Shown: one piece after another, positions 1 to 64,000 of the stretch
How the letters are laid out: every line of letters starts with the position of its first letter
How positions within the stretch are numbered: position 1 is the first letter of the stretch
Assembly (NCBI RefSeq): GCF_000507245.1
Contig: NC_023035.1
Span: 3,081,570 to 3,145,569, forward strand
DNA length: 64,000 nucleotides
Direction of reading: 5' to 3'
Origin: Salinispira pacifica
GTDB lineage: Bacteria > Spirochaetota > Spirochaetia > DSM-27196 > Salinispiraceae
Notes under the pieces: model-generated
The model's input: only the letters and a program-made list of their open reading frames with translations
Database searches by the model: none
What the model was told of the DNA's origin: nothing
Program-made: the position numbers and the translations under genes

Positions 1-23
1 AAAGGCAGCGCTGCGGAATCCGG

Positions 24-512
24 CTATTCCTCAAGGCCCAGCAGGGCGGATATTCTCTCCCACGCCTCTTTTCGAAACGTCTGATAGGCAGAACCGTTAT
101 CGTTTTCATCTTCTATAAAATTCAAGAGGGCACCGGCCATATTGTCCAGGATACCGTAGCTTTCAATCATATCTGATACAACCCTGGCTTCCTCCCGGGC
201 AATCACCTCACTGTCCAGAAGATCCTGGAGTGCGTCCCGGGAATTCCCGTTCAAAAAAATGGTTTCTCTGGCGATACTTTTCGTGGTTTCCAGATCGTAA
301 CTGCCGCTGACGTATCCGTCTGCGACGGTGCCCAGGACCAGATAACTCAGGTATAGATTTGAAGCAGATAGAGATCCCACAGCCACCAGACTGGGGTCGC
401 TGGATGTATCACCGGATTCGCCGTTCCCGGTCTGGGCACTCAGTCCCGCCGGATTGAGAATCAAAAAAATACATAGAGCGGCAAAGACCGCAGGCATTAT
501 TATTTTTCGCAT
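24..512 (-). CDS. Small secreted hypothetical protein
   Basis: Encodes 162 residues. The N-terminus has a basic start (MRK), a hydrophobic core and a likely signal-peptidase I site near residue 26 (LSA|Q). There is no lipobox cysteine, so it is probably exported and soluble. The mature part begins with a Gly/Ser/Asp-rich stretch and then looks alpha-helical. I recognise no family. A Shine-Dalgarno-like TGGAG lies just upstream of the ATG. It follows the M16C peptidase gene on the same strand, separated by an inverted repeat, so it may be read from that gene or by itself. Existence as a gene is fairly sure; function is unknown. Confidence 0.7.
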   Translation of the reverse strand: MRKIIMPAVFAALCIFLILNPAGLSAQTGNGESGDTSSDPSLVAVGSLSASNLYLSYLVLGTVADGYVSGSYDLETTKSIARETIFLNGNSRDALQDLLDSEVIAREEARVVSDMIESYGILDNMAGALLNFIEDENDNGSAYQTFRKEAWERISALLGLEE

Positions 513-530
513 CTGAACTCCATCTGTTAG

Positions 531-570
531 AATATCGGCCGCTTACGGCCTGTACATAAGGGCCGATATT
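531..570 (-). terminator. Inverted repeat, possible terminator after the M16C gene
   Basis: A perfect 10-bp inverted repeat (AATATCGGCC at 531-540, GGCCGATATT at 561-570) encloses 20 nt between the M16C stop codon and the next gene. No U-run follows on the minus strand, so it is not a canonical intrinsic terminator. It could equally be an operator or an mRNA-stabilising hairpin. Confidence 0.35.
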
Positions 571-598
571 CATCCTGATCTGAACGGATTGCCATGGA

Positions 599-3500
599 CT
601 ACAGTTTCACGACCTGCAGATCCGGCAGATCCTTCTTAAGTTCCTGCAGGGAGGATTGGTCCCCCAGCACCGCCCGATAGCCGGATTTCATATTCTCCAA
701 AAGCCGGGCGGCCGCGGCCTGAATATCAGCGGGTGTTGTACGGAGAAGCCATTCCCTTCGCTGCTGCCTCAGCTCATCGGTGATATTGTATTTTTGCCGT
801 TTGAAACTGATCATCCCTTTCTCCGCCGGGGACATGGGTCTCAGCTCCCTTCCGGCCACCGCAATCTTTGCAAAGTCCAGCTCCTGTTCGCTCAATGCCG
901 CTCCCGCGAGATGCCGGAGACCATTCTCATAGCTCTTCCAGCTGCTCTGGATCGCCGGATCCCGGTACGAACCGAACATCATGGTTCCTGCCAGGGAATC
1001 ACTCACGCAGAAGGCGCCGTATGCTCCCCCTTCCATGCGGATTTTCTCCCAGAGATATCCGCTGCGGAGAATGTGCGCCAGAAGCTGCTCATGAATTTGG
1101 GTTTCCATGGTAATCCTGGAGGCTTCAAGAGCCATGGCGGTAAAGTTCACCTTGCAGCTGTGGGCTATGCCCTCCAGCCCGGGCTGGACACGGGAGATCC
1201 CGGGGGTAATTTCGTGAATCACTGCGCTGAGAATGGGATTTTCTCCAACCGGGGCGACCGGGGAAGCGGCTTCAAGTTCCCGGATAAAGTCTTCCAGCTG
1301 TCCGGCCAGCACCGCCCGCTGTTCATTCTGACAGGTGATATTTGCAAGGAGGTTCTCTGACTGAAAGATCCTGTAGATCAGGTATTGAAGTATTTCACCC
1401 AGCATTTTTCCGGCCTGATCCTTGCCCAGCTCTTCACCTTTGGAGTGTATCAGCTCAACAAAACTGCCCTGAATCACACCCTTCCACACATCGTCCCGGA
1501 GCGATTGCCGGCTTACTCCTCTCAGTGCGCGAATTGCAGGGAAATTGGTGCCGCTGGGCACAATATGAGACCGGAAATCGTTGCGGAATTCCAGAAAGAG
1601 ATCCCAGAGATATCCGTAATCCTTCATATCAGCTGCGGTCAGCACATCCTTCACCAGCTTCAATCCCGATTCGCTTTTCTCATCAAGGGTCTTGAGCCGC
1701 AGATACGCATACTCAAGATACCTGCCATCCACGCTTTGGGAGTGCTCGCTGTACATGCTGAATCCGCCGGTCTGAAGACCCCACTGCATGTTCATTTCGC
1801 TATAGTCACGGTTTCCGGCCCCGATCTGCGGCAGAATATGGGCGATAAACGGAATAAAGAGCTGAAATTCCTCTTCCAGCCCGGCAATGTCAAATCCCAG
1901 GTCGATGTAACTGATCCCGTTTGTGAATACCTCATGAACATACATGGACCGGTTCGAACCTGGAACCGCATCAAGTTCATTGGGGATGCTGCGCACCTTC
2001 CGGGGGATGTCATCCACACTCAAATACGGAAGACTGGCTATGGCCTCAGGGCTGTCCGGTTCATGCTGAAATTCCCTGAATTTTCCGGTTTCCTCAGCAA
2101 TCTGATCCATGGCATTCTCGCCGAGGCTTTCAACTTTCTTTTTGAGAAGTTCCTGCTCGTGTTCCTCTTCCCGCTCATTCTGATCGGAATCGGGATACAC
2201 AGTCACCCGGCTCCGGTGCGGATTTTCCAACAGATGCCTTTTCACAAGATCGATAAAATATGAGGGGTTCTTCTCAAGACGCTTTTTCAATTCCTGGAGA
2301 TACGGGGTGAATTCCATGCTTTCTCCGGGAGCCCGTCCATGGAGCCAGCCCCTGAGTCCGCGGATAAGAAGTTTCAGACCATAGGGACCTCCGCCCTTGA
2401 TTTCCCGGGCTCTGAACTCAAAGCGGCTCAAGGAAGCTTTCACAAGTTCAGGATCGAAACCTTCCCGAACCAGCTTGTCCAGTCCGTCCAGGATGAGGGT
2501 TTCGATTTCATCGGCGCGGTCTTCATGGGTGCCTCTCATCCCGCAGGTGAATACCAGTTGGCGAAGATCATTCTCCAGCCCGCTGCTGTTGCTTAAATCC
2601 TCTCCCAGATCCGATTCGTTGATAATCCTTTGAATCGGACTGGCAGGGCTGCCCATGAGAAGATCACTGAGCACCTCCATTCCCAGCGCCTCTACCGGAT
2701 CATTCATCTCAGCCAGAAGCCAGTTAAGATTCACCGAACTTTTCTCGTCACTCTCCGGAGACACCGGATAGCTGTAGGAAAACTGTGCGGGTTCCTTCCA
2801 CTGTTTCTGCACAGGAACGGTAACACTGGTAATCTTTTCCAGTTCGCTCCGGCTGAACCGGGAAAACACCATGCTGTCCACAAAATCGAGGTACTCGGAT
2901 GTGGGAATGTTGCCATAGAAAAAGAACAGACAGTTTGAAGGATGGTAATACCGCTTATGAAACCCGAGAAACTCCTCATAGCTAAGCTGTGGAATCTCCT
3001 CGGGGTCTCCGCCGGAATCATGACGGTATGGGGTGTCCGGAAAGAGGCTGCGGTAACACATGTCGCCGGCAATGGAATCGTGGGTGGAATAGTTGGCCTT
3101 CATTTCATTGTATACGACTCCGGCGATTCTGGGTTCGCCATTCTCATCCAGTTCGAGACGATGTCCCTCCTGTCGGAAATGATCCTCCTTAAGAAGGGGG
3201 AAAAATACCGCATCGGCATACACGGACATGAGATTAAACAGATCCTCTTTTACCGTGGAGGCAGCGGGATAGATGGTTTTATCGGGAAAGGTCATGGCAT
3301 TGAGAAAGGTCTGCATGCTGCTTCTATAGAGCATAACGAAGGGATCCTTCACCGGATACTTCTGTGAACCGCAAAGTACCGTGTGCTCCAGAATATGAGC
3401 CACACCGTTGGAGTTTTCCGGCAGAGTTGCAAAATTGAAGGAGAATAAATTCTCTTCGTCCCGGTTATACACATGATACAATCTGGCTTTGCTGGTGTTT

Positions 3501-3721
3501 TCTTCCAGCAGGACTCCCACGCTGTTGTATTCCGGAAGGGGCTCCCGGGACACTACCGTGAATCTGCCCATCGCCTCCCCCGGTTCGGGAAGTTCCCTGA
3601 GCAGACTCGCCATGTCTGCGGTATCGTCCTGCCGTTCGCCCTGTACCGTTCCGTCATGTGATCCCATTTGATCCTGATTATGTGAATGAATTTGATTGAA
3701 AGAATTTCTGTTTTCCGGCAT
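599..3721 (-). CDS. M16C zinc metallopeptidase (PreP/Cym1-like presequence protease family)
   Basis: A 1040-residue protein, the usual length for single-chain two-half M16C peptidases. It has the inverted zinc motif HxxEH (HILEH, residues 109-113) inside the family block GVAHILEHTVLCGS. The distal glutamate lies in VVYNEMK about 90 residues later. The C-terminal half carries the conserved glycine/tyrosine-rich segment (GGAYGAF) that completes the closed chamber. Family members degrade short unfolded peptides. There is no signal peptide, so it is probably cytoplasmic; the first 40 residues are a polar extension. The ATG is preceded by AGGAGCGG. Such proteins occur in spirochaetes, which supports but does not prove the taxonomic guess. 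Confidence 0.93.
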   Translation of the reverse strand: MPENRNSFNQIHSHNQDQMGSHDGTVQGERQDDTADMASLLRELPEPGEAMGRFTVVSREPLPEYNSVGVLLEENTSKARLYHVYNRDEENLFSFNFATLPENSNGVAHILEHTVLCGSQKYPVKDPFVMLYRSSMQTFLNAMTFPDKTIYPAASTVKEDLFNLMSVYADAVFFPLLKEDHFRQEGHRLELDENGEPRIAGVVYNEMKANYSTHDSIAGDMCYRSLFPDTPYRHDSGGDPEEIPQLSYEEFLGFHKRYYHPSNCLFFFYGNIPTSEYLDFVDSMVFSRFSRSELEKITSVTVPVQKQWKEPAQFSYSYPVSPESDEKSSVNLNWLLAEMNDPVEALGMEVLSDLLMGSPASPIQRIINESDLGEDLSNSSGLENDLRQLVFTCGMRGTHEDRADEIETLILDGLDKLVREGFDPELVKASLSRFEFRAREIKGGGPYGLKLLIRGLRGWLHGRAPGESMEFTPYLQELKKRLEKNPSYFIDLVKRHLLENPHRSRVTVYPDSDQNEREEEHEQELLKKKVESLGENAMDQIAEETGKFREFQHEPDSPEAIASLPYLSVDDIPRKVRSIPNELDAVPGSNRSMYVHEVFTNGISYIDLGFDIAGLEEEFQLFIPFIAHILPQIGAGNRDYSEMNMQWGLQTGGFSMYSEHSQSVDGRYLEYAYLRLKTLDEKSESGLKLVKDVLTAADMKDYGYLWDLFLEFRNDFRSHIVPSGTNFPAIRALRGVSRQSLRDDVWKGVIQGSFVELIHSKGEELGKDQAGKMLGEILQYLIYRIFQSENLLANITCQNEQRAVLAGQLEDFIRELEAASPVAPVGENPILSAVIHEITPGISRVQPGLEGIAHSCKVNFTAMALEASRITMETQIHEQLLAHILRSGYLWEKIRMEGGAYGAFCVSDSLAGTMMFGSYRDPAIQSSWKSYENGLRHLAGAALSEQELDFAKIAVAGRELRPMSPAEKGMISFKRQKYNITDELRQQRREWLLRTTPADIQAAAARLLENMKSGYRAVLGDQSSLQELKKDLPDLQVVKL

Positions 3722-3978
3722 TGCCGCTCCTGTTATGGTTTGTCTGATGTATTACGCATGTGCATACTGGTGTTGAAAAAGCGTACGTTTGTGCAAAATT
3801 CGATGAGGCTGCATGAACACTCCCGGTTCCGCATGCCTTGGGTGTAAACGATTATTATATGAGGCCTGTAAAACTCCGGTTTTCCCAGCACCTCGACGTT
3901 TTCTGAATATACGTACGGGAGGCGCTTTGGGCAAGCAGGAACGTGTATTGGCATTCAGCAGCTTAGACCCGGAATGCT

Positions 3979-5256
3979 TTAGAGGATATAGCGGTTCTTT
4001 CCCTGTTCCTTCGCCTGGTATAGTTTTCTATCGGCCTTCCGCAGTGTTTCTTCCACGTCTTTGCCGTCACCATAGCAAATGCCCGCACTTACGCTCAATT
4101 GAACGCGGCCGCCCATCAAATGCGAGTCATCCAGGGATAGTTTTCCCGTGCCTTCCACCACGGTTTGAACAAGGTGTTTCAAGCGGTCTCTCGGAATGTT
4201 TGGAAGAAACGCAATGAATTCTTCCCCCCCGTATCGCCCTACATAACCGTCATCACCCAGAACTTTCTGGAGATTCTCTGCAAAAACCTTCAGGGCAGAA
4301 TCACCTGCCAGATGGCCATGTTGATCATTAATCTGCTTGAAATCATCCAGATCAAACATGATAACCGCTGCCTGTTCCGGATTGTCCATGGTTTTACAAC
4401 TGTTCTCCAGAATGCTCATAATTTTTCTGTGACTGTACACACCCGTAAGTCCGTCATAATCTGCCAGTTGCTGAAGCTGCATATGACTCTCCGCCAATTT
4501 ACGGCTCAGGGTATATGCCCTGATGTTTGTCCGCAACCGGGCGAGAAAGATTGAGGCATCAAAGGGCTTGATAATATAATCATCCGCACCGGAGAGTAAA
4601 ACCTGGCTCACAGTTTTGGTATTGGATATGCTCGACAGGGCGATAATACTGGATCCGGGATGGGATGTCCGCAGATGAAGTATGACCTCTTCCCCCGTCA
4701 TCCCGGGAAGTACCAGGTCCACAATAAAAAGGTCATATTTTTTTCCCGAATCAAGAAGGTGTTCAGGAACCCGGTAATAATCCGCATTGAAAATCCCGTT
4801 CATACGGAAGATGTTTTCAACCAGTGCAAGACTGGTTGAACTGTCATCAAGAACGGCAATCTCTAATTCAGACAGGTTCCTGATAAGTTCATTTGCATTT
4901 CCAAGGTTATCCAGATACGTCCCCAGCCGTTGGGAACTGATATCCTGTTTCAAAAGAAAGTCCACGACTCCCAGATCGAACAATCTTCGCCTGAACTCCA
5001 GGCTTTCGCTGGAACTCACGATCAACACGGGAATATCTGTGAAACCTGCAGAATTCAGGGCTTGTACCATATCCTCCACTGATCCGTCGGATAGAGCGGC
5101 AGCCGATATAATAAGATCCGGGGAAAAAGATTTCAGTTGACGGAGAAGCTCCCCGACACCGGAAACACGGAGATATTCCATCCCCCGTTCCCTGATGATT
5201 TCCTGAACGATTTTGCTAAAAAAATCCGACGGCTCTACGTGCAAGACCGATTTCAT
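3979..5256 (-). CDS. Response regulator with two receiver domains and a GGDEF domain (PleD-like diguanylate cyclase)
   Basis: A 425-residue protein with three modules. Receiver 1 (about 1-115) lacks the phospho-acceptor Asp: the strand reads PDLIISAA where family members end in Asp. Receiver 2 (about 130-250) has the normal set: DD near its start, YDLFIVDLVLPG with the acceptor Asp, and the IIKPF lysine. A GGDEF domain follows (about 265-425) with YDGLTG, FDLDDFKQIND and the active-site signature GGEEF. It should make cyclic di-GMP from GTP when receiver 2 is phosphorylated. The inhibitory RxxD site expected just before GGEEF is absent (GDDG instead), so product inhibition may be missing. AAGGATG precedes the ATG. 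No partner histidine kinase is nearby. Confidence 0.92.
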   Translation of the reverse strand: MKSVLHVEPSDFFSKIVQEIIRERGMEYLRVSGVGELLRQLKSFSPDLIISAAALSDGSVEDMVQALNSAGFTDIPVLIVSSSESLEFRRRLFDLGVVDFLLKQDISSQRLGTYLDNLGNANELIRNLSELEIAVLDDSSTSLALVENIFRMNGIFNADYYRVPEHLLDSGKKYDLFIVDLVLPGMTGEEVILHLRTSHPGSSIIALSSISNTKTVSQVLLSGADDYIIKPFDASIFLARLRTNIRAYTLSRKLAESHMQLQQLADYDGLTGVYSHRKIMSILENSCKTMDNPEQAAVIMFDLDDFKQINDQHGHLAGDSALKVFAENLQKVLGDDGYVGRYGGEEFIAFLPNIPRDRLKHLVQTVVEGTGKLSLDDSHLMGGRVQLSVSAGICYGDGKDVEETLRKADRKLYQAKEQGKNRYIL

Positions 5257-5339
5257 CTGTCATCCTTCAACCTTATATCCAGCGCCGCCGTTCTACAGGC
5301 ATGCACTGCTCCGGACAGGGATTAGCATCTAATGGCCTG

Positions 5340-6020
5340 TCACCACTCAAGATCGGTCATCAGTGTGAGTTTGGTCTTTGCCCGCTGATCATCAGGATTT
5401 ATTTCCAGGACCTTCCGAAACGCTTTGATGGCATCGGTGTTGCGGTGAAGACCATAGTACGCCTGCCCCAGCATGTAATGCCCTTCGCTGAGAAGCGGTG
5501 TCTCCTCAAGGAGCTCATTGAGCAGCTTGATGGCTTCGTTGAAATGGTTTTCCTTTATCTTTATCTGGGCCAGAAAAAAGTTCGCAATCATCGATTCAGG
5601 AGCAATTTCATGAAACGCCGAGAACGCCTGATCCGAATCATCATCCCGGCCGAGGAAAAAATTGATCAGGCCTACAAAATAGGAAGCCATGGCGTGACTC
5701 TGATTTTTCAACTCTATTACTTTGTTGAACGATTCCAGCGCCTTGATAAGCTTTCCTGCCCGGAAGTAGGTGACTCCAAGTTTATAGTATGCAACCCCCC
5801 AGTCAGGTTCTTTTTCCAGAGCTTTCAGATAATACTCAATGCTTTTGTTCAAGCTGCCCTGGGAATAATAAATATTTCCCAGATTCAGAAGAATGAATCC
5901 GCTTTCGGGATAGTCTTTCAGCAGGCTCTTGAAAGATGACTCCGCCGAACTCCAGTTTCCCTGCATGAATTCGCTCATGGCTTTAATATACTGTGGATCT
6001 GACTGATTTAATTGTTCCAT
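5340..6020 (-). CDS. Tetratricopeptide-repeat protein
   Basis: About 226 residues built almost entirely from TPR helical pairs. Typical patterns include ILLNLGNIYYSQGSLNKSIEYYLKALE and AYYKLGVTYFRAGKLIKALESFNKVIE. I chose the ATG at 6018-6020 because AAGGAAGAG lies just upstream; 21 further codons are open beyond it without a good ribosome site. No signal peptide or membrane segment is present, so it is a cytoplasmic scaffold of unknown partner. It sits between fumC and the GGDEF regulator on the same strand with gaps of about 80 nt, so a common transcript is plausible. Confidence 0.82.
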   Translation of the reverse strand: MEQLNQSDPQYIKAMSEFMQGNWSSAESSFKSLLKDYPESGFILLNLGNIYYSQGSLNKSIEYYLKALEKEPDWGVAYYKLGVTYFRAGKLIKALESFNKVIELKNQSHAMASYFVGLINFFLGRDDDSDQAFSAFHEIAPESMIANFFLAQIKIKENHFNEAIKLLNELLEETPLLSEGHYMLGQAYYGLHRNTDAIKAFRKVLEINPDDQRAKTKLTLMTDLEW

Positions 6021-6095
6021 ATCTCTTCCTTTTCTTTGTAGCTTAACCGTTCCTGGAATTTCCCGCAAGAATAAATCCGTCATTCGCCGGGAGGC

Positions 6096-7487
6096 TTAAT
6101 CCCGGTTTGAAATCATCCCCCGGGGATCAAGAATTGTATCAAGTTCTGTTTCTGAAAGGATTCCCTCGCCGAGCACCACATCCCGGATTTTCTTCTTTTC
6201 CTTAAAAGCCTTGTAGGCGAGTTTCGTTGCACTGTCATATCCGATTTTCAATGCAAGAGGGGTAACCATCGCCAGGCTCCAGTCAATCCAATGCCGGCAG
6301 CGTTCTTCATCTGCCTGCATACCCCGTATCCCCTTATTCGCAAGAGTGCGGCATGCGTTGCTCAGCACTTCGATGCTGGTGAGCACCTCATATGAAATCA
6401 TGGGGTTCATCATATTCAACTCAAGAGGGGCATTCTGGCCTCCCATGGTAACCGAAGTGACCTTTCCATGAACAAAGGCTGCCACCTGAATGAGCATTTC
6501 CGGTATTACCGGGTTCACCTTTCCGGGCATAATTGAGCTGCCCGGCTGAAGGCTGGGGAGAACGATCTCTCCCAGTGCTCCCCGGGGACCGCTGGCCAGA
6601 ATACGAAGATCATTTCCTATTTTCATAAGAGATGTGGCCAGTACATTGAGCGCACCCATAAACTCGACCTGAGCATCCCGGGCCGCAATACCCTCGAAAC
6701 TGTTGGCTGCAGGCCGGAACGGAATGGAGCTTTCTTCGGCGATCCCATCCACTGCCAAACGGGCGAAATCTTTATGGGTGTTCAGCCCGGTACCGATTGC
6801 GGTCCCGCCCAGCGGCAGCTCCTCAAGATTCTCAAAGGTTTTCCTGATCCGGGTTTCCGCCTTCCGGATCTGCACGGCGTAGGCGGAAAACTCCTGGCCC
6901 AGAGACATGGGAACCGCATCCTGAAGATGAGTCCGTCCCAGCTTCAGAACCGAGGAAAACTCTTCCGCTTTTTCTTCCAGTGCACTGCCCAGATCGTTCA
7001 GGGCAAGTAGCAGCTGCTCCGCTTCAATTCTGTTGGAAATATGCACTGCTGTGGGGATTACATCATTCGAGCTCTGCCCCCGGTTCACATGATCGTTGGG
7101 ATGCACAGGCTTCCGGAGCCCGATAGGTTCACCGAGAATCTCATTCGCCCGGTTGGAAATTACTTCATTGGTATTCATATTGCTGCTGGTTCCGCTTCCG
7201 GTCTGAAACACATCTATGGGAAAGTGTTCATCCCACTCACCCCGTATCACCTCATCTGCGGCTTGTACAATGGCTTTTGAAAGGGCTTCATCCACCAGGC
7301 CCAGGCGGGCATTGGCTTGGGCTGCGTGTTTTTTGATCAGTGCTATGGCTCTGATCATGGGAACCGGAAGGGTTTTTCCGGAAATCTGAAAATTCTCAAC
7401 CGCCCGCTGGGTCTGAGCCCCCCAGTATGCCCAACCGGGAATCTCTATGTTGCCCATGCTATCGGATTCGCTGCGTGTCTTTTCCAT
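6096..7487 (-). CDS. fumC: Class II fumarate hydratase
   Basis: A 463-residue protein, the standard length for FumC. It interconverts fumarate and malate in the TCA cycle and needs no iron-sulfur cluster. Family blocks are all present: TGSGTSSNMNTNEVISNRA, GRTHLQDAVPMSLGQEFSAY, and the superfamily signature GSSIMPGKVNP at about residue 315. Argininosuccinate lyase and aspartase share that signature, but the TSSNMN block and overall fit favour fumarase over aspartase. It has its own promoter and GGAG ribosome site and lies 1 kb from the main TCA operon, separated by a GNAT gene on the opposite strand. Confidence 0.95.
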   Translation of the reverse strand: MEKTRSESDSMGNIEIPGWAYWGAQTQRAVENFQISGKTLPVPMIRAIALIKKHAAQANARLGLVDEALSKAIVQAADEVIRGEWDEHFPIDVFQTGSGTSSNMNTNEVISNRANEILGEPIGLRKPVHPNDHVNRGQSSNDVIPTAVHISNRIEAEQLLLALNDLGSALEEKAEEFSSVLKLGRTHLQDAVPMSLGQEFSAYAVQIRKAETRIRKTFENLEELPLGGTAIGTGLNTHKDFARLAVDGIAEESSIPFRPAANSFEGIAARDAQVEFMGALNVLATSLMKIGNDLRILASGPRGALGEIVLPSLQPGSSIMPGKVNPVIPEMLIQVAAFVHGKVTSVTMGGQNAPLELNMMNPMISYEVLTSIEVLSNACRTLANKGIRGMQADEERCRHWIDWSLAMVTPLALKIGYDSATKLAYKAFKEKKKIRDVVLGEGILSETELDTILDPRGMISNRD

Positions 7488-7534
7488 TGTTCACTCCAAC
7501 TAGATCGATTTTCCGGTTCTTCCGGGTACGTAAG

Positions 7535-7563
7535 AGCATAATATGACCGACCGAATAGCTCAA
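7535..7563 (-). promoter_or_regulatory. Probable sigma70-type promoter of fumC
   Basis: On the minus strand TTGAGC (7558-7563) and TATGCT (7535-7540) are separated by exactly 17 bp. The start site would lie near 7528, giving a leader of about 40 nt before the fumC ATG with a GGAG ribosome site. Confidence 0.6.
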
Positions 7564-7699
7564 CAAAATTTTTCCTTATCGGGATAATCAGGAATCAGCA
7601 CTCCGGGAAAATTGCAGTGCATTGCCCCCGCAGGCTGCCGTCTGAATCGGCCCGGAGTCATATAATTCTTCCGGTTCCCCATTTTCCCCGGGGAACATA

Positions 7700-7728
7700 T
7701 TGCCTGCATGGCGTGCACGCCATACAAT
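7700..7728 (+). promoter_or_regulatory. Promoter abutting the GNAT start codon (leaderless type)
   Basis: TTGCCT (7700-7705), a 17-bp spacer and TACAAT (7723-7728). The ATG at 7735 begins 6 nt after the -10 box, where transcription would be expected to start. No Shine-Dalgarno sequence is placed for this ATG. Confidence 0.6.
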
Positions 7729-7734
7729 ATCTCC

Positions 7735-8298
7735 ATGATTACATATATTACGGCAGCGTTGAGCCATCTGGATCCCATTCCTCTGGAACTCAGTGAAATG
7801 GTAAAAATCCAGCTTGAAGAAGATGGAATGGAACTCAGCACCACCGAGGCGGAAAACCGGCTCCGGCAGGCATCACAATCGGGTCTGGGAGTGTATATCT
7901 GCGCCGCACTTGAAACGGATGTCCGGGATGAAACCTCCCCTTCCGGATTGGATGAGCGGCCCCTGTTCAACAGGCTGAATGACGGTGCGCTCCGGGGTTT
8001 CGGTTTTTTCAACCTATGTTACGGACTTGAATGCGGCGGAGAATATCTGTGGCTGAATGAACTTCACGTTGACCGGGAAAGCAGGCGAAAAGGAATTGCC
8101 ACAGGAATCCTGAAGCATATTGAGCAGTGGGCGCGAAAACGCGGCTGCGCCTACAGCGCCTGCCTGACCGGCTCCGACAATGAGGCGGCTCAAAACATGT
8201 ACCGCAGCCAGGGGTTCAGCATCAGCAAGGTGAACTGGGTTGAAAAGGATCTCACCGCAGCCCCCCGGGCGGAACCCGAGCCGGAAGACCATGAATGA
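7735..8298 (+). CDS. GNAT-family N-acetyltransferase
   Basis: About 187 residues. The C-terminal half has the GNAT fold signature: the strand WLNELHVDRESRRKG, then the acetyl-CoA loop RRKGIATGIL and a late AQNMYRSQGF motif. The acceptor substrate cannot be inferred. I start it at the ATG at 7735 because a well-formed promoter ends 6 nt before it. An upstream in-frame ATG at 7708 lies inside the promoter spacer and would add nine residues. The last 15 residues are acidic/proline-rich. It stands alone between two minus-strand genes. Confidence 0.85.
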   Translation: MITYITAALSHLDPIPLELSEMVKIQLEEDGMELSTTEAENRLRQASQSGLGVYICAALETDVRDETSPSGLDERPLFNRLNDGALRGFGFFNLCYGLECGGEYLWLNELHVDRESRRKGIATGILKHIEQWARKRGCAYSACLTGSDNEAAQNMYRSQGFSISKVNWVEKDLTAAPRAEPEPEDHE

Positions 8299-8324
8299 TC
8301 ATCCCGCCCCAGCCCCTCAGGATT

Positions 8325-8424
8325 GAACTTCAGGCCGACTCCCAGGCTTGAACTCCGGGCCGACTCCCGGATTTGAACTGGAAACCGGCTCCCAGGCTCG
8401 ATTTCCGGGCAGCTCCCGGCAGGC
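8325..8424. repeat. Four imperfect 25-bp tandem repeats
   Basis: Units at 8325-8349, 8350-8374, 8375-8399 and a more diverged 8400-8424 share the pattern GAACT..GGCCGACTCCC. They lie in the 222-bp space between the convergent GNAT and gltA genes. An 11-bp direct repeat GCAGTGTGCAG follows at 8460-8470 and 8482-8492. No gene or canonical terminator is seen here. Confidence 0.7.
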
Positions 8425-8520
8425 CGGCGCCCGGCTCCGGTCCCGCCCCCGGGCGAACCGCAGTGTGCAGTGCGGTACGGTGCAGTGTGCAGAAGGGACG
8501 ATTTGCGGAGAGCGGGTATT

Positions 8521-9666
8521 TCAGGATCGCTCCTCCAGAGCCGTTACGTGCTTTCCCTCGGGTCCGGTGTAGATTGCTGTGGGGCGGTAAATCCGGTTAT
8601 CCTCCCGCTGCTCAAGAACATGAGCCAGCCAGCCGGCCACCCGCGAGGAGGCAAAAATGGGTGTGAACAGGCTTTTCGGAATGCCCAGAAGGTCGTACAC
8701 GGCACCGGAGAAGAAGTCCACGTTGGGATACACGTCCTTTCCCTTCTCCTTCATGTGAGCCCCCACAACCTCTTCAATTGTTTTCAGAATCTGGTATGAA
8801 CTGTCGTCTCCTTTCTCTTTGGAGAGGGTTTCAAGAAACTCTTCCATAATTACCGCACGGGGATCTTTGGCCCGGTACACCCTGTGTCCCATGCCCATAA
8901 TTTTCTGTTTCTCTTTCAGAGCATTTTCAACCCATGCCTTGGCATTATCCGGAGTGCCCACTTCATGCACCATATTCATGACCCGTTCGTTCGCTCCCCC
9001 GTGAAGGCTTCCATAGAGGGCTCCGATGGCTGCAGAAATGCTGCTGTAGCATGTTGATTTGGTGGATGCGACAACCCGGGCGGTAAATGTGGATGCGTTA
9101 AAATGATGTTCGGCATGAAGAATAAATGCCGCATCCATGATATCCCCGTCAAGTTTGGTGGGCTCCTCCCCTTTCAGCATATAGAGGAAGTTGGCTCCGA
9201 AACTCAGGTCTTTTCGGGGAGGCACGTAGTCTTTTCCGTTTTTTATCCGATGGAAAGCAGCCACCACCGTTGCCAGCTGGGTGACCTGGTGGAGGGTGCT
9301 GGTGCAGTGACAGTTCGGCCCGTGATGAATTTTGTGATCGATATAGGAACTGAGATATGCAATGCTGGATTGAAGAAGCTCCATGGGATGGGTATCCCGG
9401 GGGAAGCCCTTCACCATCTCAAGGATTTCCGGTTTGATGTCTCTTTGGGTTCTCACCCTCAGATGGAATCCCTCATACTCGGATTTGGTGGGAAGATCCC
9501 CGTACAGCAGCAGGTAAATCACTTCCTCGAAAGATGCCTTCCTGGCCAGCTCGGATATGGGATATCCGCGGTAATACAGTTCACCGGCCTGTCCGTCGAT
9601 CCGGCAGATGGCACTTTCCGCAGCAACAACACCTTCCAGCCCCTTTGAGTATTCAACTTTGGTCAT
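8521..9666 (-). CDS. gltA: Citrate synthase
   Basis: A 381-residue protein that condenses acetyl-CoA with oxaloacetate at the entry of the TCA cycle. The length matches the short type found in Gram-positives, archaea and many other bacteria. Catalytic landmarks are visible: the first histidine in SLHGGANERV, the second in GMGHRVYRAKDPR, and the catalytic Asp in VDFFSGAVYDLLGIP. 2-Methylcitrate synthase is a close relative, but clustering with suc and sdh genes and no prp genes favours citrate synthase. It is last in the sucC-to-gltA run, with GGAGG ahead of the ATG and a 69-nt gap after lpdA. Confidence 0.94.
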   Translation of the reverse strand: MTKVEYSKGLEGVVAAESAICRIDGQAGELYYRGYPISELARKASFEEVIYLLLYGDLPTKSEYEGFHLRVRTQRDIKPEILEMVKGFPRDTHPMELLQSSIAYLSSYIDHKIHHGPNCHCTSTLHQVTQLATVVAAFHRIKNGKDYVPPRKDLSFGANFLYMLKGEEPTKLDGDIMDAAFILHAEHHFNASTFTARVVASTKSTCYSSISAAIGALYGSLHGGANERVMNMVHEVGTPDNAKAWVENALKEKQKIMGMGHRVYRAKDPRAVIMEEFLETLSKEKGDDSSYQILKTIEEVVGAHMKEKGKDVYPNVDFFSGAVYDLLGIPKSLFTPIFASSRVAGWLAHVLEQREDNRIYRPTAIYTGPEGKHVTALEERS

Positions 9667-9735
9667 TCAAATCCTCCATATGTTTTTTTCAGTCTTCCAT
9701 CCGCCGGTTGGCCCCTGACGGAGGTTCAGTCCGCA

Positions 9736-11235
9736 TTAGCGCAGACTGTGAATGCTGCGCTTTTTCACCGCCAGCGCAGCTTCTTTCACGGCTTCCGGCA
9801 GCGTGGGATGGGCGTGTACAATTCTCGCAATATCCTCACTGCTGCCTTTCATTTCCATAATGCTTACAATTTCACTTATAAGATCGCTTGCCCAGGGGCT
9901 GAGTATCTGTGCTCCCAGCACCCGGTCGGTTTTCGCATCTGCCAGAATTTTTACAAATCCGCTTTCGCTTCCCATGGCAAGAGCCCGTCCGTTGGCCGGA
10001 ATGGGAAAAACGCCTTTTGCGTACTCCCGCCCCTCTTTTTTCAGCTCTTCCTCATTGGCACCCACCGTAGCGCCTTCGGGGTGGGTGTAGACCACACCGG
10101 GAATGACCCCGTAATCGAAATGGGCAGGAATACCCGCCATCCGTTCCACTGCGGTAACGCCGTCCTCTTCCGCTTTATGGGCAAGCATTGGGCCGTGGAT
10201 CAAATCCCCGATGGCGTACACTCCGGACACGCTGGTCTGATAATTCTCATCCACGGCAATTCTGCGGCTGTCGGAATCCAGCTCTATACCCGCATCCCGG
10301 ATTCCTGCGGTATCGAGAGCCGGCCTGCGTCCCACGGCGACAAGTACTTTTTCCGCTTTCAGCTCTCCGGGATCATTTTCCAGGGTCAGTTTCACTCCGG
10401 TTTTCAGATGTTTCGCCTTGGTGACTGAATTTTTCAGGATAAATTCAACCCCCAGTTTTTTCAGATCTCTCATCAGAGTCCTGGCAAGCTGACTGTCCCA
10501 GCCCGGAAGAATCTGGTCCATCATCTCGATAACCGTGACTTTGGAACCCAATGAAGCCCAGACAGAGGCCATTTCCAGTCCAATGGCTCCGGCACCGATA
10601 ATGGCCATGCTCTTGGGAACATCCGTGAGACTCAGTGCTCCGGTGGATGAAAGAATCTGTTTGCCGTCAAAGGGCATAAACGGGAGTTCAACCGGCACGC
10701 TTCCTGCAGCCAGAAGCACTCTGGATGCTTTAATCTGCTCTCTGGCCTTTCTCTTCTCTTCTCCGGAATCTTTTTCCGTGGAGTACTGGTTCAGTCCGCC
10801 GCTGCTCCGTTCCCATTGGCTGTTGTCATGGTCGAATATCTGAACAGTGTGCACGTTATTTTCATCCGGAGCACCCAATACCCCCCGGCCTTCAATCTTT
10901 GTGATTTTATTTCCTTTAATAAGCGAATCAACTCCGCCGGTGAGTTTCTTTACCACGGCCTGCTTTCGGGCAGTCATTTTCTCCAGATCGAGAGTCAGGG
11001 CTTTGGCCTGAATTCCATGTTCCGGCAGAATATGTTCCAGCTCATGGTAGCGCCCGCTGGAATCGAGCATGGCTTTGGAAGGAATGCAGCCCACATTGAG
11101 GCAGGTGCCGCCGGGGCTTTCCATCTGCTCGATTATCACAACTTTCATATCCAGCTGAGCCGCCCGGATGGCAGCAACATAGCCGCCGGGTCCCGCCCCT
11201 ATCACCGCCAGATCAAACACATTTTCATCGCTCAT
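9736..11235 (-). CDS. lpdA: Dihydrolipoamide dehydrogenase (E3)
   Basis: A 499-residue flavoprotein that reoxidises the dihydrolipoyl arm of E2 and passes electrons to NAD. It has the N-terminal FAD motif GAGPGG, the redox disulfide GGTCLNVGCIPSK (C45, C50), an NAD-binding GAGAIGLE segment, and the C-terminal catalytic HAHPTLPEA. It is longer than typical E3 (about 465-475). A polar, charged insertion of roughly 30 residues (about 135-168) sits just before the LLAAGS strand. Being next to sucB and sucA it is presumably the dedicated E3 of 2-oxoglutarate dehydrogenase. GGAGAG precedes the start. Confidence 0.95.
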   Translation of the reverse strand: MSDENVFDLAVIGAGPGGYVAAIRAAQLDMKVVIIEQMESPGGTCLNVGCIPSKAMLDSSGRYHELEHILPEHGIQAKALTLDLEKMTARKQAVVKKLTGGVDSLIKGNKITKIEGRGVLGAPDENNVHTVQIFDHDNSQWERSSGGLNQYSTEKDSGEEKRKAREQIKASRVLLAAGSVPVELPFMPFDGKQILSSTGALSLTDVPKSMAIIGAGAIGLEMASVWASLGSKVTVIEMMDQILPGWDSQLARTLMRDLKKLGVEFILKNSVTKAKHLKTGVKLTLENDPGELKAEKVLVAVGRRPALDTAGIRDAGIELDSDSRRIAVDENYQTSVSGVYAIGDLIHGPMLAHKAEEDGVTAVERMAGIPAHFDYGVIPGVVYTHPEGATVGANEEELKKEGREYAKGVFPIPANGRALAMGSESGFVKILADAKTDRVLGAQILSPWASDLISEIVSIMEMKGSSEDIARIVHAHPTLPEAVKEAALAVKKRSIHSLR

Positions 11236-11302
11236 ATCGGTCTCTCCATTATCACGTTTGCCGGAAACATCACTTCACCGGAAATCACATATCAACAAAA
11301 AC

Positions 11303-12709
11303 CTAGACGTCCAGCAGCAGACTGTTTGGATCTTCCACCGCTTCCTTGATGGTTTTCAGAAACCCGATGGCCTCCCTTCCGTCCAGAATCCGGTGATCAT
11401 AGGTCAGAGCCAGATACATCATGGGCCGGATCACAATTTCCCCGTTCCGGACTACCGGGCGCTGCTGAATGGTATGCATGCCCAGAACTGCCGTCTGCGG
11501 GGGATTGGGGATGGGAGTTGAAAGCATGGAACCGAACACCCCTCCGTTGGAAATGGTGAACGTTCCCCCCATCAGTTCGTCGGGCATGATCTTCTTCTTT
11601 TGCGCCCGCTGGATAAAATCCAGGATGATGGTTTCGATTTCCGCAAATCCCTTGGACTCACAGTCCCTCACCACCGGAGTCATCAGCCCCCGGTCTGATG
11701 AAAGGGCAACGCCGATATCAAAAAATTTGTTGTAAATGATATCCGTGCCGTCCACAAAGGCATTTACCTGGGGATACTCCTTCAGGGCTTTTACCGCAGC
11801 CTTCAGGAAAAAGCTCATGAATCCCAGACGCACACCGTGCTTTTTCTCAAAGCTTTCCTTGTACTCTTTTCTGATATCCATGACGGCTTTCATATCCACT
11901 TCGTTGAAGGTTGTAAGATGGGCCGCAGTCTGTTTACTCTCCACCAGACGTTCCGAGATACGTTTGCGCAGATTGGTCATGGGAACCCGTTCCTGACGGT
12001 CGGGATCAATATCCCCGTGCAGGGCTGCCCCGCCGGAAGCCGGGGACCTGGAACCGGAACCGCCGGAACCCGCGCCCTGCTTAACATAGCGCTGAACATC
12101 CTCTTTCAACAGGCGGTGCTCCGGCCCGCTACCGGGAATGTCCGACGGATCAAGGTCCAGTTCCTCAACAAGTCTGCGAACGGCGGGAGAAAGATCATCC
12201 AGGCTTCGCTTCTTCTTTGCCGGTCCCTGCTGCTGCCCGGAACCGGTCTGCTGCCTTCCGGCTGGGGATTTTTCAGGTGTCCCTTGTTTTTCAGGGGTGT
12301 TTTTCTGTGCAGCGGCGGGTTCCTTAGTCGGGGAGCCTGCCGTATCTTCGGCGGTTTTTGCACCTGATTTTTCTTTGCCGCCGCTTTTTGCACCGGATTT
12401 TGCACCGGATTGTGATTTTGATTCGGATTCTTCATTCCCCCGGGCCGTATCGCCGGAAGACTGTGCCGGAGCGGAGGCGTTCTCATCTATGCGACCCACG
12501 GCTGCGCCCACTTCGACTTCATCGCCCTCCCGGGCATCAATATGAAGAACTCCTGATGCGGTGGCGGGAACTTCCATTGTGGCCTTGTCGGTTTCCAGTT
12601 CAAAAAGGTTATCACCCTCTTCAACCGCATCGCCGTCCTTTTTCAGCCACGCAGCGATAATGCCCGAACTCACCGATTCACCCACATTGGGAACAACAAT
12701 TTCAATCAT
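11303..12709 (-). CDS. sucB: 2-Oxoglutarate dehydrogenase E2, dihydrolipoamide succinyltransferase
   Basis: A 468-residue protein. One lipoyl domain (1-78) has the modified lysine K42 in ETDKATME. A long flexible Ala/Lys/Ser/Pro/Gln-rich linker follows (about 80-165), then a small E1/E3-binding domain ([20 protein letters not shown]) and the acyltransferase domain with active-site DHRILDG near the C-terminus. It transfers succinyl from E1 to CoA. The position directly after sucA, rather than a pyruvate dehydrogenase E1, supports succinyltransferase over acetyltransferase. The linker contains short KSGAKSG-type repeats. AGGAG precedes the ATG. Confidence 0.94.
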
Positions 12710-12801
12710 GCAATCAACTCCTGGGTCTGTTTCGCTTCAAATGCACCTTTCATATATTCAATACAGCGGCCTGCCAACCATGGCGCCCTACACACTCTCA
12801 C

Positions 12802-15705
12802 TCACGAAAATGCGGCTTCCATAATATCCGCCAATTCCTGAGCATGCTGTTTATGGCTTCCGGTTGCCGGACTTGGTGAGGCCTTCCGCCCCACATACTC
12901 AAGCCGGCGACCTTCAGGCATGAACCGCTCCTGTCTGTAGTGAACGAACTGCCATGCTCCGCGGTTTTCCGTTTCCTCCTGGACCCAGAGGAAGCGTTCA
13001 GCCTTGGAATAGGATGATATCACTTCGCTCAATCGCTCAGCCGGGAAAGGATAGGGCTGTTCCAGCCGGATAATTGCCGTATCTTCCGCTTCCCGCTCTT
13101 CCTTTTGGGCGATCAGGTCGTAGTACACCTTGCCGCTGCAGAGAATGAGCCTGCGGACCTTCTTTGCATCCGCCCGGTCGTCGATGACGGTCTGGAAATG
13201 GCCGTTTTCCAGCTCGGCAACCGAACTGGCGCAGTCCTTGGAGCGGAGCAGACTTTTGGGACTCATGATAATCAGGGGCTTGCGGTAATCCTGCTTCATC
13301 TGCCTGCGCAATACATGGAAATACTGGGCGGGAGTGGTTGCGTTCACCACCTGCAGATTCTGATCCGCACAGAGACTGAGGAACCGTTCATAAAATGCAC
13401 TGGAATGTTCGGGCCCCTGACCTTCATATCCGTGGGGGAGAAGCATCACCAGTCCCGATGAGCGGAACCACTTGGTTTCCGCCGCGGCGATAAACTGATC
13501 GATAATCACCTGGGCTCCGTTCACAAAGTCTCCGAACTGTCCTTCCCAGAGGATCAGATCGTTGGGCATGGCAAGGCTGTATCCGTAATCAAAACCCAAA
13601 ACTGCAAATTCGCTGAGGGGGCTGTCATATACCGAAAACCAGCCCTGATTATCTTCCATGAACCGCAGCGGAACATAGGATTTCGGCTCTGAACTCTCCA
13701 CATCCCACCACACAGCATGTCGCTGGGAGAAGGTACCCCGTCGGCAATCCTCTCCGCTGAGCCGGATGGAGTGGCCTTCCAACAGAAGAGACCCGAAGGC
13801 AAGACTCTCGGCGAACGCCCAGTCTATGCCGTCATCCTCGAAATACTGTTTTCTGCGCCCCTTGGTAAACCGTTCAAGCTTGGGATGTACATGGAAATTG
13901 TCCGGAAGGGTGACCAGCACTTCGGCGATTTTATCCAGCGTCTTGCGTTCCACACCGGTGGGAACCGGCTCATGGCTGTACGTGCGCCGGAAATCCTTCC
14001 AAACTGCACCCTGGTAGGCGTCATCCATGCTGGGCTCGAAGCCTTCACGGGCCTCATTCAGATGGGTTTTCAATTCCCCCACATACCGCTTGCTGTACTC
14101 TTTCTGATCAGTCAGTTTCCACACGCCTTGGTCGTCAAGGGTATCAGCATAGAGCTCACGTGCGGTTTTGTGCTTTTTAATCTGGTTGTACATCTTGGGA
14201 TGGCTGAAACTGGGTTCGTCGGCCTCGTTATGCCCCAGGCGGCGATAGCAGATAATATCCACAATCACGTCCTGGCCGAATTTCTGACGGAATTTCAGCG
14301 CAAGATCCATGGCCCACACCACCCCTTCGGGGTCATCGCTGTTTGCATGAAACACGGGGATGGAAATGGATTTGGCAATATCCGTGGCAAAAAACGTGGA
14401 ACGGCTGTCACGGCTTGCGGTGGTGAACCCGATCTGATTATTCACGATAATATGGATAGTCCCGCCGGTCTTATACCCCTTCAGCTGGGACAAATTCAGG
14501 GTTTCAGCAACCACACCCTGCCCGGAAAATGCAGAATCACCGTGAATGAGAACAGGTATCACCTTTTTCCGGTGCCGATCCTTTCTCCTGCGCTGAACTC
14601 CCCGGGTTTTCCCTTCAACCACCGGGTTCACCGCTTCCAGATGGCTGGGATTTGCAACCAGCCCGATGTGCAGGGATTCATCCCGGCCTTCCGGCCGGTA
14701 ATCGGTGGAAAACCCCAGGTGATATTTCACATCCCCGCTGCCCCCGTAGGTATGGGGAACATAATTATCAACAAAACGGGCGAAAATATCCTTGGCAGGC
14801 TTTCCCATGGCATTCACGAATACATTCAGGCGGCCACGATGGGCCATACCCAGCACGGTTTCCTCCACTCCGTATTCTAGCATATGATCAAACAGATAAT
14901 GCAGGGCAGGAATAAGCACTTCCCCCCCTTCAAGAGAGAAGCGTTTCTGCCCGATAAAATTCGAGTGGATGAAGCGTTCAAACTCTTCGGCCCTGATCAG
15001 ATCCCGCTGAAACCGGACCTGTTCATCAGGCCCCCAGGGTGACCGGGCCTTTTCCCCTTCCAGCCGCTTCAACAGCCAGTTGCGTACCGCCTTATTCTGT
15101 ATGTGGAGAATCTCGGATCCCACGGTACCGCAGTAAATTCTGCGCATCCGTTCAACAATTTCCCTGAGAGTCAGGCTCTCTTCGGGCATGAAGCGTCCGG
15201 TGAGAAAGGTGGTATCAAGATCTTCCTCAGACAACCCGAACTCCTCAAGGGTGAGAGTCTCGTAGGTGCCCTCGATGGAAAACATCATGTACCACAGGTC
15301 CGGTGTGATATATCCTTTCAGGGGATTGAGTTCCGCGTAGAGATAGCCGATATCCCGGTAAGCCCAGATCATGGCGTTTACCCGGGACTGTTTGTATGCC
15401 TGGCTGTCCCGGCTGACGGGAAGAGGGGTTTTCATTCCCGAGCTGGTCAGCCCCCGGGCACCGGTATCCGGATTCTCGGGATTCAGAATTGCCGGCTCCC
15501 CGGAACCGGCCACAGGTCCGCTGTTCCGGTTCTCCCGGGGATCGGTAAATCCCTCTCCTTCCAGCGCCGCATCCAGCTGACCGTTGTGCAGACGCTGAAA
15601 ATATCCCTTCCAGTGCTCATCCACTGAATCGGGATCTTTCTGCCATTCACGATACAGCTCATCGATAAAATCCGCGTCGCTCAGATGTAGATAATTTCCT
15701 ATCAT
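12802..15705 (-). CDS. sucA: 2-Oxoglutarate dehydrogenase E1 (thiamine-diphosphate dependent)
   Basis: About 967 residues, the normal OdhA/SucA size. The N-terminus ([20 protein letters not shown]) is the E2-recognition helix common to the family. Active-site blocks include [26 protein letters not shown] and [11 protein letters not shown], plus the [13 protein letters not shown] motif around the ThDP/Mg site. It decarboxylates 2-oxoglutarate and passes succinyl to SucB. I start it at the ATG at 15703-15705, preceded by GGGATGG; 19 open codons upstream (MPGRYPV...) do not resemble the family. It lies in the sucC-D-A-B-lpdA-gltA block. Confidence 0.95.
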
Positions 15706-15802
15706 ACTGCCATCCCTGTATGTGGAGCGCAACAGCCGGCACACCGGATACCTGCCGGGCACCGGCCTCTGTCACATCCGTTTCCGGCGGCTGTCCGCCG
15801 CT

Positions 15803-16672
15803 TCAGGCCAGTTTTTCCTTCAAAATTCCGGGAATCTCACTGGGGGTGTTCGCAACCTTTACTCCCGCATCTTCAAGGGCTTTCACCTTGGCATCGGGAG
15901 TTCCTTTGCCACCGGAAATAATTGCCCCTGCGTGTCCCATCCGCTTTCCCGGAGGGGCGGTGCGTCCGGATATAAATCCCGCCACAGGTTTTTTCATGTT
16001 ATCTTTAATGAAATCCGCAGCTGCTTCTTCGTCTTCACCGCCGATTTCTCCGATCATCACCACCGCATCGGTGTCCGGGTCTTCGTTAAAAAGCTTGAGA
16101 AGATCAATAAAACTGGAACCCACAATGGGGTCGCCGCCGATGCCCACGCAGGTTGACTGCCCCATACCGTTGGTGGTGAGGGCATGGACCACTTCATAGG
16201 TGAGGGTTCCGCTGCGGCTGATCACCCCGATCCGGCCTTCCTTGTGAATTTTCAGGGGCATGATTCCGATCTTGGATTTACCCGGACTGATCACCCCCGG
16301 ACAGTTGGGACCGATGAGAGTGAGCCCCTTCTCTTTCACGTAATGATAGGTATCCAGCATTTCGTTCACCGGCACCCCTTCGGTAATGCAGATAATCAGG
16401 GGAATGCCGTTATCTGCAGCTTCCCTCACCGCCGCATTTGCAAACTTCGGGGGAACAAAGATCACCGTTGCGTCGATCTTTTGGGCTGCCTTGGCATCGG
16501 CCACGCTGTTGTACACCGGAACTCCGTCCATCTCCTGACCGCCCTTGCCGGGGGTAACCCCTGCTACGATATTGGTGCCGTCTTTCAGCATGGTGCGGGC
16601 ATGGAAGCTTCCGTCCCTTCCGGTGATGCCCTGTACCAGTACATTCGTTTTTTCATTTATCAGTATGCTCAT
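15803..16672 (-). CDS. sucD: Succinyl-CoA synthetase alpha subunit
   Basis: A 289-residue protein of standard length. It has the CoA-binding N-terminal domain with [12 protein letters not shown], the IGPNCPGVI block, and the C-terminal catalytic histidine in [13 protein letters not shown], which is phosphorylated in turnover. With SucC it converts succinyl-CoA to succinate and makes ATP or GTP. It starts 30 nt after sucC and has GGAGG at the correct distance, so the two are surely co-translated. Confidence 0.96.
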
Positions 16673-16702
16673 TGATATATTCCTCCATGGCTGAACGCCG
16701 GA

Positions 16703-17830
16703 TTATATGGCGGCCACCACACTCTTCACCGCTTCGTTAAGATCAGTTGATGCTTTGAGACCCGCATCCTGCAAAATCTTCCGGCCCTCTTCATCATTGG
16801 TTCCGATCAGCCTGATCACCAGGGGCACTTTGATATCCACCTCTTTCATCGCCATAAGAAGTCCATTGGCAATGTCGTCACAGCGGGTAATGCCGCCGAA
16901 AATATTGATCAGGATGGCGTCCACCTTGGGATTGTTCAGGATGATCTTGATGGCGCTTACCATCTTGTTGGGATTGGAGCTGCCTCCCACATCCAGAAAG
17001 TTCGCAGGTTCTCCCCCGAACAGCTTGATAATATCCATGGTTGCCATGGCCAGTCCGGCACCGTTCACAATACATCCGATATTCCCGTCCATGCTCACGA
17101 AGCTCAGCCCCGCAGCCTTGGCATCCAGCTCATCCTGGCTGTTTTCCTCGGGATTGCGCATCTCTTCGACATCTGCATGTTTGAACAGACCGTTATCGTC
17201 GAAGTTCACCTTGGCATCCAGGGCCATCAGTCTGCCGTCATCCACAATTGCAAAGGGATTGATCTCAACCAGGGTACAGTCCTTCTCCATATATATCTGA
17301 AACAGTTTTTCAACATGTTCCCCGGCCTGTTTTGCCAGATCGTCGGTTCCGAACACTTCCTTCAGCACAGGATTCAGTGCCTTCCAGTCGATTCCCCGGG
17401 AAGGATAAATGGGAAACTTCTTGATGGCGTCGGGGCGGTCAACCGCAAGCTGCTCTATTTCAACTCCCCCTTCCGCACTCATCATCAACACCAGATACTT
17501 GTTGAAGCGGTCCATGGTCAGACCCACGTAAAATTCTTTTTTAATATCCGATGCCGGAACAATCAGAACCTTTTCCACTTTCAGTCCTTTAATGTCCAGA
17601 CCCAGTATTTCCTTAGCCCGGGCCTCTGTCTCATCGGCGCTCTTTGCAACCTTCACACCGCCGGCTTTTCCCCGGCCGCCCACCAGAACCTGGGCTTTCA
17701 CCACAACGGTTCCCCCCAGCTTCTCATAGGCATCTCTGGCTTCCGCCGCAGTTGTGGCAAGATACTGGGGACCCACGTCTATGCCGTAGGATTGAAACAA
17801 TTCCTTTCCCTGATACTCATGTACGTTCAT
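16703..17830 (-). CDS. sucC: Succinyl-CoA synthetase beta subunit (ATP-grasp)
   Basis: A 375-residue protein, slightly shorter than the E. coli 388. It begins MNVHEYQGKELFQSYGI and has the ATP-grasp region VVVKAQVLVGGRGKAGG, the metal-binding EINPFAI and the C-terminal succinate/CoA loop FGGITRCDDIANG. It pairs with SucD. It heads the suc-gltA block, and an intrinsic terminator stands between it and sdhB. Transcription therefore either reads through partially from sdh or starts from an unseen promoter in the short gap. The ATG has GGAG upstream. Confidence 0.96.
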   Translation of the reverse strand: MNVHEYQGKELFQSYGIDVGPQYLATTAAEARDAYEKLGGTVVVKAQVLVGGRGKAGGVKVAKSADETEARAKEILGLDIKGLKVEKVLIVPASDIKKEFYVGLTMDRFNKYLVLMMSAEGGVEIEQLAVDRPDAIKKFPIYPSRGIDWKALNPVLKEVFGTDDLAKQAGEHVEKLFQIYMEKDCTLVEINPFAIVDDGRLMALDAKVNFDDNGLFKHADVEEMRNPEENSQDELDAKAAGLSFVSMDGNIGCIVNGAGLAMATMDIIKLFGGEPANFLDVGGSSNPNKMVSAIKIILNNPKVDAILINIFGGITRCDDIANGLLMAMKEVDIKVPLVIRLIGTNDEEGRKILQDAGLKASTDLNEAVKSVVAAI

Positions 17831-17852
17831 TCAGTTCTCCAAATTGTGTATT

Positions 17853-17889
17853 GAAAAGAGGGCTGCCTGAGTTGGGAATCAGACAGCCC
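17853..17889 (-). terminator. Intrinsic terminator between sdhB and sucC
   Basis: On the minus strand an 11-bp stem (17879-17889 pairing with 17860-17870, one G-U wobble) with an 8-nt loop is followed by TCTTTT. It lies directly after the sdhB stop and before the sucC ribosome site, so it can separate or attenuate sdh and suc expression. Confidence 0.75.
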
Positions 17890-17904
17890 CGTATTTCCAT
17901 GTAC

Positions 17905-18701
17905 TTAGTTAGATTTTTCCCTGGCGGCCTTTCGCGCCGCTTTCTGGGCGGCATCCTGTCCGTCATCGTTAATGCTTTCCCCCCGCTCTTTGCGGTAGGC
18001 TTTGATCTGCCGTTTGGTCTGATTGATCAGCTTGGTAATAGGTATTTCCCTGGGACAGACTTCGGTGCATTTGAAGTTGTTTTCACAGGGCCACACACCG
18101 TCGGGACTGTCCAGTACCGAAAGCCGCGGCTCAAGTCCCTTGTCTCTGCTGTCATTCACAAAGCGGGCCGCCTGCACAATGGCTGCCGGGCCGATAAAGT
18201 CGGGTTTTTTATCCAGTACCGGGCATGCCGAATAGCATGCCGAGCAGAGGATGCACTTGGTGGGATCGTCGAAGGCATCCCGTTCCTCCACGGTCTGGGG
18301 CTGCTCCGCTTCGCCCTGCAGATCATCCACGGCGGGAATAAAGAACGGCTTCACATCACGGTATTTTTTGAAAAAATCGGTCTGATCCACCATCAGATCC
18401 CGCTGTACCGCCTGGTGATTCAGGGGAATCAGCTTCACCACATCGCCGTCTCCGGAAGCAACATCCTGTACAAGGGTTTTGCAGGCAAGACCCTCTTTGC
18501 CGTTGATGATCATGGCATCCGAACCGCACACTCCGTGGGCACAGCTCCGACGAAAGCCCAGGGAACCGTCCTGATTCCGCTTTACATCGATAATGGCGTC
18601 CAGAACCCGGTCGGTTGGATTTACCTCCACATCATATTTTTGAAAGAAGGGGGCCGAATCCTGCCCGGATTAAAACGCTGTATTTCCAATGTTATTTTCA
18701 T
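17905..18701 (-). CDS. sdhB: Succinate dehydrogenase iron-sulfur subunit, frameshifted near its 5' end
   Basis: The body is a clear SdhB. It has the [2Fe-2S] region SCAHGVCGSDAM..LAC (with Asp in the third ligand place, as in E. coli SdhB), CILCSACYSACP for [4Fe-4S] and CENNFKCTEVCP for [3Fe-4S]. In the continuous frame the protein seems to begin only at MEVNPTDRV. An ATG at 18699-18701 with GGAGG upstream encodes MKITLEIQRFNP, the expected SdhB N-terminus. One missing base near 18663-18669 (the CCGGG run) then breaks the frame; restoring it gives G-QDSAPFFQKYDVEV. The repaired length is about 265 residues. Either a sequence error or a true frameshift; SdhA lies 29 nt upstream. Confidence 0.88.
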
Positions 18702-18730
18702 GCTCTGTATCCTCCGGTTTTTCTCTATTC

Positions 18731-20461
18731 CTAGTATTTCCGGGGCTTGGGTTCCCAGATGCTGGTATCCACTTCTTTGTAATCAATCTTCACTTTGTCG
18801 CCGTCAATCCCTGCCAGTGTATGCTTCAGCCACTGCTTGTCATCCCGGTCGGGAAAATCCTTACGGCTGTGGGCGCCCCGGCTTTCCCTGCGGTTCAGTG
18901 CGCTTTCGGCCGTTATCAGGCTGATATCCAGGAGATTCTCCAGCTCCAGGATTCCGAGGATGTCCGAGTTGAACTGGGCAGCAGGATCTTCCACCCGAAG
19001 CTCATGGCACCGGTCCCTCAGGGATTGCACATCCTTCACCGCCTGGGCCATTTCGTCCTCGGTGCGGTACACTCCGACGTTTTTCATCATGCTTTCCTGC
19101 ATTTCGGTGAAAATCGGGCCGGGATGAGCGCCCTTTTTGCCGTCTTTCAGGCGGGCAAGCTTTTCCCGGAAGGCATCTCCTGCTCCGGAGGGCAGAGCCG
19201 GCATATCAGCGCCTTTCACATACTCTGCAATATGCTGGCCGGCACGGCGTCCGAACACCACCAGATCCACCAGACTGTTGGTTCCCAGCCGGTTGGCTCC
19301 GTGAACGCTTACACATGCAGCCTCTCCGGCGGCGTAAAGTCCTTCATACAGTTGAGCACCTGTCGTGACCTGTCCGTGGACGTTGGTGGGGATTCCCCCC
19401 ATGGCGTAGTGGGCGGTGGGCTGAACCGGCATGGGTTTCTCCGCCGGATCCACATCAAGATAGGTTCGGCAGAAGTCGGCGATATCCGGTATCCGCTCCT
19501 CAACCACTTCCCTGCCCAGATGGGTGGCATCCAGATAGACATAATCATCAATACCCCGGTCACCCCGGATTCCCTTGCCTTCGGCGATTTCGGTCATAAT
19601 GGCCCGGCTGACCATATCTCTGGGAGCCAGGTCCAGAAGGGTTGGCGCATATTTTTCCATGAAACGTTCGCCCTTGGAGTTTCGAAGGATTCCCCCCTCT
19701 CCGCGAACACCCTCTGTTATGAGAATTCCCATCTTGTAAATTCCGGTGGGATGAAACTGGAAGAACTCCATGTCCATGAGAGGGATTCCCGCACGGGCCA
19801 CAAGGGCCGGACCGTCACCGGTATTGGCCAGGGCATTGGAAGTGGTCTTGAACATCCGGCCGAAACCGCCTGTTGCAAACATCACCGCTTTGGAACGGAA
19901 AATGTGGATCTCCCCGGTTTTCAATTCCAGGGCCACAATACCCGCCACCTTGTTACCGTCCATAATCAGTTCCACGGCCTGGAACTCATCGAAAAACGAC
20001 ACATCATTCTTAATACACTGCTGATACAGGGTCTGAAGAATCATGTGACCGGTCCGGTCCGCTGCATAACAGGATCTGCGAACCGCCGCTTCTCCGAAAT
20101 TCCTGGTGTGACCGCCGAAGCGTCGTTGACCGATTTTTCCTTCGGGGGTTCTGGAAAACGGCAGACCCTTGTTTTCCAGATCGTACACGGCATGCACTGC
20201 TTCTTCGGCGAGAATCATGGCGGCTTTCTGGTCCACCAGATAATCTCCACCCTTCACCGTGTCGAAGGCATGCCACTCGGGCTTGTCTTCTTCATAGTTC
20301 CCCAGGGCCGCACCGATACCGCCCTGGGCAGCACCTGTATGACTTCTGGATGGATAGAGCTTGGAAATCACCGCTGTTTTGGAAGACTTGCTTGCTTCCA
20401 GCGCAGCATAGAGGCCCGATCCGCCGGCACCAATAATTACCGCATCAAATTCATGTATCAA
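18731..20461 (-). CDS. sdhA: Succinate dehydrogenase flavoprotein subunit
   Basis: A 576-residue protein with the FAD motif [13 protein letters not shown], the covalent-flavin region [17 protein letters not shown], the catalytic HPTGI block, and the C-terminal substrate region REHxxK-type ([16 protein letters not shown]). It oxidises succinate to fumarate and passes electrons to SdhB. The start is TTG at 20459-20461, chosen because AAGGAG lies 6 nt upstream and no in-frame ATG fits. A good promoter lies about 215 nt upstream. No sdhC or sdhD gene is adjacent on either side, so the membrane anchor must lie elsewhere. A fumarate reductase role cannot be excluded, but the 2-OGDH operon favours oxidation. 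Confidence 0.94.
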
Positions 20462-20710
20462 GACGTACTCCTTACCAATATCACCCGCCCGGAGTCCGAT
20501 CGGCCCGCGGCGGGCTGGGATGTCCTACTATTCAGCATACGACTTCTGCCCGGCGACGGCCAGAAAAAAACTCAAAAGACGCCGAAACAGGTCATATATG
20601 CACCCGGAACCATAATTGAACGATCATTCATTTCAGACCTACGTTAATCGTAAACACCGAGTGTTTTTGTCAGATATTTCTACTATAGGACGACATTGTG
20701 AATCTGGCAA
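20462..20710 (-). promoter_or_regulatory. sdh operon promoter and long 5' leader
   Basis: The 360-bp space between amrS and sdhA holds no gene of normal size. On the minus strand TTGCCA (20705-20710), a 17-bp spacer and TATAGT (20682-20687) form a strong promoter. The start would be near 20675, leaving about 214 nt of leader before the TTG of sdhA. The leader contains a small hairpin (AAACAC/GTGTTT, 20652-20666), a 19-codon open frame (20631 to 20572) without a convincing ribosome site, and a U-run right after that frame. No known riboswitch class is recognised. Confidence 0.6.
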
Positions 20711-20821
20711 ACAGAAAAGTGTATTTATTTATAAATATCCGGGTATCGATAAAAAAGCGCTCATTCCTGAATGTCATTCGTGAATTTTCGCTGAATCCGG
20801 TTCTTCCGCCGCCCATGTCCC

Positions 20822-21928
20822 TCAGTCATATCTTCCGTAGAGAGCTGTACCGCAGTCAGGACAAAAAGCCGATCCCCCGGGATCCGTATGACTATGCCGG
20901 CGGCCGGTTTTTTGCTGATTTTTCCGGGTCCGGACACGGGACCGGATGCGGTACCCGTCCCGGTGTATCAACTCTGCACCGCAGCTGGAGCATCGGGTGT
21001 TGCCGTAGCCCTCCACCCGGGCATTCCCCAGATATATATGGGGGATCACGCCCCGCTGCCTGAACTCATCTATTATATCAGTAACAAAATCCGGAGATGT
21101 GGGCGGGATATGACTCATCTTATAGGCGGGATGAAACAGACTGAGATGCCACACCTTGACGCCCCCATCCTCCAGCTGCTTTCCGATTTCTACGATCTCA
21201 TCCCGACTGTGAAGATCCTGGATCACCAGGGTTGTCACCTCCAGAACATGGTCGGGGGAGCGTGCGATCCTTCGGATATTTTCCATCACCGGCTTAAGGC
21301 CGCCTCTGCAGTAGCGTGGATAAAAATCACCCGGGCCTTTCAGGTCGATGTTGAAGGCGGAAATCTGCTCCATAAGCCTGCTGCATGCATCGTAGGAGTA
21401 AAATCCGTTACTCACCATAATGCAGCTTGCGCCCCGGGCATTCACTTCCCTGGAAACGGCGAACATGGAATCCTGCCATACCGCCGGTTCGGAATAGGTG
21501 AACGCAACGGGAATCTTTCCGGCATCTTCCCAGAGGGAAGTGATCTCTTCCGGGCTGTAGGCCCGGTACTGCCCCGGATGGCGGTACTCCCGGTGCACCA
21601 GTTGATAATTCTGACAGAAGCTGCAGCGGAAATTGCAGCCGAAGGCTCCCAGGGAAAGACACCGGCTTCCGGGGTAAAAATGGTACAGGGGCTTTTTCTC
21701 CACCGCTTCGCTTCTGGGGGGGATAAACTCCATGGGGTAGCGGCTGATAATTTCGCCTCCCCGGCGCAGCCGTACGCCGCAGCGGCCCTCCTCACCGTCG
21801 GCAAGCCTGCACTGGAAAGCGCAGAAGTCACAGGTAATTCTGTCTGAATCTGCCGGGGACATGCGGGTGCCCGATTTCTGATTTTGATTTTGAGACTGAT
21901 CCCGGGATCGGGCCTGCTCCGGGGTCAT
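20822..21928 (-). CDS. amrS: AmmeMemoRadiSam system radical SAM enzyme
   Basis: A 368-residue protein with an N-terminal Cys-rich segment (CDFCAFQCRL..GRCGVR). The radical SAM cluster motif CNFRCSFCQN lies in the GAFGCNF context typical of this family (relatives of pyruvate-formate-lyase activase). It ends with a zinc-ribbon-like C-terminus (CSSCG ... CPDCG). It cleaves SAM to a 5'-deoxyadenosyl radical; the substrate of the family is not established to my knowledge. The start codon overlaps the stop of amrA (ATGA), and amrA overlaps amrB, so the three are translationally coupled. The 20 residues before MSPADSD are Gln/Asn-rich and may not be essential. Confidence 0.92.
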   Translation of the reverse strand: MTPEQARSRDQSQNQNQKSGTRMSPADSDRITCDFCAFQCRLADGEEGRCGVRLRRGGEIISRYPMEFIPPRSEAVEKKPLYHFYPGSRCLSLGAFGCNFRCSFCQNYQLVHREYRHPGQYRAYSPEEITSLWEDAGKIPVAFTYSEPAVWQDSMFAVSREVNARGASCIMVSNGFYSYDACSRLMEQISAFNIDLKGPGDFYPRYCRGGLKPVMENIRRIARSPDHVLEVTTLVIQDLHSRDEIVEIGKQLEDGGVKVWHLSLFHPAYKMSHIPPTSPDFVTDIIDEFRQRGVIPHIYLGNARVEGYGNTRCSSCGAELIHRDGYRIRSRVRTRKNQQKTGRRHSHTDPGGSAFCPDCGTALYGRYD

Positions 21929-22629
21929 GATGGTGCCCCCGGGGAGATATCAGGATCGGATTCAGACATATGGAGAGAAGAAAACAGCTGGAAACTCATC
22001 CGGGGATCCTGCCAGGCATGGGAAGGAAGCCCGGCCTTGAGACAGAGGCGCTGAAGAGTGTGCGAGGCATCCCACCCCTGTTCAACGGCAACCTCCGGAA
22101 GAAACACCGCCGAACGGCCGGAAAGAGAGATAATAATTCCGTGTTCACCCACCCGGAATGCTTCCGGCCCCTCTGCAGGTTCGGGCGGGCTGAGAAGTGA
22201 GAGGGAAATTTCGCATTCAGGGAGTTCGCCGGCCTGAAGGGGCGGAAAACGACGGTCACGGAATGCCGCATTACGGCTCACCGCGGCCAGGCTGTGCTCC
22301 AAAGGCTGGTCTGTAACAATCCGGCCGATACAGCCCCGCAGCTCCCGGGATTTCTTCAGAGTAACGAATAATCCGCAGCGAAGTGAGAGGAAGGGTTTGA
22401 GAAGCACCCGCTCGTCCCCGGAAAACTCCACGGCTGAAACAGCCGGAGGATCAAAAGGAGAGGCGGAAATTGAATCGGAACCGTGCCCCGGTACATCCCC
22501 GGAATCCGTCCCCTCCATGCCCAGATCGTGTCTCAGCACCCGGCGGATGTATGCCAGAAGGAGGAGCTTCTGCCGTGGATTCGGCGACGGAAGACCGGAT
22601 GGTCCGCTGGAAGCCTGGTCAGGACTCAT
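21925..22629 (-). CDS. amrA: AmmeMemoRadiSam system protein A (AMMECR1 domain)
   Basis: About 234 residues. The AMMECR1 domain occupies the C-terminal two thirds, with LRGCIGRIVTDQPLEHSLAAVSRNAAFRD as its hallmark (split: LRGCIGRI, then AAFRDRRFPPL) and later VFLPEVAVEQGWDA. The frame is open far upstream inside amrB, but the ATG at 22627-22629 gives MSPDQASS and overlaps the amrB stop by about 10 nt, the expected coupled arrangement. The human homologue is AMMECR1; the molecular function is not settled. Residues about 45-75 form a nonconserved Gly/Ser/Asp-rich insert. Confidence 0.88.
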   Translation of the reverse strand: MSPDQASSGPSGLPSPNPRQKLLLLAYIRRVLRHDLGMEGTDSGDVPGHGSDSISASPFDPPAVSAVEFSGDERVLLKPFLSLRCGLFVTLKKSRELRGCIGRIVTDQPLEHSLAAVSRNAAFRDRRFPPLQAGELPECEISLSLLSPPEPAEGPEAFRVGEHGIIISLSGRSAVFLPEVAVEQGWDASHTLQRLCLKAGLPSHAWQDPRMSFQLFSSLHMSESDPDISPGAPS

Positions 22630-23662
22630 ACCACACCCCGCTGCAGTAGGATACCGAGTTCTGACTTCCGTCATAGAACTCCTCCAGAACATCGTCGCCG
22701 CTGAAATTGAAAACGGGGTGGGGTTCGCTGACTCCACCGGGTGCCGGTGCATCCAGCGCCCCCAGAGTTGCGGAGCTGTAGTATGCGCAGAGCCTGCCTG
22801 AGAGTCCCCTGATGGAGGCAAAACGGGCGAAGGCGAGAATTCCGGCAATACCGCAGATGCTGGGAGGAACGTTCTCACGCATAATCTCCAGGGCATCCTC
22901 CCACCGGCCTGCGGCGGCAGCTGAGGCAACAGAAAGATCCCGCAGCCTGAGCCTTCGCCTGGCATCACTGCTGGCAAGACCTCCCGCCGGCGTGTGGGAG
23001 AATCGGGGCCCGTAATGACTGTAATCACTGCTGACAAAGATCCGGGTTTTCCGGCCTCGGGCCTCCAGCTCAGCAATCCGTTCATCCAGCTGCCGTCCAA
23101 GCTCAATGATCTGCTTCCGTGCAGCATCCCGATTTGCCAGATCCAGCCGGGGGGTGAGCAGAGGCTCAAGGGTGATGGATGAAATCTCCGAATCTTTCCG
23201 GGGGGCGGTTCCCGGAAGCTCTCCCCGGATCAATGCCCCAATCCCCGGAAGAAGAAGTTCAATCGCATGCTCGTCTTCCACCGCCCGTTGGGCAAGGGGA
23301 TATCTCACCAGCCCCCCCGGATTCCTGGGCAGCTGAACCCTCAGGTTTCCATAGGGAGTTTCCATGGAAGAAATATCAGCTGAAAAAAATTCATATCCAC
23401 GGAGAAGCTGATAATGGCTGGGTGCAATGAGAATAATGTGGCTGTTCTCCAGACTGAACTGCTGAAGAGCCGCAAGCTGAGCGGCGGCGGAGTAGACAAG
23501 TCCTGCATGGGGCAGCACCGCCCCGAACGCCGTACTGGCAGGTGCCGGCGGTGCACCCCCAGGGTGGAGAGATAGCTGAGCCTTCTGCCAAATTCGGTCC
23601 AGAGACCGGATATCAGCAGGATACCAGGCACCGGCAAATTTCAATGCACGAATCCCCTTCAT
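22619..23662 (-). CDS. amrB: AmmeMemoRadiSam system protein B (Memo-like)
   Basis: A 347-residue Memo/class III extradiol dioxygenase-like protein. Conserved blocks are FAGAWYPAD at the start, LPHAGLVYS, APSHYQ and SSDYSHYGPRF, which supply the His/Asp metal-site residues. In eukaryotes Memo binds a metal and has redox and motility roles; in bacteria the trio with AMMECR1 and a radical SAM enzyme is widespread but of unknown substrate. It is the first gene of the trio. Its promoter ends 6 nt before the ATG with no usable ribosome site, so the mRNA is probably leaderless. Confidence 0.9.
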   Translation of the reverse strand: MKGIRALKFAGAWYPADIRSLDRIWQKAQLSLHPGGAPPAPASTAFGAVLPHAGLVYSAAAQLAALQQFSLENSHIILIAPSHYQLLRGYEFFSADISSMETPYGNLRVQLPRNPGGLVRYPLAQRAVEDEHAIELLLPGIGALIRGELPGTAPRKDSEISSITLEPLLTPRLDLANRDAARKQIIELGRQLDERIAELEARGRKTRIFVSSDYSHYGPRFSHTPAGGLASSDARRRLRLRDLSVASAAAAGRWEDALEIMRENVPPSICGIAGILAFARFASIRGLSGRLCAYYSSATLGALDAPAPGGVSEPHPVFNFSGDDVLEEFYDGSQNSVSYCSGVWYES

Positions 23663-23668
23663 ACTTTC

Positions 23669-23697
23669 AGTCTAATCCTCTACAGGGCATGGCACAA
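23669..23697 (-). promoter_or_regulatory. Promoter abutting amrB (leaderless type)
   Basis: On the minus strand TTGTGC (23692-23697), a 17-bp spacer and TAGACT (23669-23674). Six nucleotides separate the -10 box from the amrB ATG at 23662, placing the expected start on the start codon. Confidence 0.6.
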
Positions 23698-23784
23698 GTT
23701 TTCCAAATACAATATATTGAACAATGACCTCCGGCAGTTCCCCTGAGAGGCGGGGGTCCAACCAGAACCATCACAGGAGTCCAT

Positions 23785-24081
23785 ATGGATATGAGTGTTT
23801 TCGAAATTATCATGCTGGTCTGTTTCGGCCTGGCGTGGCCGTTCTCCATCTACCGGTCGTGGAAATCCCGGCAGATTGCAGGTAAGAGCCTGGTTTTTCT
23901 CTTCGCCCTGCTCATCGGGTATATTTCCGGTATCTTTCACAAGATATTTTATTCCTTCGATCCGGTGATCTTTTTCTATGCCCTGAACGGTACAATGGTG
24001 CTGATCGATATTTCGTTGTATTTCAGAAATAAATACCTGTATATTAAGGAAACAGGCGAAGCTAAGGAGACGGTGGAATAA
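23785..24081 (+). CDS. Small three-helix membrane protein, PQ-loop-like
   Basis: A 98-residue protein with about three membrane segments (residues 8-22, 38-52, 58-77). The first is followed by WPFSIYRSWKSRQIAGKS, which resembles the PQ-loop/SWEET-type motif (proline, then a short basic loop, then GKS). Function is unknown; half-transporters of this kind usually dimerise. A strong AGGAGT site precedes the ATG. Its stop overlaps the next start (TAATG), so it is coupled to the flavodoxin gene. Confidence 0.75.
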   Translation: MDMSVFEIIMLVCFGLAWPFSIYRSWKSRQIAGKSLVFLFALLIGYISGIFHKIFYSFDPVIFFYALNGTMVLIDISLYFRNKYLYIKETGEAKETVE

Positions 24082-24566
24082 TGGTACTCATAGTATTTTC
24101 CAGTCGCGGCGGAGCGACCAAAGACATTGCATTGAAAATTCAGGAAGGATTACGAACCTCGGGAATTAAGGCGGATGTGGAAGATGTGAAAAACAAGCCC
24201 GACCCTTCAGCATACTCAACCGTCATTTTGGGTGCGGGAATCCGGGCCGGATCCATAACAGGCGCCATGAAACGGTACTGGCAGCGAAACGAAGAAGAAC
24301 TCACCCAACGAGCGCTTCTACTTTATGTCTCCTCAATGGCAAGGGGTGAAACGGGAAAAGAATATGTGGACAGCAACTTCAGCCCCCGGCTTCTGGCCCA
24401 TGCACGCTTTGCGGGCAGCTGCGGCGGCAGAATCCGTCTCGAAGAATTAAGCGGATTTGCCCGTTTTATATTGAAGAAAGTGGCCAGCATCACCGAAAAC
24501 CAGGAAAGTCTTGATGAGAAGAGCATAGAAACCATCATTCAGACTGCTCAAAGCGCAGAAGACTGA
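24081..24566 (+). CDS. Flavodoxin-domain protein resembling HemG (protoporphyrinogen oxidase type)
   Basis: A 161-residue single flavodoxin domain. The FMN phosphate loop is FSSRGGATKDIA, followed by GAGIRAGSIT and LLYVSSMARGETGKEY. These two segments and FAGSCGGRIRLEELSGFARFILKKV line up with E. coli HemG (GASIRYG.., the long loop and FAGALRY..). The length also fits better than menaquinone-type flavodoxins. It may oxidise protoporphyrinogen IX, but no heme biosynthesis gene is nearby, so I leave the symbol blank. It overlaps the PQ-loop-like gene and lies 21 nt before the MATE gene. Confidence 0.75.
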   Translation: MVLIVFSSRGGATKDIALKIQEGLRTSGIKADVEDVKNKPDPSAYSTVILGAGIRAGSITGAMKRYWQRNEEELTQRALLLYVSSMARGETGKEYVDSNFSPRLLAHARFAGSCGGRIRLEELSGFARFILKKVASITENQESLDEKSIETIIQTAQSAED

Positions 24567-24587
24567 CCGCAGCAAAAGGCAGGAAAC

Positions 24588-25976
24588 TTGTCCCAGGAAA
24601 ATTTTCTCAAACCGGGAACCGGCATTGAACCCAGTGAAAAGCGGGATGTATACCGCCAGCTGCTGCTCATCGCCGGTCCCATTATGCTCACGAATTTCCT
24701 CCAGACCCTGTACAACCTTACAGACACCTATTTCCTTGGACAGCTTGGAAGAAATGAAGTAAGTTCCCCGGCTACCAGCTTCAATATTATTTTTCTGCTC
24801 ATCCTCTTCAGCGGCGGCTTCAGCCATGCGGGGCGGACGCTTATCAGCCAGGCGAAGGGACGGGGAGACCCGGAACGCAGCGATTTCTACCTGGGGCAGC
24901 TTACCGGCATGATGCTGCTGGGCGGTCTGATCATCACTCCCCTGATCCAGATTGCGATTCCCGCCATACTGCGTCTGATCGCGGTTCCCGAAGTCATTTA
25001 CGCACCCACCCTGGGCTACCTGAGGGTGGTTCTTGCGGGCCTTCCGTTTATGTTTCTCACCTTTGCCCTTCAGGCGGCATTTCAGGGCATGGGCGACAGC
25101 ATGACGCCGTTTATTATCAATATGATATCAGTGGCTGTGAACATTCTTCTGGATTGGCTTCTGATATTCGGCATTGGGGTCTTTCCCGCCATGGCAGTGG
25201 CGGGGGCCGCCTGGGCGACCTTCATCGCACGGGCCTTGAACGCCATCCTGGCATTGGCGGTACTTCTGTTCCGGGACAGCGGCCTGCAGCTGAAACCCGA
25301 AAATCTCCGCCCAGACGCCAAAGCGTACAAGCTGATCATTCGAATCGGACTGCCCGCAAGTCTGGGCCAGAGTGCTGCAGCCCTGGGCTTTACCGTGCTG
25401 CAGGGCATTATCAACAGCTTCGGAACTGCAGTGATTGCCGCATTCAATGTGGGAAGCAGAATTATCAATCTCTTTATGATGCCGGCAATGGGTCTGAGCC
25501 AGGCAACATCGGTGATGGTTGGGCAGAAGCTGGGTGCACGCCGCCGGGACCTGGCCTTTCTTGCCCTCCGCCAGGCAAGTCTCACCAGTCTGGTGTTTAT
25601 CAGTATTTCCATGACTGTCACCTTCTTTTTCGGCAACTCGGTGACGGGATTCTTCGTGCCAGATCCCCAGGTGATCCGATGGGGGGCGATTTTATTCAGG
25701 CTGGTGAGTCCCTCTGTGGTGTTTTTCGCCCTGTTCACCGTATTCAACGGAGCATTTCAGGGAAGCGGAGACACCAGACCGGTTGCCGTCCTGAATACCA
25801 TGCGCTTGTGGGGGATCCGTCTTCCGGTTGCTTTTCTTCTGGTGACAGTCCTCGGCTGGGGCCCGGAAGGGATTTGGATCGGAATGATTCTCTCGAATTT
25901 GCTTACGGCGATGTCCGCCCTTGTTCTTCTGCTGAAGAGGCCGTGGTACGCGAAGCTTGACCCTGACGATATTTAG
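24588..25976 (+). CDS. MATE-family multidrug/toxin exporter
   Basis: A 462-residue protein with 12 predicted membrane helices in two similar halves. Motifs include GPIMLTNFLQTLYNLTDTYFLGQLG at the first helix and, in the second half, AFNVGSRI and GLSQATSVMVGQKLGA. It belongs to the NorM/DinF-type antiporters that exchange cationic organic compounds against Na+ or H+. The start codon is TTG (24588) with AGGAAA 4-5 nt upstream. It ends the PQ-loop/flavodoxin/MATE run. Its last 74 nt overlap the 3' end of the convergent methyltransferase gene. Confidence 0.92.
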   Translation: MSQENFLKPGTGIEPSEKRDVYRQLLLIAGPIMLTNFLQTLYNLTDTYFLGQLGRNEVSSPATSFNIIFLLILFSGGFSHAGRTLISQAKGRGDPERSDFYLGQLTGMMLLGGLIITPLIQIAIPAILRLIAVPEVIYAPTLGYLRVVLAGLPFMFLTFALQAAFQGMGDSMTPFIINMISVAVNILLDWLLIFGIGVFPAMAVAGAAWATFIARALNAILALAVLLFRDSGLQLKPENLRPDAKAYKLIIRIGLPASLGQSAAALGFTVLQGIINSFGTAVIAAFNVGSRIINLFMMPAMGLSQATSVMVGQKLGARRRDLAFLALRQASLTSLVFISISMTVTFFFGNSVTGFFVPDPQVIRWGAILFRLVSPSVVFFALFTVFNGAFQGSGDTRPVAVLNTMRLWGIRLPVAFLLVTVLGWGPEGIWIGMILSNLLTAMSALVLLLKRPWYAKLDPDDI

Positions 25977-27066
25977 TCGGCGGGGAATCCTCATACCGGG
26001 CCTGGAAGGTGAATCTCGGATTGCCGCCCCTGTGTTCAACTGCCCCCAGCTCCTCCAGTATCTGGAGTTTCAGCTTTCGCTCCTGGGCGGTCATCACCGG
26101 AAATCCGTAGTGAATATTTTCATATTTCAGCTCTTTTCCTGATGTCTGCCTGCTGTGTACAAACTGAAGATGATCCTGAAGCCGTTGATACTGCAGCCCC
26201 ATGAGGTAATCCCGGGAATTGGTGAAATCATCTTCCATGCTCTCGAGAATTCTTCCGTCCACCTCAAATCCCACAGAGTTGCGGCCTGAGGCCGCTGCTG
26301 CCAGACTGGTGGTGCCGGTGCCCAGAAAGGGATCCAGCACCGTATCCTGCTGTGCACTGAACATTTGTATGAGGCGGAAGGGGATCTCCATGGGGAAGGC
26401 TGCGCTCCGGGTACGCATAAACAGCTTGTCGCTGCGGAATTCCGGGATGCTCAGGTGCTGCCGCGCCCCCCGTATCTCCCAGAGATCGGAGAACCAGAGG
26501 TTCCGCTCCTCCCAGAAATAGGCCGAGCGCCGACGCAGCTCCTTTTCATCGCTGGTGCTGAAACGGCGGTTTCCGCCCTTCCGTGCAAGAATGATGTGCT
26601 CGTGTTCCAGCGTCACATACGCTCCCCCGGGAAGCATACCGCTTCCCATAAACTTATTGGGTGCGTTGGTGGGCTTCCGCCAGATGATCTGGGGAAGAAT
26701 ATGAAAGCCCAGTCTTCTGAGCGTATGGATAATGCGGCTCTGATTGTGAAAAAGCCGGAAATGCGCTCCCAGTTTACGCGTCGCATCTCCGACATTTATT
26801 GCAATCATTCCGCCGGGGATCAGAACCCGGAAGCATTCCTCCCAGACTGAGTCGAGCATCACATGCATGCGCTCAAATGCCTCCGGCCCCTTATCTCCGG
26901 CAAGTACCGACCCCAGTTCGGGGTCAAAACCGCTGAACTGTTCATCCCACATTTGGATCATGGGATAGGGAGGCGAGGTCACCACCAGATTCACCGATCC
27001 GTCTTCCAGCTGCCCCATGCGTCCCGAGGATGCGTGGAAGACTCTATGTTCTGTTGCCTCAATCAT
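25903..27066 (-). CDS. Orphan site-specific DNA methyltransferase (beta-class, N4-cytosine or N6-adenine)
   Basis: A 387-residue protein. Catalytic motif TSPPY lies at residues 30-34 and the SAM-binding motif DPFLGTGTTSLAAAASGRNSVGFEVD (FxGxG) near residue 245, the beta-class motif order. TSPPY is common in m4C enzymes but also occurs in m6A enzymes, so the modified base is open. Target recognition is presumably in the central part (100-220). No restriction endonuclease or specificity gene is adjacent, so it is an orphan modifier. The last about 25 residues are low-complexity and are encoded in the overlap with the MATE gene. Confidence 0.9.
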   Translation of the reverse strand: MIEATEHRVFHASSGRMGQLEDGSVNLVVTSPPYPMIQMWDEQFSGFDPELGSVLAGDKGPEAFERMHVMLDSVWEECFRVLIPGGMIAINVGDATRKLGAHFRLFHNQSRIIHTLRRLGFHILPQIIWRKPTNAPNKFMGSGMLPGGAYVTLEHEHIILARKGGNRRFSTSDEKELRRRSAYFWEERNLWFSDLWEIRGARQHLSIPEFRSDKLFMRTRSAAFPMEIPFRLIQMFSAQQDTVLDPFLGTGTTSLAAAASGRNSVGFEVDGRILESMEDDFTNSRDYLMGLQYQRLQDHLQFVHSRQTSGKELKYENIHYGFPVMTAQERKLKLQILEELGAVEHRGGNPRFTFQARYEDSPPTKYRQGQASRTTASSAEEQGRTSP

Positions 27067-27120
27067 TATGTATCCTGATGCCCTCTCTTCAGGAAGGCTG
27101 CCCCGCTCTCTCCAACTTCT

Positions 27121-27137
27121 GGTAGTATACGACTACC
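27121..27137. promoter_or_regulatory. Palindrome between divergent methyltransferase and nucleotidyltransferase genes
   Basis: GGTAGT (27121-27126) and ACTACC (27132-27137) flank a 5-nt centre in the 240-bp divergent space. The size and symmetry suit a dimeric repressor site. A pair of GTCTAG direct repeats follows at about 27150-27175. No regulator is identified. Confidence 0.35.
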
Positions 27138-27306
27138 TTCACAGTATGTCTAGTCCTGGAAAAAAAGTCTAGCGATTTTTCCGGATTTTTCGGATATGCT
27201 CTTTCTGACGCCCCGAAGAATGTTGAAACACGCCTTGATTCTTCAAAAAGCACGGCGGGCTCAAACCCATGGGGTGCAACCACTCCCGTATGAATAAGGA
27301 AATACC

Positions 27307-28212
27307 ATGCCGCAGAAAACCGAAGTGCTGAAAAACAGAATGGAGCAGCTGGCCCGGTCCCTGCAGAACAACAGCGATGTCCTGGGACTTCTGGGACTGG
27401 GCTCGGTAGGCGGGGAAATCGAAAGGCTGGATGATTTTTCCGACCTGGATTTTTTTCTCATCGTGAAGGAAGGCAAAAAGGCAGACTTTCTCAAAGATAC
27501 CCGCTGGCTGAGCCTGGATGGCGCCCGGGTAACCTGGATATTTCAGAACACCCCTGACGGGTTTAAACTGTTTTATGAAGACGGGGTGTATGCGGAAAAC
27601 GCAGTGTTCACATCTGACGAATTGAAAGAGGCTGAATATGCCCCCGGCCGCTGGTGGTTCCGCAGAGAGGAGCTGGATGAGGCTCTGAAAAATCCCTCAG
27701 CCCGAGTCCGTGACCCATCCCGTAACCATGCAGATCCGAACGATGCAGATCCGCATGATGCAACACGAAGCACTGCAGACCCGGAAGAAGGAGCTGAAAA
27801 ACGGGGCGGCAGCCCGGGCGTTCAGGTTCCTTCCAGAGACAGCTCCTGGCTTCTGGGAGAGATACTCAGCTGTATCTATGTGGGAATGTGCAGATTTCAA
27901 CGGGGGGAGAAGCTTTCAGCCTGGAGATTCATCAGCGGTCATGCGTACTCCATGTTTCTGGAGCTTCTGGAAATGACCGCATCGGAGCGGGGTGTGGAGG
28001 TTTCGCCTGAGGCCGCGGTTCGGGATCCGTACTCCATCGAGAGGAGAATTGAACTCCGCCAGCCGGAAATCGAGGACTGCAGCTCATCCATCCTGCTGGG
28101 ATACGACAGCATACCCGAATCCGCCGCCAATTTCCTGGATATCCTGGAGGATCAGTTCACCGTCCCCCGCGTACCTGCTGATCAGATCCGCGGGCTGTCC
28201 AGACTCTTCTGA
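27307..28212 (+). CDS. Nucleotidyltransferase-fold protein with low-complexity insert
   Basis: A 301-residue protein. The N-terminus shows the minimal nucleotidyltransferase pattern: GLGSVGGEIE followed by DDFSDLDFFLIV, a DxD metal-binding strand. A helical C-terminal region of about 130 residues follows, as in antibiotic-type or DUF4037-like nucleotidyltransferases. Between them (about 135-170) is an insert rich in Asp, Asn, Ala and Pro, encoded by imperfect 15-bp repeats. Substrate unknown. AAGGAAA precedes the ATG. The final 31 nt overlap the convergent gamma-carbonic anhydrase gene. Confidence 0.75.
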   Translation: MPQKTEVLKNRMEQLARSLQNNSDVLGLLGLGSVGGEIERLDDFSDLDFFLIVKEGKKADFLKDTRWLSLDGARVTWIFQNTPDGFKLFYEDGVYAENAVFTSDELKEAEYAPGRWWFRREELDEALKNPSARVRDPSRNHADPNDADPHDATRSTADPEEGAEKRGGSPGVQVPSRDSSWLLGEILSCIYVGMCRFQRGEKLSAWRFISGHAYSMFLELLEMTASERGVEVSPEAAVRDPYSIERRIELRQPEIEDCSSSILLGYDSIPESAANFLDILEDQFTVPRVPADQIRGLSRLF

Positions 28213-28724
28213 GCATAGGCAAAATAGCGATCGGCGCTGGCGGGCAGATCCTTTATCTCATCGGGTGTCAGGTCCCGAACCACCTTCGCCGGAATCCCGG
28301 CAACGAGAGTGCCTGAAGGAACACGAAACCCCGGCTTTACCACCGCTCCTGCGGCAACGAAGGCGTTTTCCTCCACCACCGCATGGTCCAGAACCACTGC
28401 GCCGATCCCGATAAGGGAGTAATCGTGCACCGTGCATCCGTGAAGGGTTACCTGATGTCCCACCGTGACCCCGTTTCCGATATTCAGGGGAGCGGTATCG
28501 TGGGTAACATGGAGCATACAGTTATCCTGGACATTGGTACGGGTACCGATGCGGATGTAGTGAACATCCCCCCGGATCACCGTGTTGTACCAGATACCCG
28601 AATCTTCACCGATCTCCACATCACCGATAATTCTCACACCGTCTGCAATAAAAACATTCTCTGCAATGTTCGGAATTGTATCGCCGTAGCTGTATATGCT
28701 GTAATTTTCTGATAAGGTTCTCAT
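28182..28724 (-). CDS. Gamma-carbonic anhydrase family (left-handed beta-helix) protein, copy 1
   Basis: A 180-residue hexapeptide-repeat protein. The three zinc histidines of the family are present in MLHVTH, VGHQV and TLHGC. RGDVHYIRIGTRTNVQDN is the conserved trimer-interface block. Many family members (YrdA, PaaY, CaiE types) have weak or no carbonic anhydrase activity, so hydration of CO2 is a family-based guess. It ends 31 nt inside the convergent nucleotidyltransferase gene. Its promoter -10 box lies only 8 nt before the ATG. Confidence 0.87.
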   Translation of the reverse strand: MRTLSENYSIYSYGDTIPNIAENVFIADGVRIIGDVEIGEDSGIWYNTVIRGDVHYIRIGTRTNVQDNCMLHVTHDTAPLNIGNGVTVGHQVTLHGCTVHDYSLIGIGAVVLDHAVVEENAFVAAGAVVKPGFRVPSGTLVAGIPAKVVRDLTPDEIKDLPASADRYFAYAQKSLDSPRI

Positions 28725-28732
28725 TTTCCGTG

Positions 28733-28761
28733 AGTATATGACTTTGCCGCATGAAGGGCAA
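28733..28761 (-). promoter_or_regulatory. Promoter close to the gamma-CA copy 1 start codon
   Basis: On the minus strand TTGCCC (28756-28761), 17 bp, TATACT (28733-28738), then 8 nt to the ATG at 28724. The predicted leader is 0-2 nt. Confidence 0.6.
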
Positions 28762-28817
28762 ACTCAATACGGCTCGTATCACGGTGAACAACCCAAATAG
28801 ATATAGAGGAAAAAATT

Positions 28818-29303
28818 ATGCTCGACATTCTGTACTACGCTCTGGCCCTTTTCGTATTAATCAGCGGAGGGTATACCCTGAGCCGCATTTTGATCAGACT
28901 GTTCAAGGTTGGAAGAATCCAACGAAAAATTATGCAGAATAAAATTCACAGCAGAATTATTTCGCCTGCAGAACAGGAATCGTTCCGCACAATCTATAAA
29001 AAGGAAATTCCGGGTTTGAAAGAGCTGAAAGTGTACACAGTAACCGGCCCCCTGGACTGCACAGGGTTCAGCAGCCAGGGTCGGGAGCATTTCTACTTCT
29101 TTGCAGGAGGAGTCCGGCTGCATCAGGGGGCCACAACACTGGTGATGGATGGCATGAAGCTTCTTGAAACCATAGCCTCCCGGAACCCCGACCTGCCCGC
29201 CTCCCCTGACAATTTTGAAATCGTATTCCCGGACAACAACACTTCCAAACCGGGCTATCTTCTCAAAGCCAATTCGTTACAGCTTGCCCATTGCATTTCC
29301 TGA
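28818..29303 (+). CDS. Hypothetical protein with one N-terminal membrane helix
   Basis: A 161-residue protein. Residues 4-22 form a hydrophobic helix followed by a basic stretch (RLFKVGRIQRKIMQNK), so the rest is probably cytoplasmic by the positive-inside rule. The remaining 120 residues are globular with no motif that I recognise. GAGGAAA precedes the ATG. It stands alone between divergent and convergent neighbours. Confidence 0.65.
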   Translation: MLDILYYALALFVLISGGYTLSRILIRLFKVGRIQRKIMQNKIHSRIISPAEQESFRTIYKKEIPGLKELKVYTVTGPLDCTGFSSQGREHFYFFAGGVRLHQGATTLVMDGMKLLETIASRNPDLPASPDNFEIVFPDNNTSKPGYLLKANSLQLAHCIS

Positions 29304-29374
29304 TCCAACCAGGATTCGGTTCCTGCATGCCGACACCCGGGAATTGCCCTGAGAACTGCCCGGGGATCTGGTGA

Positions 29375-30190
29375 TCAGCTCTTCAGAAATTTATCGATCC
29401 TGGAATCCATACAGGCGCTGACATCCGTGGTGACAAAGCGGCCGTTGTAATACATGGAAAACAGTGTTGCAGGTGAGCAGGCGTCCCGCGCCTGTTCACG
29501 GCTTTCAATTCTGGTGATATGCAGGGGGATTCCCCGTTTTTCCGCACTCTCTTTCAGAGAACGGGTTACGTGATAATCCGTGAACACGCATCGATGTGAA
29601 TAGAGTACGGAGATCCCGTCTTCCCCGGGGACCTTGCCGGTCTTCACCGAGTCCCGGAAAACCGGCGATACGGGCATGGTGACAGGAGAGGTGTTTCCGC
29701 CACCTGGTTCGTTCGCAGTTTCGGCCGCTGGTTCGGCCGCTGACAGGACAAGCAGCTCGAAGCCGTCCTCTGTGGAATCGGCAACGGTAAAGCCCTGGCG
29801 TTTCAGCCACGCACCGTCGCTCATGAAATGGAATTTCTTCTTCCCGGTTATGGCGGCAAGCCCGGCTTTACCCTGCTTTCGGGCATCTTCAAGGGCCGAT
29901 GCCAGCAAAGCTTTTCCGTGTCCGCTTTGCTTGAATCGCCCGGAAACCCAGAAACAGCCCAGTATCAGATACCCCGGGGCATCCACCGGAACCCAGGCAT
30001 GCTCGGCAGGGCCGTACTCGATAAATACTTTCGCCCGCTCATCCAGCTTGCGAAATACGTACCCTTCATCGAATCGCTCCCCAAGCCAGGCTTTTTTCAT
30101 TTCGTAGCTCTCCCGGCTTTTTTTGTCGGATATCCCGCAGCAGATGTGTTCGCCGGCCAGATTGTGTTTGTCCAGGGTGATGTAACTCAT
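29375..30190 (-). CDS. GNAT acetyltransferase with C-terminal YoaP-like domain
   Basis: A 271-residue protein. The N-terminal GNAT domain (about 1-150) has GCFWVSGRFKQSGHGKALL as its acetyl-CoA loop. The C-terminal part (about 180-271) resembles the YoaP domain found fused to GNATs, with VLYSHRCVFTDYHV, a thioredoxin-like strand with a single cysteine. The substrate is unknown. It follows the AraC-type regulator by 12 nt on the same strand with GGGGAGAG ahead of the ATG, so the regulator probably controls it as an operon. Confidence 0.82.
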   Translation of the reverse strand: MSYITLDKHNLAGEHICCGISDKKSRESYEMKKAWLGERFDEGYVFRKLDERAKVFIEYGPAEHAWVPVDAPGYLILGCFWVSGRFKQSGHGKALLASALEDARKQGKAGLAAITGKKKFHFMSDGAWLKRQGFTVADSTEDGFELLVLSAAEPAAETANEPGGGNTSPVTMPVSPVFRDSVKTGKVPGEDGISVLYSHRCVFTDYHVTRSLKESAEKRGIPLHITRIESREQARDACSPATLFSMYYNGRFVTTDVSACMDSRIDKFLKS

Positions 30191-30202
30191 TCAACTCTCC
30201 CC

Positions 30203-31135
30203 CTATTTCAGTTTTTGAACAGGAACGCAGATATCCACTCTTGTCACGCCGCGGTTTCGATCATGGCAGTCCGGCGCATAGCGTTCGTATGCGAATCCGT
30301 CCCGGGGTTCCAGTCCGCGGCTCGGCAGGATATTCCGGTACAGGTCGCTCCATGCCCCTCCGTACTCCCGGTTTCCCGGTTCGTAGCGGGCTTGAATGTA
30401 CAGACCTTCCTCCAGCCGGATGACATCCGGATTTGCCACAGCGTCCTCCGGTTCGTCCGCTTCGAATCCCATGGAAACCCTGAGCTGCTGATCAGGGGTA
30501 ATACCCAGCGGATTGTGGTAGATCACGTAGATCCGTTTCTTTTCCGGGGATATCAGCCCGTAGCGACGGCTCATATCCGAATACAAGTCCCGGAAAAAGC
30601 CCGGATCACCCGCAAAGGCTCCCTGCCTCCGGACATAGGCGATGTTTCGCGCCGGCTCTTCCTTCAGATCCACCCCCAGGGGCGTTATTAGCCATTTCCC
30701 GTTCATGCTATTGGAAAAATTGTAGCCTGATCCGCCGGTGTGGGCATGATCAATCTTGCGCATTTTCCCGAAATCCTGTCCTTTCTGCTTTTTTCGTCTC
30801 CAGATGGAAGGGCTGAGTCCCAGTTGTTTTTTGAATGCCCGGGAAAAGGTAGCGGCATCGTTGAAGCCGCAGCTGTATGCCGCTTCTGTTACGGAGATGG
30901 AGGTGGTAAGAAGGCGGGCAGCAGCCCGTTCGATTCTCAACCGGATAACGCAGGCATAGAGGGATTCGCCGGTTACAGCCTGGAAGATCCGGTGAAAATG
31001 GTATGGGGATATTCCCGCAAAGGAGGCAATTTCATGGATGCTCAGGTCGGAGTGAAAGTGATCCTCAATATAATCCAGAGACCGGTTCACTTTTGAAATG
31101 TAGTAGTCGGCAGTCTGTCTCTCTCTGTCCAACAC
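30203..31135 (-). CDS. AraC-family regulator with GyrI-like ligand domain
   Basis: A 310-residue protein. Two helix-turn-helix units fill residues 12-110 (SIHEIASFAGISPYHFHRIF, then SVTEAAYSCGFNDAATFSRAF). The C-terminal half is a GyrI/SOUL-like effector domain (about 150-310) of the kind found in Rob and multidrug sensors. N-terminal DNA binding with C-terminal sensing is the Rob-like order. It probably responds to a small hydrophobic compound and controls the adjacent GNAT gene. The start is read as GTG at 31135; no good ribosome site is visible and an earlier non-ATG start is possible. Confidence 0.85.
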   Translation of the reverse strand: MLDRERQTADYYISKVNRSLDYIEDHFHSDLSIHEIASFAGISPYHFHRIFQAVTGESLYACVIRLRIERAAARLLTTSISVTEAAYSCGFNDAATFSRAFKKQLGLSPSIWRRKKQKGQDFGKMRKIDHAHTGGSGYNFSNSMNGKWLITPLGVDLKEEPARNIAYVRRQGAFAGDPGFFRDLYSDMSRRYGLISPEKKRIYVIYHNPLGITPDQQLRVSMGFEADEPEDAVANPDVIRLEEGLYIQARYEPGNREYGGAWSDLYRNILPSRGLEPRDGFAYERYAPDCHDRNRGVTRVDICVPVQKLK

Positions 31136-31260
31136 AGGGCACCCATGAGCAACGTCAAAATCAATTCCCCTGAATTATATCGTTGTTTTTTAGTCCAGTG
31201 AACAGCCCCGGCCGGGGTTGAGAGATATGATCAGGGGTGAAAAACCACAGCAAAAACCTG

Positions 31261-31290
31261 TTGTGGCCGATCCCCTTCCCGCCCTATACT
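31261..31290 (+). promoter_or_regulatory. Promoter abutting fabH (leaderless type)
   Basis: TTGTGG (31261-31266), an 18-bp spacer and TATACT (31285-31290). Six nucleotides separate the -10 box from the fabH ATG at 31297, and no ribosome site is present. Confidence 0.6.
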
Positions 31291-31296
31291 TGGGTC

Positions 31297-32280
31297 ATGA
31301 CTATCGGAATCAGTGAACTCAGCTCATATGTACCACCCCGGATTCTGAGCAATGAAGAGCTCAGTAAACAAGTCGATACCAGCGACGAATGGATACAGTC
31401 CCATACAGGCATCAGGGAACGGCGTATCTCCGATGACGGAACCTTCGCATCGGACCTGGCGATTGTTGCGGGAAGTGAAGTCTTAAAGCGCCGCGGTCTT
31501 GATCCCGGAGATGTGGACCTGGTGCTGGTTGCCACATCCTCTCCGGACTACAATCCCTTTCCTTCCACCGCCTCTCTGGTCCAGGAGGGACTGGGCTGTA
31601 AGAATGCAGGGGCATTTGATCTTCAGGCCGGATGCAGCGGTTTTGTATATGGTCTGGAATCGGCAAAGGGCATGGTGGCCGGAGGAAGCATGAAGCGGAT
31701 CCTGGTGATCGGCAGCGAAGTGCTGAGCAAAATCACCAACTGGAAGGACCGAAACACCTGTGTGCTCTTCGGAGACGGCGCAGGAGCCGCCCTGGTGGAA
31801 GATACCGGCCCTGAAGGACATGTTATTCTGGATTCCTGGCTGAAATCCAAGGGCTCGGACGCCGGTGCCCTGACTCGGGAGGCGGGAGGAACCAGAGTTC
31901 CCGGAGCCCCCGAATCACCTGACCCCCGGAAGTTTACCATCAGCATGAACGGAAAAAAGGTGTATCTCTTTGCAGTTGACGCCATCGTCCGAACAATCAA
32001 GGCACTGTGTGAACGAAACGGCAATGCTCCCGAGGAACTGGACTGGATCGTGCCCCACCAGGCAAATGCAAGAATCATCGAAGCTGCGGCAGCCAGGCTG
32101 AAACTGCCCATAGAAAAGTTTTTCATGAACCTGGACCGCTTCGCCAATACATCGGCGGCGTCCATTCCCATTGCCCTGGAAGAGATGCGGGAACGGTCTC
32201 TGCTCTCCCCCGGGCAGACGCTTCTCACCGTCGGCTTCGGTGCAGGCTTGAGTTACGGTGGAAACCTCATCCGCTGGTAA
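31297..32280 (+). CDS. fabH: Beta-ketoacyl-ACP synthase III
   Basis: About 327 residues, normal for FabH, which condenses acetyl-CoA with malonyl-ACP to start fatty-acid synthesis. The Cys-His-Asn triad is visible: QAGCSGFVYG, VPHQANARII and FANTSAASIP. The ACP-binding and GFGAGLSYG C-terminal blocks are intact. I start at the ATG at 31297 (MTIGISELSSYVPPR), which matches the family; 20 open codons upstream do not and contain the promoter. It is not in a fab cluster here; fabF is 6 kb away on the same strand. Confidence 0.95.
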   Translation: MTIGISELSSYVPPRILSNEELSKQVDTSDEWIQSHTGIRERRISDDGTFASDLAIVAGSEVLKRRGLDPGDVDLVLVATSSPDYNPFPSTASLVQEGLGCKNAGAFDLQAGCSGFVYGLESAKGMVAGGSMKRILVIGSEVLSKITNWKDRNTCVLFGDGAGAALVEDTGPEGHVILDSWLKSKGSDAGALTREAGGTRVPGAPESPDPRKFTISMNGKKVYLFAVDAIVRTIKALCERNGNAPEELDWIVPHQANARIIEAAAARLKLPIEKFFMNLDRFANTSAASIPIALEEMRERSLLSPGQTLLTVGFGAGLSYGGNLIRW

Positions 32281-32355
32281 TTGCACCGGTTCATCCATAG
32301 GTAAATCGAACCGAATATTACCGTATGTTAATCCTGTGTGTGGTGCGGGGGCATG

Positions 32356-32877
32356 CTACCCCACCGGTTCGCAGCCTTCCTGGTGATCCCGGGCCATGTC
32401 CACATACGCCCGGGCGTTCGCCTGTATTTTCACCAGCATCTGATCATCCACCTCTTTCACGGCCTTCGCCGGACTTCCCACTATAAGAGAGCGGGGAGGG
32501 AACTTTTTTCCTTCGGTGACCAGTGCGCCGGCGCCCACCACCGAGCCCTCACCCACTTCAGCTCCGTTGAGCACAATTGCACCCATGCCGATGAGGCAGT
32601 CGTTCCCGATGCGGCAGCCGTGGAGAATCGCAGAATGGCCAATGGTGACTCCGCTTCCCACTTCCAGGGGCAAGTCGGTATCTACATGAAGAACCGCATT
32701 GTCCTGTACGTTGGTACGGTCGCCTACCCGGATCGGGGCCATATCCCCCCGGAGGCTGGCCGAGTACCACACACCTGTATCCTTTCCCAGGATTACATCC
32801 CCCACCACTTCTACATTCCATGCAATAAACCGGCTTTCTTTTGTATCGGGGCTGACGCCTTTTAAACTGTGTATCAT
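32356..32877 (-). CDS. Gamma-carbonic anhydrase family protein, copy 2
   Basis: A 173-residue left-handed beta-helix protein. The histidines are in AVLHVDTD, IGHSA and ILHGC; RGDMAPIRVGDRTNVQDN is the conserved block. It is a clear paralogue of the 28.2-28.7 kb protein, differing in the loop after the first zinc histidine (VDTD versus VTHD). The start has TGGAG upstream, unlike copy 1. It is convergent with fabH. An acyltransferase or a non-catalytic role is as possible as carbonic anhydrase. Confidence 0.87.
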   Translation of the reverse strand: MIHSLKGVSPDTKESRFIAWNVEVVGDVILGKDTGVWYSASLRGDMAPIRVGDRTNVQDNAVLHVDTDLPLEVGSGVTIGHSAILHGCRIGNDCLIGMGAIVLNGAEVGEGSVVGAGALVTEGKKFPPRSLIVGSPAKAVKEVDDQMLVKIQANARAYVDMARDHQEGCEPVG

Positions 32878-32932
32878 TTCAACTCCATTGTTCGTTTAGT
32901 TATTTTTTTCAGCTGTATTTTAAGGCATTATA

Positions 32933-33065
32933 CAGTGCACCAAAGCTTGTGAAAAATATATACACCAAAAATTTCCACGGTACCGATGGTGCCGGTTTTT
33001 TTTCAGGCACTACATATGCTGGTTTTTAACGGAAAAAACAGTGATTCACAAGCTTCCGTGCACAG
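32933..33065. mobile_element. MITE-like inverted-repeat element, copy 1
   Basis: Left arm 32933-32953 and right arm 33045-33065 are near-perfect inverted repeats: GTGCACCAAAGCTTGTGAA against GTGCACGGAAGCTTGTGAA. About 90 bp of interior lie between them, with no open frame. Imperfect 10-bp direct repeats flank it (TAAGGCATTA 32921-32930, TAAAGCATTA 33067-33076), which would fit a target-site duplication. Two related copies occur at 39.3 and 48.1 kb. Confidence 0.75.
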
Positions 33066-33122
33066 CTAAAGCATTAAACTCTGACTGCAGAGAATGCAGC
33101 AGAATTACCCCTGGGCTGGGCT

Positions 33123-34022
33123 TTATTCCAGCGATTCCAATGCCCGTTCCACGTAATCCTGATTTATTGAATCGGGGAAATCCCTCAGCCGCAGAAAATA
33201 CCGCCGGGCTGATTCGCTGTCTCCCAGAGTATAATAGACCCGGGCAATATTGTTTATGACGATGTAATCCTCCGGCGAAAGTGTTTCGGCTTCAAGGAGA
33301 TAGGGAAGCGCTGCTTCCAGCTCGTTTTTCACCAGGTGGGACAGCGCCATATTATTGTACGCATAGGGATGCCCGGGAAATTCCTTCATTTGGGTCTCAG
33401 CGGCGGATCGTATTGCATCTATGGCAGTATCTCCCCCGTCATTAAACCAGTGACTATAGTAATCCTGTATATTGCCGATGAAAAACGCCTTTCCGTCTTC
33501 CAGCGCCTCATAATCAGACCAGAACCATTGATTGGCAATATCAGAGGATACTTCTATGGCATGTTGAAGCGCTCGGCTTTCTGCCTGATAATCACCCAGA
33601 TCTTCCAGGGTCTTAATCTTCCCGAAGTGGATGTCCAGGCGGTCTGGATACAGTTCCAGGGCACGGTTTAAATAGGATATTCCCCGCCCGACCATTTCAG
33701 GGTCGTACTCAGTCTGCTCATACATGTATCCGATAACATCTCCCGTATCGGGATCGCTAATCGCCATGGAGCTTCCGGCCGGCTGATCATCCCGCTTCTC
33801 CATAACCATGCCGCTTGTGCGCCCCATGTTCAGGTAATAGTTGAACCAGGCGATGAGCATTTCCGGGTCATCGGGATTCCGGGATTCCCAATCGTGTAAA
33901 TGAAGCTCAAGCTCTTCAAACGACTGATTATCCAGGAGTTTCAGATAATGAGATTTGTCGTCGGCATGAAGGGATGAGACCAGACAAAGCAGCGCCACAC
34001 AGCACAGGGGGACATGTTTCAT
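33123..34022 (-). CDS. Secreted TPR-type protein
   Basis: A 299-residue protein. A signal peptide is likely (MKHVPLCCVALLCLVSSLHA|DD, cleavage near residue 21). The mature protein has TPR-like helical repeats, clearest in the C-terminal 120 residues (YAYNNMALSHLVKNELEAALPYLLEAE and IARVYYTLGDSESARRYFLRL). It is probably periplasmic with a scaffolding role. GGAGATG precedes the ATG. Element copy 1 lies just downstream of its stop. Confidence 0.75.
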   Translation of the reverse strand: MKHVPLCCVALLCLVSSLHADDKSHYLKLLDNQSFEELELHLHDWESRNPDDPEMLIAWFNYYLNMGRTSGMVMEKRDDQPAGSSMAISDPDTGDVIGYMYEQTEYDPEMVGRGISYLNRALELYPDRLDIHFGKIKTLEDLGDYQAESRALQHAIEVSSDIANQWFWSDYEALEDGKAFFIGNIQDYYSHWFNDGGDTAIDAIRSAAETQMKEFPGHPYAYNNMALSHLVKNELEAALPYLLEAETLSPEDYIVINNIARVYYTLGDSESARRYFLRLRDFPDSINQDYVERALESLE

Positions 34023-34130
34023 AGCATCTCCTGATCAATGGTATCACCAGGGGGCGGGCAAACTCAATCGGAAACTTGCCGGTTTTGCTCAACGCCCCGG
34101 CAGGTGTTGCTGTGCACGGCTCGAAGATGC

Positions 34131-34838
34131 TCAATCGCCATGCCGTTCCGGAACAATCCGCCGGTTGATAAATATAATCACCCAGGCGGCAAGCACAAAT
34201 ATCCCCACTACAGAGATGATCTGTGCAAGGTATGCGGCGGGAGGCTGAGTGAAGTCCAGGAAAAAGTAGCGGAAGTTCCCTCCGGCAGCCCCTTCCAGGC
34301 TGGCGAACAGGGCGTAGCCAACAGGGTAGATCAGCCATACACCCAGCTGATGCCAATGATGGGAACCCCTGGGTCGGTTTACCAGCCAATCCAGGAAAAA
34401 GAGCAGGGGCGTAATGCTGTGATTCAGATGAATCACCAGAAAATCATACCCGCTGCTTTCCACAGAAGGCGCGAGCATGGTGTTGAACACCAGCCCGGTT
34501 ATCAAAATATAGAGAAGAACTCCACCGTGGAGTCCCGAAGGGAGCAAAGAAGCGGATCCGCCATCCGGGTCCCCTTCATCGGATGCTGCTGCCCGAAGTG
34601 CACCCGACGAGGATCCCCGTAATCCCGCAGATGCTTTGCGTCGGCGATGGAGCAACAGTGCGGTTTCCAACAGCAGATACACCAAAACCATAATATTACT
34701 CTGCACGGTAAAATATCCGAACACGTCGGCACCGCCGGAAAATGCATGGGAGAGTATCAGCCGGGAGAAGGTACCCAGGGCTGCGGAAATGAGGGCGGCG
34801 GCCCGGATTATCAGGCCTGCAGAACGGAGATTTTTCAG
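34131..34838 (-). CDS. Pr6Pr-family membrane protein, start codon uncertain
   Basis: Seven or so membrane segments and the block YFTVQSNIMVLVYLL identify the Pr6Pr (FAR-17a/AIG1-like) family, whose function is not established. The first conventional start is GTG at 34724, but that would cut off the first helix. The frame stays open upstream to the lldP stop, and reads SAGLIIRAAALISAALGTFS, the expected first helix. No ATG, GTG or TTG occurs there. A CTG at 34836-34838, eight nt after a purine run AAGGGGGG, is the best candidate. The frame is the same as that of lldP, directly after its TGA. Hydrophilic Gly/Ser-rich loop at residues 35-65 of the short form. Confidence 0.65.
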   Translation of the reverse strand: MKNLRSAGLIIRAAALISAALGTFSRLILSHAFSGGADVFGYFTVQSNIMVLVYLLLETALLLHRRRKASAGLRGSSSGALRAAASDEGDPDGGSASLLPSGLHGGVLLYILITGLVFNTMLAPSVESSGYDFLVIHLNHSITPLLFFLDWLVNRPRGSHHWHQLGVWLIYPVGYALFASLEGAAGGNFRYFFLDFTQPPAAYLAQIISVVGIFVLAAWVIIFINRRIVPERHGD

Positions 34839-34889
34839 TATTCCTTCCCCCCTTCGGTGGGCTGCTTCAGCATGCTGCAGCGGGGCCGC

Positions 34890-36569
34890 TCATGCCATAA
34901 ATACCGACATGAGTGCCGCCACTGCGGCGTACACCAGCAATGCCCTTGCTGTCCGGGTAAGAATATACCCTTCACTGCGCTTCAGAGCAAGTACGGACGA
35001 TACCGCCACAATGTTATTGATGCACACCATATTTCCCATTGCGCCGCCCACCGACTGGAGGGCCAGAATGGTTGTGCGGTTCAGCCCCAGGTTTGATGCA
35101 ATGGTATCCTGAATGGGACCGAAGGTGAGATTGCTCACCGTATTTGACCCGCTGAAGAAGCTGCCCACCGCACCCAGGAGGGCGGAGAAATAGCGCCAGG
35201 CATCACCGGTGGTTCGGGCCAGGGCATCTCCGATAAGGGCGACTGCGGCACCATCTCCCCCCATCATCATCAGATTAACGAAGACCAACGCGCCAAGCAG
35301 CGCCTTTGTGGGATTGATCATCTGGCTAACGCTTTGGGAGAACACCCGGGCAACGGTTTCCCTGCTGCTGCGGTACCACAGGAACGTCAGTCCGGCGATC
35401 AGCGCGAAGGGGATGATGCTGGGAACATACAGAATCTTATGACTCCAGTTCACTCCGGTTCCAAAAATATTGTTCAGCCCCAGGGTCAGGGAAGGAGAGA
35501 TGGAGAATACCCCCAGACTGCCCAGTCCGGCAAAGGCCGCAGGCTCGGTAAGATTCAGCAGTCCCTTGAGTCCCAGCTGGGGGATCCTGGTAATGATCAG
35601 AATAAGGATGGTGCCCCAGAGGGGAAACGTCGCCTTCACCAGAGATTCGGATTTCTGAAGCTTTTCCCGGGAAAGGGCCTCAACAGAGCTTTCATCATGA
35701 ATCCCGGCATGGGATGGGGAGTGAGCCCCGGCCCCGTCCTTCTCCGAAGGATGGAGCACATCCAGAAGATGCCCCTCTTTTTTATCCAGTCCCCAGCCCA
35801 TTTTTGCAAATATCACCGAGGCAACCAGCCCGATACCGCCCCCCACCAGGGCAGGAAACTCGTAATTAAAGAACGCCACCCCAATGTAGGGAAGCACAGT
35901 GGCCCCCACGCTGAGATAGATATAGCCGAGATTTTTCCTGATATGCTTCCATTTCACCAGAAAGCTCAGTGCGATGATCGGAATAATGAGACTTGCCACT
36001 CCGTGGATGGCGGCGGACTTCACCCCGATTTCCAGTATTTCGGCACCGGTCAAATCGATTCCGGCAAATCCGAACCAGGTGGGCGTACCAACAGCACCGA
36101 AGGATACGGAGACCGTGTTCATGATCAGCGCCATAATGGCTACCCGCATTGCAGGGAAGCCCAGCCCAACAAGAACCGGCGCCGCCAGAGCTGCAGGGGT
36201 TCCGAACCCGCTGGCTCCCTCAATCAGGAAGGGGAACGCCCAGCCGACTATCATCAGCTGCCCCACCTTATTGGGGGTGACAGTGTTCAGCCAGCTGCGG
36301 ATGGTGTTCATGGCTCCGCTGGCTTCCATGGTGCGGAACAGAAAAATGGCGCCCCAGATGATGAGAATAGGAGTCCATGCGGTGAGCAAACCGTCAAGAA
36401 CGTTGGCGTGCACCAGATTGGCATCCCGTCTGAACACCACAAGCATGAGGAAATAGGTGATCAGAGCCGTAAGGGGCAATGCCTTGTGGCTGGGAGTGTT
36501 GTTTTTCTTCGTCATGAGATAAATGAGAAAAACAATGGGGAAAAAACTGAGTATTGTCTGAAGTATCAT
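34890..36569 (-). CDS. lldP: L-lactate permease family transporter
   Basis: A 559-residue protein with about 13 membrane helices. Family blocks are LIVGWAFPFLIEGASGFGTPAALAAPVL and, near the C-terminus, FFSGSNTVSNLTFGPIQ and MGNMVCINNIVAVSSVL. It takes up (or exports) lactate with protons and may also accept glycolate. A cytoplasmic loop at about 275-310 carries a His/Ser-rich acidic insert. It follows ldhA by 62 nt, with AGGAAA before the ATG, so production and movement of lactate are linked in one operon. Confidence 0.93.
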   Translation of the reverse strand: MILQTILSFFPIVFLIYLMTKKNNTPSHKALPLTALITYFLMLVVFRRDANLVHANVLDGLLTAWTPILIIWGAIFLFRTMEASGAMNTIRSWLNTVTPNKVGQLMIVGWAFPFLIEGASGFGTPAALAAPVLVGLGFPAMRVAIMALIMNTVSVSFGAVGTPTWFGFAGIDLTGAEILEIGVKSAAIHGVASLIIPIIALSFLVKWKHIRKNLGYIYLSVGATVLPYIGVAFFNYEFPALVGGGIGLVASVIFAKMGWGLDKKEGHLLDVLHPSEKDGAGAHSPSHAGIHDESSVEALSREKLQKSESLVKATFPLWGTILILIITRIPQLGLKGLLNLTEPAAFAGLGSLGVFSISPSLTLGLNNIFGTGVNWSHKILYVPSIIPFALIAGLTFLWYRSSRETVARVFSQSVSQMINPTKALLGALVFVNLMMMGGDGAAVALIGDALARTTGDAWRYFSALLGAVGSFFSGSNTVSNLTFGPIQDTIASNLGLNRTTILALQSVGGAMGNMVCINNIVAVSSVLALKRSEGYILTRTARALLVYAAVAALMSVFMA

Positions 36570-36631
36570 GGCGTTTCCTGTTTACTGTGTAATGTTACTG
36601 TGTACCGTAAAAAATCTGCGCTCCGGCCTTC

Positions 36632-37642
36632 TCAGCCGCCGTAGGCCTGTTCGGGGACCACAGAATTACCGCTTTCACCCTTCTCTTCAATTTCTTTCAG
36701 GTTGTTCAGAGTGGTCTCGGCAATATTATCCACCGCTTCCTTGGTAAAGAATGCCTGGTGGGCGGTAATGAGAACATTGGGAAAGGTCTGGAGGCGCACA
36801 AAGGTATCATCCTGAATCACCTGGTCCGAAAGGTCTTCAAAAAACAGATCCCCCTCCTCTTCATATACATCAAGTCCCAGATACCCTATCTGACCGCTTT
36901 TCAGCCCGTTGATCACCGCGTTTGAATCGATGAGAGGCCCGCGGCTGGTGTTGATCACCGTCACACCGCTTTTCATGGATTTGATGGCGTACTCGTTGAT
37001 GATATGGTAGGTCTCGTGTGTCAGGGGACAGTGAAGGCTGATAATATCCGACTGTTCGTACAGCTTTTCCAGGCTGGTATACTCAACGCCCTCGGCCTTG
37101 AGCTCGTCATTGGGATATTTATCGTAGGCCAGTATTCTGCAGTTGAAGCCTTTCATCATCCTGCAGAAGATCTGCCCGATCTTCCCGGTGCCGATCACGC
37201 CGATGGTTTTTCCGTGGATGTCAAAACCCAGCAGGCCGTCCAGGGCAAAATTTCCTTCCCGGATCCGGTTATACGCCCGGTGGTAGCGCCGGTTCAGTGC
37301 AAGAATGAGACCCAGGGCGTGTTCCGCGATGGCGTAGGGGCTGTAGGCGGGAACCCGCACCACATGAAGACCTTCCTCATGGGCTGTTTTTAAATCCACG
37401 TTATTAAATCCCGCACAACGCAGCGCGATGGTTTCAACGCCCAGGTTTTTCAGCTCCTTGATGACCGGAGCATCCAGTACATCGTTTACAAAAACACATA
37501 CCGCGTCATGCCCGGCGGCAAGGCTGACGGTGTTCATATCCAGACGGGCTTCCAGATAGGTAAATTGAAAGGACCCTGCTTCATTCGCCCCGTCAAAGGA
37601 CTGGCGCACCCAGTTTTTGGTGCTGAATACTGCTATCTTCAT
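36632..37642 (-). CDS. ldhA: D-lactate dehydrogenase (D-2-hydroxyacid dehydrogenase family)
   Basis: A 336-residue protein. It has the NAD-binding motif [10 protein letters not shown] (about residue 150) and the catalytic residues of the family: Arg in NTSRGPLID, the Glu region, and His in [19 protein letters not shown] and [17 protein letters not shown] are characteristic of fermentative LdhA rather than glycerate or phosphoglycerate dehydrogenases. It reduces pyruvate to D-lactate with NADH. It heads the operon with lldP and has AGGAGA upstream. The long structured leader suggests control at the RNA or operator level. Confidence 0.92.
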
Positions 37643-37819
37643 ATCTTCTCCTCCCGGGCAGGTGTTCCCGCCTCTGGTCAGTAGCTTGCATGGGAATTTA
37701 TCATTTATATTTCATACCATATTTCCAGTCTCACGACTCCCCGGGGAAATGTCCAGAGTCATGGATGAAATATGAGTTATTTAATAAGTATATATATAGA
37801 TATTATTTTATCTAATCAA
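37643..37819 (-). promoter_or_regulatory. ldhA promoter and structured leader
   Basis: On the minus strand TTGATT (37814-37819), 17 bp, TATATA (37791-37796). The start would be near 37784, giving about 142 nt of leader. Within it ATGAAATAT (37765-37773) and its complement ATATTTCAT (37707-37715) bracket a GC-rich core with GACTC/GAGTC pairing and a CCCCGGGG palindrome. This could fold as a long stem-loop or hold operators. No Rex-type TTGTGA/TCACAA pair is present. Confidence 0.5.
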
Positions 37820-37901
37820 GCAGTAATGAGTTTTTTCCGTTCTTTTCCGCCGCAGACGGGTTCAGTTGGCAGTCATATTCCCCTTTTTTCTTGAACGCCA
37901 T

Positions 37902-37930
37902 TTGATTAAAACCGGATTTTACGGCATACT
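37902..37930 (+). promoter_or_regulatory. fabF promoter
   Basis: TTGATT (37902-37907), a 17-bp spacer and CATACT (37925-37930); the expected leader to the ATG at 38002 is about 65 nt. It is divergent from the ldhA promoter in a 359-bp AT-rich space that holds no gene. Confidence 0.55.
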
Positions 37931-38001
37931 ATTCAGATCAAATTGCATTTGCCGGATACAACCAGAATTCAGCGGCGAAGAAGACAGTGGAGATATCTGC
38001 A

Positions 38002-39261
38002 ATGGAAAAAAAACGAGTAGTAATCACCGGTATGGGTACCATCAATCCCCTGGCTCACAACGTGAAGGAAACCTGGGAAAAAATATCCTCGGGGGTCAGC
38101 GGAATAGACAATATATCTTATTTCGATGCTTCGGAAATCAGTTCCCGGATCGCAGGGGAAGTGCGGGACTTCTCTATCGACGGACTGTACAGTGAAAGTT
38201 TCAAAAAACAGGCCAAGAGGATGGATGAGTTTACCCATTTTGCCATGGCAGCATCCAATCAGGCAGTTGCGGATTCGGGTCTGGATATTTCTGCAGATCC
38301 CTTCGGCACAGGTGTGGTGATCGGTTCGGGCATAGGCGGTCTTCCCAGCCAGCAGAGCAATGCCGCAAGCCTTGCCAAACGGGGCCCCCGGGGTGTGGGA
38401 CCCATGTATATTCCCGCAACCATCGGAAACATAGCCGCCGGCGTCGTCAGCATGGAGCTGGGGATTATGGGCCCCAATATGGCCACCCAAACCGCCTGCG
38501 CCACAGCTAACCATGCATTTGCCGTAGGGTTGATGATGATACAAAGCGGATACTGCAGCTCCGTACTCGCAGGGGGGACCGAAGATTCGGTGGTTGAGAT
38601 CTCTGTGGCGGGGTTTGCCAGAATGCAGGCCCTTTCCACCAATTTTAACGATACACCGGCAAAAGCCAGCCGCCCCTACGACGTGAACCGGGACGGGTTT
38701 GTAATCTCCGAAGGATCGGGAATGCTGATGCTGGAAGAGCTGGAGCACGCCAAAGCCCGGGGAGCTCACATATATGCCGAACTTGCATCGGTGGGAATGA
38801 GCGGGGACGCTCACGATATCGTGGTTCCCCACCCCGAGGGAGTGGGTGCTCTCCACTCCATGCAGATGGCAGTGGATCGGGCTGGAGTGAACATCGACGA
38901 AATTGACTACATCAACACCCACGGCACATCGACGCCTCTGGGTGATATTGCCGAGAGCAAGGCCGTATACAATCTTCTGAAGGGCCGTGAGGAAAACGTA
39001 CACGTGGGATCCACCAAGAGCATGCACGGTCACCTGCTGGGCGCAACCGCTGCCCTGGAGGCAATCCTCTGTATACAGGCCATCAACAACTCCCTGGTTC
39101 CCCCGAATATCAATATAGATGAATTCGATCCCAAGGTTGCACTGAAAGAGGGAACCATCAACACCGAAGCGGTTCAGAAACCGGTTCGTGTGGCCGTTTC
39201 CAACAGTTTCGGTTTCGGAGGTCATAACTCCACAGTGGTGCTGAAAAAATACGAAGAATAA
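38002..39261 (+). CDS. fabF: Beta-ketoacyl-ACP synthase II
   Basis: About 419 residues, the usual KAS II length. The catalytic Cys is in QTACATANHAF and the two histidines are in NTHGTSTPLGD and SMHGHLLGATAA; the C-terminal FGFGGHNSTVVL is typical. It elongates acyl-ACP with malonyl-ACP. I choose the ATG at 38002, preceded by TGGAG, over a GTG five codons upstream. It is monocistronic, with element copy 2 directly downstream of the stop. Confidence 0.95.
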   Translation: MEKKRVVITGMGTINPLAHNVKETWEKISSGVSGIDNISYFDASEISSRIAGEVRDFSIDGLYSESFKKQAKRMDEFTHFAMAASNQAVADSGLDISADPFGTGVVIGSGIGGLPSQQSNAASLAKRGPRGVGPMYIPATIGNIAAGVVSMELGIMGPNMATQTACATANHAFAVGLMMIQSGYCSSVLAGGTEDSVVEISVAGFARMQALSTNFNDTPAKASRPYDVNRDGFVISEGSGMLMLEELEHAKARGAHIYAELASVGMSGDAHDIVVPHPEGVGALHSMQMAVDRAGVNIDEIDYINTHGTSTPLGDIAESKAVYNLLKGREENVHVGSTKSMHGHLLGATAALEAILCIQAINNSLVPPNINIDEFDPKVALKEGTINTEAVQKPVRVAVSNSFGFGGHNSTVVLKKYEE

Positions 39262-39269
39262 TTTTTTGA

Positions 39270-39411
39270 AGTGCACCAAAGCTTGTGAAACGGCATTCAG
39301 CCGTGGGTAAGGCCCATATGTGGGGGCGGTTAGAAAACAGCTCCGCTGCCCATGGGGGCGCCTTTCATCAACATGTCCGAATCAATGTTTTTTCACAAGC
39401 TTCTGTGCACT
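39270..39411. mobile_element. MITE-like inverted-repeat element, copy 2
   Basis: Left arm AGTGCACCAAAGCTTGTGAA (39270-39289) and right arm 39392-39411, whose complement reads AGTGCACAGAAGCTTGTGAA, with about 100 bp between. The flanks GAATAATTTTTTGA (from 39256) and GAATAAATTTTTTAA (39412-39426) are near-identical direct repeats. The left flank begins in the fabF stop codon, so the element sits immediately behind fabF. Interior GC-rich with ACATGT/CATATG words; no coding potential. Confidence 0.75.
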
Positions 39412-39532
39412 GAATAAATTTTTTAAAAAACATGGATTTTTGTGAATAATCCTCCTTCAGATCAGGTATAGCTAATGAATATCACAACTCGCCGGATCGG
39501 AGATATCGCCGGTCCAGGAGGGAAGGAGCTAC

Positions 39533-39760
39533 ATGAAACGCTATCTGGCAGTAATCGTCATCATGATGATCTTCATTCCCCTGATTCTGGGAATGGGATT
39601 CTTTTACTACTGGGTGTTTACCCAGGTGATGCTGCACTGGATTCTCAGACTGCTCATCGCGCTGGGTACCCTGGCTATGGCGGGGGCATTCCTGGCGGTG
39701 TCCATACAGCGCTTTAAAGAGATCAAGGAGGAGGATTCGGATGATCTTAGTAAATACTGA
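39533..39760 (+). CDS. Small two-helix membrane protein
   Basis: A 75-residue protein with two membrane helices (about 5-30 and 35-58) and a charged C-terminal tail (RFKEIKEEDSDDLSKY). I recognise no family. An extended purine-rich ribosome site (GGAGGGAAGGAG) precedes the ATG. The last 20 nt overlap the start of the YbjQ-like gene, so the two are translated together. Confidence 0.7.
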   Translation: MKRYLAVIVIMMIFIPLILGMGFFYYWVFTQVMLHWILRLLIALGTLAMAGAFLAVSIQRFKEIKEEDSDDLSKY

Positions 39761-40052
39761 TTTTGTAAGCGGAAAAACCATTGAGACCATTGAAATGGTC
39801 AGGGGCTCAATTATTCAATCCAAGAATATCGGAAGGGACATTATGAGCGGACTGAAAACCATCGTGGGAGGGGAGCTGAAAGGCTATTCCCAGATGATGA
39901 CCGAAGCCCGGGCCATTGCGACCCGTCGAATGGTTGAGCAGGCCGAAGAACTGGGTGCAGACGGAATTATCAATGTCCGCTATGCCACCAGTTCAATCAT
40001 GTCCGGTGCTGCGGAAATACTGGTCTGGGGCACTGCGGTGAAATTCGTATAA
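39741..40052 (+). CDS. YbjQ/UPF0145 family protein
   Basis: A 103-residue protein with the family landmarks VRGSIIQSKNIGRDI, a GGELKGYSQMMTEAR block and GADGIINVRYATS. The family folds as a pentameric ring and is sometimes described as heavy-metal-binding; its role is unknown. It overlaps the preceding small membrane protein gene, with AGGAGG upstream of its ATG. A strong intrinsic terminator lies about 110 nt downstream. Confidence 0.85.
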   Translation: MILVNTDFVSGKTIETIEMVRGSIIQSKNIGRDIMSGLKTIVGGELKGYSQMMTEARAIATRRMVEQAEELGADGIINVRYATSSIMSGAAEILVWGTAVKFV

Positions 40053-40160
40053 TTCGCTCCATGTCTCATGTGCAGCACATAATGCATGAAAAACTGAAGT
40101 GCTGATGCACGACTGGCAGGAGAAACAGGCAGGTTTCCCCTGCCGGGCGGCGGCCGTAAA

Positions 40161-40191
40161 GCTGTCCGGATGTTCCCGGACAGCTTTTTTT
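40161..40191 (+). terminator. Intrinsic terminator
   Basis: GCTGTCCGG (40161-40169), a 6-nt loop and CCGGACAGC (40176-40184) followed by seven T. It ends the two-gene unit at 39.5-40.05 kb. Confidence 0.88.
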
Positions 40192-40267
40192 GCGCCTCCG
40201 GGACCATCCCGGAACTGTGCTCCCGCCGCCTCTGTCAGTACCGGCAGTCCTGGGGCCCGGGTCCCGC

Positions 40268-40350
40268 TGCCGGTTCCATCCCGCCGCCGGTTCTACCACC
40301 GGTTCCATCTTACGGTACCGCCGCCGGTTCCCTCCTCCGGTACCGGCGCC
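40268..40350. repeat. Degenerate CCGGTTC-rich repeat tract
   Basis: CCGGTTC recurs at 40270, 40287, 40299 and 40324 with interspersed CGGTACCG palindromes. It sits in the 307-bp space between the terminator and the mtnN stop. The rest of this space (40053-40160) shows only small hairpins and no gene. Confidence 0.6.
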
Positions 40351-40359
40351 GTTGGTTTC

Positions 40360-41106
40360 TCAAAGCCGGGAGAAGATATGGGTGAGAAGTTTCAGACTGT
40401 TTTGGCTTGCCCTGATGAGAAACTCCCTGAATTTCACCTCAGCCTTTCCGTCGGCCTCATCTGATATGGTTCGGGCCAGAAGGAAGGGAACGGAGTTCAC
40501 TTTCGCGCAGAGTGCGGCCGCAGCCCCCTCCATTTCCACTCCGTCGCCTTCCAGCTCTTCCCGTAAATAGGCGTACTGTGGATCATTCCGCCGGGCGATA
40601 AACTGGTCTCCGGTAAGAACCCTCCCCCGGTGCACCCTGCCGCTCTCCGGGCGGTACCCCTCTGCGGCAGCCAGCAAATCGGGGTCCGACTCAAGAAAAC
40701 GGTGGGAACTGTAGGGAACCGTTCCCCGCTTGATCCCCAAAGCAGTGGCATCCAGGTCATGCTGGATGCAGTCTGCGGCGATGAGGGTATCTCCAATGTG
40801 GAGTTCCGGATTGAGGGAGCCCGCCAGCCCGGTGAAGATCAATGCCCCGGGTTTCCGGGGCGCAGCGTTGGAGGGAATTTCTTCCCTTGCAATGTGGTCG
40901 AAAATGGCCTGGGTGCTCATGGCACACATCGCCTTTCCGACTCCGCTTTTTGCCAGAACAACCGGCCGGCCTTCCAGAGTGCCCCGGTACGCCCTGAGCC
41001 AGCCTCCGATGATGATCTCCTCTCTGGAGTTCAATGCATTCCGAATCTCTTCAATTTCGCCGTCCATGGCTCCTAAAAGCACGATGGGAGAGGTACTGGT
41101 TTTCAT
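40360..41106 (-). CDS. mtnN: 5'-Methylthioadenosine/S-adenosylhomocysteine nucleosidase
   Basis: About 248 residues. Landmarks of the family are LLGAMDGEIEE at the start, SGVGKAMCAMSTQAI, FTGLAGSLNPEL, VEMEGAAAALCAKVN and ISDEADGKAE, which include the catalytic Glu and Asp. It cleaves MTA and SAH to adenine and the thio-ribose, recycling products of SAM use. I start at the ATG at 41106, preceded by GGAGAG; 67 open codons upstream overlap yqhD and do not resemble the family. It follows yqhD by 19 nt. Confidence 0.92.
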   Translation of the reverse strand: MKTSTSPIVLLGAMDGEIEEIRNALNSREEIIIGGWLRAYRGTLEGRPVVLAKSGVGKAMCAMSTQAIFDHIAREEIPSNAAPRKPGALIFTGLAGSLNPELHIGDTLIAADCIQHDLDATALGIKRGTVPYSSHRFLESDPDLLAAAEGYRPESGRVHRGRVLTGDQFIARRNDPQYAYLREELEGDGVEMEGAAAALCAKVNSVPFLLARTISDEADGKAEVKFREFLIRASQNSLKLLTHIFSRL

Positions 41107-41125
41107 AGATATCTCTCCGGTATTT

Positions 41126-42280
41126 CTATGCCCGGAGCAGGAGAATCTGCTCCACCTCTTCAGGACCGATATCCCGGTGCTCACCCAGCTTCCAGCCTTT
41201 TTTCCGGATATTTTCCGCAGCTGCTTGGGCGGCTTCTCCGCCAAGCTGATAATCCCCCAGAGTGGTGGGTACGCCCATTTTTCCGAAAAACAGAACGGTT
41301 TTGGCAATGGCCTCGTCGATTTTCACATCACCATCCCCCTGGGTGATATTCCACACCCGTTCGGCGTACTGAATCAGTTTCTCCCGCTTCTGCTGCCGCT
41401 TGAACTGCATTACCCCGGGCAGGGTCACCGCAAGGGTCCGGGCATGATCAATACCGTAGAGGGCGGTGAGCTCATGACCGATTCCGTGGGTCGCCCAGTC
41501 CTGCACCACTCCCACGCCGATGAGTCTGTTCAGCGCCATGGTTGAAGCCCAGAAAATATTCGCCCTCACATCGTAATTGCCGGGATCTGTAAGCACCTTG
41601 GGCCCTTCTTCTATCAGGGTAAGAAGGATTGCTTCCGCAAATCTGTCCTGTATGGGTGAGTTCACCGGATATGTGAGATATTGCTCCATGACGTGAACGA
41701 AGCTGTCGACAACGCCGTTGGCGGCCTGACGTTCCGGCAGGCTGAAGGTTGTTTCCGGATCCAGTATCGAAAAGCGGGGAAGCACATGGTCACTGGACCA
41801 GCCCCGTTTTTCCCCCCATTCCTTCCGGGAAATTACCGAATTACTGTTCATCTCCGACCCGGTTGCAGGGAGGGTCATCACCGCTCCCAGGGGAAGTGCG
41901 GTGCTGATACTCACATCTCCGGTTACTATGCCCCAGGGATCCTTATTTTCCAGAACCGCCGCCGCAGCAATGAATTTTGCCGCATCCAGAACCGAACCGC
42001 CTCCCACAGACAACACGAAGGTTGCAGAGCTGGCCTGAACCTCCTTCACAGCCTTCATGCAGGTTTCATACTGGGGGTTGGCCTCAATCCCGCCGAATTC
42101 AACAATATTTTTGCCGGTAAGGCCGTGTTTTACTTGCTCATACACCCCGTTTTTCTTAATCGATCCCCCGCCGTAGAGGAGAAAGATCTTCGTTTCATCC
42201 CCGAGTAATTCCCCAAGATCAGCAATAGTTCCCTTTCCGAAACGGATCTCAACCGGGTTTTTGAATCTGAAATTTTTCAT
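41126..42280 (-). CDS. yqhD: Iron-containing alcohol dehydrogenase, YqhD-type (NADPH-dependent aldehyde reductase)
   Basis: A 384-residue group III alcohol dehydrogenase. Residues line up closely with E. coli YqhD: LLYGGGSIKKNGVYEQV, FGGIEANPQYETCMKAV, VGGGSVLDAAKFIAAAA, LPATGSEMNSNSVIS, and the metal-binding AANGVVDSFVHVMEQY and HGIGHELTALYGIDHA. It reduces toxic or fermentative aldehydes with NADPH. The start is the ATG at 42278-42280 with AGAGGAAGG upstream. It shares a transcript with mtnN, which has no obvious functional link. Confidence 0.92.
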   Translation of the reverse strand: MKNFRFKNPVEIRFGKGTIADLGELLGDETKIFLLYGGGSIKKNGVYEQVKHGLTGKNIVEFGGIEANPQYETCMKAVKEVQASSATFVLSVGGGSVLDAAKFIAAAAVLENKDPWGIVTGDVSISTALPLGAVMTLPATGSEMNSNSVISRKEWGEKRGWSSDHVLPRFSILDPETTFSLPERQAANGVVDSFVHVMEQYLTYPVNSPIQDRFAEAILLTLIEEGPKVLTDPGNYDVRANIFWASTMALNRLIGVGVVQDWATHGIGHELTALYGIDHARTLAVTLPGVMQFKRQQKREKLIQYAERVWNITQGDGDVKIDEAIAKTVLFFGKMGVPTTLGDYQLGGEAAQAAAENIRKKGWKLGEHRDIGPEEVEQILLLRA

Positions 42281-42407
42281 AGCCTTCCTCTGTATTGTGT
42301 GATCTTCTGCCAACCTCTGCTTCAGCCAGCGCCCCGTGGCAGCCGGGCGTATGGGGCTGTGTCATCAGGAACCGGGCCGGCAAAGTAGCCGCAGCCGCCG
42401 GTATCTC

Positions 42408-42436
42408 TGTACACTCAGATCCCTGGCGGGTATTCT
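42408..42436 (+). promoter_or_regulatory. Promoter abutting the HD-domain gene (leaderless type)
   Basis: TGTACA (42408-42413), a 17-bp spacer and TATTCT (42431-42436). The ATG at 42444 follows after 7 nt, with no ribosome site. Confidence 0.5.
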
Positions 42437-42443
42437 GATAGAT

Positions 42444-43070
42444 ATGAGCAGCGAACAACATACTATATCACATGAACTGGGTCGTCAGGAATTCGGTTCT
42501 CCGGAATACACGGGAGTTTTTCCCTCCAGAGAAGATGCAATTGCCCTCATGAAGGACTGGGTGGAAAATCCCCGCCTCCAGCTGCATATGATGCAGGTGG
42601 GGGGCGTGCTCAAAGCCTGGGCCGAGGAGAAGCTGTCTCTGGATGCGTCAGCTGCGGAAAAGTGGGAAGTGGCTGGTATTCTCCATGATGCCGACTGGGA
42701 CAAATGGCCGGATGAACACTGCAGGAAAATTATCGAGCATCTGGAATCCCAGGGCTGTGACCCTGAGCTTCTCCACGCCATTGCCTCCCACTCCCCTTCG
42801 TTCTTCGCTGTGACTCCCGTAAGCACCCTGGACCACATGCTGTATGCCTTTGATGAACTCAGCGGCTTTATCCATGCGGTGAGTCTGGTGCGCCCCGGAG
42901 GATACGAAGGCATGAAGGTGAAATCGGTGAAGAAGAAACTGAAAGAGAAAAGCTTTGCCGCCCAGGTGAACCGCGATGACATTCACGATGCGGCATCCCG
43001 GATCGAAACCGGCCTGGATGAGCTCATCCAGTTTATCAGCAACCATCAGCCGAAGATTTCCCTGGAGTAA
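42444..43070 (+). CDS. HD-domain hydrolase family protein
   Basis: A 208-residue protein. The HD-type metal site is visible as HMMQVGG early and EVAGILHDADWDKWPDEH (the HD pair), followed by AIASHSP and the distal Asp region. Such small HD proteins are often phosphohydrolases acting on nucleotides; the substrate here is not known. I start at the ATG at 42444, where a promoter ends just upstream; the frame is open for another 36 codons that look non-coding. Confidence 0.82.
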   Translation: MSSEQHTISHELGRQEFGSPEYTGVFPSREDAIALMKDWVENPRLQLHMMQVGGVLKAWAEEKLSLDASAAEKWEVAGILHDADWDKWPDEHCRKIIEHLESQGCDPELLHAIASHSPSFFAVTPVSTLDHMLYAFDELSGFIHAVSLVRPGGYEGMKVKSVKKKLKEKSFAAQVNRDDIHDAASRIETGLDELIQFISNHQPKISLE

Positions 43071-43122
43071 CTCCCCTGTCCGGCGAGCCGGTCCGGTGAG
43101 CCGGTCCGGGCAGCGCAGGACA

Positions 43123-43590
43123 TTACGGTGCATCCGGGGAGAGGTAGATCCGGCCGTTCACCGAAATAATGATCACCTGTGAATCCTCACCTGCCCGGAA
43201 CCCGGGAATATCAGACGTTGACTCCGGCATGTTCAGATCCTCCAGCAGGCGGCTGAGCAGATATGTGTCCATGAGTGTTTTTCCGGATTCACATATGCTT
43301 GTACTCTCAAGCATCAACGGAGACTTCCCGGGCGGCGGATACACTACGCCCCGGCCATCTGCCAGACAAATCTCTGCAGTATACCCCTGAAGATCGGTTT
43401 CTCCATGATTGTTCACCTCCATGTACAGGAAGCCGTCCTGGGCCTCAATGCTGCCCTCCTGCGAAATATCAATGGAGGCATTGAACTCACAGATCCAGCC
43501 CGGCCACCCGCGGATATCGCAGGCTGATACTCCAAGGAGAACAATAATCAGCAGAAGGCTTATGAGTTGCATTACAGGGTACTTATTCAT
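43123..43590 (-). CDS. Small putative lipoprotein
   Basis: About 155 residues. The start at 43588-43590 gives MNKYPVMQLISLLLIIVLLG followed by VSAC, a signal-peptidase II lipobox with the cysteine near residue 24. The mature part looks like a compact beta-rich domain (VNNHGETDLQGYTAEICLAD), perhaps a FxLYD-like fold, without catalytic residues. No good ribosome site is seen. Alternative upstream or downstream starts are possible, but only this one gives a well-formed lipobox. Confidence 0.7.
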   Translation of the reverse strand: MNKYPVMQLISLLLIIVLLGVSACDIRGWPGWICEFNASIDISQEGSIEAQDGFLYMEVNNHGETDLQGYTAEICLADGRGVVYPPPGKSPLMLESTSICESGKTLMDTYLLSRLLEDLNMPESTSDIPGFRAGEDSQVIIISVNGRIYLSPDAP

Positions 43591-43674
43591 ATATTTATGA
43601 CTGACAGAAAACACGGGTCTGCTTGAAATCGACGGATGATTTTGAAACCCCAAGATGATTTCATGATTGACGGC

Positions 43675-43703
43675 TTGACTCTATATATTATTTTCTTTAT
43701 ATA
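43675..43703 (+). promoter_or_regulatory. trxB promoter
   Basis: TTGACT (43675-43680), 17 bp, TATATA (43698-43703), with AT-rich DNA around it. The leader to the ATG at 43783 is about 70 nt. Confidence 0.6.
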
Positions 43704-43782
43704 TACATTCCATAGATAAATTCTCCGCAAGGCCCGGGATACCATTCGGCTGTGCCGGCGGATTACAATGTTAGGAGACAGC

Positions 43783-44765
<983 letters not shown>

Positions 44766-44805
44766 TTTTCCCCGTTTTCCCGCCCGAACCGGCCCGTCCC
44801 GGAAG

Positions 44806-44858
44806 GAATGCTCCGGGGCGGGGACCCATCTTTACGGGTGATACGACCCGGAGCATTC
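44806..44858. terminator. Large inverted repeat between convergent trxB and patB
   Basis: GAATGCTCCGG (44806-44816) pairs with CCGGAGCATTC (44848-44858), enclosing an inner ACCC/GGGT hairpin (44824-44839). No T-run follows on either strand. Its location between two gene ends suggests a bidirectional terminator or 3' end stabiliser. Confidence 0.5.
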
Positions 44859-44901
44859 AATGAAGAAGAATGTAACGAATTCATAACTGATCATTCTTCG
44901 A

Positions 44902-46086
44902 TCATTCTTCGAGCCATTTTTCCAACCGGCTGAGCCCCTCGTTCAGAAGCTGCCGGGGGCAGGCAAAATTCATGCGGAAGAATCCGCTGCCGTGACTGGA
45001 GTCTTCCGGGGAAAACTGATAGCCCGGACTCAGCCACAACCCTGCCTGTTTTTTCAAATTCCGGTAACTGTCGACTCCATGAATCCCCTTGATCCGCTCC
45101 CCCTGGCGAAGATCCAGCCAGTACAGATAGGTTCCCATGGGTACCGGACTCTCTTCCAGTCCAAGGGGACTGATGGTCTGGTCCACAAAATCTGTCACCA
45201 CGTTCCTGTTGGATTCAAGGAGTGCCAGGGTTTCATCCATCCAGCCGTCTCCATGTCGGTACGCAGCGGTGGCGGCTTCCAGAGCGAGTACGTTGGGAAG
45301 CTCATGTCCCCAGGCTGCGGCACGTGCTCTCAGACGCTTCAGCAGATCCCGGGATGAACTGATATACAGCGCGGACGCAATGCCGGGTATATTGAAGGTT
45401 TTGCTGGGAGATTGAATGGATACCGCCGGATGTGCGGGGTCCATTTCCCTGAGAACGGGAATCAGGGGTGTGAACGTCCCACCGGAATACACCAGGTCTG
45501 CGTGAATTTCATCGGATATTACCGCCACATCGTTTTCAATGCAGACTTCCAGCAGCTCCGCCAGTTCTTCGGGGCTCCACACCTTACCCAAGGGATTATG
45601 GGGATTACACAACAGAAGAACGCTGTTTTCCTTCAGCTCGGCCAGCTCCCGCAGACGGTCAATATCCATATGATACTGGCCGTCACTGTGGGAAAACTGA
45701 AGATACCAGTCCACACGCTTGCGGCCCCTGTGGCCGGGAACTTCAAGAAAAGGATGATACACCGGCGACGGTACAATCACTCCGTCTCCCGGCGAACTGA
45801 ATTCATCAACCGCCAGGCGCAGCCCGGCCATCACCGAGGGGATAAATTCCAGCCATTCCGGGACCGGGTTCCAGCCCTGCCGCCGTTTCGCCCATCCGGA
45901 GAAGCTTTCGTAAAAATCCGGCTGCACCATGCCGTATCCCAGATAGGGGTGCTCCAGCCGTTTGTGCAGACTCTCAATAACTGCCTCGGGGGCGGGCAGG
46001 TCCATGTCCGCAACCCACATTGGAAGAACATCCTGTGCCGCCAAATCCCATTTCACCGATCCGCTGCCACGTCTGCTGAACTCCAT
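44902..46086 (-). CDS. patB: PLP-dependent aminotransferase-fold C-S lyase (MalY/PatB type)
   Basis: A 394-residue fold-type I PLP enzyme. LPMWVADMDLPAPEAV at the start and the PLP lysine in SPSKTFNIPGIASA are typical of MalY/PatB cystathionine beta-lyases. NPHNPLGKVW is the Asn/Pro motif binding PLP. It cleaves C-S bonds of cystathionine or cysteine conjugates; aminotransferase activity is a lesser possibility. GAGGTGC precedes the ATG. It is transcribed alone, divergent from epmA. Confidence 0.88.
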   Translation of the reverse strand: MEFSRRGSGSVKWDLAAQDVLPMWVADMDLPAPEAVIESLHKRLEHPYLGYGMVQPDFYESFSGWAKRRQGWNPVPEWLEFIPSVMAGLRLAVDEFSSPGDGVIVPSPVYHPFLEVPGHRGRKRVDWYLQFSHSDGQYHMDIDRLRELAELKENSVLLLCNPHNPLGKVWSPEELAELLEVCIENDVAVISDEIHADLVYSGGTFTPLIPVLREMDPAHPAVSIQSPSKTFNIPGIASALYISSSRDLLKRLRARAAAWGHELPNVLALEAATAAYRHGDGWMDETLALLESNRNVVTDFVDQTISPLGLEESPVPMGTYLYWLDLRQGERIKGIHGVDSYRNLKKQAGLWLSPGYQFSPEDSSHGSGFFRMNFACPRQLLNEGLSRLEKWLEE

Positions 46087-46179
46087 TATTGCACCTCGCT
46101 GCCTGTGTAATTTCGTTTTTCATTTTAATATCAGTGTAAATCCCCACGAAGTTACCCTGAAGGTGACTTCCCGGCAGTA

Positions 46180-46208
46180 TTGACATTTCCGTCGTCCCGT
46201 TGTTTGGT
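46180..46208 (+). promoter_or_regulatory. Possible promoter of epmA
   Basis: A consensus TTGACA (46180-46185) is followed after 17 bp by TTTGGT (46203-46208), a poor -10 box, and the ATG lies 7 nt further. The arrangement matches the other close promoters in the window, but the -10 match is weak. Confidence 0.4.
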
Positions 46209-46215
46209 CTAGGGT

Positions 46216-47241
46216 ATGACCAGGGAACTGTATACCGCCCGCCTGAATATCATACAGGGAATCAGAGAATTCTTCAGCAACCGGGAATATCTTGAAGTTC
46301 ACACTCCGCTGATGGCGGAATACTGTATTCCCGAATCCACCATCCCCCTTTTTCACACCCGTCAATATCACCCCTGGGAAGATGGAACAAACCTTCAGCT
46401 ATTGCCCTCCCCTGAGTATTACATGAAACAACTGCTTGCTTCAGGGTGGGGAGATATGTTTCAGATTTCCGGCAGTTTCAGAAACGGAGAAACCGGCGGC
46501 AGCATCCACCTGAGAGAATTCACCATGCTGGAATACTACGCCGTTCATACCGATTATATGGGAAGCATGGGGATTACTCAGGATTTCATCCGTTACCTTC
46601 TCACACTCCCCGGTACCGCACCACCCGTCAGGGAGCGCTGGAAAAATATTCCCTTCCGCCGCATCTCCATGCAGGAGGCGTTCCTTCAACATGCCGCGGT
46701 CGATCTGGAAGGGATCCTCACTCCGGGTTCGCAACCGCATCCCGCAGACCGGGAAGCTCTATTCCATATATGCCGGGAGAAGGATCTAAAGCCGGAAACA
46801 ACCGATAGCTGGGAGGTTCTGTTTAACCGCATATTTCTCAATCTGGTGGAACCCGAACTCTGCCGGGATCCTTCCCCGGTTTTTCTGTACAATTATCCTG
46901 CAAAACTATCAAGTCTGTCCCGGCTCACCGCAGACGGTCTCTGGAACGAACGATGGGAGCTGTATTGGCAGGGAGTGGAACTTGCCAACTGTTTCAGTGA
47001 AGAAAACAATCAGGAAAATATCGAAGCGTTTTTCCGTAACGAGATCCGGGAAATAGAACTCCGGAACCGGGAAGCACAGCAGGACGGCGGGGATTTCAAC
47101 CCGCCGACCCGGGCGGACCGGGAGTTCAGCCGCAAAATTGCCGGTCTGCCGCCCTGCAGCGGCACAGCCATGGGCGTGGACAGGCTGCTGATGATACTGC
47201 TGGGAAAGAACAGCATCCGGGATGTGGTTCCGTTTTCCTGA
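46216..47241 (+). CDS. epmA: EF-P--(R)-beta-lysine ligase (LysRS-like)
   Basis: A 341-residue class II synthetase-like catalytic domain without the tRNA-binding N-terminal domain of LysRS. Motif 2 appears as MFQISGSFRNGETGGSIHLREFTMLEYY and motif 3 as GLPPCSGTAMGVDRLLMILLG. Size and content match EpmA/PoxA/GenX, which attaches beta-lysine to EF-P. The target efp is in this window 2.8 kb away on the same strand. The mutase EpmB that makes beta-lysine is not in the window. The ATG at 46216 has no ribosome site at the proper distance. Confidence 0.9.
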   Translation: MTRELYTARLNIIQGIREFFSNREYLEVHTPLMAEYCIPESTIPLFHTRQYHPWEDGTNLQLLPSPEYYMKQLLASGWGDMFQISGSFRNGETGGSIHLREFTMLEYYAVHTDYMGSMGITQDFIRYLLTLPGTAPPVRERWKNIPFRRISMQEAFLQHAAVDLEGILTPGSQPHPADREALFHICREKDLKPETTDSWEVLFNRIFLNLVEPELCRDPSPVFLYNYPAKLSSLSRLTADGLWNERWELYWQGVELANCFSEENNQENIEAFFRNEIREIELRNREAQQDGGDFNPPTRADREFSRKIAGLPPCSGTAMGVDRLLMILLGKNSIRDVVPFS

Positions 47242-47334
47242 AACTATCCTGCAAAAAATTAATGCAGAACCCCACATAGTCTGATAGTATTCTCGCTGAT
47301 TCAATAATACACAGATCGGAGAATACAACTCGAC

Positions 47335-48108
47335 ATGAACAATTTCAGACAACTTCTGGGCTTTTCCTACTTCCTTTTTCTTTTAACGGCTGTATCGGTG
47401 CTTTCCCTCTTTTTTCCCAATACGGTAAACCTGCCGATACTGGTGATCCTCCCTGCCATCGTGTTCTTCTTCCAGGCGGAAGCATTCGAGAGAGTAAAGC
47501 TGGGAACCCTGATCGTCGGACGGCTCTTGATCACCCTGACGGCTCTATCTCTGTTTCCCGGCAATGTACTGGTGCTGATTGTCATCTGGCTTCTGAGAAT
47601 CAACATTCTGGAAGCCACAATCAAGGATATAATGAACAGACGCTGGGCCAACGCCATTGCAGGCGTGGTGCAGATCATCACCAGCTTCGGGTTCACCGGT
47701 GAATGGACAGGCACATACTACATCACCAATGAAAGTGCGGCGATTTTCTGGATCATTGCCTATACGCTCTGGAACTGGAATTTCATCAATCTGAATTTCG
47801 AACCTCAGGTCGCCCTGTATCATGTGGCCGTGCTGGCAGCCCCTCTGATCTGGGTGGGAATAACCCATTTCGCTCAACCGGATTTTCCGGGTAACGGCCC
47901 GGGCATCTGGCTGGTGATGCGGGGGGCCACCCTCACATTCGCGGTCACCACCCAGATTGTATTCAAGGAACAGATCCGTACTTCTCTTGATAACCGGGTT
48001 TTCCAGGCTATTTCCAGGAAAGCCGGGAGCATGCCGGTACAGATCCTCCTTTCAGGAGCTGTGGTGATTCTGTCCTGTATCTCCGCAGCAATGATCTGGC
48101 AGCTCTGA
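47335..48108 (+). CDS. Hypothetical multi-pass membrane protein
   Basis: A 257-residue protein with roughly seven hydrophobic segments spread over the whole length (first at about 7-28). Trp/Tyr-rich central region (FTGEWTGTYYITNESAAIFWIIAYTLWNWNFINLNFE) with a conserved-looking ATIKDIMNRRWANA loop before it. I do not recognise a family. A GGAG lies 13 nt before the ATG. It follows epmA with a 93-nt gap and ends just before element copy 3. Confidence 0.7.
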   Translation: MNNFRQLLGFSYFLFLLTAVSVLSLFFPNTVNLPILVILPAIVFFFQAEAFERVKLGTLIVGRLLITLTALSLFPGNVLVLIVIWLLRINILEATIKDIMNRRWANAIAGVVQIITSFGFTGEWTGTYYITNESAAIFWIIAYTLWNWNFINLNFEPQVALYHVAVLAAPLIWVGITHFAQPDFPGNGPGIWLVMRGATLTFAVTTQIVFKEQIRTSLDNRVFQAISRKAGSMPVQILLSGAVVILSCISAAMIWQL

Positions 48109-48131
48109 AATATGAGAATATAGCCCTGTAA

Positions 48132-48275
48132 CAGTGCACGGAAGCTTGTGGAGCGGAATCATCTGCCGGTGGAGGACCTTAGATGTAGTGTCTCCAATTT
48201 TCACACCATAACCGGTAGTGGTTCGGTGAGTAAAAAAACGGAAAAAAGATGTTTTTCACAAGCTTTGGTGCACTG
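48132..48275. mobile_element. MITE-like inverted-repeat element, copy 3 (opposite orientation)
   Basis: Left arm CAGTGCACGGAAGCTTGTGG (48132-48151) and right arm 48255-48275, whose complement is CAGTGCACCAAAGCTTGTGAA. The CCAAAG-type arm is on the right here, so the element is inverted relative to copies 1 and 2. Read in reverse, ACACTACAT in its interior matches GCACTACAT in copy 1. It lies between the membrane protein gene and the MCP gene, 22 nt before the MCP start. Confidence 0.75.
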
Positions 48276-48297
48276 TAAAAATCTTTAGGAAATTAAT

Positions 48298-49914
48298 ATG
48301 AAGATCAAAGAACAATTCAATGGCAAGTACATCGGGGCGGACAAGGATATTGAATCCAAGGCGGACAGCCTGTTCACCGTTCACATATTTCTCATTCTTG
48401 GGCTGGTTTTTGTCAGCCTGATGTTTCTGATATCCGGGGAATATCAGCGTCTGCTGCTCTCAGGGGTTCTGTTAGTTTTATTTTTCACCAGCTTCGCCCT
48501 GGGATTCGCCGGCCGCTACCGGACTTCTTCCAGCATGCTGTCGTTCTCAAGCTTCATATTTCTTCTCTCTATGGTGCTGACCAACGATCCAGGCCATCCC
48601 TATGCTCTGCACATGACTGCCTTTTATCTCACTGCGGTTGTCATGATGACCTCCCTGATCACTGTGGGGAAGGCGGGTACGCTGATCACCTACGGCCTGG
48701 CCATGGCAACCGTTGGAGCGGTATTTTATGTTTTTTTCGCGGGGGTTCTCCCGGCCAATCCCGAGGCATCTGTTGCAACCCTCGCCGGGAAGTATCTGGG
48801 GTTTGTCCTGGTGCTCCTGGTGTTCATTGCCCATTTTGTGATGAAAAAACAGCGCATCGCGGTGAAGCTGATTGGTGAGGCTCAGGAGCTGGCCGCGGAA
48901 AGCCAGGAGAAGAACAATGCCGTCACATCCATGCTGGGGGAGGTGCGAAAAGGAATCGGAATTACCAGCAAGCTGATATCCGAGGTGGAAACCATCCAGG
49001 AGCGCATGCGCTCAGCAAATGAGAAAACCGATGCAATCCGCAAGGATATGGAAAACTTCACCCTCTATTTCCGGGAATCCGGGGAACAGCTGGACAGCAT
49101 CGGCGAACAGATCGGAAATGTGAACAAGGTAATATACAGCCAGTCCTCGGCTCAGGAAGAATCGGCGGCGGCAACCAATCAGATTATCAGTTCCATATCC
49201 CGGGTTGCCCAGATTGCCGAGGAGAAGCAGCAGAGTGCCCTTGAGCTGAACAAGATCACCGAATCCGGAGGCGCGCAGCTGAGGGAGACGGTGGAAATTA
49301 TCCAGGGGATTTCATCAAACGTGGATTCCATAATGGAGATGGTCACCCTGATCAATAACATTGCTTCCCAGACCAATCTTCTTTCTATGAATGCGGCAAT
49401 TGAAGCCGCCCATGCAGGGGATGCAGGGCGTGGGTTTTCGGTGGTTGCAGAAGAGATCCGCAAGCTCGCCGAGGGCTCTGCCCGGAACGCATCCAATATT
49501 GCCAGGGTGCTGAAGGAAGTGGTGAACAATATCACCAAAGGTCATGAATCGGGAAACAGTACCCTCAATGCCTTCATGAGAGTCCAGCAGGAAGTTGAAA
49601 GCACCACCGCATCCTTCACCGAGATCGTCCAGAGGACCCAGGAACTGAGCAGCGGCAGTTCGGAAATCCAGCACAGCCTGCAGGGCCTGAGCGATCTGAC
49701 CAGAGATGTGCGTCAGGGCAGCGATGATATCAGCGAATCCCAGCAGGTGGTGCAGAATCATATTGCCGCAACCGGGGAACGGATCGGAGGCATTGTGGAA
49801 GATCTGGATGTAATCTCACGGGGGAACAAAGAAATTGAGGCTGCAATCAACCATATCAGTGCCATTGCAGCGGACCTGAAGCGTCTGAACCACGATCTGG
49901 AAAACCTGGGGTAA
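48298..49914 (+). CDS. Methyl-accepting chemotaxis protein with multi-pass N-terminal membrane domain
   Basis: A 538-residue protein. Residues 25-185 contain about six membrane helices with short loops and no periplasmic sensor domain, so it senses from within or at the membrane. A coiled coil follows (185-300), and the signalling tip [25 protein letters not shown] (about 365-390) contacts CheA/CheW. Glu/Gln-rich methylation regions flank it ([11 protein letters not shown]). There is no HAMP domain. AGGAA precedes the ATG; element copy 3 occupies the promoter region. No che genes are in the window. Confidence 0.9.
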
Positions 49915-49968
49915 ACCGGAATACCCCCGGCCCCTGGGTCCCACGCTCCCGGCAATCAGCCTCCGGTG

Positions 49969-49997
49969 TTGATAGTTTCACGTATACACGATATGAT
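49969..49997 (+). promoter_or_regulatory. efp promoter
   Basis: TTGATA (49969-49974), 17 bp, TATGAT (49992-49997). The leader to the efp ATG is about 32 nt. Confidence 0.65.
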
Positions 49998-50035
49998 CCC
50001 TCAACATAATTTCTTATATTTTCAGTAGGTATACT

Positions 50036-50599
50036 ATGATAAAAGCAGGCCAAGTAGCCAAGGGAATGTGTCTGATAATGAAAAACGCTCCCCATCTTGT
50101 AGTGGAGCGGGAATTTGTAAATCCCGGAAAGGGAAGCGCATTCGTACGGCTGAAGTTGAAGAATCTGGTGACAGGATCGTCACTGAAAGAAACAATTAAA
50201 TCAAACGATAATGTGGAAGAAGCAGATGTGTACGAAAAGAGCAGTCAGTTTCTCTACGCCGACCCGGAAGGGTATCATTTCATGGATGCGGAAACCTATG
50301 ATCAGTTCCTGGTTCCCACCGAGGGGCTGGAAGACAAGGGCCTGTACATGAAGGAAGGAGATACATACCGCATAGTCTTCTTCGATGAAAAGGCAATCGA
50401 CATCGTTCTTCCAACCAAACTGGTATTTGTGGTTACTGAAGCCCCTGAGGCGATCAAAGGCGATACGGTGAACGGCGCAACCAAGGTGGTAACCTGTGAA
50501 ACCGGCCTGACGGTAAAAGTACCCATCTTCATCAAGCAGGATGAAAAGATTCTGGTGAACACCGAGACCGGTGAGTACGTTGAACGGGTTAACAAGTAA
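50036..50599 (+). CDS. efp: Elongation factor P
   Basis: A 187-residue three-domain EF-P that relieves ribosome stalling at polyproline. The modification loop reads FVNPGKGSAF, with K32 the equivalent of E. coli Lys34, so it can be the substrate of EpmA encoded nearby. The C-terminal signature KVPIFIKQDEKILVNTETGEYVERV is intact. A weak AGTAGG lies before the ATG. An intrinsic terminator follows about 60 nt downstream. Confidence 0.96.
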   Translation: MIKAGQVAKGMCLIMKNAPHLVVEREFVNPGKGSAFVRLKLKNLVTGSSLKETIKSNDNVEEADVYEKSSQFLYADPEGYHFMDAETYDQFLVPTEGLEDKGLYMKEGDTYRIVFFDEKAIDIVLPTKLVFVVTEAPEAIKGDTVNGATKVVTCETGLTVKVPIFIKQDEKILVNTETGEYVERVNK

Positions 50600-50661
50600 C
50601 TGCAATCCGGCGGAATTTATTCTGCCGGGTTATATACTGTTACATTTCATGCAGTTACAAT

Positions 50662-50697
50662 AAAAAACCGGCTGGAGATTTCCAGCCGGTTTTTTAT
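50662..50697 (+). terminator. Intrinsic terminator after efp
   Basis: CCGGCTGGA (50668-50676), a 4-nt loop and TCCAGCCGG (50681-50689), flanked by A6 before and T6 after. The symmetric A/T tracts would let it work in both directions. Confidence 0.92.
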
Positions 50698-50759
50698 TTT
50701 CACGGCGGTGTTCAGCCTCCAGCGGGGCGGGATCTGCCGCCTCCATTGGGAATTATGAC

Positions 50760-50788
50760 TTGCCAATTCAGGAAATCTAAAGTAGAGT
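50760..50788 (+). promoter_or_regulatory. Promoter of the Rrf2 gene
   Basis: TTGCCA (50760-50765), 17 bp, TAGAGT (50783-50788); the leader is about 36 nt and carries AGAGA before the ATG. An IscR-like regulator would often repress its own promoter, but I see no clear palindrome here. Confidence 0.55.
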
Positions 50789-50831
50789 TAAACGATAATA
50801 AAAAGGAAATTTCAATTAAAAGAGACAAGAT

Positions 50832-51299
50832 ATGAGAATAACTACCAAAGGCCGCTATGCATTGCGGGCCATGACAAATCTGGCACTTTCCAATCAGGAC
50901 AGACCCAAGGCAATTAAGGTAATTGCCGCTGAAGAGGAAATATCGCCTGAATTTCTGGAACAGATCTTCTTCCGGCTGAAAAAGTCCGGTGTAATCAATT
51001 CTGTGCGGGGACCCGGCGGAGGCTTCATCCTCAATAAGGACCCTGAGGAGATCTCGGTTAAAGATATTTTTGAGGCCGTGGATGAAGGTCTGGATCTTAC
51101 TCCCTGCAGCACCTGCAATGAAAACGGGGAGTTTGACTGCGCAAAGGTTGATACCTGTCTGGTTCACGATGTATGGCGGGAAGCAAACGATCACATCAAT
51201 CGGTTCTTTGACGGCATAACACTGGCCCGGGTGATGAATAAGGATTCCAGTTCCCCCCTGAGCAAGGTACTTGCCGGAGAGGAAATCAAGCTGAGCTGA
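50832..51299 (+). CDS. Rrf2-family regulator with cysteine cluster (IscR-like)
   Basis: A 155-residue protein. The N-terminal winged helix contains MRITTKGRYALRAM and the wing SVRGPGGGFIL. Cysteines C92, C95, C103 and C109 lie where IscR, NsrR and relatives bind a [2Fe-2S] or [4Fe-4S] cluster (ITTP in IscR is replaced by DLTPC). It is therefore probably a redox or iron-sulfur sensor. No isc or suf genes are nearby, so the target set is unknown. It is monocistronic; four 13-bp repeats lie just after it. Confidence 0.88.
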   Translation: MRITTKGRYALRAMTNLALSNQDRPKAIKVIAAEEEISPEFLEQIFFRLKKSGVINSVRGPGGGFILNKDPEEISVKDIFEAVDEGLDLTPCSTCNENGEFDCAKVDTCLVHDVWREANDHINRFFDGITLARVMNKDSSSPLSKVLAGEEIKLS

Positions 51300-51324
51300 G
51301 CAGCAGGTTCCGTTACATAGCGCT

Positions 51325-51376
51325 GCTCATCTCAGGTGTTCATTTCAGGCGCTCATTACAGGCGCTCATTTCAGGT
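51325..51376. repeat. Four 13-bp tandem repeats
   Basis: Units at 51325, 51338, 51351 and 51364, each close to GCTCATTTCAGGC with one to three changes. They lie between the convergent ends of the Rrf2 gene and gdhA. Confidence 0.75.
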
Positions 51377-51497
51377 ACTGAGGAATTACCAGAACCCGTA
51401 TTCCGCCGGCTGATATTCCGGGAACCCAAAAGAGCCTCCCGAATACGAACCCGGCAGCCCGGAATCGGCGGGCACTCACATATTTTGGGTCTTCAGA

Positions 51498-52841
51498 TTA
51501 CACAACTCCCTGATCGATCATTGCATCGGCGACCTTTCTGAACCCGGCAACATTGGCACCCACCACATAGTTCCCGTCATAGCCCACCGAGGCAGAAGCT
51601 TCACGGCAGTTATTATGAATATTTACCATGATCCTCTGGAGTTTTTCGTCCACTTCCTCACGGGTCCATGCCAGCCTCATGGCATTCTGACTCATTTCCA
51701 GCCCGCTGGTGGCAACTCCTCCGGCATTTGCGGCCTTTCCCGGCGCGAACAATACATTGGATGTGATAAACTTCACCGCCGCATCTGCAGTACAGCCCAT
51801 ATTGCTGGTCTCCACAACATATTTCACCCCGTTGGCGATAAGCTGTGCGGCATCTTCACCGTTCAGCTCATTCTGGATGGCGCAGGGTACGGCCATATCA
51901 ACAGGGACTGCCCAGGGTCGTTTCCCGGGAAAAAATTCGGCTTTAAACATATCGGCATATGGAGCCACCACGTCATTATTGCTGGCCCGCAGCTCAAGCA
52001 GATATTCCCATTTTTCCTCGGTATTGATTCCCTCTTCATCCAGAATGAAACCGTCAGGTCCCGAGATGGTAATAACTTTGGCCCCCAGTTCAGTGGCTTT
52101 TTTACACACACCCCAGGCAACATTGCCGAAACCGGAGACGGAGATTCTTTTGCCTTCCATCGATTCTCCCCCGGCCTCCACCATCTCCTTGGCAAAGTAC
52201 ATGGAGCCGTAGCCGGTAGCTTCAGGCCTGATCAGGGATCCTCCCCAGTCTCTTCCTTTTCCGGTCAAAACCCCGGTGTTCTCAAGACGGAGACGCTTGT
52301 ACTGTCCGTACAGAAAGCCGATTTCACGGCCTCCCACACCGATGTCACCTGCTGGTACATCAGTATTGGGGCCGATGTGGCGAAAAAGTTCGCTCATGAA
52401 GCTTTGGGAAAAACGCATCACTTCCATTTCGCTCTTGCCTTTGGGGTCGAAGTCGCTCCCCCCTTTTCCCCCGCCCATGGGCATACCGGTAAGGCTGTTT
52501 TTAAAGGTCTGTTCGAATCCCAGAAACTTGAGAATGCTCAGATTGACAGATGGGTGGAACCTGAGGCCTCCCTTGTAGGGCCCAAGTGCGGAATTAAACT
52601 CCACACGGTATCCGCTGTTCACCCTGATCTCTCCCTGATCGTCAACCCAGGGTACCCTGAAAATGATAATACGCTCGGGTTCCACGATTCGTTCAAGAAT
52701 CCGATACCGGGCATACTTGGGTTCTTCAGATAACAATGGGGACAGGGTCTGTAAAACCTCTTCCACGGCCTGAAGAAATTCAGGCTCCCAATGATACTTG
52801 CTGCTGAGTTGATCAAGGACCGTCTGTGCATAGCTGTTCAT
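51498..52841 (-). CDS. gdhA: Glutamate dehydrogenase (NADP-type hexameric)
   Basis: A 447-residue protein, the length of the bacterial NADP-specific GDH. Landmarks are GGLRFHPSVNLSILKFLGFEQ, the catalytic lysine block MPMGGGKGGSDFDPKGKS, PAGDIGVGGREIGFLYGQYK and the dinucleotide motif GFGNVAWG. It aminates 2-oxoglutarate to glutamate, drawing on the TCA intermediate made upstream of the sucA product. TGAGGGC precedes the ATG. The 248-bp space upstream is AT-rich near gdhA and holds no gene. Confidence 0.95.
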   Translation of the reverse strand: MNSYAQTVLDQLSSKYHWEPEFLQAVEEVLQTLSPLLSEEPKYARYRILERIVEPERIIIFRVPWVDDQGEIRVNSGYRVEFNSALGPYKGGLRFHPSVNLSILKFLGFEQTFKNSLTGMPMGGGKGGSDFDPKGKSEMEVMRFSQSFMSELFRHIGPNTDVPAGDIGVGGREIGFLYGQYKRLRLENTGVLTGKGRDWGGSLIRPEATGYGSMYFAKEMVEAGGESMEGKRISVSGFGNVAWGVCKKATELGAKVITISGPDGFILDEEGINTEEKWEYLLELRASNNDVVAPYADMFKAEFFPGKRPWAVPVDMAVPCAIQNELNGEDAAQLIANGVKYVVETSNMGCTADAAVKFITSNVLFAPGKAANAGGVATSGLEMSQNAMRLAWTREEVDEKLQRIMVNIHNNCREASASVGYDGNYVVGANVAGFRKVADAMIDQGVV

Positions 52842-53089
52842 GCCCTCAGTATAAACCCAGTTCTCCTATTTTATCAGCTGAATTGTATAATTAAGAGTCT
52901 GTTATTACTTCTGCAGTAGTATTAACTCGTCAAACGTGTAGTAATTTTCCGTAGTAATTTTTCATTGAGAAATTTTCCATAGAGAACGCACCGGCGGCAG
53001 ACCTGCCGCCTGCCGCATGTTCCATTTCGCCAGCAGCTTTTAGCCTGTTGCCTTACAGTTGCGTCTGGCCCGGCGTCGCATGCTTCGGA

Positions 53090-56000
53090 TCAGCTGTCAC
53101 CGGAATGGGGGAGATATACCATGGACTCGCTGCTGCGCCCTGCCAGAGCCGCCCCCAATTCATTGTCTGAACGGAAATGGCGCAGATAGCCGCTTTTTTC
53201 CGGCAGAAGGCTTTTCATTTCCCGGACTCCGGGGGTGTTTTGCAGGGTATCCAGGCGGAAAAATCCCGGCCCTTTCAGAGAAATATGAGCATAGCCCACA
53301 TTCATGGCTATGAGGTTATGCAGAAAGTGGGATCCCTGGCTGGGATCAATATCGTAGTTTTCCACAGCAAGTTCCACAAGAATTCGCGCCTTGCTGATCT
53401 CCGGCCATTGTACCGGCACTCCCAGGTACTTATCCCGGCTTCCCCAGCGTCCCGGGCCGATGAGAATATATTCTCTGTCCTCAGCTTTCATCTGTTCATT
53501 AAAGGCTGATATTTCCCCTCTGATCTCTTCGGTTTTCAGCTGATCCCACATGGAAGGATCCACCACCAGAATATCGTGAATACCCGGGAGCCGGCCGTTT
53601 CCAAGGCTCTCGTTGCTGTAAAACACGATCCGGTTCCGGTCGGCGGGAACATCTGAAGGCAGACCGTCCCCGGCCTGGACATTCAGCGGCCGGACCTGAA
53701 GCAGATAGAAGCGGGGGATGTTTCTCGGTGGTCCGGCACCGAAACTCTCCTGAACGGATTCAGGCAGGTTCTGTTCTGCTGGCCTGGACGGCCTGGGTAT
53801 TGAAGCATCATCCCCTCCAAGCCGGTTGCCCGGAGGCAGCACCACCGCAAACTCGATTTCAACATGGCCTCCCAGAGCTTTTTTCAATAATTCCATCAGG
53901 TCTTTCAGAAGTTCCGCCAGAGGAATTGCCGCATATTCAATAATTCCTCTGAAATTCACCACCTTCGGTCCGGGATGGGAGAGATCATCGGTGAGGCTGT
54001 TGTTGGTGGAATCAAATACCGCCGCAATGTGCTTCAAAGTCCGGTGTTTTACCGCATCCCGGAGAGAAAGTTTCACAAGACTCCGGGTTTCGCCTTCCAT
54101 AATGGTTTCCCTGTCACAGTCCATTTTCAGTGCATAAAACTTCGTTTGACTGTACTTAACTGCGTCTTCAAGAGGATGATATGGTACTGCCGGCCAATCC
54201 GGACAGAACCGAAAGCTTCTGTTTCCCCCTGCAACCTCATGGCCCATGCCCAGGGCCAGACTGCAGAGTTTATCGTCGGTTTTCATGGGCCCCACCGGAT
54301 AGTAATTCCAGCTTTGTCCCACCCCGGATATTTGGGGATAATAATAGTCTCCGTGCCGTTCCCCGGCCACCTCCTGAATGATAATGGCCATCTTCTCTTC
54401 TTCCGCATTGAAATGAAGGTTCTCAATATACTGTACGGCCTGTCTCAGGAACACCGAGGCGTACACCAGCTTGATTGCCAGGGTCAGCTGATCAAGCCTG
54501 GGCGAAAGGCTTTTCGAGGCATTGGGTATCATATATGTCTCGTACACTCCGCTGAAGGGCTGTGCCTGGCTGTCCTCCAGGAGACTGGAGGAGCGAACCG
54601 CCAGAGGTCTGACACTGTGCTTCAGGAATGTTTCCATCTGAACTTCAATCTCCCCGGGAAGCCGGGAGGTGGAGAAAATCATCCGGATCTCCTCATCGCT
54701 CCTGCCGGAAAGCCTGGTTCGGGATAATCCGTTCAGGTCAAGAAAGTCATCGAACACATCGGTTGCGATAATCAGGGTGCGGGGAACCGTTATTTCCATA
54801 TTGGAATACATGCTTGCCAGATCCATGGTGGAGAGCAGAGCATTCATGAAAGCAAGCCCCCTGCCCTTGCCCCCCAGACTGCCTTTTCCTATGCGGACCA
54901 CCACATCAGGTTCATCCAGAATTTCCTCACTGAAATCCACGATATTTCCCAGGTTCTGGTTTTTGCGGATGCTGATGAAGCTGTTGATGAGGAAGGATCT
55001 GATATCCTCCACCGAGGTAAAAGCGGAAGCGTGTTTACCCCGCATTTTCCGTCCGGTTTCAAACTCGCCGTGGGCCATCAGCCAGGTGGAAAAATGATTC
55101 CGCCGGGCATGATACAGAATTGATTCATCAGGAATGTCCCTGATGATTCTGGAAAAATCCTTCAGGTTGGATGCCCTTTGAATCTCCGTTTCCTCTTCAG
55201 TTCGAAAAATAAAATCCCCGAACCCCAGGTTAAAGCGGAGAAAGTGCCGCAGCTCCTCCCGTATCCCGGGATCCTTCTTGCATATAAACGGAATATCCCG
55301 GCGGTGGGCTTCGGTCTTCCACTGACCTTTCATGGACTGGAGAAGAACGGGCATATACTGATCTTCCCTGCGGATTTCATCCGCAAGATTGAACCCCGCC
55401 TCCTCGTCTGTTGTGCCGTGAACCGGGAATTCCACATCGCTGATCACTCCCAGCATGCTTTTTTTGAACGTCCGGTAGATGCTCATGGCTTCTTCGTAGG
55501 TTCGTGCGATGAGAATTTTGGGCCTGGTCCGCATACGGAGATATTTCTTGTGATTATTCTGCTCATGGGCAATCAAGGCCTGGATCTGCTCCATCAGCTC
55601 TGTGTACAGCATGGGCAGGAAAATGGAACTGTATTCTATGGAGTCATCCACGAAGAGAAGGACACGCACCAGCCCCTGCCGGATATCGTTGCGCACATTA
55701 TAATAATCCTCCACGGATTTGATGATGGACAAAAAGACCCTGGGACCGCCGGTCCACAGAAATATCTCATCAAACACTCCGCTCCAGGTTTTCCACTCCT
55801 CGCCGCTGGAGGAAACAATGCTTCCCGGGGCAGGGGCAGGACGGGTGATCAGGTCTTTAATCAGGGGTATCTCGGTCTTGTTGGTAAGGAGCAGCACCAC
55901 GGGCATGTTGGGATACAATTCCCGGATCCGTTCAGCAAGCTCGAAGCAGCTCGTCTCGCCGCTGCGCATGGTGGTGATAACGATATCAAAATTTTCCTTC

Positions 56001-56245
56001 TCCAGAAGGCGCAGAGCATCGTCGGCGCCGGGTACGGATATCATCCTTGGAATGCTTGTGAGGTTGAGCTGATGATACTCCCCCACCAGCTGGTCGGAGA
56101 GAAGAGAATCGTGCTCAAAAATGTACGCATCGTAAAAGGTGGACACCAGGAGAATCCGGCGTATCCGGAAACGCATCAGGTTGTGAAAATTATCTTCGCC
56201 GAACTTGAATTTCCGGTAGTAGAAGGACAGATCCTTGAATTTCAT
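53090..56245 (-). CDS. Large PEP/pyruvate-binding (PPDK_N) domain protein with receiver-like N-terminus
   Basis: A 1051-residue protein. Residues about 30-135 resemble a receiver domain (RRILLVSTFYDAYIFEHD..., NFDIVITTMRSGE, PVVLLLTN). A second receiver-like stretch follows at about 190-330 (VRVLLFVDDSIEYSS, VISDVEFP). From about 455 comes the PPDK N-terminal ATP-grasp domain: IGKGSLGGKGRGLAFM and RPLAVRSSSLLEDSQAQPFSG. The end carries YILIGPGRWGSRDKYLG. No phosphohistidine swivel domain (TSH motif) or PEP-binding barrel is present, so it is not a working PEP synthase. Related proteins are annotated only as 'PEP/pyruvate-binding domain'; function unknown. It may act as a signalling phosphotransferase. 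Confidence 0.85.
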   Translation of the reverse strand: MKFKDLSFYYRKFKFGEDNFHNLMRFRIRRILLVSTFYDAYIFEHDSLLSDQLVGEYHQLNLTSIPRMISVPGADDALRLLEKENFDIVITTMRSGETSCFELAERIRELYPNMPVVLLLTNKTEIPLIKDLITRPAPAPGSIVSSSGEEWKTWSGVFDEIFLWTGGPRVFLSIIKSVEDYYNVRNDIRQGLVRVLLFVDDSIEYSSIFLPMLYTELMEQIQALIAHEQNNHKKYLRMRTRPKILIARTYEEAMSIYRTFKKSMLGVISDVEFPVHGTTDEEAGFNLADEIRREDQYMPVLLQSMKGQWKTEAHRRDIPFICKKDPGIREELRHFLRFNLGFGDFIFRTEEETEIQRASNLKDFSRIIRDIPDESILYHARRNHFSTWLMAHGEFETGRKMRGKHASAFTSVEDIRSFLINSFISIRKNQNLGNIVDFSEEILDEPDVVVRIGKGSLGGKGRGLAFMNALLSTMDLASMYSNMEITVPRTLIIATDVFDDFLDLNGLSRTRLSGRSDEEIRMIFSTSRLPGEIEVQMETFLKHSVRPLAVRSSSLLEDSQAQPFSGVYETYMIPNASKSLSPRLDQLTLAIKLVYASVFLRQAVQYIENLHFNAEEEKMAIIIQEVAGERHGDYYYPQISGVGQSWNYYPVGPMKTDDKLCSLALGMGHEVAGGNRSFRFCPDWPAVPYHPLEDAVKYSQTKFYALKMDCDRETIMEGETRSLVKLSLRDAVKHRTLKHIAAVFDSTNNSLTDDLSHPGPKVVNFRGIIEYAAIPLAELLKDLMELLKKALGGHVEIEFAVVLPPGNRLGGDDASIPRPSRPAEQNLPESVQESFGAGPPRNIPRFYLLQVRPLNVQAGDGLPSDVPADRNRIVFYSNESLGNGRLPGIHDILVVDPSMWDQLKTEEIRGEISAFNEQMKAEDREYILIGPGRWGSRDKYLGVPVQWPEISKARILVELAVENYDIDPSQGSHFLHNLIAMNVGYAHISLKGPGFFRLDTLQNTPGVREMKSLLPEKSGYLRHFRSDNELGAALAGRSSESMVYLPHSGDS

Positions 56246-56305
56246 TCTTCAAGTGTATGCGCCTCCCGGCCGGGCCGCAAGAAATAGTTTCGGAAATACC
56301 GGCGG

Positions 56306-57490
56306 CTATTCGCTTCCCGGAGGAAGGGTTTTTACGTAGAGATCCATCTGAGGATAGGGAATCACGATACCGTTCTCCTTGAAGCGGCGCCAGATCATTT
56401 TCCGCAGCCACGCCATGGCCACAAATCGCTCAGGGGCATGGATAATCCGGGTATACAGTCCCACCTCTATGCCAGAGCTGTTAAAGCTTCGCACCCGCAT
56501 GGTGGGTTCCAGCGTACCCGTCCAGTAGGGACATTCCTTCCCCACATCTATGAGAACCTTTTCAACAAAATCCAGATCGCTCTCATAATGAACCTCCACA
56601 ATTGCCGGAACTGTGACTTCCTGGCTGTCGTAGCTGTAGTTGTGAACCGGTTTTCCGATGATTTCCGAATTGGGAATGATGATGGTCTCATTCAGCAGGG
56701 TGTTAATGACCGAGTGCAGAAGAGTGATTTTCACCACCCTTCCTTCAAGATTCTCCCCGGAGGTGGTGGCAAGTATGAAGTCCCCCTCCTTGATGGGCCG
56801 GCTGAGAATGATAACCACACCGGCGAAAAAATTGGAAACCATGCTTTGAAGGCCGAATCCGATACCGATTCCCAGGACGCTGAACACCAGTATCAGACTG
56901 GAAAAATCAATTCCGATGAAGCTCAGCCCCATAATGAGAACCAGAAGCATGACCGTGTAGCGGGACATGTTGGCAATACTGAATTTCCGGGATTCGTCCA
57001 CCGGGAGCCGCTTGAGCACCTCCCGCTCAACCAGGCTCCGGGCGCCTTTTCCCGCCAAACTGGCCAGATAAAACACCGGTACTGCAGTGATCAGGGTCAT
57101 AACCGAGATTTTCAGGTCACCGCTGGAATAGAACGGCTCATTGAGAATTGTCCCCAGGGCGGAAAGAACCGAGAAGAACTCCGCACCCAGCAGAAATGTG
57201 GTGATCAGAATCAGATATATCAGCCCCAGAACCCGGAAGATAATCCGGTTCCAGCGCTTCAGGTTATTTTTCACCGGATCTTTCAGTTTGGACCGGTCTA
57301 TGCTGCGGGCAACCAGGTTTTTCAGGAAGCGGATCACAAATATTCCCACAAACAGGGGGAGCAGAAACTCCAGAACAAAACCTGCGACGGAGAACGGCAG
57401 CGAAAGGGTGCCCGCACTTAAGGGTTGGCTGAGAATTTCCCAGATACCGGAGATAACCTCTCCAAAACTGCCGCTTTCAAGTTCATCCAT
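56306..57490 (-). CDS. MscS-family mechanosensitive channel
   Basis: A 394-residue protein with an N-terminal helix, three to four further membrane segments and the MscS pore and vestibule. The pore-lining helix and beta-domain entry are seen as LGIGIGFGLQSMVSNFFAGVVIILSRPIKEGDFI. The C-terminal cytoplasmic domain is complete. It releases solutes on hypo-osmotic shock. Start ATG with AAGAGGACC upstream. It is followed by the PPDK_N-type gene, 60 nt downstream on the same strand. Confidence 0.92.
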   Translation of the reverse strand: MDELESGSFGEVISGIWEILSQPLSAGTLSLPFSVAGFVLEFLLPLFVGIFVIRFLKNLVARSIDRSKLKDPVKNNLKRWNRIIFRVLGLIYLILITTFLLGAEFFSVLSALGTILNEPFYSSGDLKISVMTLITAVPVFYLASLAGKGARSLVEREVLKRLPVDESRKFSIANMSRYTVMLLVLIMGLSFIGIDFSSLILVFSVLGIGIGFGLQSMVSNFFAGVVIILSRPIKEGDFILATTSGENLEGRVVKITLLHSVINTLLNETIIIPNSEIIGKPVHNYSYDSQEVTVPAIVEVHYESDLDFVEKVLIDVGKECPYWTGTLEPTMRVRSFNSSGIEVGLYTRIIHAPERFVAMAWLRKMIWRRFKENGIVIPYPQMDLYVKTLPPGSE

Positions 57491-57650
57491 GGCGGGTCCT
57501 CTTATCCTTTACCCGTGATTATCTAGCAGATTCTGAACTGGGAGCATTTCATGTACCGCACCTGAGTTTTTCCCTCCGACGGATCATGCAAAAAACCAAT
57601 TCTTCACCGGCTGGCTCTGCTCAAGCCCGCCCGGCGCCAACGCGCCGCTT

Positions 57651-59102
57651 TCAGGACCGGGCATATTTCATGAGCGATTCCAGTTCATCTTCCTGAATAA
57701 GGCCTTTACGCACACAGTGGGGGAGAAATTCATCCAGACGGGCAAAACTGCGCAGATCAATTCCCGCAGCAGTCATGTCCTTGCGTCCCCTCTCGCCCCG
57801 CTCGATTAAAACTGCGAGATGTTCCACTTTCAGGCCTGCTTCCTTGAGAATATCCAGTGCTTCAATTTTACTGGTCCCCCTGGTAATCAGATCATCCAGC
57901 AGAAGCACTTTCTCCCCGGACTTCCAGTTTCCCTCCACGGTATTTCCAGTACCATGAGATTTGGCATTCATTCTGGGGAATATCATGGGGATGCCTGTTT
58001 CCATGCTCACTGCCGTCGCCAGTGGCAGTGCCGCCACGGGAATACCGGCAATATGGTCAAAGTCTTTTCCTTCCCGCCGGAGCTCATGGATCAGCCGGGC
58101 ATATGCTCGTGCCACATCCTTCAGAAGGCTGGGATACGACATCACCCGGCGCAGGTCGATGTAGAACGGCGAACGTTCCCCGGACTTCAGAGTGAACTCA
58201 CCTGTTTTGAAGCAGCGGGCATCGATAAGACCTGACAGCACTCTGTCCTTCAGCAAATCTCCGGGAGAACCGGCATGACCTGCCCCTTCGTTCTTCCTTT
58301 TTGCAAGCACTTTTTCTACGGCTTCGTTCAGTTCAGATACCAGAGCGGCGGCAGCTGCTTCGGGGTCCTCGGCCTGGGAAATTCCCCGTGCCACCACAGG
58401 GATAATGCCCGTCCCCCGGGAGTTCACCCCCGCTTCCACGGCCTCCAGCATGCTCCCGCCCTGAGCGCCGATTCCCGGACTGAGAAACCACATCTCAGGA
58501 TGCCGGGCTCTGATTGCCCGCAAGGCGTCCAGATCATTACCCGCTACAACCAATCCCACATTCTGCCCCCAGGATCCGGCTATTTCCGCAACCCGTACAT
58601 AGAGGGGCTCGCCGTCATTCTGGCTCAGAAGCTGAAGGTCGCCGCTTCCCGGATTACTGGTTTTACACAGGATAAAGGCGGCAGTTTTACTGTGATTGAT
58701 AAACGGCTCCACCGAATCGCGGCCCATGTAGGGACTTAAGGTAACTGCATCGGCATTCAGATGACCGAACACCGCACGCTCGTACGCAAGGGCGGTCGCC
58801 CCGATATCACCCCGTTTAGCATCAAGAATTACGGGAATTTCATCGGGAATCAGTTCCAGGGTGATCTCCAGTGCCTGCAGTCCCGGAGCGCCCAAGGCTT
58901 CATAAAATGCGATGTTGGGCTTGTAGGCAAGGGCGTAGCTGCTTGTGGCCTGAATTATCCGCTTGTTCTCTTCGATCATGCCTGACACACTGTCGGCAGC
59001 GCCCATATCCGGCTGAATTGCATGCCGGGGATCCAGACCCACGCACAATAAACTGTTGATTTTCCTGCTTCGCTCTTCCAGTCTCTGAAAAAAATCGCTC
59101 AT
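57651..59102 (-). CDS. pyrFE: Bifunctional orotidine-5'-phosphate decarboxylase / orotate phosphoribosyltransferase
   Basis: A 483-residue fusion. Residues 1-280 are an OMP decarboxylase with the catalytic Lys/Asp cluster DAKRGDIG (94-101) and KPNIAFYEALG. A basic linker (AKRKNEGAGHAGSPGDL) leads to OPRT (about 295-483) with the PRPP motif VLLLDDLITRGTSKIEAL. It catalyses the last two steps of UMP synthesis. The order is decarboxylase-first, the reverse of animal UMP synthase. The -10-like TACATT lies 6 nt before the ATG, with GAGGAA also 12 nt upstream, so a leaderless or short-leader mRNA is possible. Confidence 0.93.
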   Translation of the reverse strand: MSDFFQRLEERSRKINSLLCVGLDPRHAIQPDMGAADSVSGMIEENKRIIQATSSYALAYKPNIAFYEALGAPGLQALEITLELIPDEIPVILDAKRGDIGATALAYERAVFGHLNADAVTLSPYMGRDSVEPFINHSKTAAFILCKTSNPGSGDLQLLSQNDGEPLYVRVAEIAGSWGQNVGLVVAGNDLDALRAIRARHPEMWFLSPGIGAQGGSMLEAVEAGVNSRGTGIIPVVARGISQAEDPEAAAAALVSELNEAVEKVLAKRKNEGAGHAGSPGDLLKDRVLSGLIDARCFKTGEFTLKSGERSPFYIDLRRVMSYPSLLKDVARAYARLIHELRREGKDFDHIAGIPVAALPLATAVSMETGIPMIFPRMNAKSHGTGNTVEGNWKSGEKVLLLDDLITRGTSKIEALDILKEAGLKVEHLAVLIERGERGRKDMTAAGIDLRSFARLDEFLPHCVRKGLIQEDELESLMKYARS

Positions 59103-59273
59103 AGTGGTAATGTATTCCTCTTGTGCGGATCGGAAACAGGGGATTATGAACCCGTTCCCTCGAGATACGCACAGAAAGCATGTATACTGTGCACAGATTC
59201 GTGCACCCGCACTCCCCGGGCTGAATTATATCCGATTCAACGGGGCTTGGCAAAGCACAGAAATTCCTGAACG

Positions 59274-59313
59274 GCTGATAACCGTCGCCGGATGCTGATA
59301 ACCGTCACCGGAT
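59274..59313. repeat. 20-bp tandem duplication upstream of cobB
   Basis: 59274-59293 and 59294-59313 are copies of the same 20 bp (GCTGATAACCGTCGCCGGAT) with one substitution. The second copy abuts the AGGAGG ribosome site of the sirtuin gene. Confidence 0.85.
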
Positions 59314-59324
59314 TAGGAGGGAAT

Positions 59325-60086
59325 ATGCCTGACAGTCCTATTCACAAAGCCATGGAACGAATTGCCGGGGCCCAATACCTTACCGCATTTACCGGCGCCG
59401 GAATATCCGTGGAAAGCGGTGTTCCCCCTTTCAGAGGTGAGCATGGAATCTGGAACCAATACGATCCCCGGATTCTTGAGCTCGATTACTTCTACCGGAA
59501 CCCCGGAGAATGCTGGACGGTAATCAGGGATCTGTTTTACCGGAACTTTGCAGCCAGTAAACCCAACGACGCCCACTACTGGCTGGCAGAATTGGAAAAC
59601 CGCGGCAAACTCAAACTTCTGATTACCCAGAATATCGATGATCTGCATTACCGGGCGGGAAGCAGAAATGTGGTTGAATACCACGGCAACTGCCGCCGGC
59701 TTCTGTGTACCCGCAGCGGAAACTATGTCCCGGCAGAGAGCATCAACCTGCTGGAAATGAAAGATGATGAGATGCCGCCCCGAAGTCCGGCCGGAGGAGT
59801 TTATAAACCGGATTTTATCTTTTTCGGAGAAGGAATTCCCCGGGAAGCCCAAAAGCGCAGCCTGGATGCAGTAGACCGCAGCGATGTGATGATAGTGATC
59901 GGCTCCACCGGGGAAGTGTATCCTGCGGCTTCAATTCCGTTGATGGCAAGCCGCCGGGGTGCGGTAATAATCGAGATCAATCCCCAGCCCTCCGCATTCA
60001 CCTCCGAAATAACCGATATTCATCTTCAGATGACAGCCGGTGATGCAGCCAGGCAGCTTCAGGAGATCCTGGATGATGCAGTGTAG
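59325..60086 (+). CDS. cobB: Sirtuin NAD-dependent protein deacylase lacking the usual zinc cysteines
   Basis: About 253 residues. NAD-site motifs are FTGAGISVESGVPPFRG (GAGIS 24-28), TQNIDDLHYRAGSRNV and the catalytic His in EYHGNC; later IFFGEGIP and IGSTGEVYPA. The zinc module is degenerate: one Cys occurs at NC and one at LLC, but the second CxxC pair before the YKPDFIFFGE strand is replaced by PPRSPAGG. It removes acyl groups from lysines if active. The start is the ATG at 59325, with AGGAGG ideally placed. Confidence 0.88.
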   Translation: MPDSPIHKAMERIAGAQYLTAFTGAGISVESGVPPFRGEHGIWNQYDPRILELDYFYRNPGECWTVIRDLFYRNFAASKPNDAHYWLAELENRGKLKLLITQNIDDLHYRAGSRNVVEYHGNCRRLLCTRSGNYVPAESINLLEMKDDEMPPRSPAGGVYKPDFIFFGEGIPREAQKRSLDAVDRSDVMIVIGSTGEVYPAASIPLMASRRGAVIIEINPQPSAFTSEITDIHLQMTAGDAARQLQEILDDAV

Positions 60087-60168
60087 CGGCAATCAGAGAA
60101 CAACTTCCGTTCCAGTCAGATTGGATCATTTTCCCGGCACCACGGCCCTGAACAGATGCCCGGTACAG

Positions 60169-61065
60169 CTAAAGCAGCAGGAGCAGGGTTATTCCCGAGA
60201 GCGACAGAACCGTGCCTGATATTCCCCAGAGAGTGATTTTCCGGCGAAACAGCAGGTGTTCAACAGGGAAGAGAAAAAGAGGCGTGGTTTGCATGAGAAC
60301 CGCCGCCAGTCCCACTGGAATGAACATTACCGCATAGAGACTTCCCATCACTCCCAGGGAAGGTCCCACCACGGCGGCAAATGCGATGAACCCCAATGCC
60401 CGCCGGTCTTTCATCTTCCGGAAATCCTGGAAGAAGGTACCCCGAAAACCCACATACACCAGCAGTCCCAGGAGTCCGGCAAGCAGACGCACTACATTGA
60501 TTTCCACCGGACTGTCACCGGCATTGATGCTGTACTTGGATGCCACGATTCCCAGAGCCTGGGAGACGGCCCCGGCGATAGCCAGCAGCACCCCGATTCC
60601 TTTTCTGTCCGGCCTTCCGGTTCCGGTTTTGGCAGGGGTGGTGTCACGGACCACCATGGCTATCCCCGAAAGTATGAGCAGGGCTGCGGCGCCGGTGCCG
60701 GGAGCCAGCCGTTCGCCGTACATGAGCCAGGAAAACAACGCCGCAAACAGGGGGCTTCCGGTCATAATCAGCATGGTATCTCTGGGACCGATATCAAGAA
60801 ATGCCCGAAACAGCAATAAATCCGCCACCACATAACCGAACAGCCCGGAAACGGCAGCGGCCGCCAGGGAAGCACCCCCGGAAAGCACCGGGAGAAAGCT
60901 GCCGGTTATCATCAGCTGAATGAGTAGACTTACCGGCAGGGCAATCCACAGCCTGATGTGTGCGGTGGTGCCTGATCCCACCCGTCTGCCGGAAAATGTA
61001 TAAAAAATGGAATTATGGGCCCAGGCTCCGGCAGCCCCCAGGGCAAGCAATACTCCCCAAATCAT
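60169..61065 (-). CDS. DMT-superfamily (EamA) transporter
   Basis: A 298-residue protein with ten predicted membrane helices arranged as two EamA repeats (about 5-135 and 155-298). Typical positions are GLFGYVVADLLLFRAFLDIGPRDTMLI in the first and AVVGPSLGVMGSLYAVMFIPVGLAAVLMQTTPLFLFP in the second repeat. It is a drug/metabolite exporter with unknown substrate. AGGAGC precedes the ATG. It is convergent with cobB. Confidence 0.9.
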   Translation of the reverse strand: MIWGVLLALGAAGAWAHNSIFYTFSGRRVGSGTTAHIRLWIALPVSLLIQLMITGSFLPVLSGGASLAAAAVSGLFGYVVADLLLFRAFLDIGPRDTMLIMTGSPLFAALFSWLMYGERLAPGTGAAALLILSGIAMVVRDTTPAKTGTGRPDRKGIGVLLAIAGAVSQALGIVASKYSINAGDSPVEINVVRLLAGLLGLLVYVGFRGTFFQDFRKMKDRRALGFIAFAAVVGPSLGVMGSLYAVMFIPVGLAAVLMQTTPLFLFPVEHLLFRRKITLWGISGTVLSLSGITLLLLL

Positions 61066-61201
61066 CCGCTGCTCCTATTTCCAGCCCCGGCTGTTTCCGG
61101 CGCCCTGCAAAAAACATGGGTACCGGCGACCCGGGTAACTGGCAGAAGGAAGCTGTAGCATAAAGAAACGGTTGAAGACAAGAGGCGGTTCGAATGGGCG
61201 T

Positions 61202-62260
61202 TTAGAACTCGGGATGTATTTCCTTGAACTCATCCAGCCACAAACTGCCGTATAGATCCTCCAGCGGGGGCAGTTCGGGCGTAAATGAAATATCTGCCGT
61301 CTCAAGAAAATCCGCCTGCAGGTCGCCTGAGCTCATTGTCCACATCGAGCTGCGTCCGAAACCCGGCGATTCCGATCCCACGGTAATTTTTACAAGCAGT
61401 ATTTTCTGATCTGCTCCAAGGCTGGGAAACAGTGCTGAATCCAGGGGAATATATACCGACAGATCATCCCAGGAAAACTCAGGATACCGGCCTGCGACAT
61501 AACTCACAGCATAGACGGGCACCCCGTCAGCCTGTTCCGTTCCGGAATTCATGCTGATATCCGCTTCTCCCATAATAATCAGCCCCGGATCTGTTTGGCT
61601 GTTGGTGTCTCCGGCAGAAGATGTCATGGGCTGGATTTCGGCTACCCGCAGTGAACCCAGGCGGAACTGGATTTCTGCGCTGTTTCCGCCCCCATACTCC
61701 CCGGCCAGCTCGTAGGTTCCTGTGAAATGTGCCAGGTGGCGATGTTCCGCCGATCCCGACGGCCATGCTCCGTCAGAATTCTCCGGGTATCTGCTCTCAA
61801 CGTTTACCCGGGCTTCACCTTCAAACTCAGGTGAGGAAAAATCGCTGCTGCTGAAACTGTATTCAGCCCTGATTTCATAGCTGCCCTCTCCATTGAGCAG
61901 CAGGTTCAGAGGGTTTCTGGGCCCTCCTATCCCCTGATTCATCCTATCCAGATAGGTAAAATCCTCATTTCCGGGGAGGCGAACCGACCAGTGGATGAGC
62001 TGGGGAACCCGGGCTCCGGGAGAATTGAGCTCCACGGAAATTCTGGTGCCGGGAAATACGGAATTGTCTGAACCTTCGCCCCCCTCCCGGACATACCATT
62101 CAATGGTGGGGTCGCCCATGCCCAGTAGGGTACAGGAGAAAAACATCACAGGAACACAGCATATAAAGATCAGGAACAGAGGAAGCCGCCTTTGTTCTCC
62201 GGTTCTTCCCCTGATCTTTCGGGAGACGCTCCTCTGTTGAAAATTATCGATCTGCAGCAT
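61202..62260 (-). CDS. Putative outer-membrane or periplasmic lipoprotein
   Basis: About 352 residues. The N-terminus has a basic stretch, then a hydrophobic core LPLFLIFICCVPVMFF ending in SC, a lipobox with the modified cysteine near residue 43. The mature part is Ser/Gly/Glu-rich and beta-rich with no family I recognise. I place the start at the ATG at 62258-62260 because TATTAT ends 6 nt upstream; a TTG five codons earlier is the alternative. It is divergent from the patatin gene. Confidence 0.72.
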   Translation of the reverse strand: MLQIDNFQQRSVSRKIRGRTGEQRRLPLFLIFICCVPVMFFSCTLLGMGDPTIEWYVREGGEGSDNSVFPGTRISVELNSPGARVPQLIHWSVRLPGNEDFTYLDRMNQGIGGPRNPLNLLLNGEGSYEIRAEYSFSSSDFSSPEFEGEARVNVESRYPENSDGAWPSGSAEHRHLAHFTGTYELAGEYGGGNSAEIQFRLGSLRVAEIQPMTSSAGDTNSQTDPGLIIMGEADISMNSGTEQADGVPVYAVSYVAGRYPEFSWDDLSVYIPLDSALFPSLGADQKILLVKITVGSESPGFGRSSMWTMSSGDLQADFLETADISFTPELPPLEDLYGSLWLDEFKEIHPEF

Positions 62261-62318
62261 GCCGTAATAATACAACCACAGGACGGGGAATACCAGCTGG
62301 AAGATTGAATAACCCCCC

Positions 62319-62347
62319 TTGCCCCGCGCTCAAGCTGGAAGCATACT
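62319..62347 (+). promoter_or_regulatory. Promoter abutting the patatin gene (leaderless type)
   Basis: TTGCCC (62319-62324), 17 bp, CATACT (62342-62347), then 6 nt to the ATG at 62354. No ribosome site is present. Confidence 0.6.
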
Positions 62348-62353
62348 GTCTAT

Positions 62354-63657
62354 ATGGGAATTTTCAGAAAAGGAAAAACATCCGGGCGCAGATATCATTC
62401 AGGACTGGTGCTTGCCGGCGGCGCAGCCCGGGGGCATACCAGATCGGCGCCTGGGAGACACTGAGGAAGCACGGCTTCCGCTTCGACGGGTTTACCGGAA
62501 CCAGCGTGGGGGCACTGAATGCAACACTCATGGCCCAGGGTGACTGGGACTTTGCCGTTGAACTGTGGTCCAACCTGGGCATACAGGATGTGTTGACTCT
62601 CCCGGATTTTCTCCAGGGTGAGGACATCTCCAAGTTATCCTGGAGAAAAACCGTAGCACTGCTGCAGGAGGTGCGCCGCTCCGGCGGACTGGATTCCTCC
62701 CCTCTGCTGAACATGCTCCGTACCCGCAGCAAAGAGGAAAAACTGCGGAAATCCGGGGTGGATCTGGGGGTGGTCACATTCGGAGTCTCCAAGTTCCGGC
62801 CGCTGAAGATTTTCCTGGACGAAATGGAGCCGGGCAGCCTTCCGGATTATCTCTATGCCAGCGCTTCCTTTCCCCTCTTCAAAATGGCAAAGATTGAGGA
62901 TAAGCGTTTTACCGACGGCGGTGTGTGGGATAATCTCCCATGGTCCATGCTTACCGAACGGGGATACCGGGATCTGGTAATCATTGATATTTCCGCCTAC
63001 GGCATGGTCCGCCGCCCGGATCCGGAGAACCGCAGAATTCTCTACATTAAAAACAGCCTGCCGCTCCCCCATCTTATGGATTTCAGCCGGAAGAGTCTGG
63101 ATTACTCCCGGAAACTGGGCCGCCTGGACAGCATGAGAATTCTGGGAGATGTGGGAGGCCTGGAGTATTATATCGATCCATCAAAGGACTCGAAGAATCG
63201 CCTGGGCAGAATTGAGGATAACGGAAGGGTGATTATTTCCCAGGACCTTCCTGATAATCTGAAAAAGATACGCTCAGGGGGACTTGCGGTGTTTGAAGCA
63301 GCCGCCAAAGCATACGGTATTCCCCGGGCAGAATATTACAGCGTGGATACCCTCTTCCGGGAAATCCGGGAAAAAGACCGGAAGCTCGTCCAGGGCATAC
63401 GGAACGGCAGAGAGGAGGGAGGACTGAACCCCGGGACCATCCGGGATATCCTCTTCGACATCGCAAAACAGAAGATGGGCGACCACGAGCGTTTAAGCGA
63501 AAATCCTCCCATACTCTGGCTCATGGGGGGAAAAATCCTCCTGCCGAAGCAAAGCGGATATATAAAAAGCATGCTGAAAGTGCTTTATCCTGAACTGGAA
63601 ACCGCACTTCAATTCAGACAACTCTTTGATTTCCCGGAATTGAACGCAGAATCCTGA
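62354..63657 (+). CDS. Patatin-like phospholipase, frameshifted near its 5' end
   Basis: Restored length about 434 residues. From the ATG at 62354 the frame reads MGIFRKGKTS..., then GLVLAGGAARG, the oxyanion-hole motif. At the G-run 62430-62434 one G appears to be missing. The rest (AYQIGAWETL, nucleophile GTSVGALNA, catalytic Asp in DGGVWDNLP) continues in the next frame. Both halves fit the family exactly at the junction. Without repair the continuous frame begins elsewhere with a non-homologous sequence. Patatins hydrolyse acyl lipids. A C-terminal region of about 200 residues is of unknown function. Confidence 0.85.
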
Positions 63658-63659
63658 AG

Positions 63660-64000
63660 TCAGCTGTCTAAAGATTCAGCATACTCCTTAAAACGTTTCA
63701 TATCCTCTTCGGTCTGTTTTCGGAATGCACCCGGCGCCAGGAACGCCATCAGTTTCATGAATCCCCGCATGCGGAAGTCATTTATCTGTATCCAGCGGGT
63801 GCCGCCGGTTTCCCGGCTTTCAAAATGGTTCTCGCAGGTGTTTTCCACCCCCCGCACCCGGTACAGGAAGGTTATCTCATCAGGAAGCTGGTCACGGAGA
63901 ATTTCCTCTTCCATCTCCAGCTCATCCTTACCCAGTTTATACTTAATACGGGTTCTGGATCCTTCCTTCCCCGAATCCCCTTCCAGATGGTCCCTGCGCT
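63660..64000 (-). CDS. SRPBCC-type protein, truncated by the window edge
   Basis: The visible 113 residues end at the stop at 63660. The frame stays open to the right edge with no stop, reading DHLEGDSGKEGSRTRIKYKLG before the methionine at 63914, so that methionine is internal. The pattern of alternating strands (TRIKYKLG, ITFLYRVRG, TRWIQINDFRM) and a final long helix suggest a START/polyketide-cyclase (SRPBCC) fold that binds a hydrophobic ligand. The N-terminus lies outside. It is convergent with the patatin gene, 2 nt away. Confidence 0.7.
   Translation of the reverse strand, partial: RRDHLEGDSGKEGSRTRIKYKLGKDELEMEEEILRDQLPDEITFLYRVRGVENTCENHFESRETGGTRWIQINDFRMRGFMKLMAFLAPGAFRKQTEEDMKRFKEYAESLDS

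Follow-up and report, generated by a model that had tools for sequence, protein, structure and literature searches.

Domain architecture of the 1051-residue protein

The window (i.e., the whole stretch of Salinispira pacifica DNA that was analysed, 64,000 nucleotides) carries on its minus strand a single-copy gene for a protein of 1051 residues, with a gene for glutamate dehydrogenase (GDH) lying downstream on the same strand. The latter had been overlooked in a preliminary description of this DNA, the open reading frame of which, at 53090-56245, was confirmed with exact coordinates. The frame is not a chance one, because it is conserved from end to end (34-50% identity) in the 19 full-length relatives that were aligned, homologues being found in many more genomes too. 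The features at the locus are as follows.

53090..56245, minus strand: whole gene (1051 residues plus stop codon), an open frame with full-length homologues, for a GDH-linked, PPDK-like putative signalling protein
55703..56167, minus strand: first receiver fold, a pseudo-receiver (residues 27-181)
55220..55669, minus strand: second receiver, by VIA match, with full catalytic residues (residues 193-342)
54956..55213, minus strand: linker resembling DUF5752, PF19027 below cut-off (residues 345-430)
53681..54937, minus strand: ATP-grasp domain of the pyruvate phosphate dikinase (PPDK) type, by PF01326 and VIA (residues 437-855)
53729..53815, minus strand: low-confidence insertion (residues 811-839; pLDDT under 50), absent from the 19 aligned relatives
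53102..53644, minus strand: C-terminal domain with H973, by VIA matches a probable divergent phosphohistidine (swivel) domain (residues 868-1048)
51498..52841, minus strand: GDH of 447 residues (PF00208, E 4e-84; PF02812), 248 bp downstream

Two receiver-like stretches had been proposed in front of the kinase-like part, and the predicted structure indeed contains two receiver folds there, although Pfam sees the first only, just under its cut-off (PF00072, 29.8 bits against 30.2); PF00072 does not match residues 193-342. The first fold of the predicted structure resembles the receiver of PorX (VIA Z 12.9, 119 residues, rmsd 2.3), and the second that of ComE (VIA Z 15.0, 125 residues, rmsd 1.8). 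The phospho-acceptor Asp is present in the second receiver but not in the first, which holds T91 at the Asp site; none of the 67 long forms of the family in our alignment (the 1051-residue protein and 66 of 67 diverse relatives, L080 being left out) has Asp at this position. The catalytic set of the second receiver is complete, comprising the acidic pair D200/D201, the phospho-acceptor D270, S304 and K323, and is well conserved in the long forms (D270 in 65/67, Ser or Thr at 304 in 67/67, K323 in 66/67).

The linker scored 17.8 bits with PF19027 (cut-off 23), which gave 30.4 bits in a relative (L085). The classical histidine kinase domains HisKA and HATPase_c had no Pfam match at E <= 1 in the 1051-residue protein. 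PADLOC gave no match that would assign the protein to anti-phage defence, and a scan for promoters and terminators gave the same counts as in shuffled sequences. The PHROGs search returned only a weak match, in the receiver region; a viral fold search matched Bacillus phage G Gp139, viral histidine kinases and one protein without a name.

The ATP-grasp core and the C-terminal domain

Consistent with the earlier claim that the ATP-grasp motifs of PPDK are kept, PF01326 (PPDK_N) matched residues 456-802 with 116.8 bits (cut-off 27; E 1.6e-33), and the conserved residues K460, R551, E796-x-E798 and Q850-x-R852, which we take from the PPDK literature to be those of the ATP site, are all present. 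The motifs GGKG, VRS, acid-x-E-F and Q-T/S-R occur in the same order in 16/16 PPDKs from this genome and relatives. In the predicted structure, the ATP-grasp domain matched rifampin phosphotransferase (RPH; PDB 5hv1) with a VIA Z of 26.4, and the core matched PEP synthase (Z 26.1; residues 437 to 1047 of the model aligned on residues 4-467 of the chain) and PPDK 1dik (Z 18.8; 437-1046 aligned on 2-510). The alignment of the core with PPDK by hhalign was poor (9%). The predicted structure thus has both an ATP-grasp fold and receiver folds, on which the preliminary description depended.

Seven residues, K460, R551, E798, Q850, R933, E958 and H973, are invariant in the 67 long forms. The family also comprises a subfamily of short forms, for which we used a set of open reading frames picked by phmmer alone (37 distinct sequences), as an earlier set had been picked through motif patterns including the His motif, which would bias the count of His conservation. 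The same seven residues are kept in every short form reaching the position (34-37 of 37), the four of the ATP site (K460, R551, E798 and Q850) being found in all short forms with that position (36-37 of 37). Position 796 is always acidic in both subfamilies, and R852 is replaced by Lys in 28/67 long forms. H973 (codon at 53327-53329), which together with R933 is an invariant of the C-terminal domain, is found in 101/101 sequences reaching it (67/67 long and 34/34 short forms); the three short forms without letters there (L019, L023 and L025) are short or cut open reading frames.

The C-terminal domain was modelled alone with a pLDDT of 92.6, and H973 sits at the start of a helix in the predicted structure. 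VIA aligned this domain with the central domain of PPDK at Z 5.3-6.0 (103-114 residues, rmsd 2.8-3.6), which is below the caution level of Z 8. Among the first 10 VIA matches, eight belong either to the central domain of PPDK (seven entries) or to the additional C-terminal domain that Staphylococcus aureus pyruvate kinase carries (Z 6.2), and EI-Ntr (Z 5.1) and the His domain of RPH (Z 5.0) appeared further down; competing matches were chaperonin apical domains (Z 5.1-5.7) and two unrelated hydrolase-like chains (Z 5.0-5.2). Foldseek with this domain found nothing at E <= 0.001. At the sequence level, no Pfam family matched more than 2/67 C-terminal domains at E <= 1, with PF00391 absent; when the C-terminal alignment was compared by hhalign with swivel sets from PtsI and from PPDK and PtsI mixed, the probability was about 0.5%, and a profile search of sequences of solved structures gave chance-like matches only (the best being a synaptobrevin-like protein, E 0.044). 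The spacing from the ATP-grasp Gln to the His is 123 residues in 61/67 long forms (range 121-125) and 120-121 in 16/16 PPDKs; in the short forms it is 129-143, not 123, as counted in the first, motif-chosen set.

The preliminary description had regarded the phosphohistidine swivel as missing, which is now doubtful, as (i) the phosphohistidine domain of PPDK is among the best, albeit weak, structural matches, and (ii) H973 is invariant. Judging from the model, a swivel domain is probably present yet unrecognisable by sequence, and we find it slightly easier to believe than to doubt that the candidate H973 carries a phosphate. Two other claims were borne out: the PEP-binding barrel is missing, the protein ending at residue 1051 and neither Pfam nor the secondary structure of the model showing a barrel, and a distinctive C-terminal block (GPGRWGS...LG), the core of which is invariant, follows the kinase-like part.

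Two readings can be weighed here. The protein could simply be an ordinary paralogue of PPDK or PEP synthase whose C-terminus has degenerated and which regulates nothing, and the NCBIfam models for PEP synthase and PigC do match partially, far below their cut-offs. We consider this most improbable, as the PEP barrel is absent, conserved non-PPDK domains lie on both sides, and the four places in this genome where PF00391 matches lie elsewhere, the 1051-residue gene not being one of them. Alternatively, a complete receiver and an invariant His within one protein could form an internal phosphorelay from the ATP-grasp domain through H973 to its own D270, which would make the protein an ATP-grasp counterpart to hybrid histidine kinases. 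Such a relay is improbable as well: the short subfamily shares the core and H973, but Pfam gave no receiver for any of the four short forms searched, and two tandem copies, whose receiver lacks D270, still retain H973 together with the ATP-site residues.

Family distribution and gene neighbourhood

Many bacteria and a number of archaea have a member of this widespread and apparently uncharacterised family, among them 172/198 sampled Bacteroidales genomes; in one annotated record, the only label is "PEP/pyruvate-binding domain-containing protein". We found no openly licensed paper pairing PPDK_N or 'pyruvate-binding domain-containing' with glutamate dehydrogenase. In other members, the N-termini were read as GAF-like or KaiC-like domains in place of receivers.

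The preliminary description had placed the gene next to MscS on the same strand. MscS does lie 60 bp upstream here, but this arrangement is not conserved (0/116 loci); we rejected MscS as a partner, as that of the window has no match at E <= 1e-10 in the 116 homologous loci. The conserved neighbour is GDH instead. It is encoded within 3 kb in 41/80 named long-form loci, covering about ten phylum-level labels, three of them archaeal, and in 18/20 short-form loci; in the remaining 39/80 long-form loci, some of which are on short contigs, it is absent within 3 kb. Sixteen spirochaete loci were picked partly for a nearby GDH, and the frequency of GDH among them was not taken as an unbiased rate. 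All four orientations of the two genes occur, as counted with a simple open reading frame picker that misses some genes (e.g., the GDH in L154), and the family-linked GDHs come from distant clades. Across phyla, GDH is present in 58/60 family-bearing genomes versus 92/236 others (hand count); 72 genomes had matched the family, of which 12 with single-domain matches (best E above 1e-12) were dropped, and the two of the 60 kept that lack GDH are G098 and G242. Within the Bacteroidales the co-occurrence is modest (166/172 with a family member versus 20/26 without). Besides GDH, genes for 2-oxoacid:ferredoxin oxidoreductase recur, adjoining the family gene in 11-12 loci; there are nine loci, beyond those with GDH, where they take its place. 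A gltA-type glutamate synthase is recurrent near the short form.

The gene link to GDH is thus well supported, and the protein is likely a regulator of GDH/2-oxoglutarate metabolism. A different role, as an enzyme of glutamate/2-oxoglutarate metabolism that phosphorylates a metabolite in the manner of RPH or PEP synthase, would suit both the core, which is structurally nearest to small-molecule phosphotransferases, and the recurrent neighbours, which are metabolic genes. Nevertheless, we regard it as unlikely, as the acceptor-binding barrel is absent, the receiver and sensor-like domains in front are typical of regulators, and no user of a phosphorylated product was recognised among the recurrent neighbour clusters.

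A possible mode of action and known systems

The reading that we prefer, to which we give a probability of roughly 45%, is that a member of the PPDK superfamily works here as a phosphotransferase under signal control, its point of action being the 2-oxoglutarate/glutamate node. A signal would enter through the second receiver, D270 being phosphorylated by a histidine kinase, and through the pseudo-receiver, or in relatives through the GAF-like or KaiC-like N-termini. The ATP-grasp half would then bind ATP and pass the phosphoryl group to H973 in the divergent C-terminal swivel domain. As the protein lacks the PEP/pyruvate acceptor barrel that PPDK has, we infer that the group would be handed to a partner outside the protein. 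The most likely one is the adjacent GDH, the activity of which would be altered. The preliminary description saw here a metabolic kinase turned into a signalling enzyme. This view is retained as to the receivers, one of them complete, in front of the ATP-grasp domain, but not as to a missing swivel, which is probably present, nor as to MscS.

That GDH itself is the direct phosphoryl acceptor is a tentative proposal. No column cleanly separated 70 linked from 20 unlinked GDHs (the best difference, 0.59, being at a Cys/Ala position), and we therefore propose no phosphosite on GDH. The protein might instead be an ATP-responsive allosteric or assembly partner, which binds ATP and GDH (or 2-oxoacid oxidoreductase), alters the activity of the latter through this binding and transfers no phosphate, its receivers gating the contact. 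Linkage to GDH in all orientations does not call for catalysis, the match to a swivel domain is weak, R852 is often Lys, and binding regulators of the same node, GarA/OdhI, are known in Actinobacteria (PMC12321487, PMC5448819 and PMC9769921). Nevertheless, two very divergent subfamilies share K460, R551, the acid at 796, E798, Q850 and H973 without exception, and even the two tandem copies with an Asp-less receiver retain them, which suggests catalysis; we consider such a partner rather unlikely, albeit less so than the metabolic enzyme above.

Glutamate dehydrogenase is a main route for ammonia into biomass, and the family protein may switch this nitrogen-assimilation enzyme on or off. Reversible inactivation of GDH in vivo was reportedly observed in Bacteroides fragilis by Yamamoto and colleagues in 1987, of which we found no mention in the openly licensed literature. 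It is attractive, though speculative and on balance unlikely, to suppose that the family is an undescribed class of regulatory protein phosphotransferases, in which the ATP-grasp of a PPDK and a phosphohistidine domain in cryptic form have lost the metabolite-binding barrel, are wired to sensors (receiver, GAF-like or KaiC-like) and covalently control GDH (and, in some lineages, 2-oxoacid:ferredoxin oxidoreductase), and that it supplies the missing modifier behind the inactivation in B. fragilis. If this is the case, a metabolic dikinase fold was redeployed for signalling, and the modifier would be present in most Bacteroidales and many phyla including archaea. With such a spread of the family, how these organisms switch GDH becomes directly testable in laboratory bacteria that can be cultured.

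Among known systems, RPH of Listeria (PDB 5hv1 and 5fbs) shares the ATP-grasp domain and has its His on a domain of its own, to which our C-terminal domain bears a weak similarity. It differs in having another domain for binding a small drug and in the position of its His domain, far C-terminal (759-865 of the chain); RPH is not known to have receivers or a GDH link. PEP synthase and PPDK likewise have an ATP-grasp followed by a His-bearing domain, with a similar motif order and a Gln-His spacing close to that of the long forms, whereas the 1051-residue protein lacks a recognisable PF00391 motif and the PEP/pyruvate barrel, and carries the extra GPGRWGS block and the receivers in front. GarA/OdhI-PknG of Actinobacteria, which controls 2-oxoglutarate dehydrogenase and glutamate metabolism, consists of a Ser/Thr kinase and a binding protein and is not known to have a domain in common with the 1051-residue protein. 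According to the papers cited above, the likeness lies in regulated control at the same node. Tandem-receiver response regulators such as PleD share the two consecutive receivers, and PleD structures were the top Foldseek matches of the N-terminal half; the output of PleD is a diguanylate cyclase, whereas that of the 1051-residue protein is an ATP-grasp phosphotransferase-like core.

Architecture of P0001

The 1051-aa ORF of the preliminary description is present, and it lies on the minus strand. We list this gene (P0001) together with the other genes of the window considered here.

Genes of the window considered in the text
46216-47241, plus strand: class II (D, K, N) tRNA-synthetase-like ORF, 341 aa, EpmA/GenX-like by eye
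50036-50599, plus strand: elongation factor P gene, close to the EpmA/GenX-like ORF
51498-52841, minus strand: glutamate dehydrogenase (GDH; PF00208, E 4e-84), on the same strand as the P0001 gene and 248 bp downstream of it
56245 down to 53090, minus strand: P0001 gene, ATG start, 1051 aa
57651-59102, minus strand: 483-aa fusion of orotidine 5'-phosphate decarboxylase (PF00215) and phosphoribosyltransferase (PF00156), probably PyrF-PyrE
59292-60086, plus strand: Sir2-family ORF (PF02146), 264 aa, two genes upstream of mscS

The P0001 gene is single-copy in the 3.78-Mb genome (one match, E <= 0.001), and its full-length homologues, with 34-50% identity, were found in many genomes. The gene is real and widely conserved: the ORF is open and full-length homologues occur across many genomes. 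The titles of 80 named long-form loci, drawn from at least 581 candidate relatives, include Spirochaetota, Cloacimonadota, Bacteroidota, Chlorobiota/Ignavibacteria, Acidobacteriota, Gemmatimonadota and Myxococcota, together with several archaeal labels.

Pfam detected PPDK_N at residues 456-802 (E 1.6e-33), as well as sub-threshold matches to a receiver (70-131) and DUF5752 (356-421). The structure predicted from an alignment of P0001 with 66 diverse relatives (67 members; mean pLDDT 85.6, pTM 0.78) contains both the ATP-grasp and the receiver folds anticipated in the preliminary description. Its two receiver-like stretches correspond to receiver folds at residues 27-181 (match to PorX, Z 12.9) and 193-342 (ComE, Z 15.0), and residues 437-855 form a PPDK-type ATP-grasp (rifampin phosphotransferase, Z 26.4). 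An insertion at residues 811-839, modelled with low confidence, is absent from 19 full-length relatives. The phospho-acceptor Asp is present in the second receiver only: none of the 67 members carries Asp at this site of the first receiver (Thr in P0001), whereas the second keeps the acidic pair, D270 (65/67), Ser/Thr 304 (67/67) and K323 (66/67). Therefore, the kinase-like part is preceded by one pseudo-receiver and one apparently active receiver. P0001 belongs to the ATP-grasp proteins but not to the PPDKs or PEP synthases, as it has neither a PF00391 profile match nor the PEP-binding barrel, the absence of which had been noted correctly.

A putative swivel domain at the C-terminus

The phosphohistidine swivel had also been described as missing. 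Sequence profiles indeed revealed no relationship of the C-terminal domain (residues 868-1048) to swivel domains; the weakly matching fold and the invariant His described below suggest that a divergent swivel may nevertheless be present. Each Pfam family matched at most 2 of the 67 members in this region even at E <= 1. Folded alone, the domain was predicted with confidence (pLDDT 92.6, pTM 0.90), and Foldseek returned no match at E <= 0.001. The first ten rows of the VIA-align structural comparison comprised the PEP-utiliser-like extra domain at the C-terminus of S. aureus pyruvate kinase (weak Z of 6.2), seven PPDK entries matched through their central domain (weak Z of 5.3-6.0; chain residues ~386-515) and two chaperonin apical domains (Z 5.7 and 5.4). 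Lower rows held EI-Ntr and the His domain of rifampin phosphotransferase (weak Z of 5.1 and 5.0), as well as further chaperonins and two unrelated chains (Z 5.0-5.3). When the full model was compared with PEP synthase and PPDK, the alignments spanned both the ATP-grasp and the C-terminal domain (437-1047 on residues 4-467 of the 2ols chain).

The invariant H973 follows the ATP-grasp Gln (Q850) at 123 residues in 61 of the 67 members (overall 121-125); the corresponding spacing is 120-121 in 16/16 PPDKs and 129-143 in the short forms, which share the core of P0001. H973 starts a helix in the predicted models of both the full protein and the isolated domain; the catalytic His of PPDK also opens a helix. 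All 67 members carry H973, R933, E958 and G971, and so does every short form that extends to the respective position (34-36 of 37, in a set assembled independently of motifs). Because fold, position and invariant His agree, we read the C-terminal domain as a strongly diverged phosphohistidine swivel domain, albeit with individually weak Z values.

Linkage to glutamate dehydrogenase and a possible phosphotransfer

By tblastn, GDH was found in 42 of the 80 named long-form loci (out of at least 581 candidates), within 3 kb in 41 and within 1 kb in 36, and in 18/20 short-form loci, always within 3 kb. At a rough rate of 0.3% per locus, ~0.3 linked loci are expected by chance. The titles of the 41 include Spirochaetaceae, Cloacimonadota, Bacteroidales, Ignavibacteria, Acidobacteria, Aegiribacteria, Effluviviaceae, Gemmatimonadota, Thermoplasmatota, Hodarchaeota and Euryarchaeota. 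Directly adjacent pairs of the long form, including that of the window, were arranged family-to-GDH (13), GDH-to-family (9), divergently (12) or convergently (6); the corresponding numbers for the short form were 4, 3, 2 and 3. The linked GDHs are spread over clades far apart from one another; among them is a deeply separate type whose members are 415-435 aa long. With gene order varying and the GDHs coming from distant clades, descent of a single ancient gene pair can hardly account for the linkage. No GDH residue was found to track with linkage.

Among 296 genomes of the window's phylum, hand counts gave GDH in 58/60 family-bearing genomes vs 92/236 others (Fisher p 7e-18, ignoring shared ancestry). 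In the order of Mariniphaga anaerophila, Bacteroidales in GTDB, 172 of 198 genomes had a family match at E <= 1e-30, and the excess of GDH was modest (166/172 vs 20/26; p 0.0016). The family gene, annotated as 'PEP/pyruvate-binding domain-containing protein', is divergent beside gdhA in Parabacteroides distasonis, and adjoins GDH in Phocaeicola massiliensis; in an oral Prevotella, no GDH match was detected within 9 kb on either side.

Sequence and predicted structure show the architecture and the link to GDH. As the ATP-site set and the His are invariant, we infer that the family protein may transfer phosphoryl groups via phospho-His, as do PPDK, PEP synthase and rifampin phosphotransferase. 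In these three enzymes, a small molecule bound by a further domain receives the phosphate. Since this domain is missing in P0001, the acceptor would be a separate partner, for which GDH, being the recurrent neighbour, is the best candidate. The presence of receivers and of sensor-like N-termini points to a reaction gated by signals. GarA/OdhI-PknG of Actinobacteria acts at the same node of metabolism and is functionally analogous. An open-licence library yielded no paper describing the family; its breadth and the direct testability of the GDH hypothesis add to its interest.

In several Bacteroidota loci (L085, L098, L121, L122 and L137; PF00196 in L098), a LuxR-type response regulator separates the family gene from GDH, and the same cluster adjoins the family gene in L127 and L136. 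In L101 and L133, two family genes alternate with GDHs of distant clades.

Other neighbours, short forms and tandem copies

The neighbourhood of MscS, pointed out in the preliminary description, is not conserved, as MscS was found in 0/116 homologous loci; the Sir2-family ORF likewise had no match in these loci. Two Mariniphaga loci (L093 and L115), in which the family gene follows genes that resemble, by eye, SerC and SerA of serine biosynthesis, lack GDH within 10 kb. A 2-oxoacid:ferredoxin oxidoreductase pair adjoins the family gene (beta subunit in 12 loci, alpha in 11), nine of these loci having no GDH nearby; in the example of L072, the alpha subunit scored 651 bits against TIGR03710, above the cut-off, and the beta subunit 251 bits against TIGR02177 (cut-off 261.9).

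The short form shares the ATP-grasp and C-terminal domain with the long form, at ~26-36% identity in matched stretches. Its N-terminus differs and reads as KaiC-like without P-loop or as GAF-like segments, neither matched by Pfam, and none of the four short forms tested had a Pfam receiver. One to several GAF-like repeats, again by reading and without Pfam match, also precede many Bacteroidota long forms. A gltA-type NADPH-dependent glutamate synthase occurs near the short form in 6/20 loci (TIGR01316 above cut-off in L144). A cluster of 235-400 aa proteins recurs beside the GAF-type short form (L140-L142, L147 and L157), its L140 member matching no Pfam or NCBIfam family.

Head-to-tail tandem pairs of family genes were observed in several Bacteroidales, Cloacimonadota and Chlorobiota loci (L063, L064, L069, L073, L090, L097, L106 and L120). 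The second copy in L063 and L069 no longer has D270, the receiver phospho-acceptor, but retains H973 and the catalytic core.
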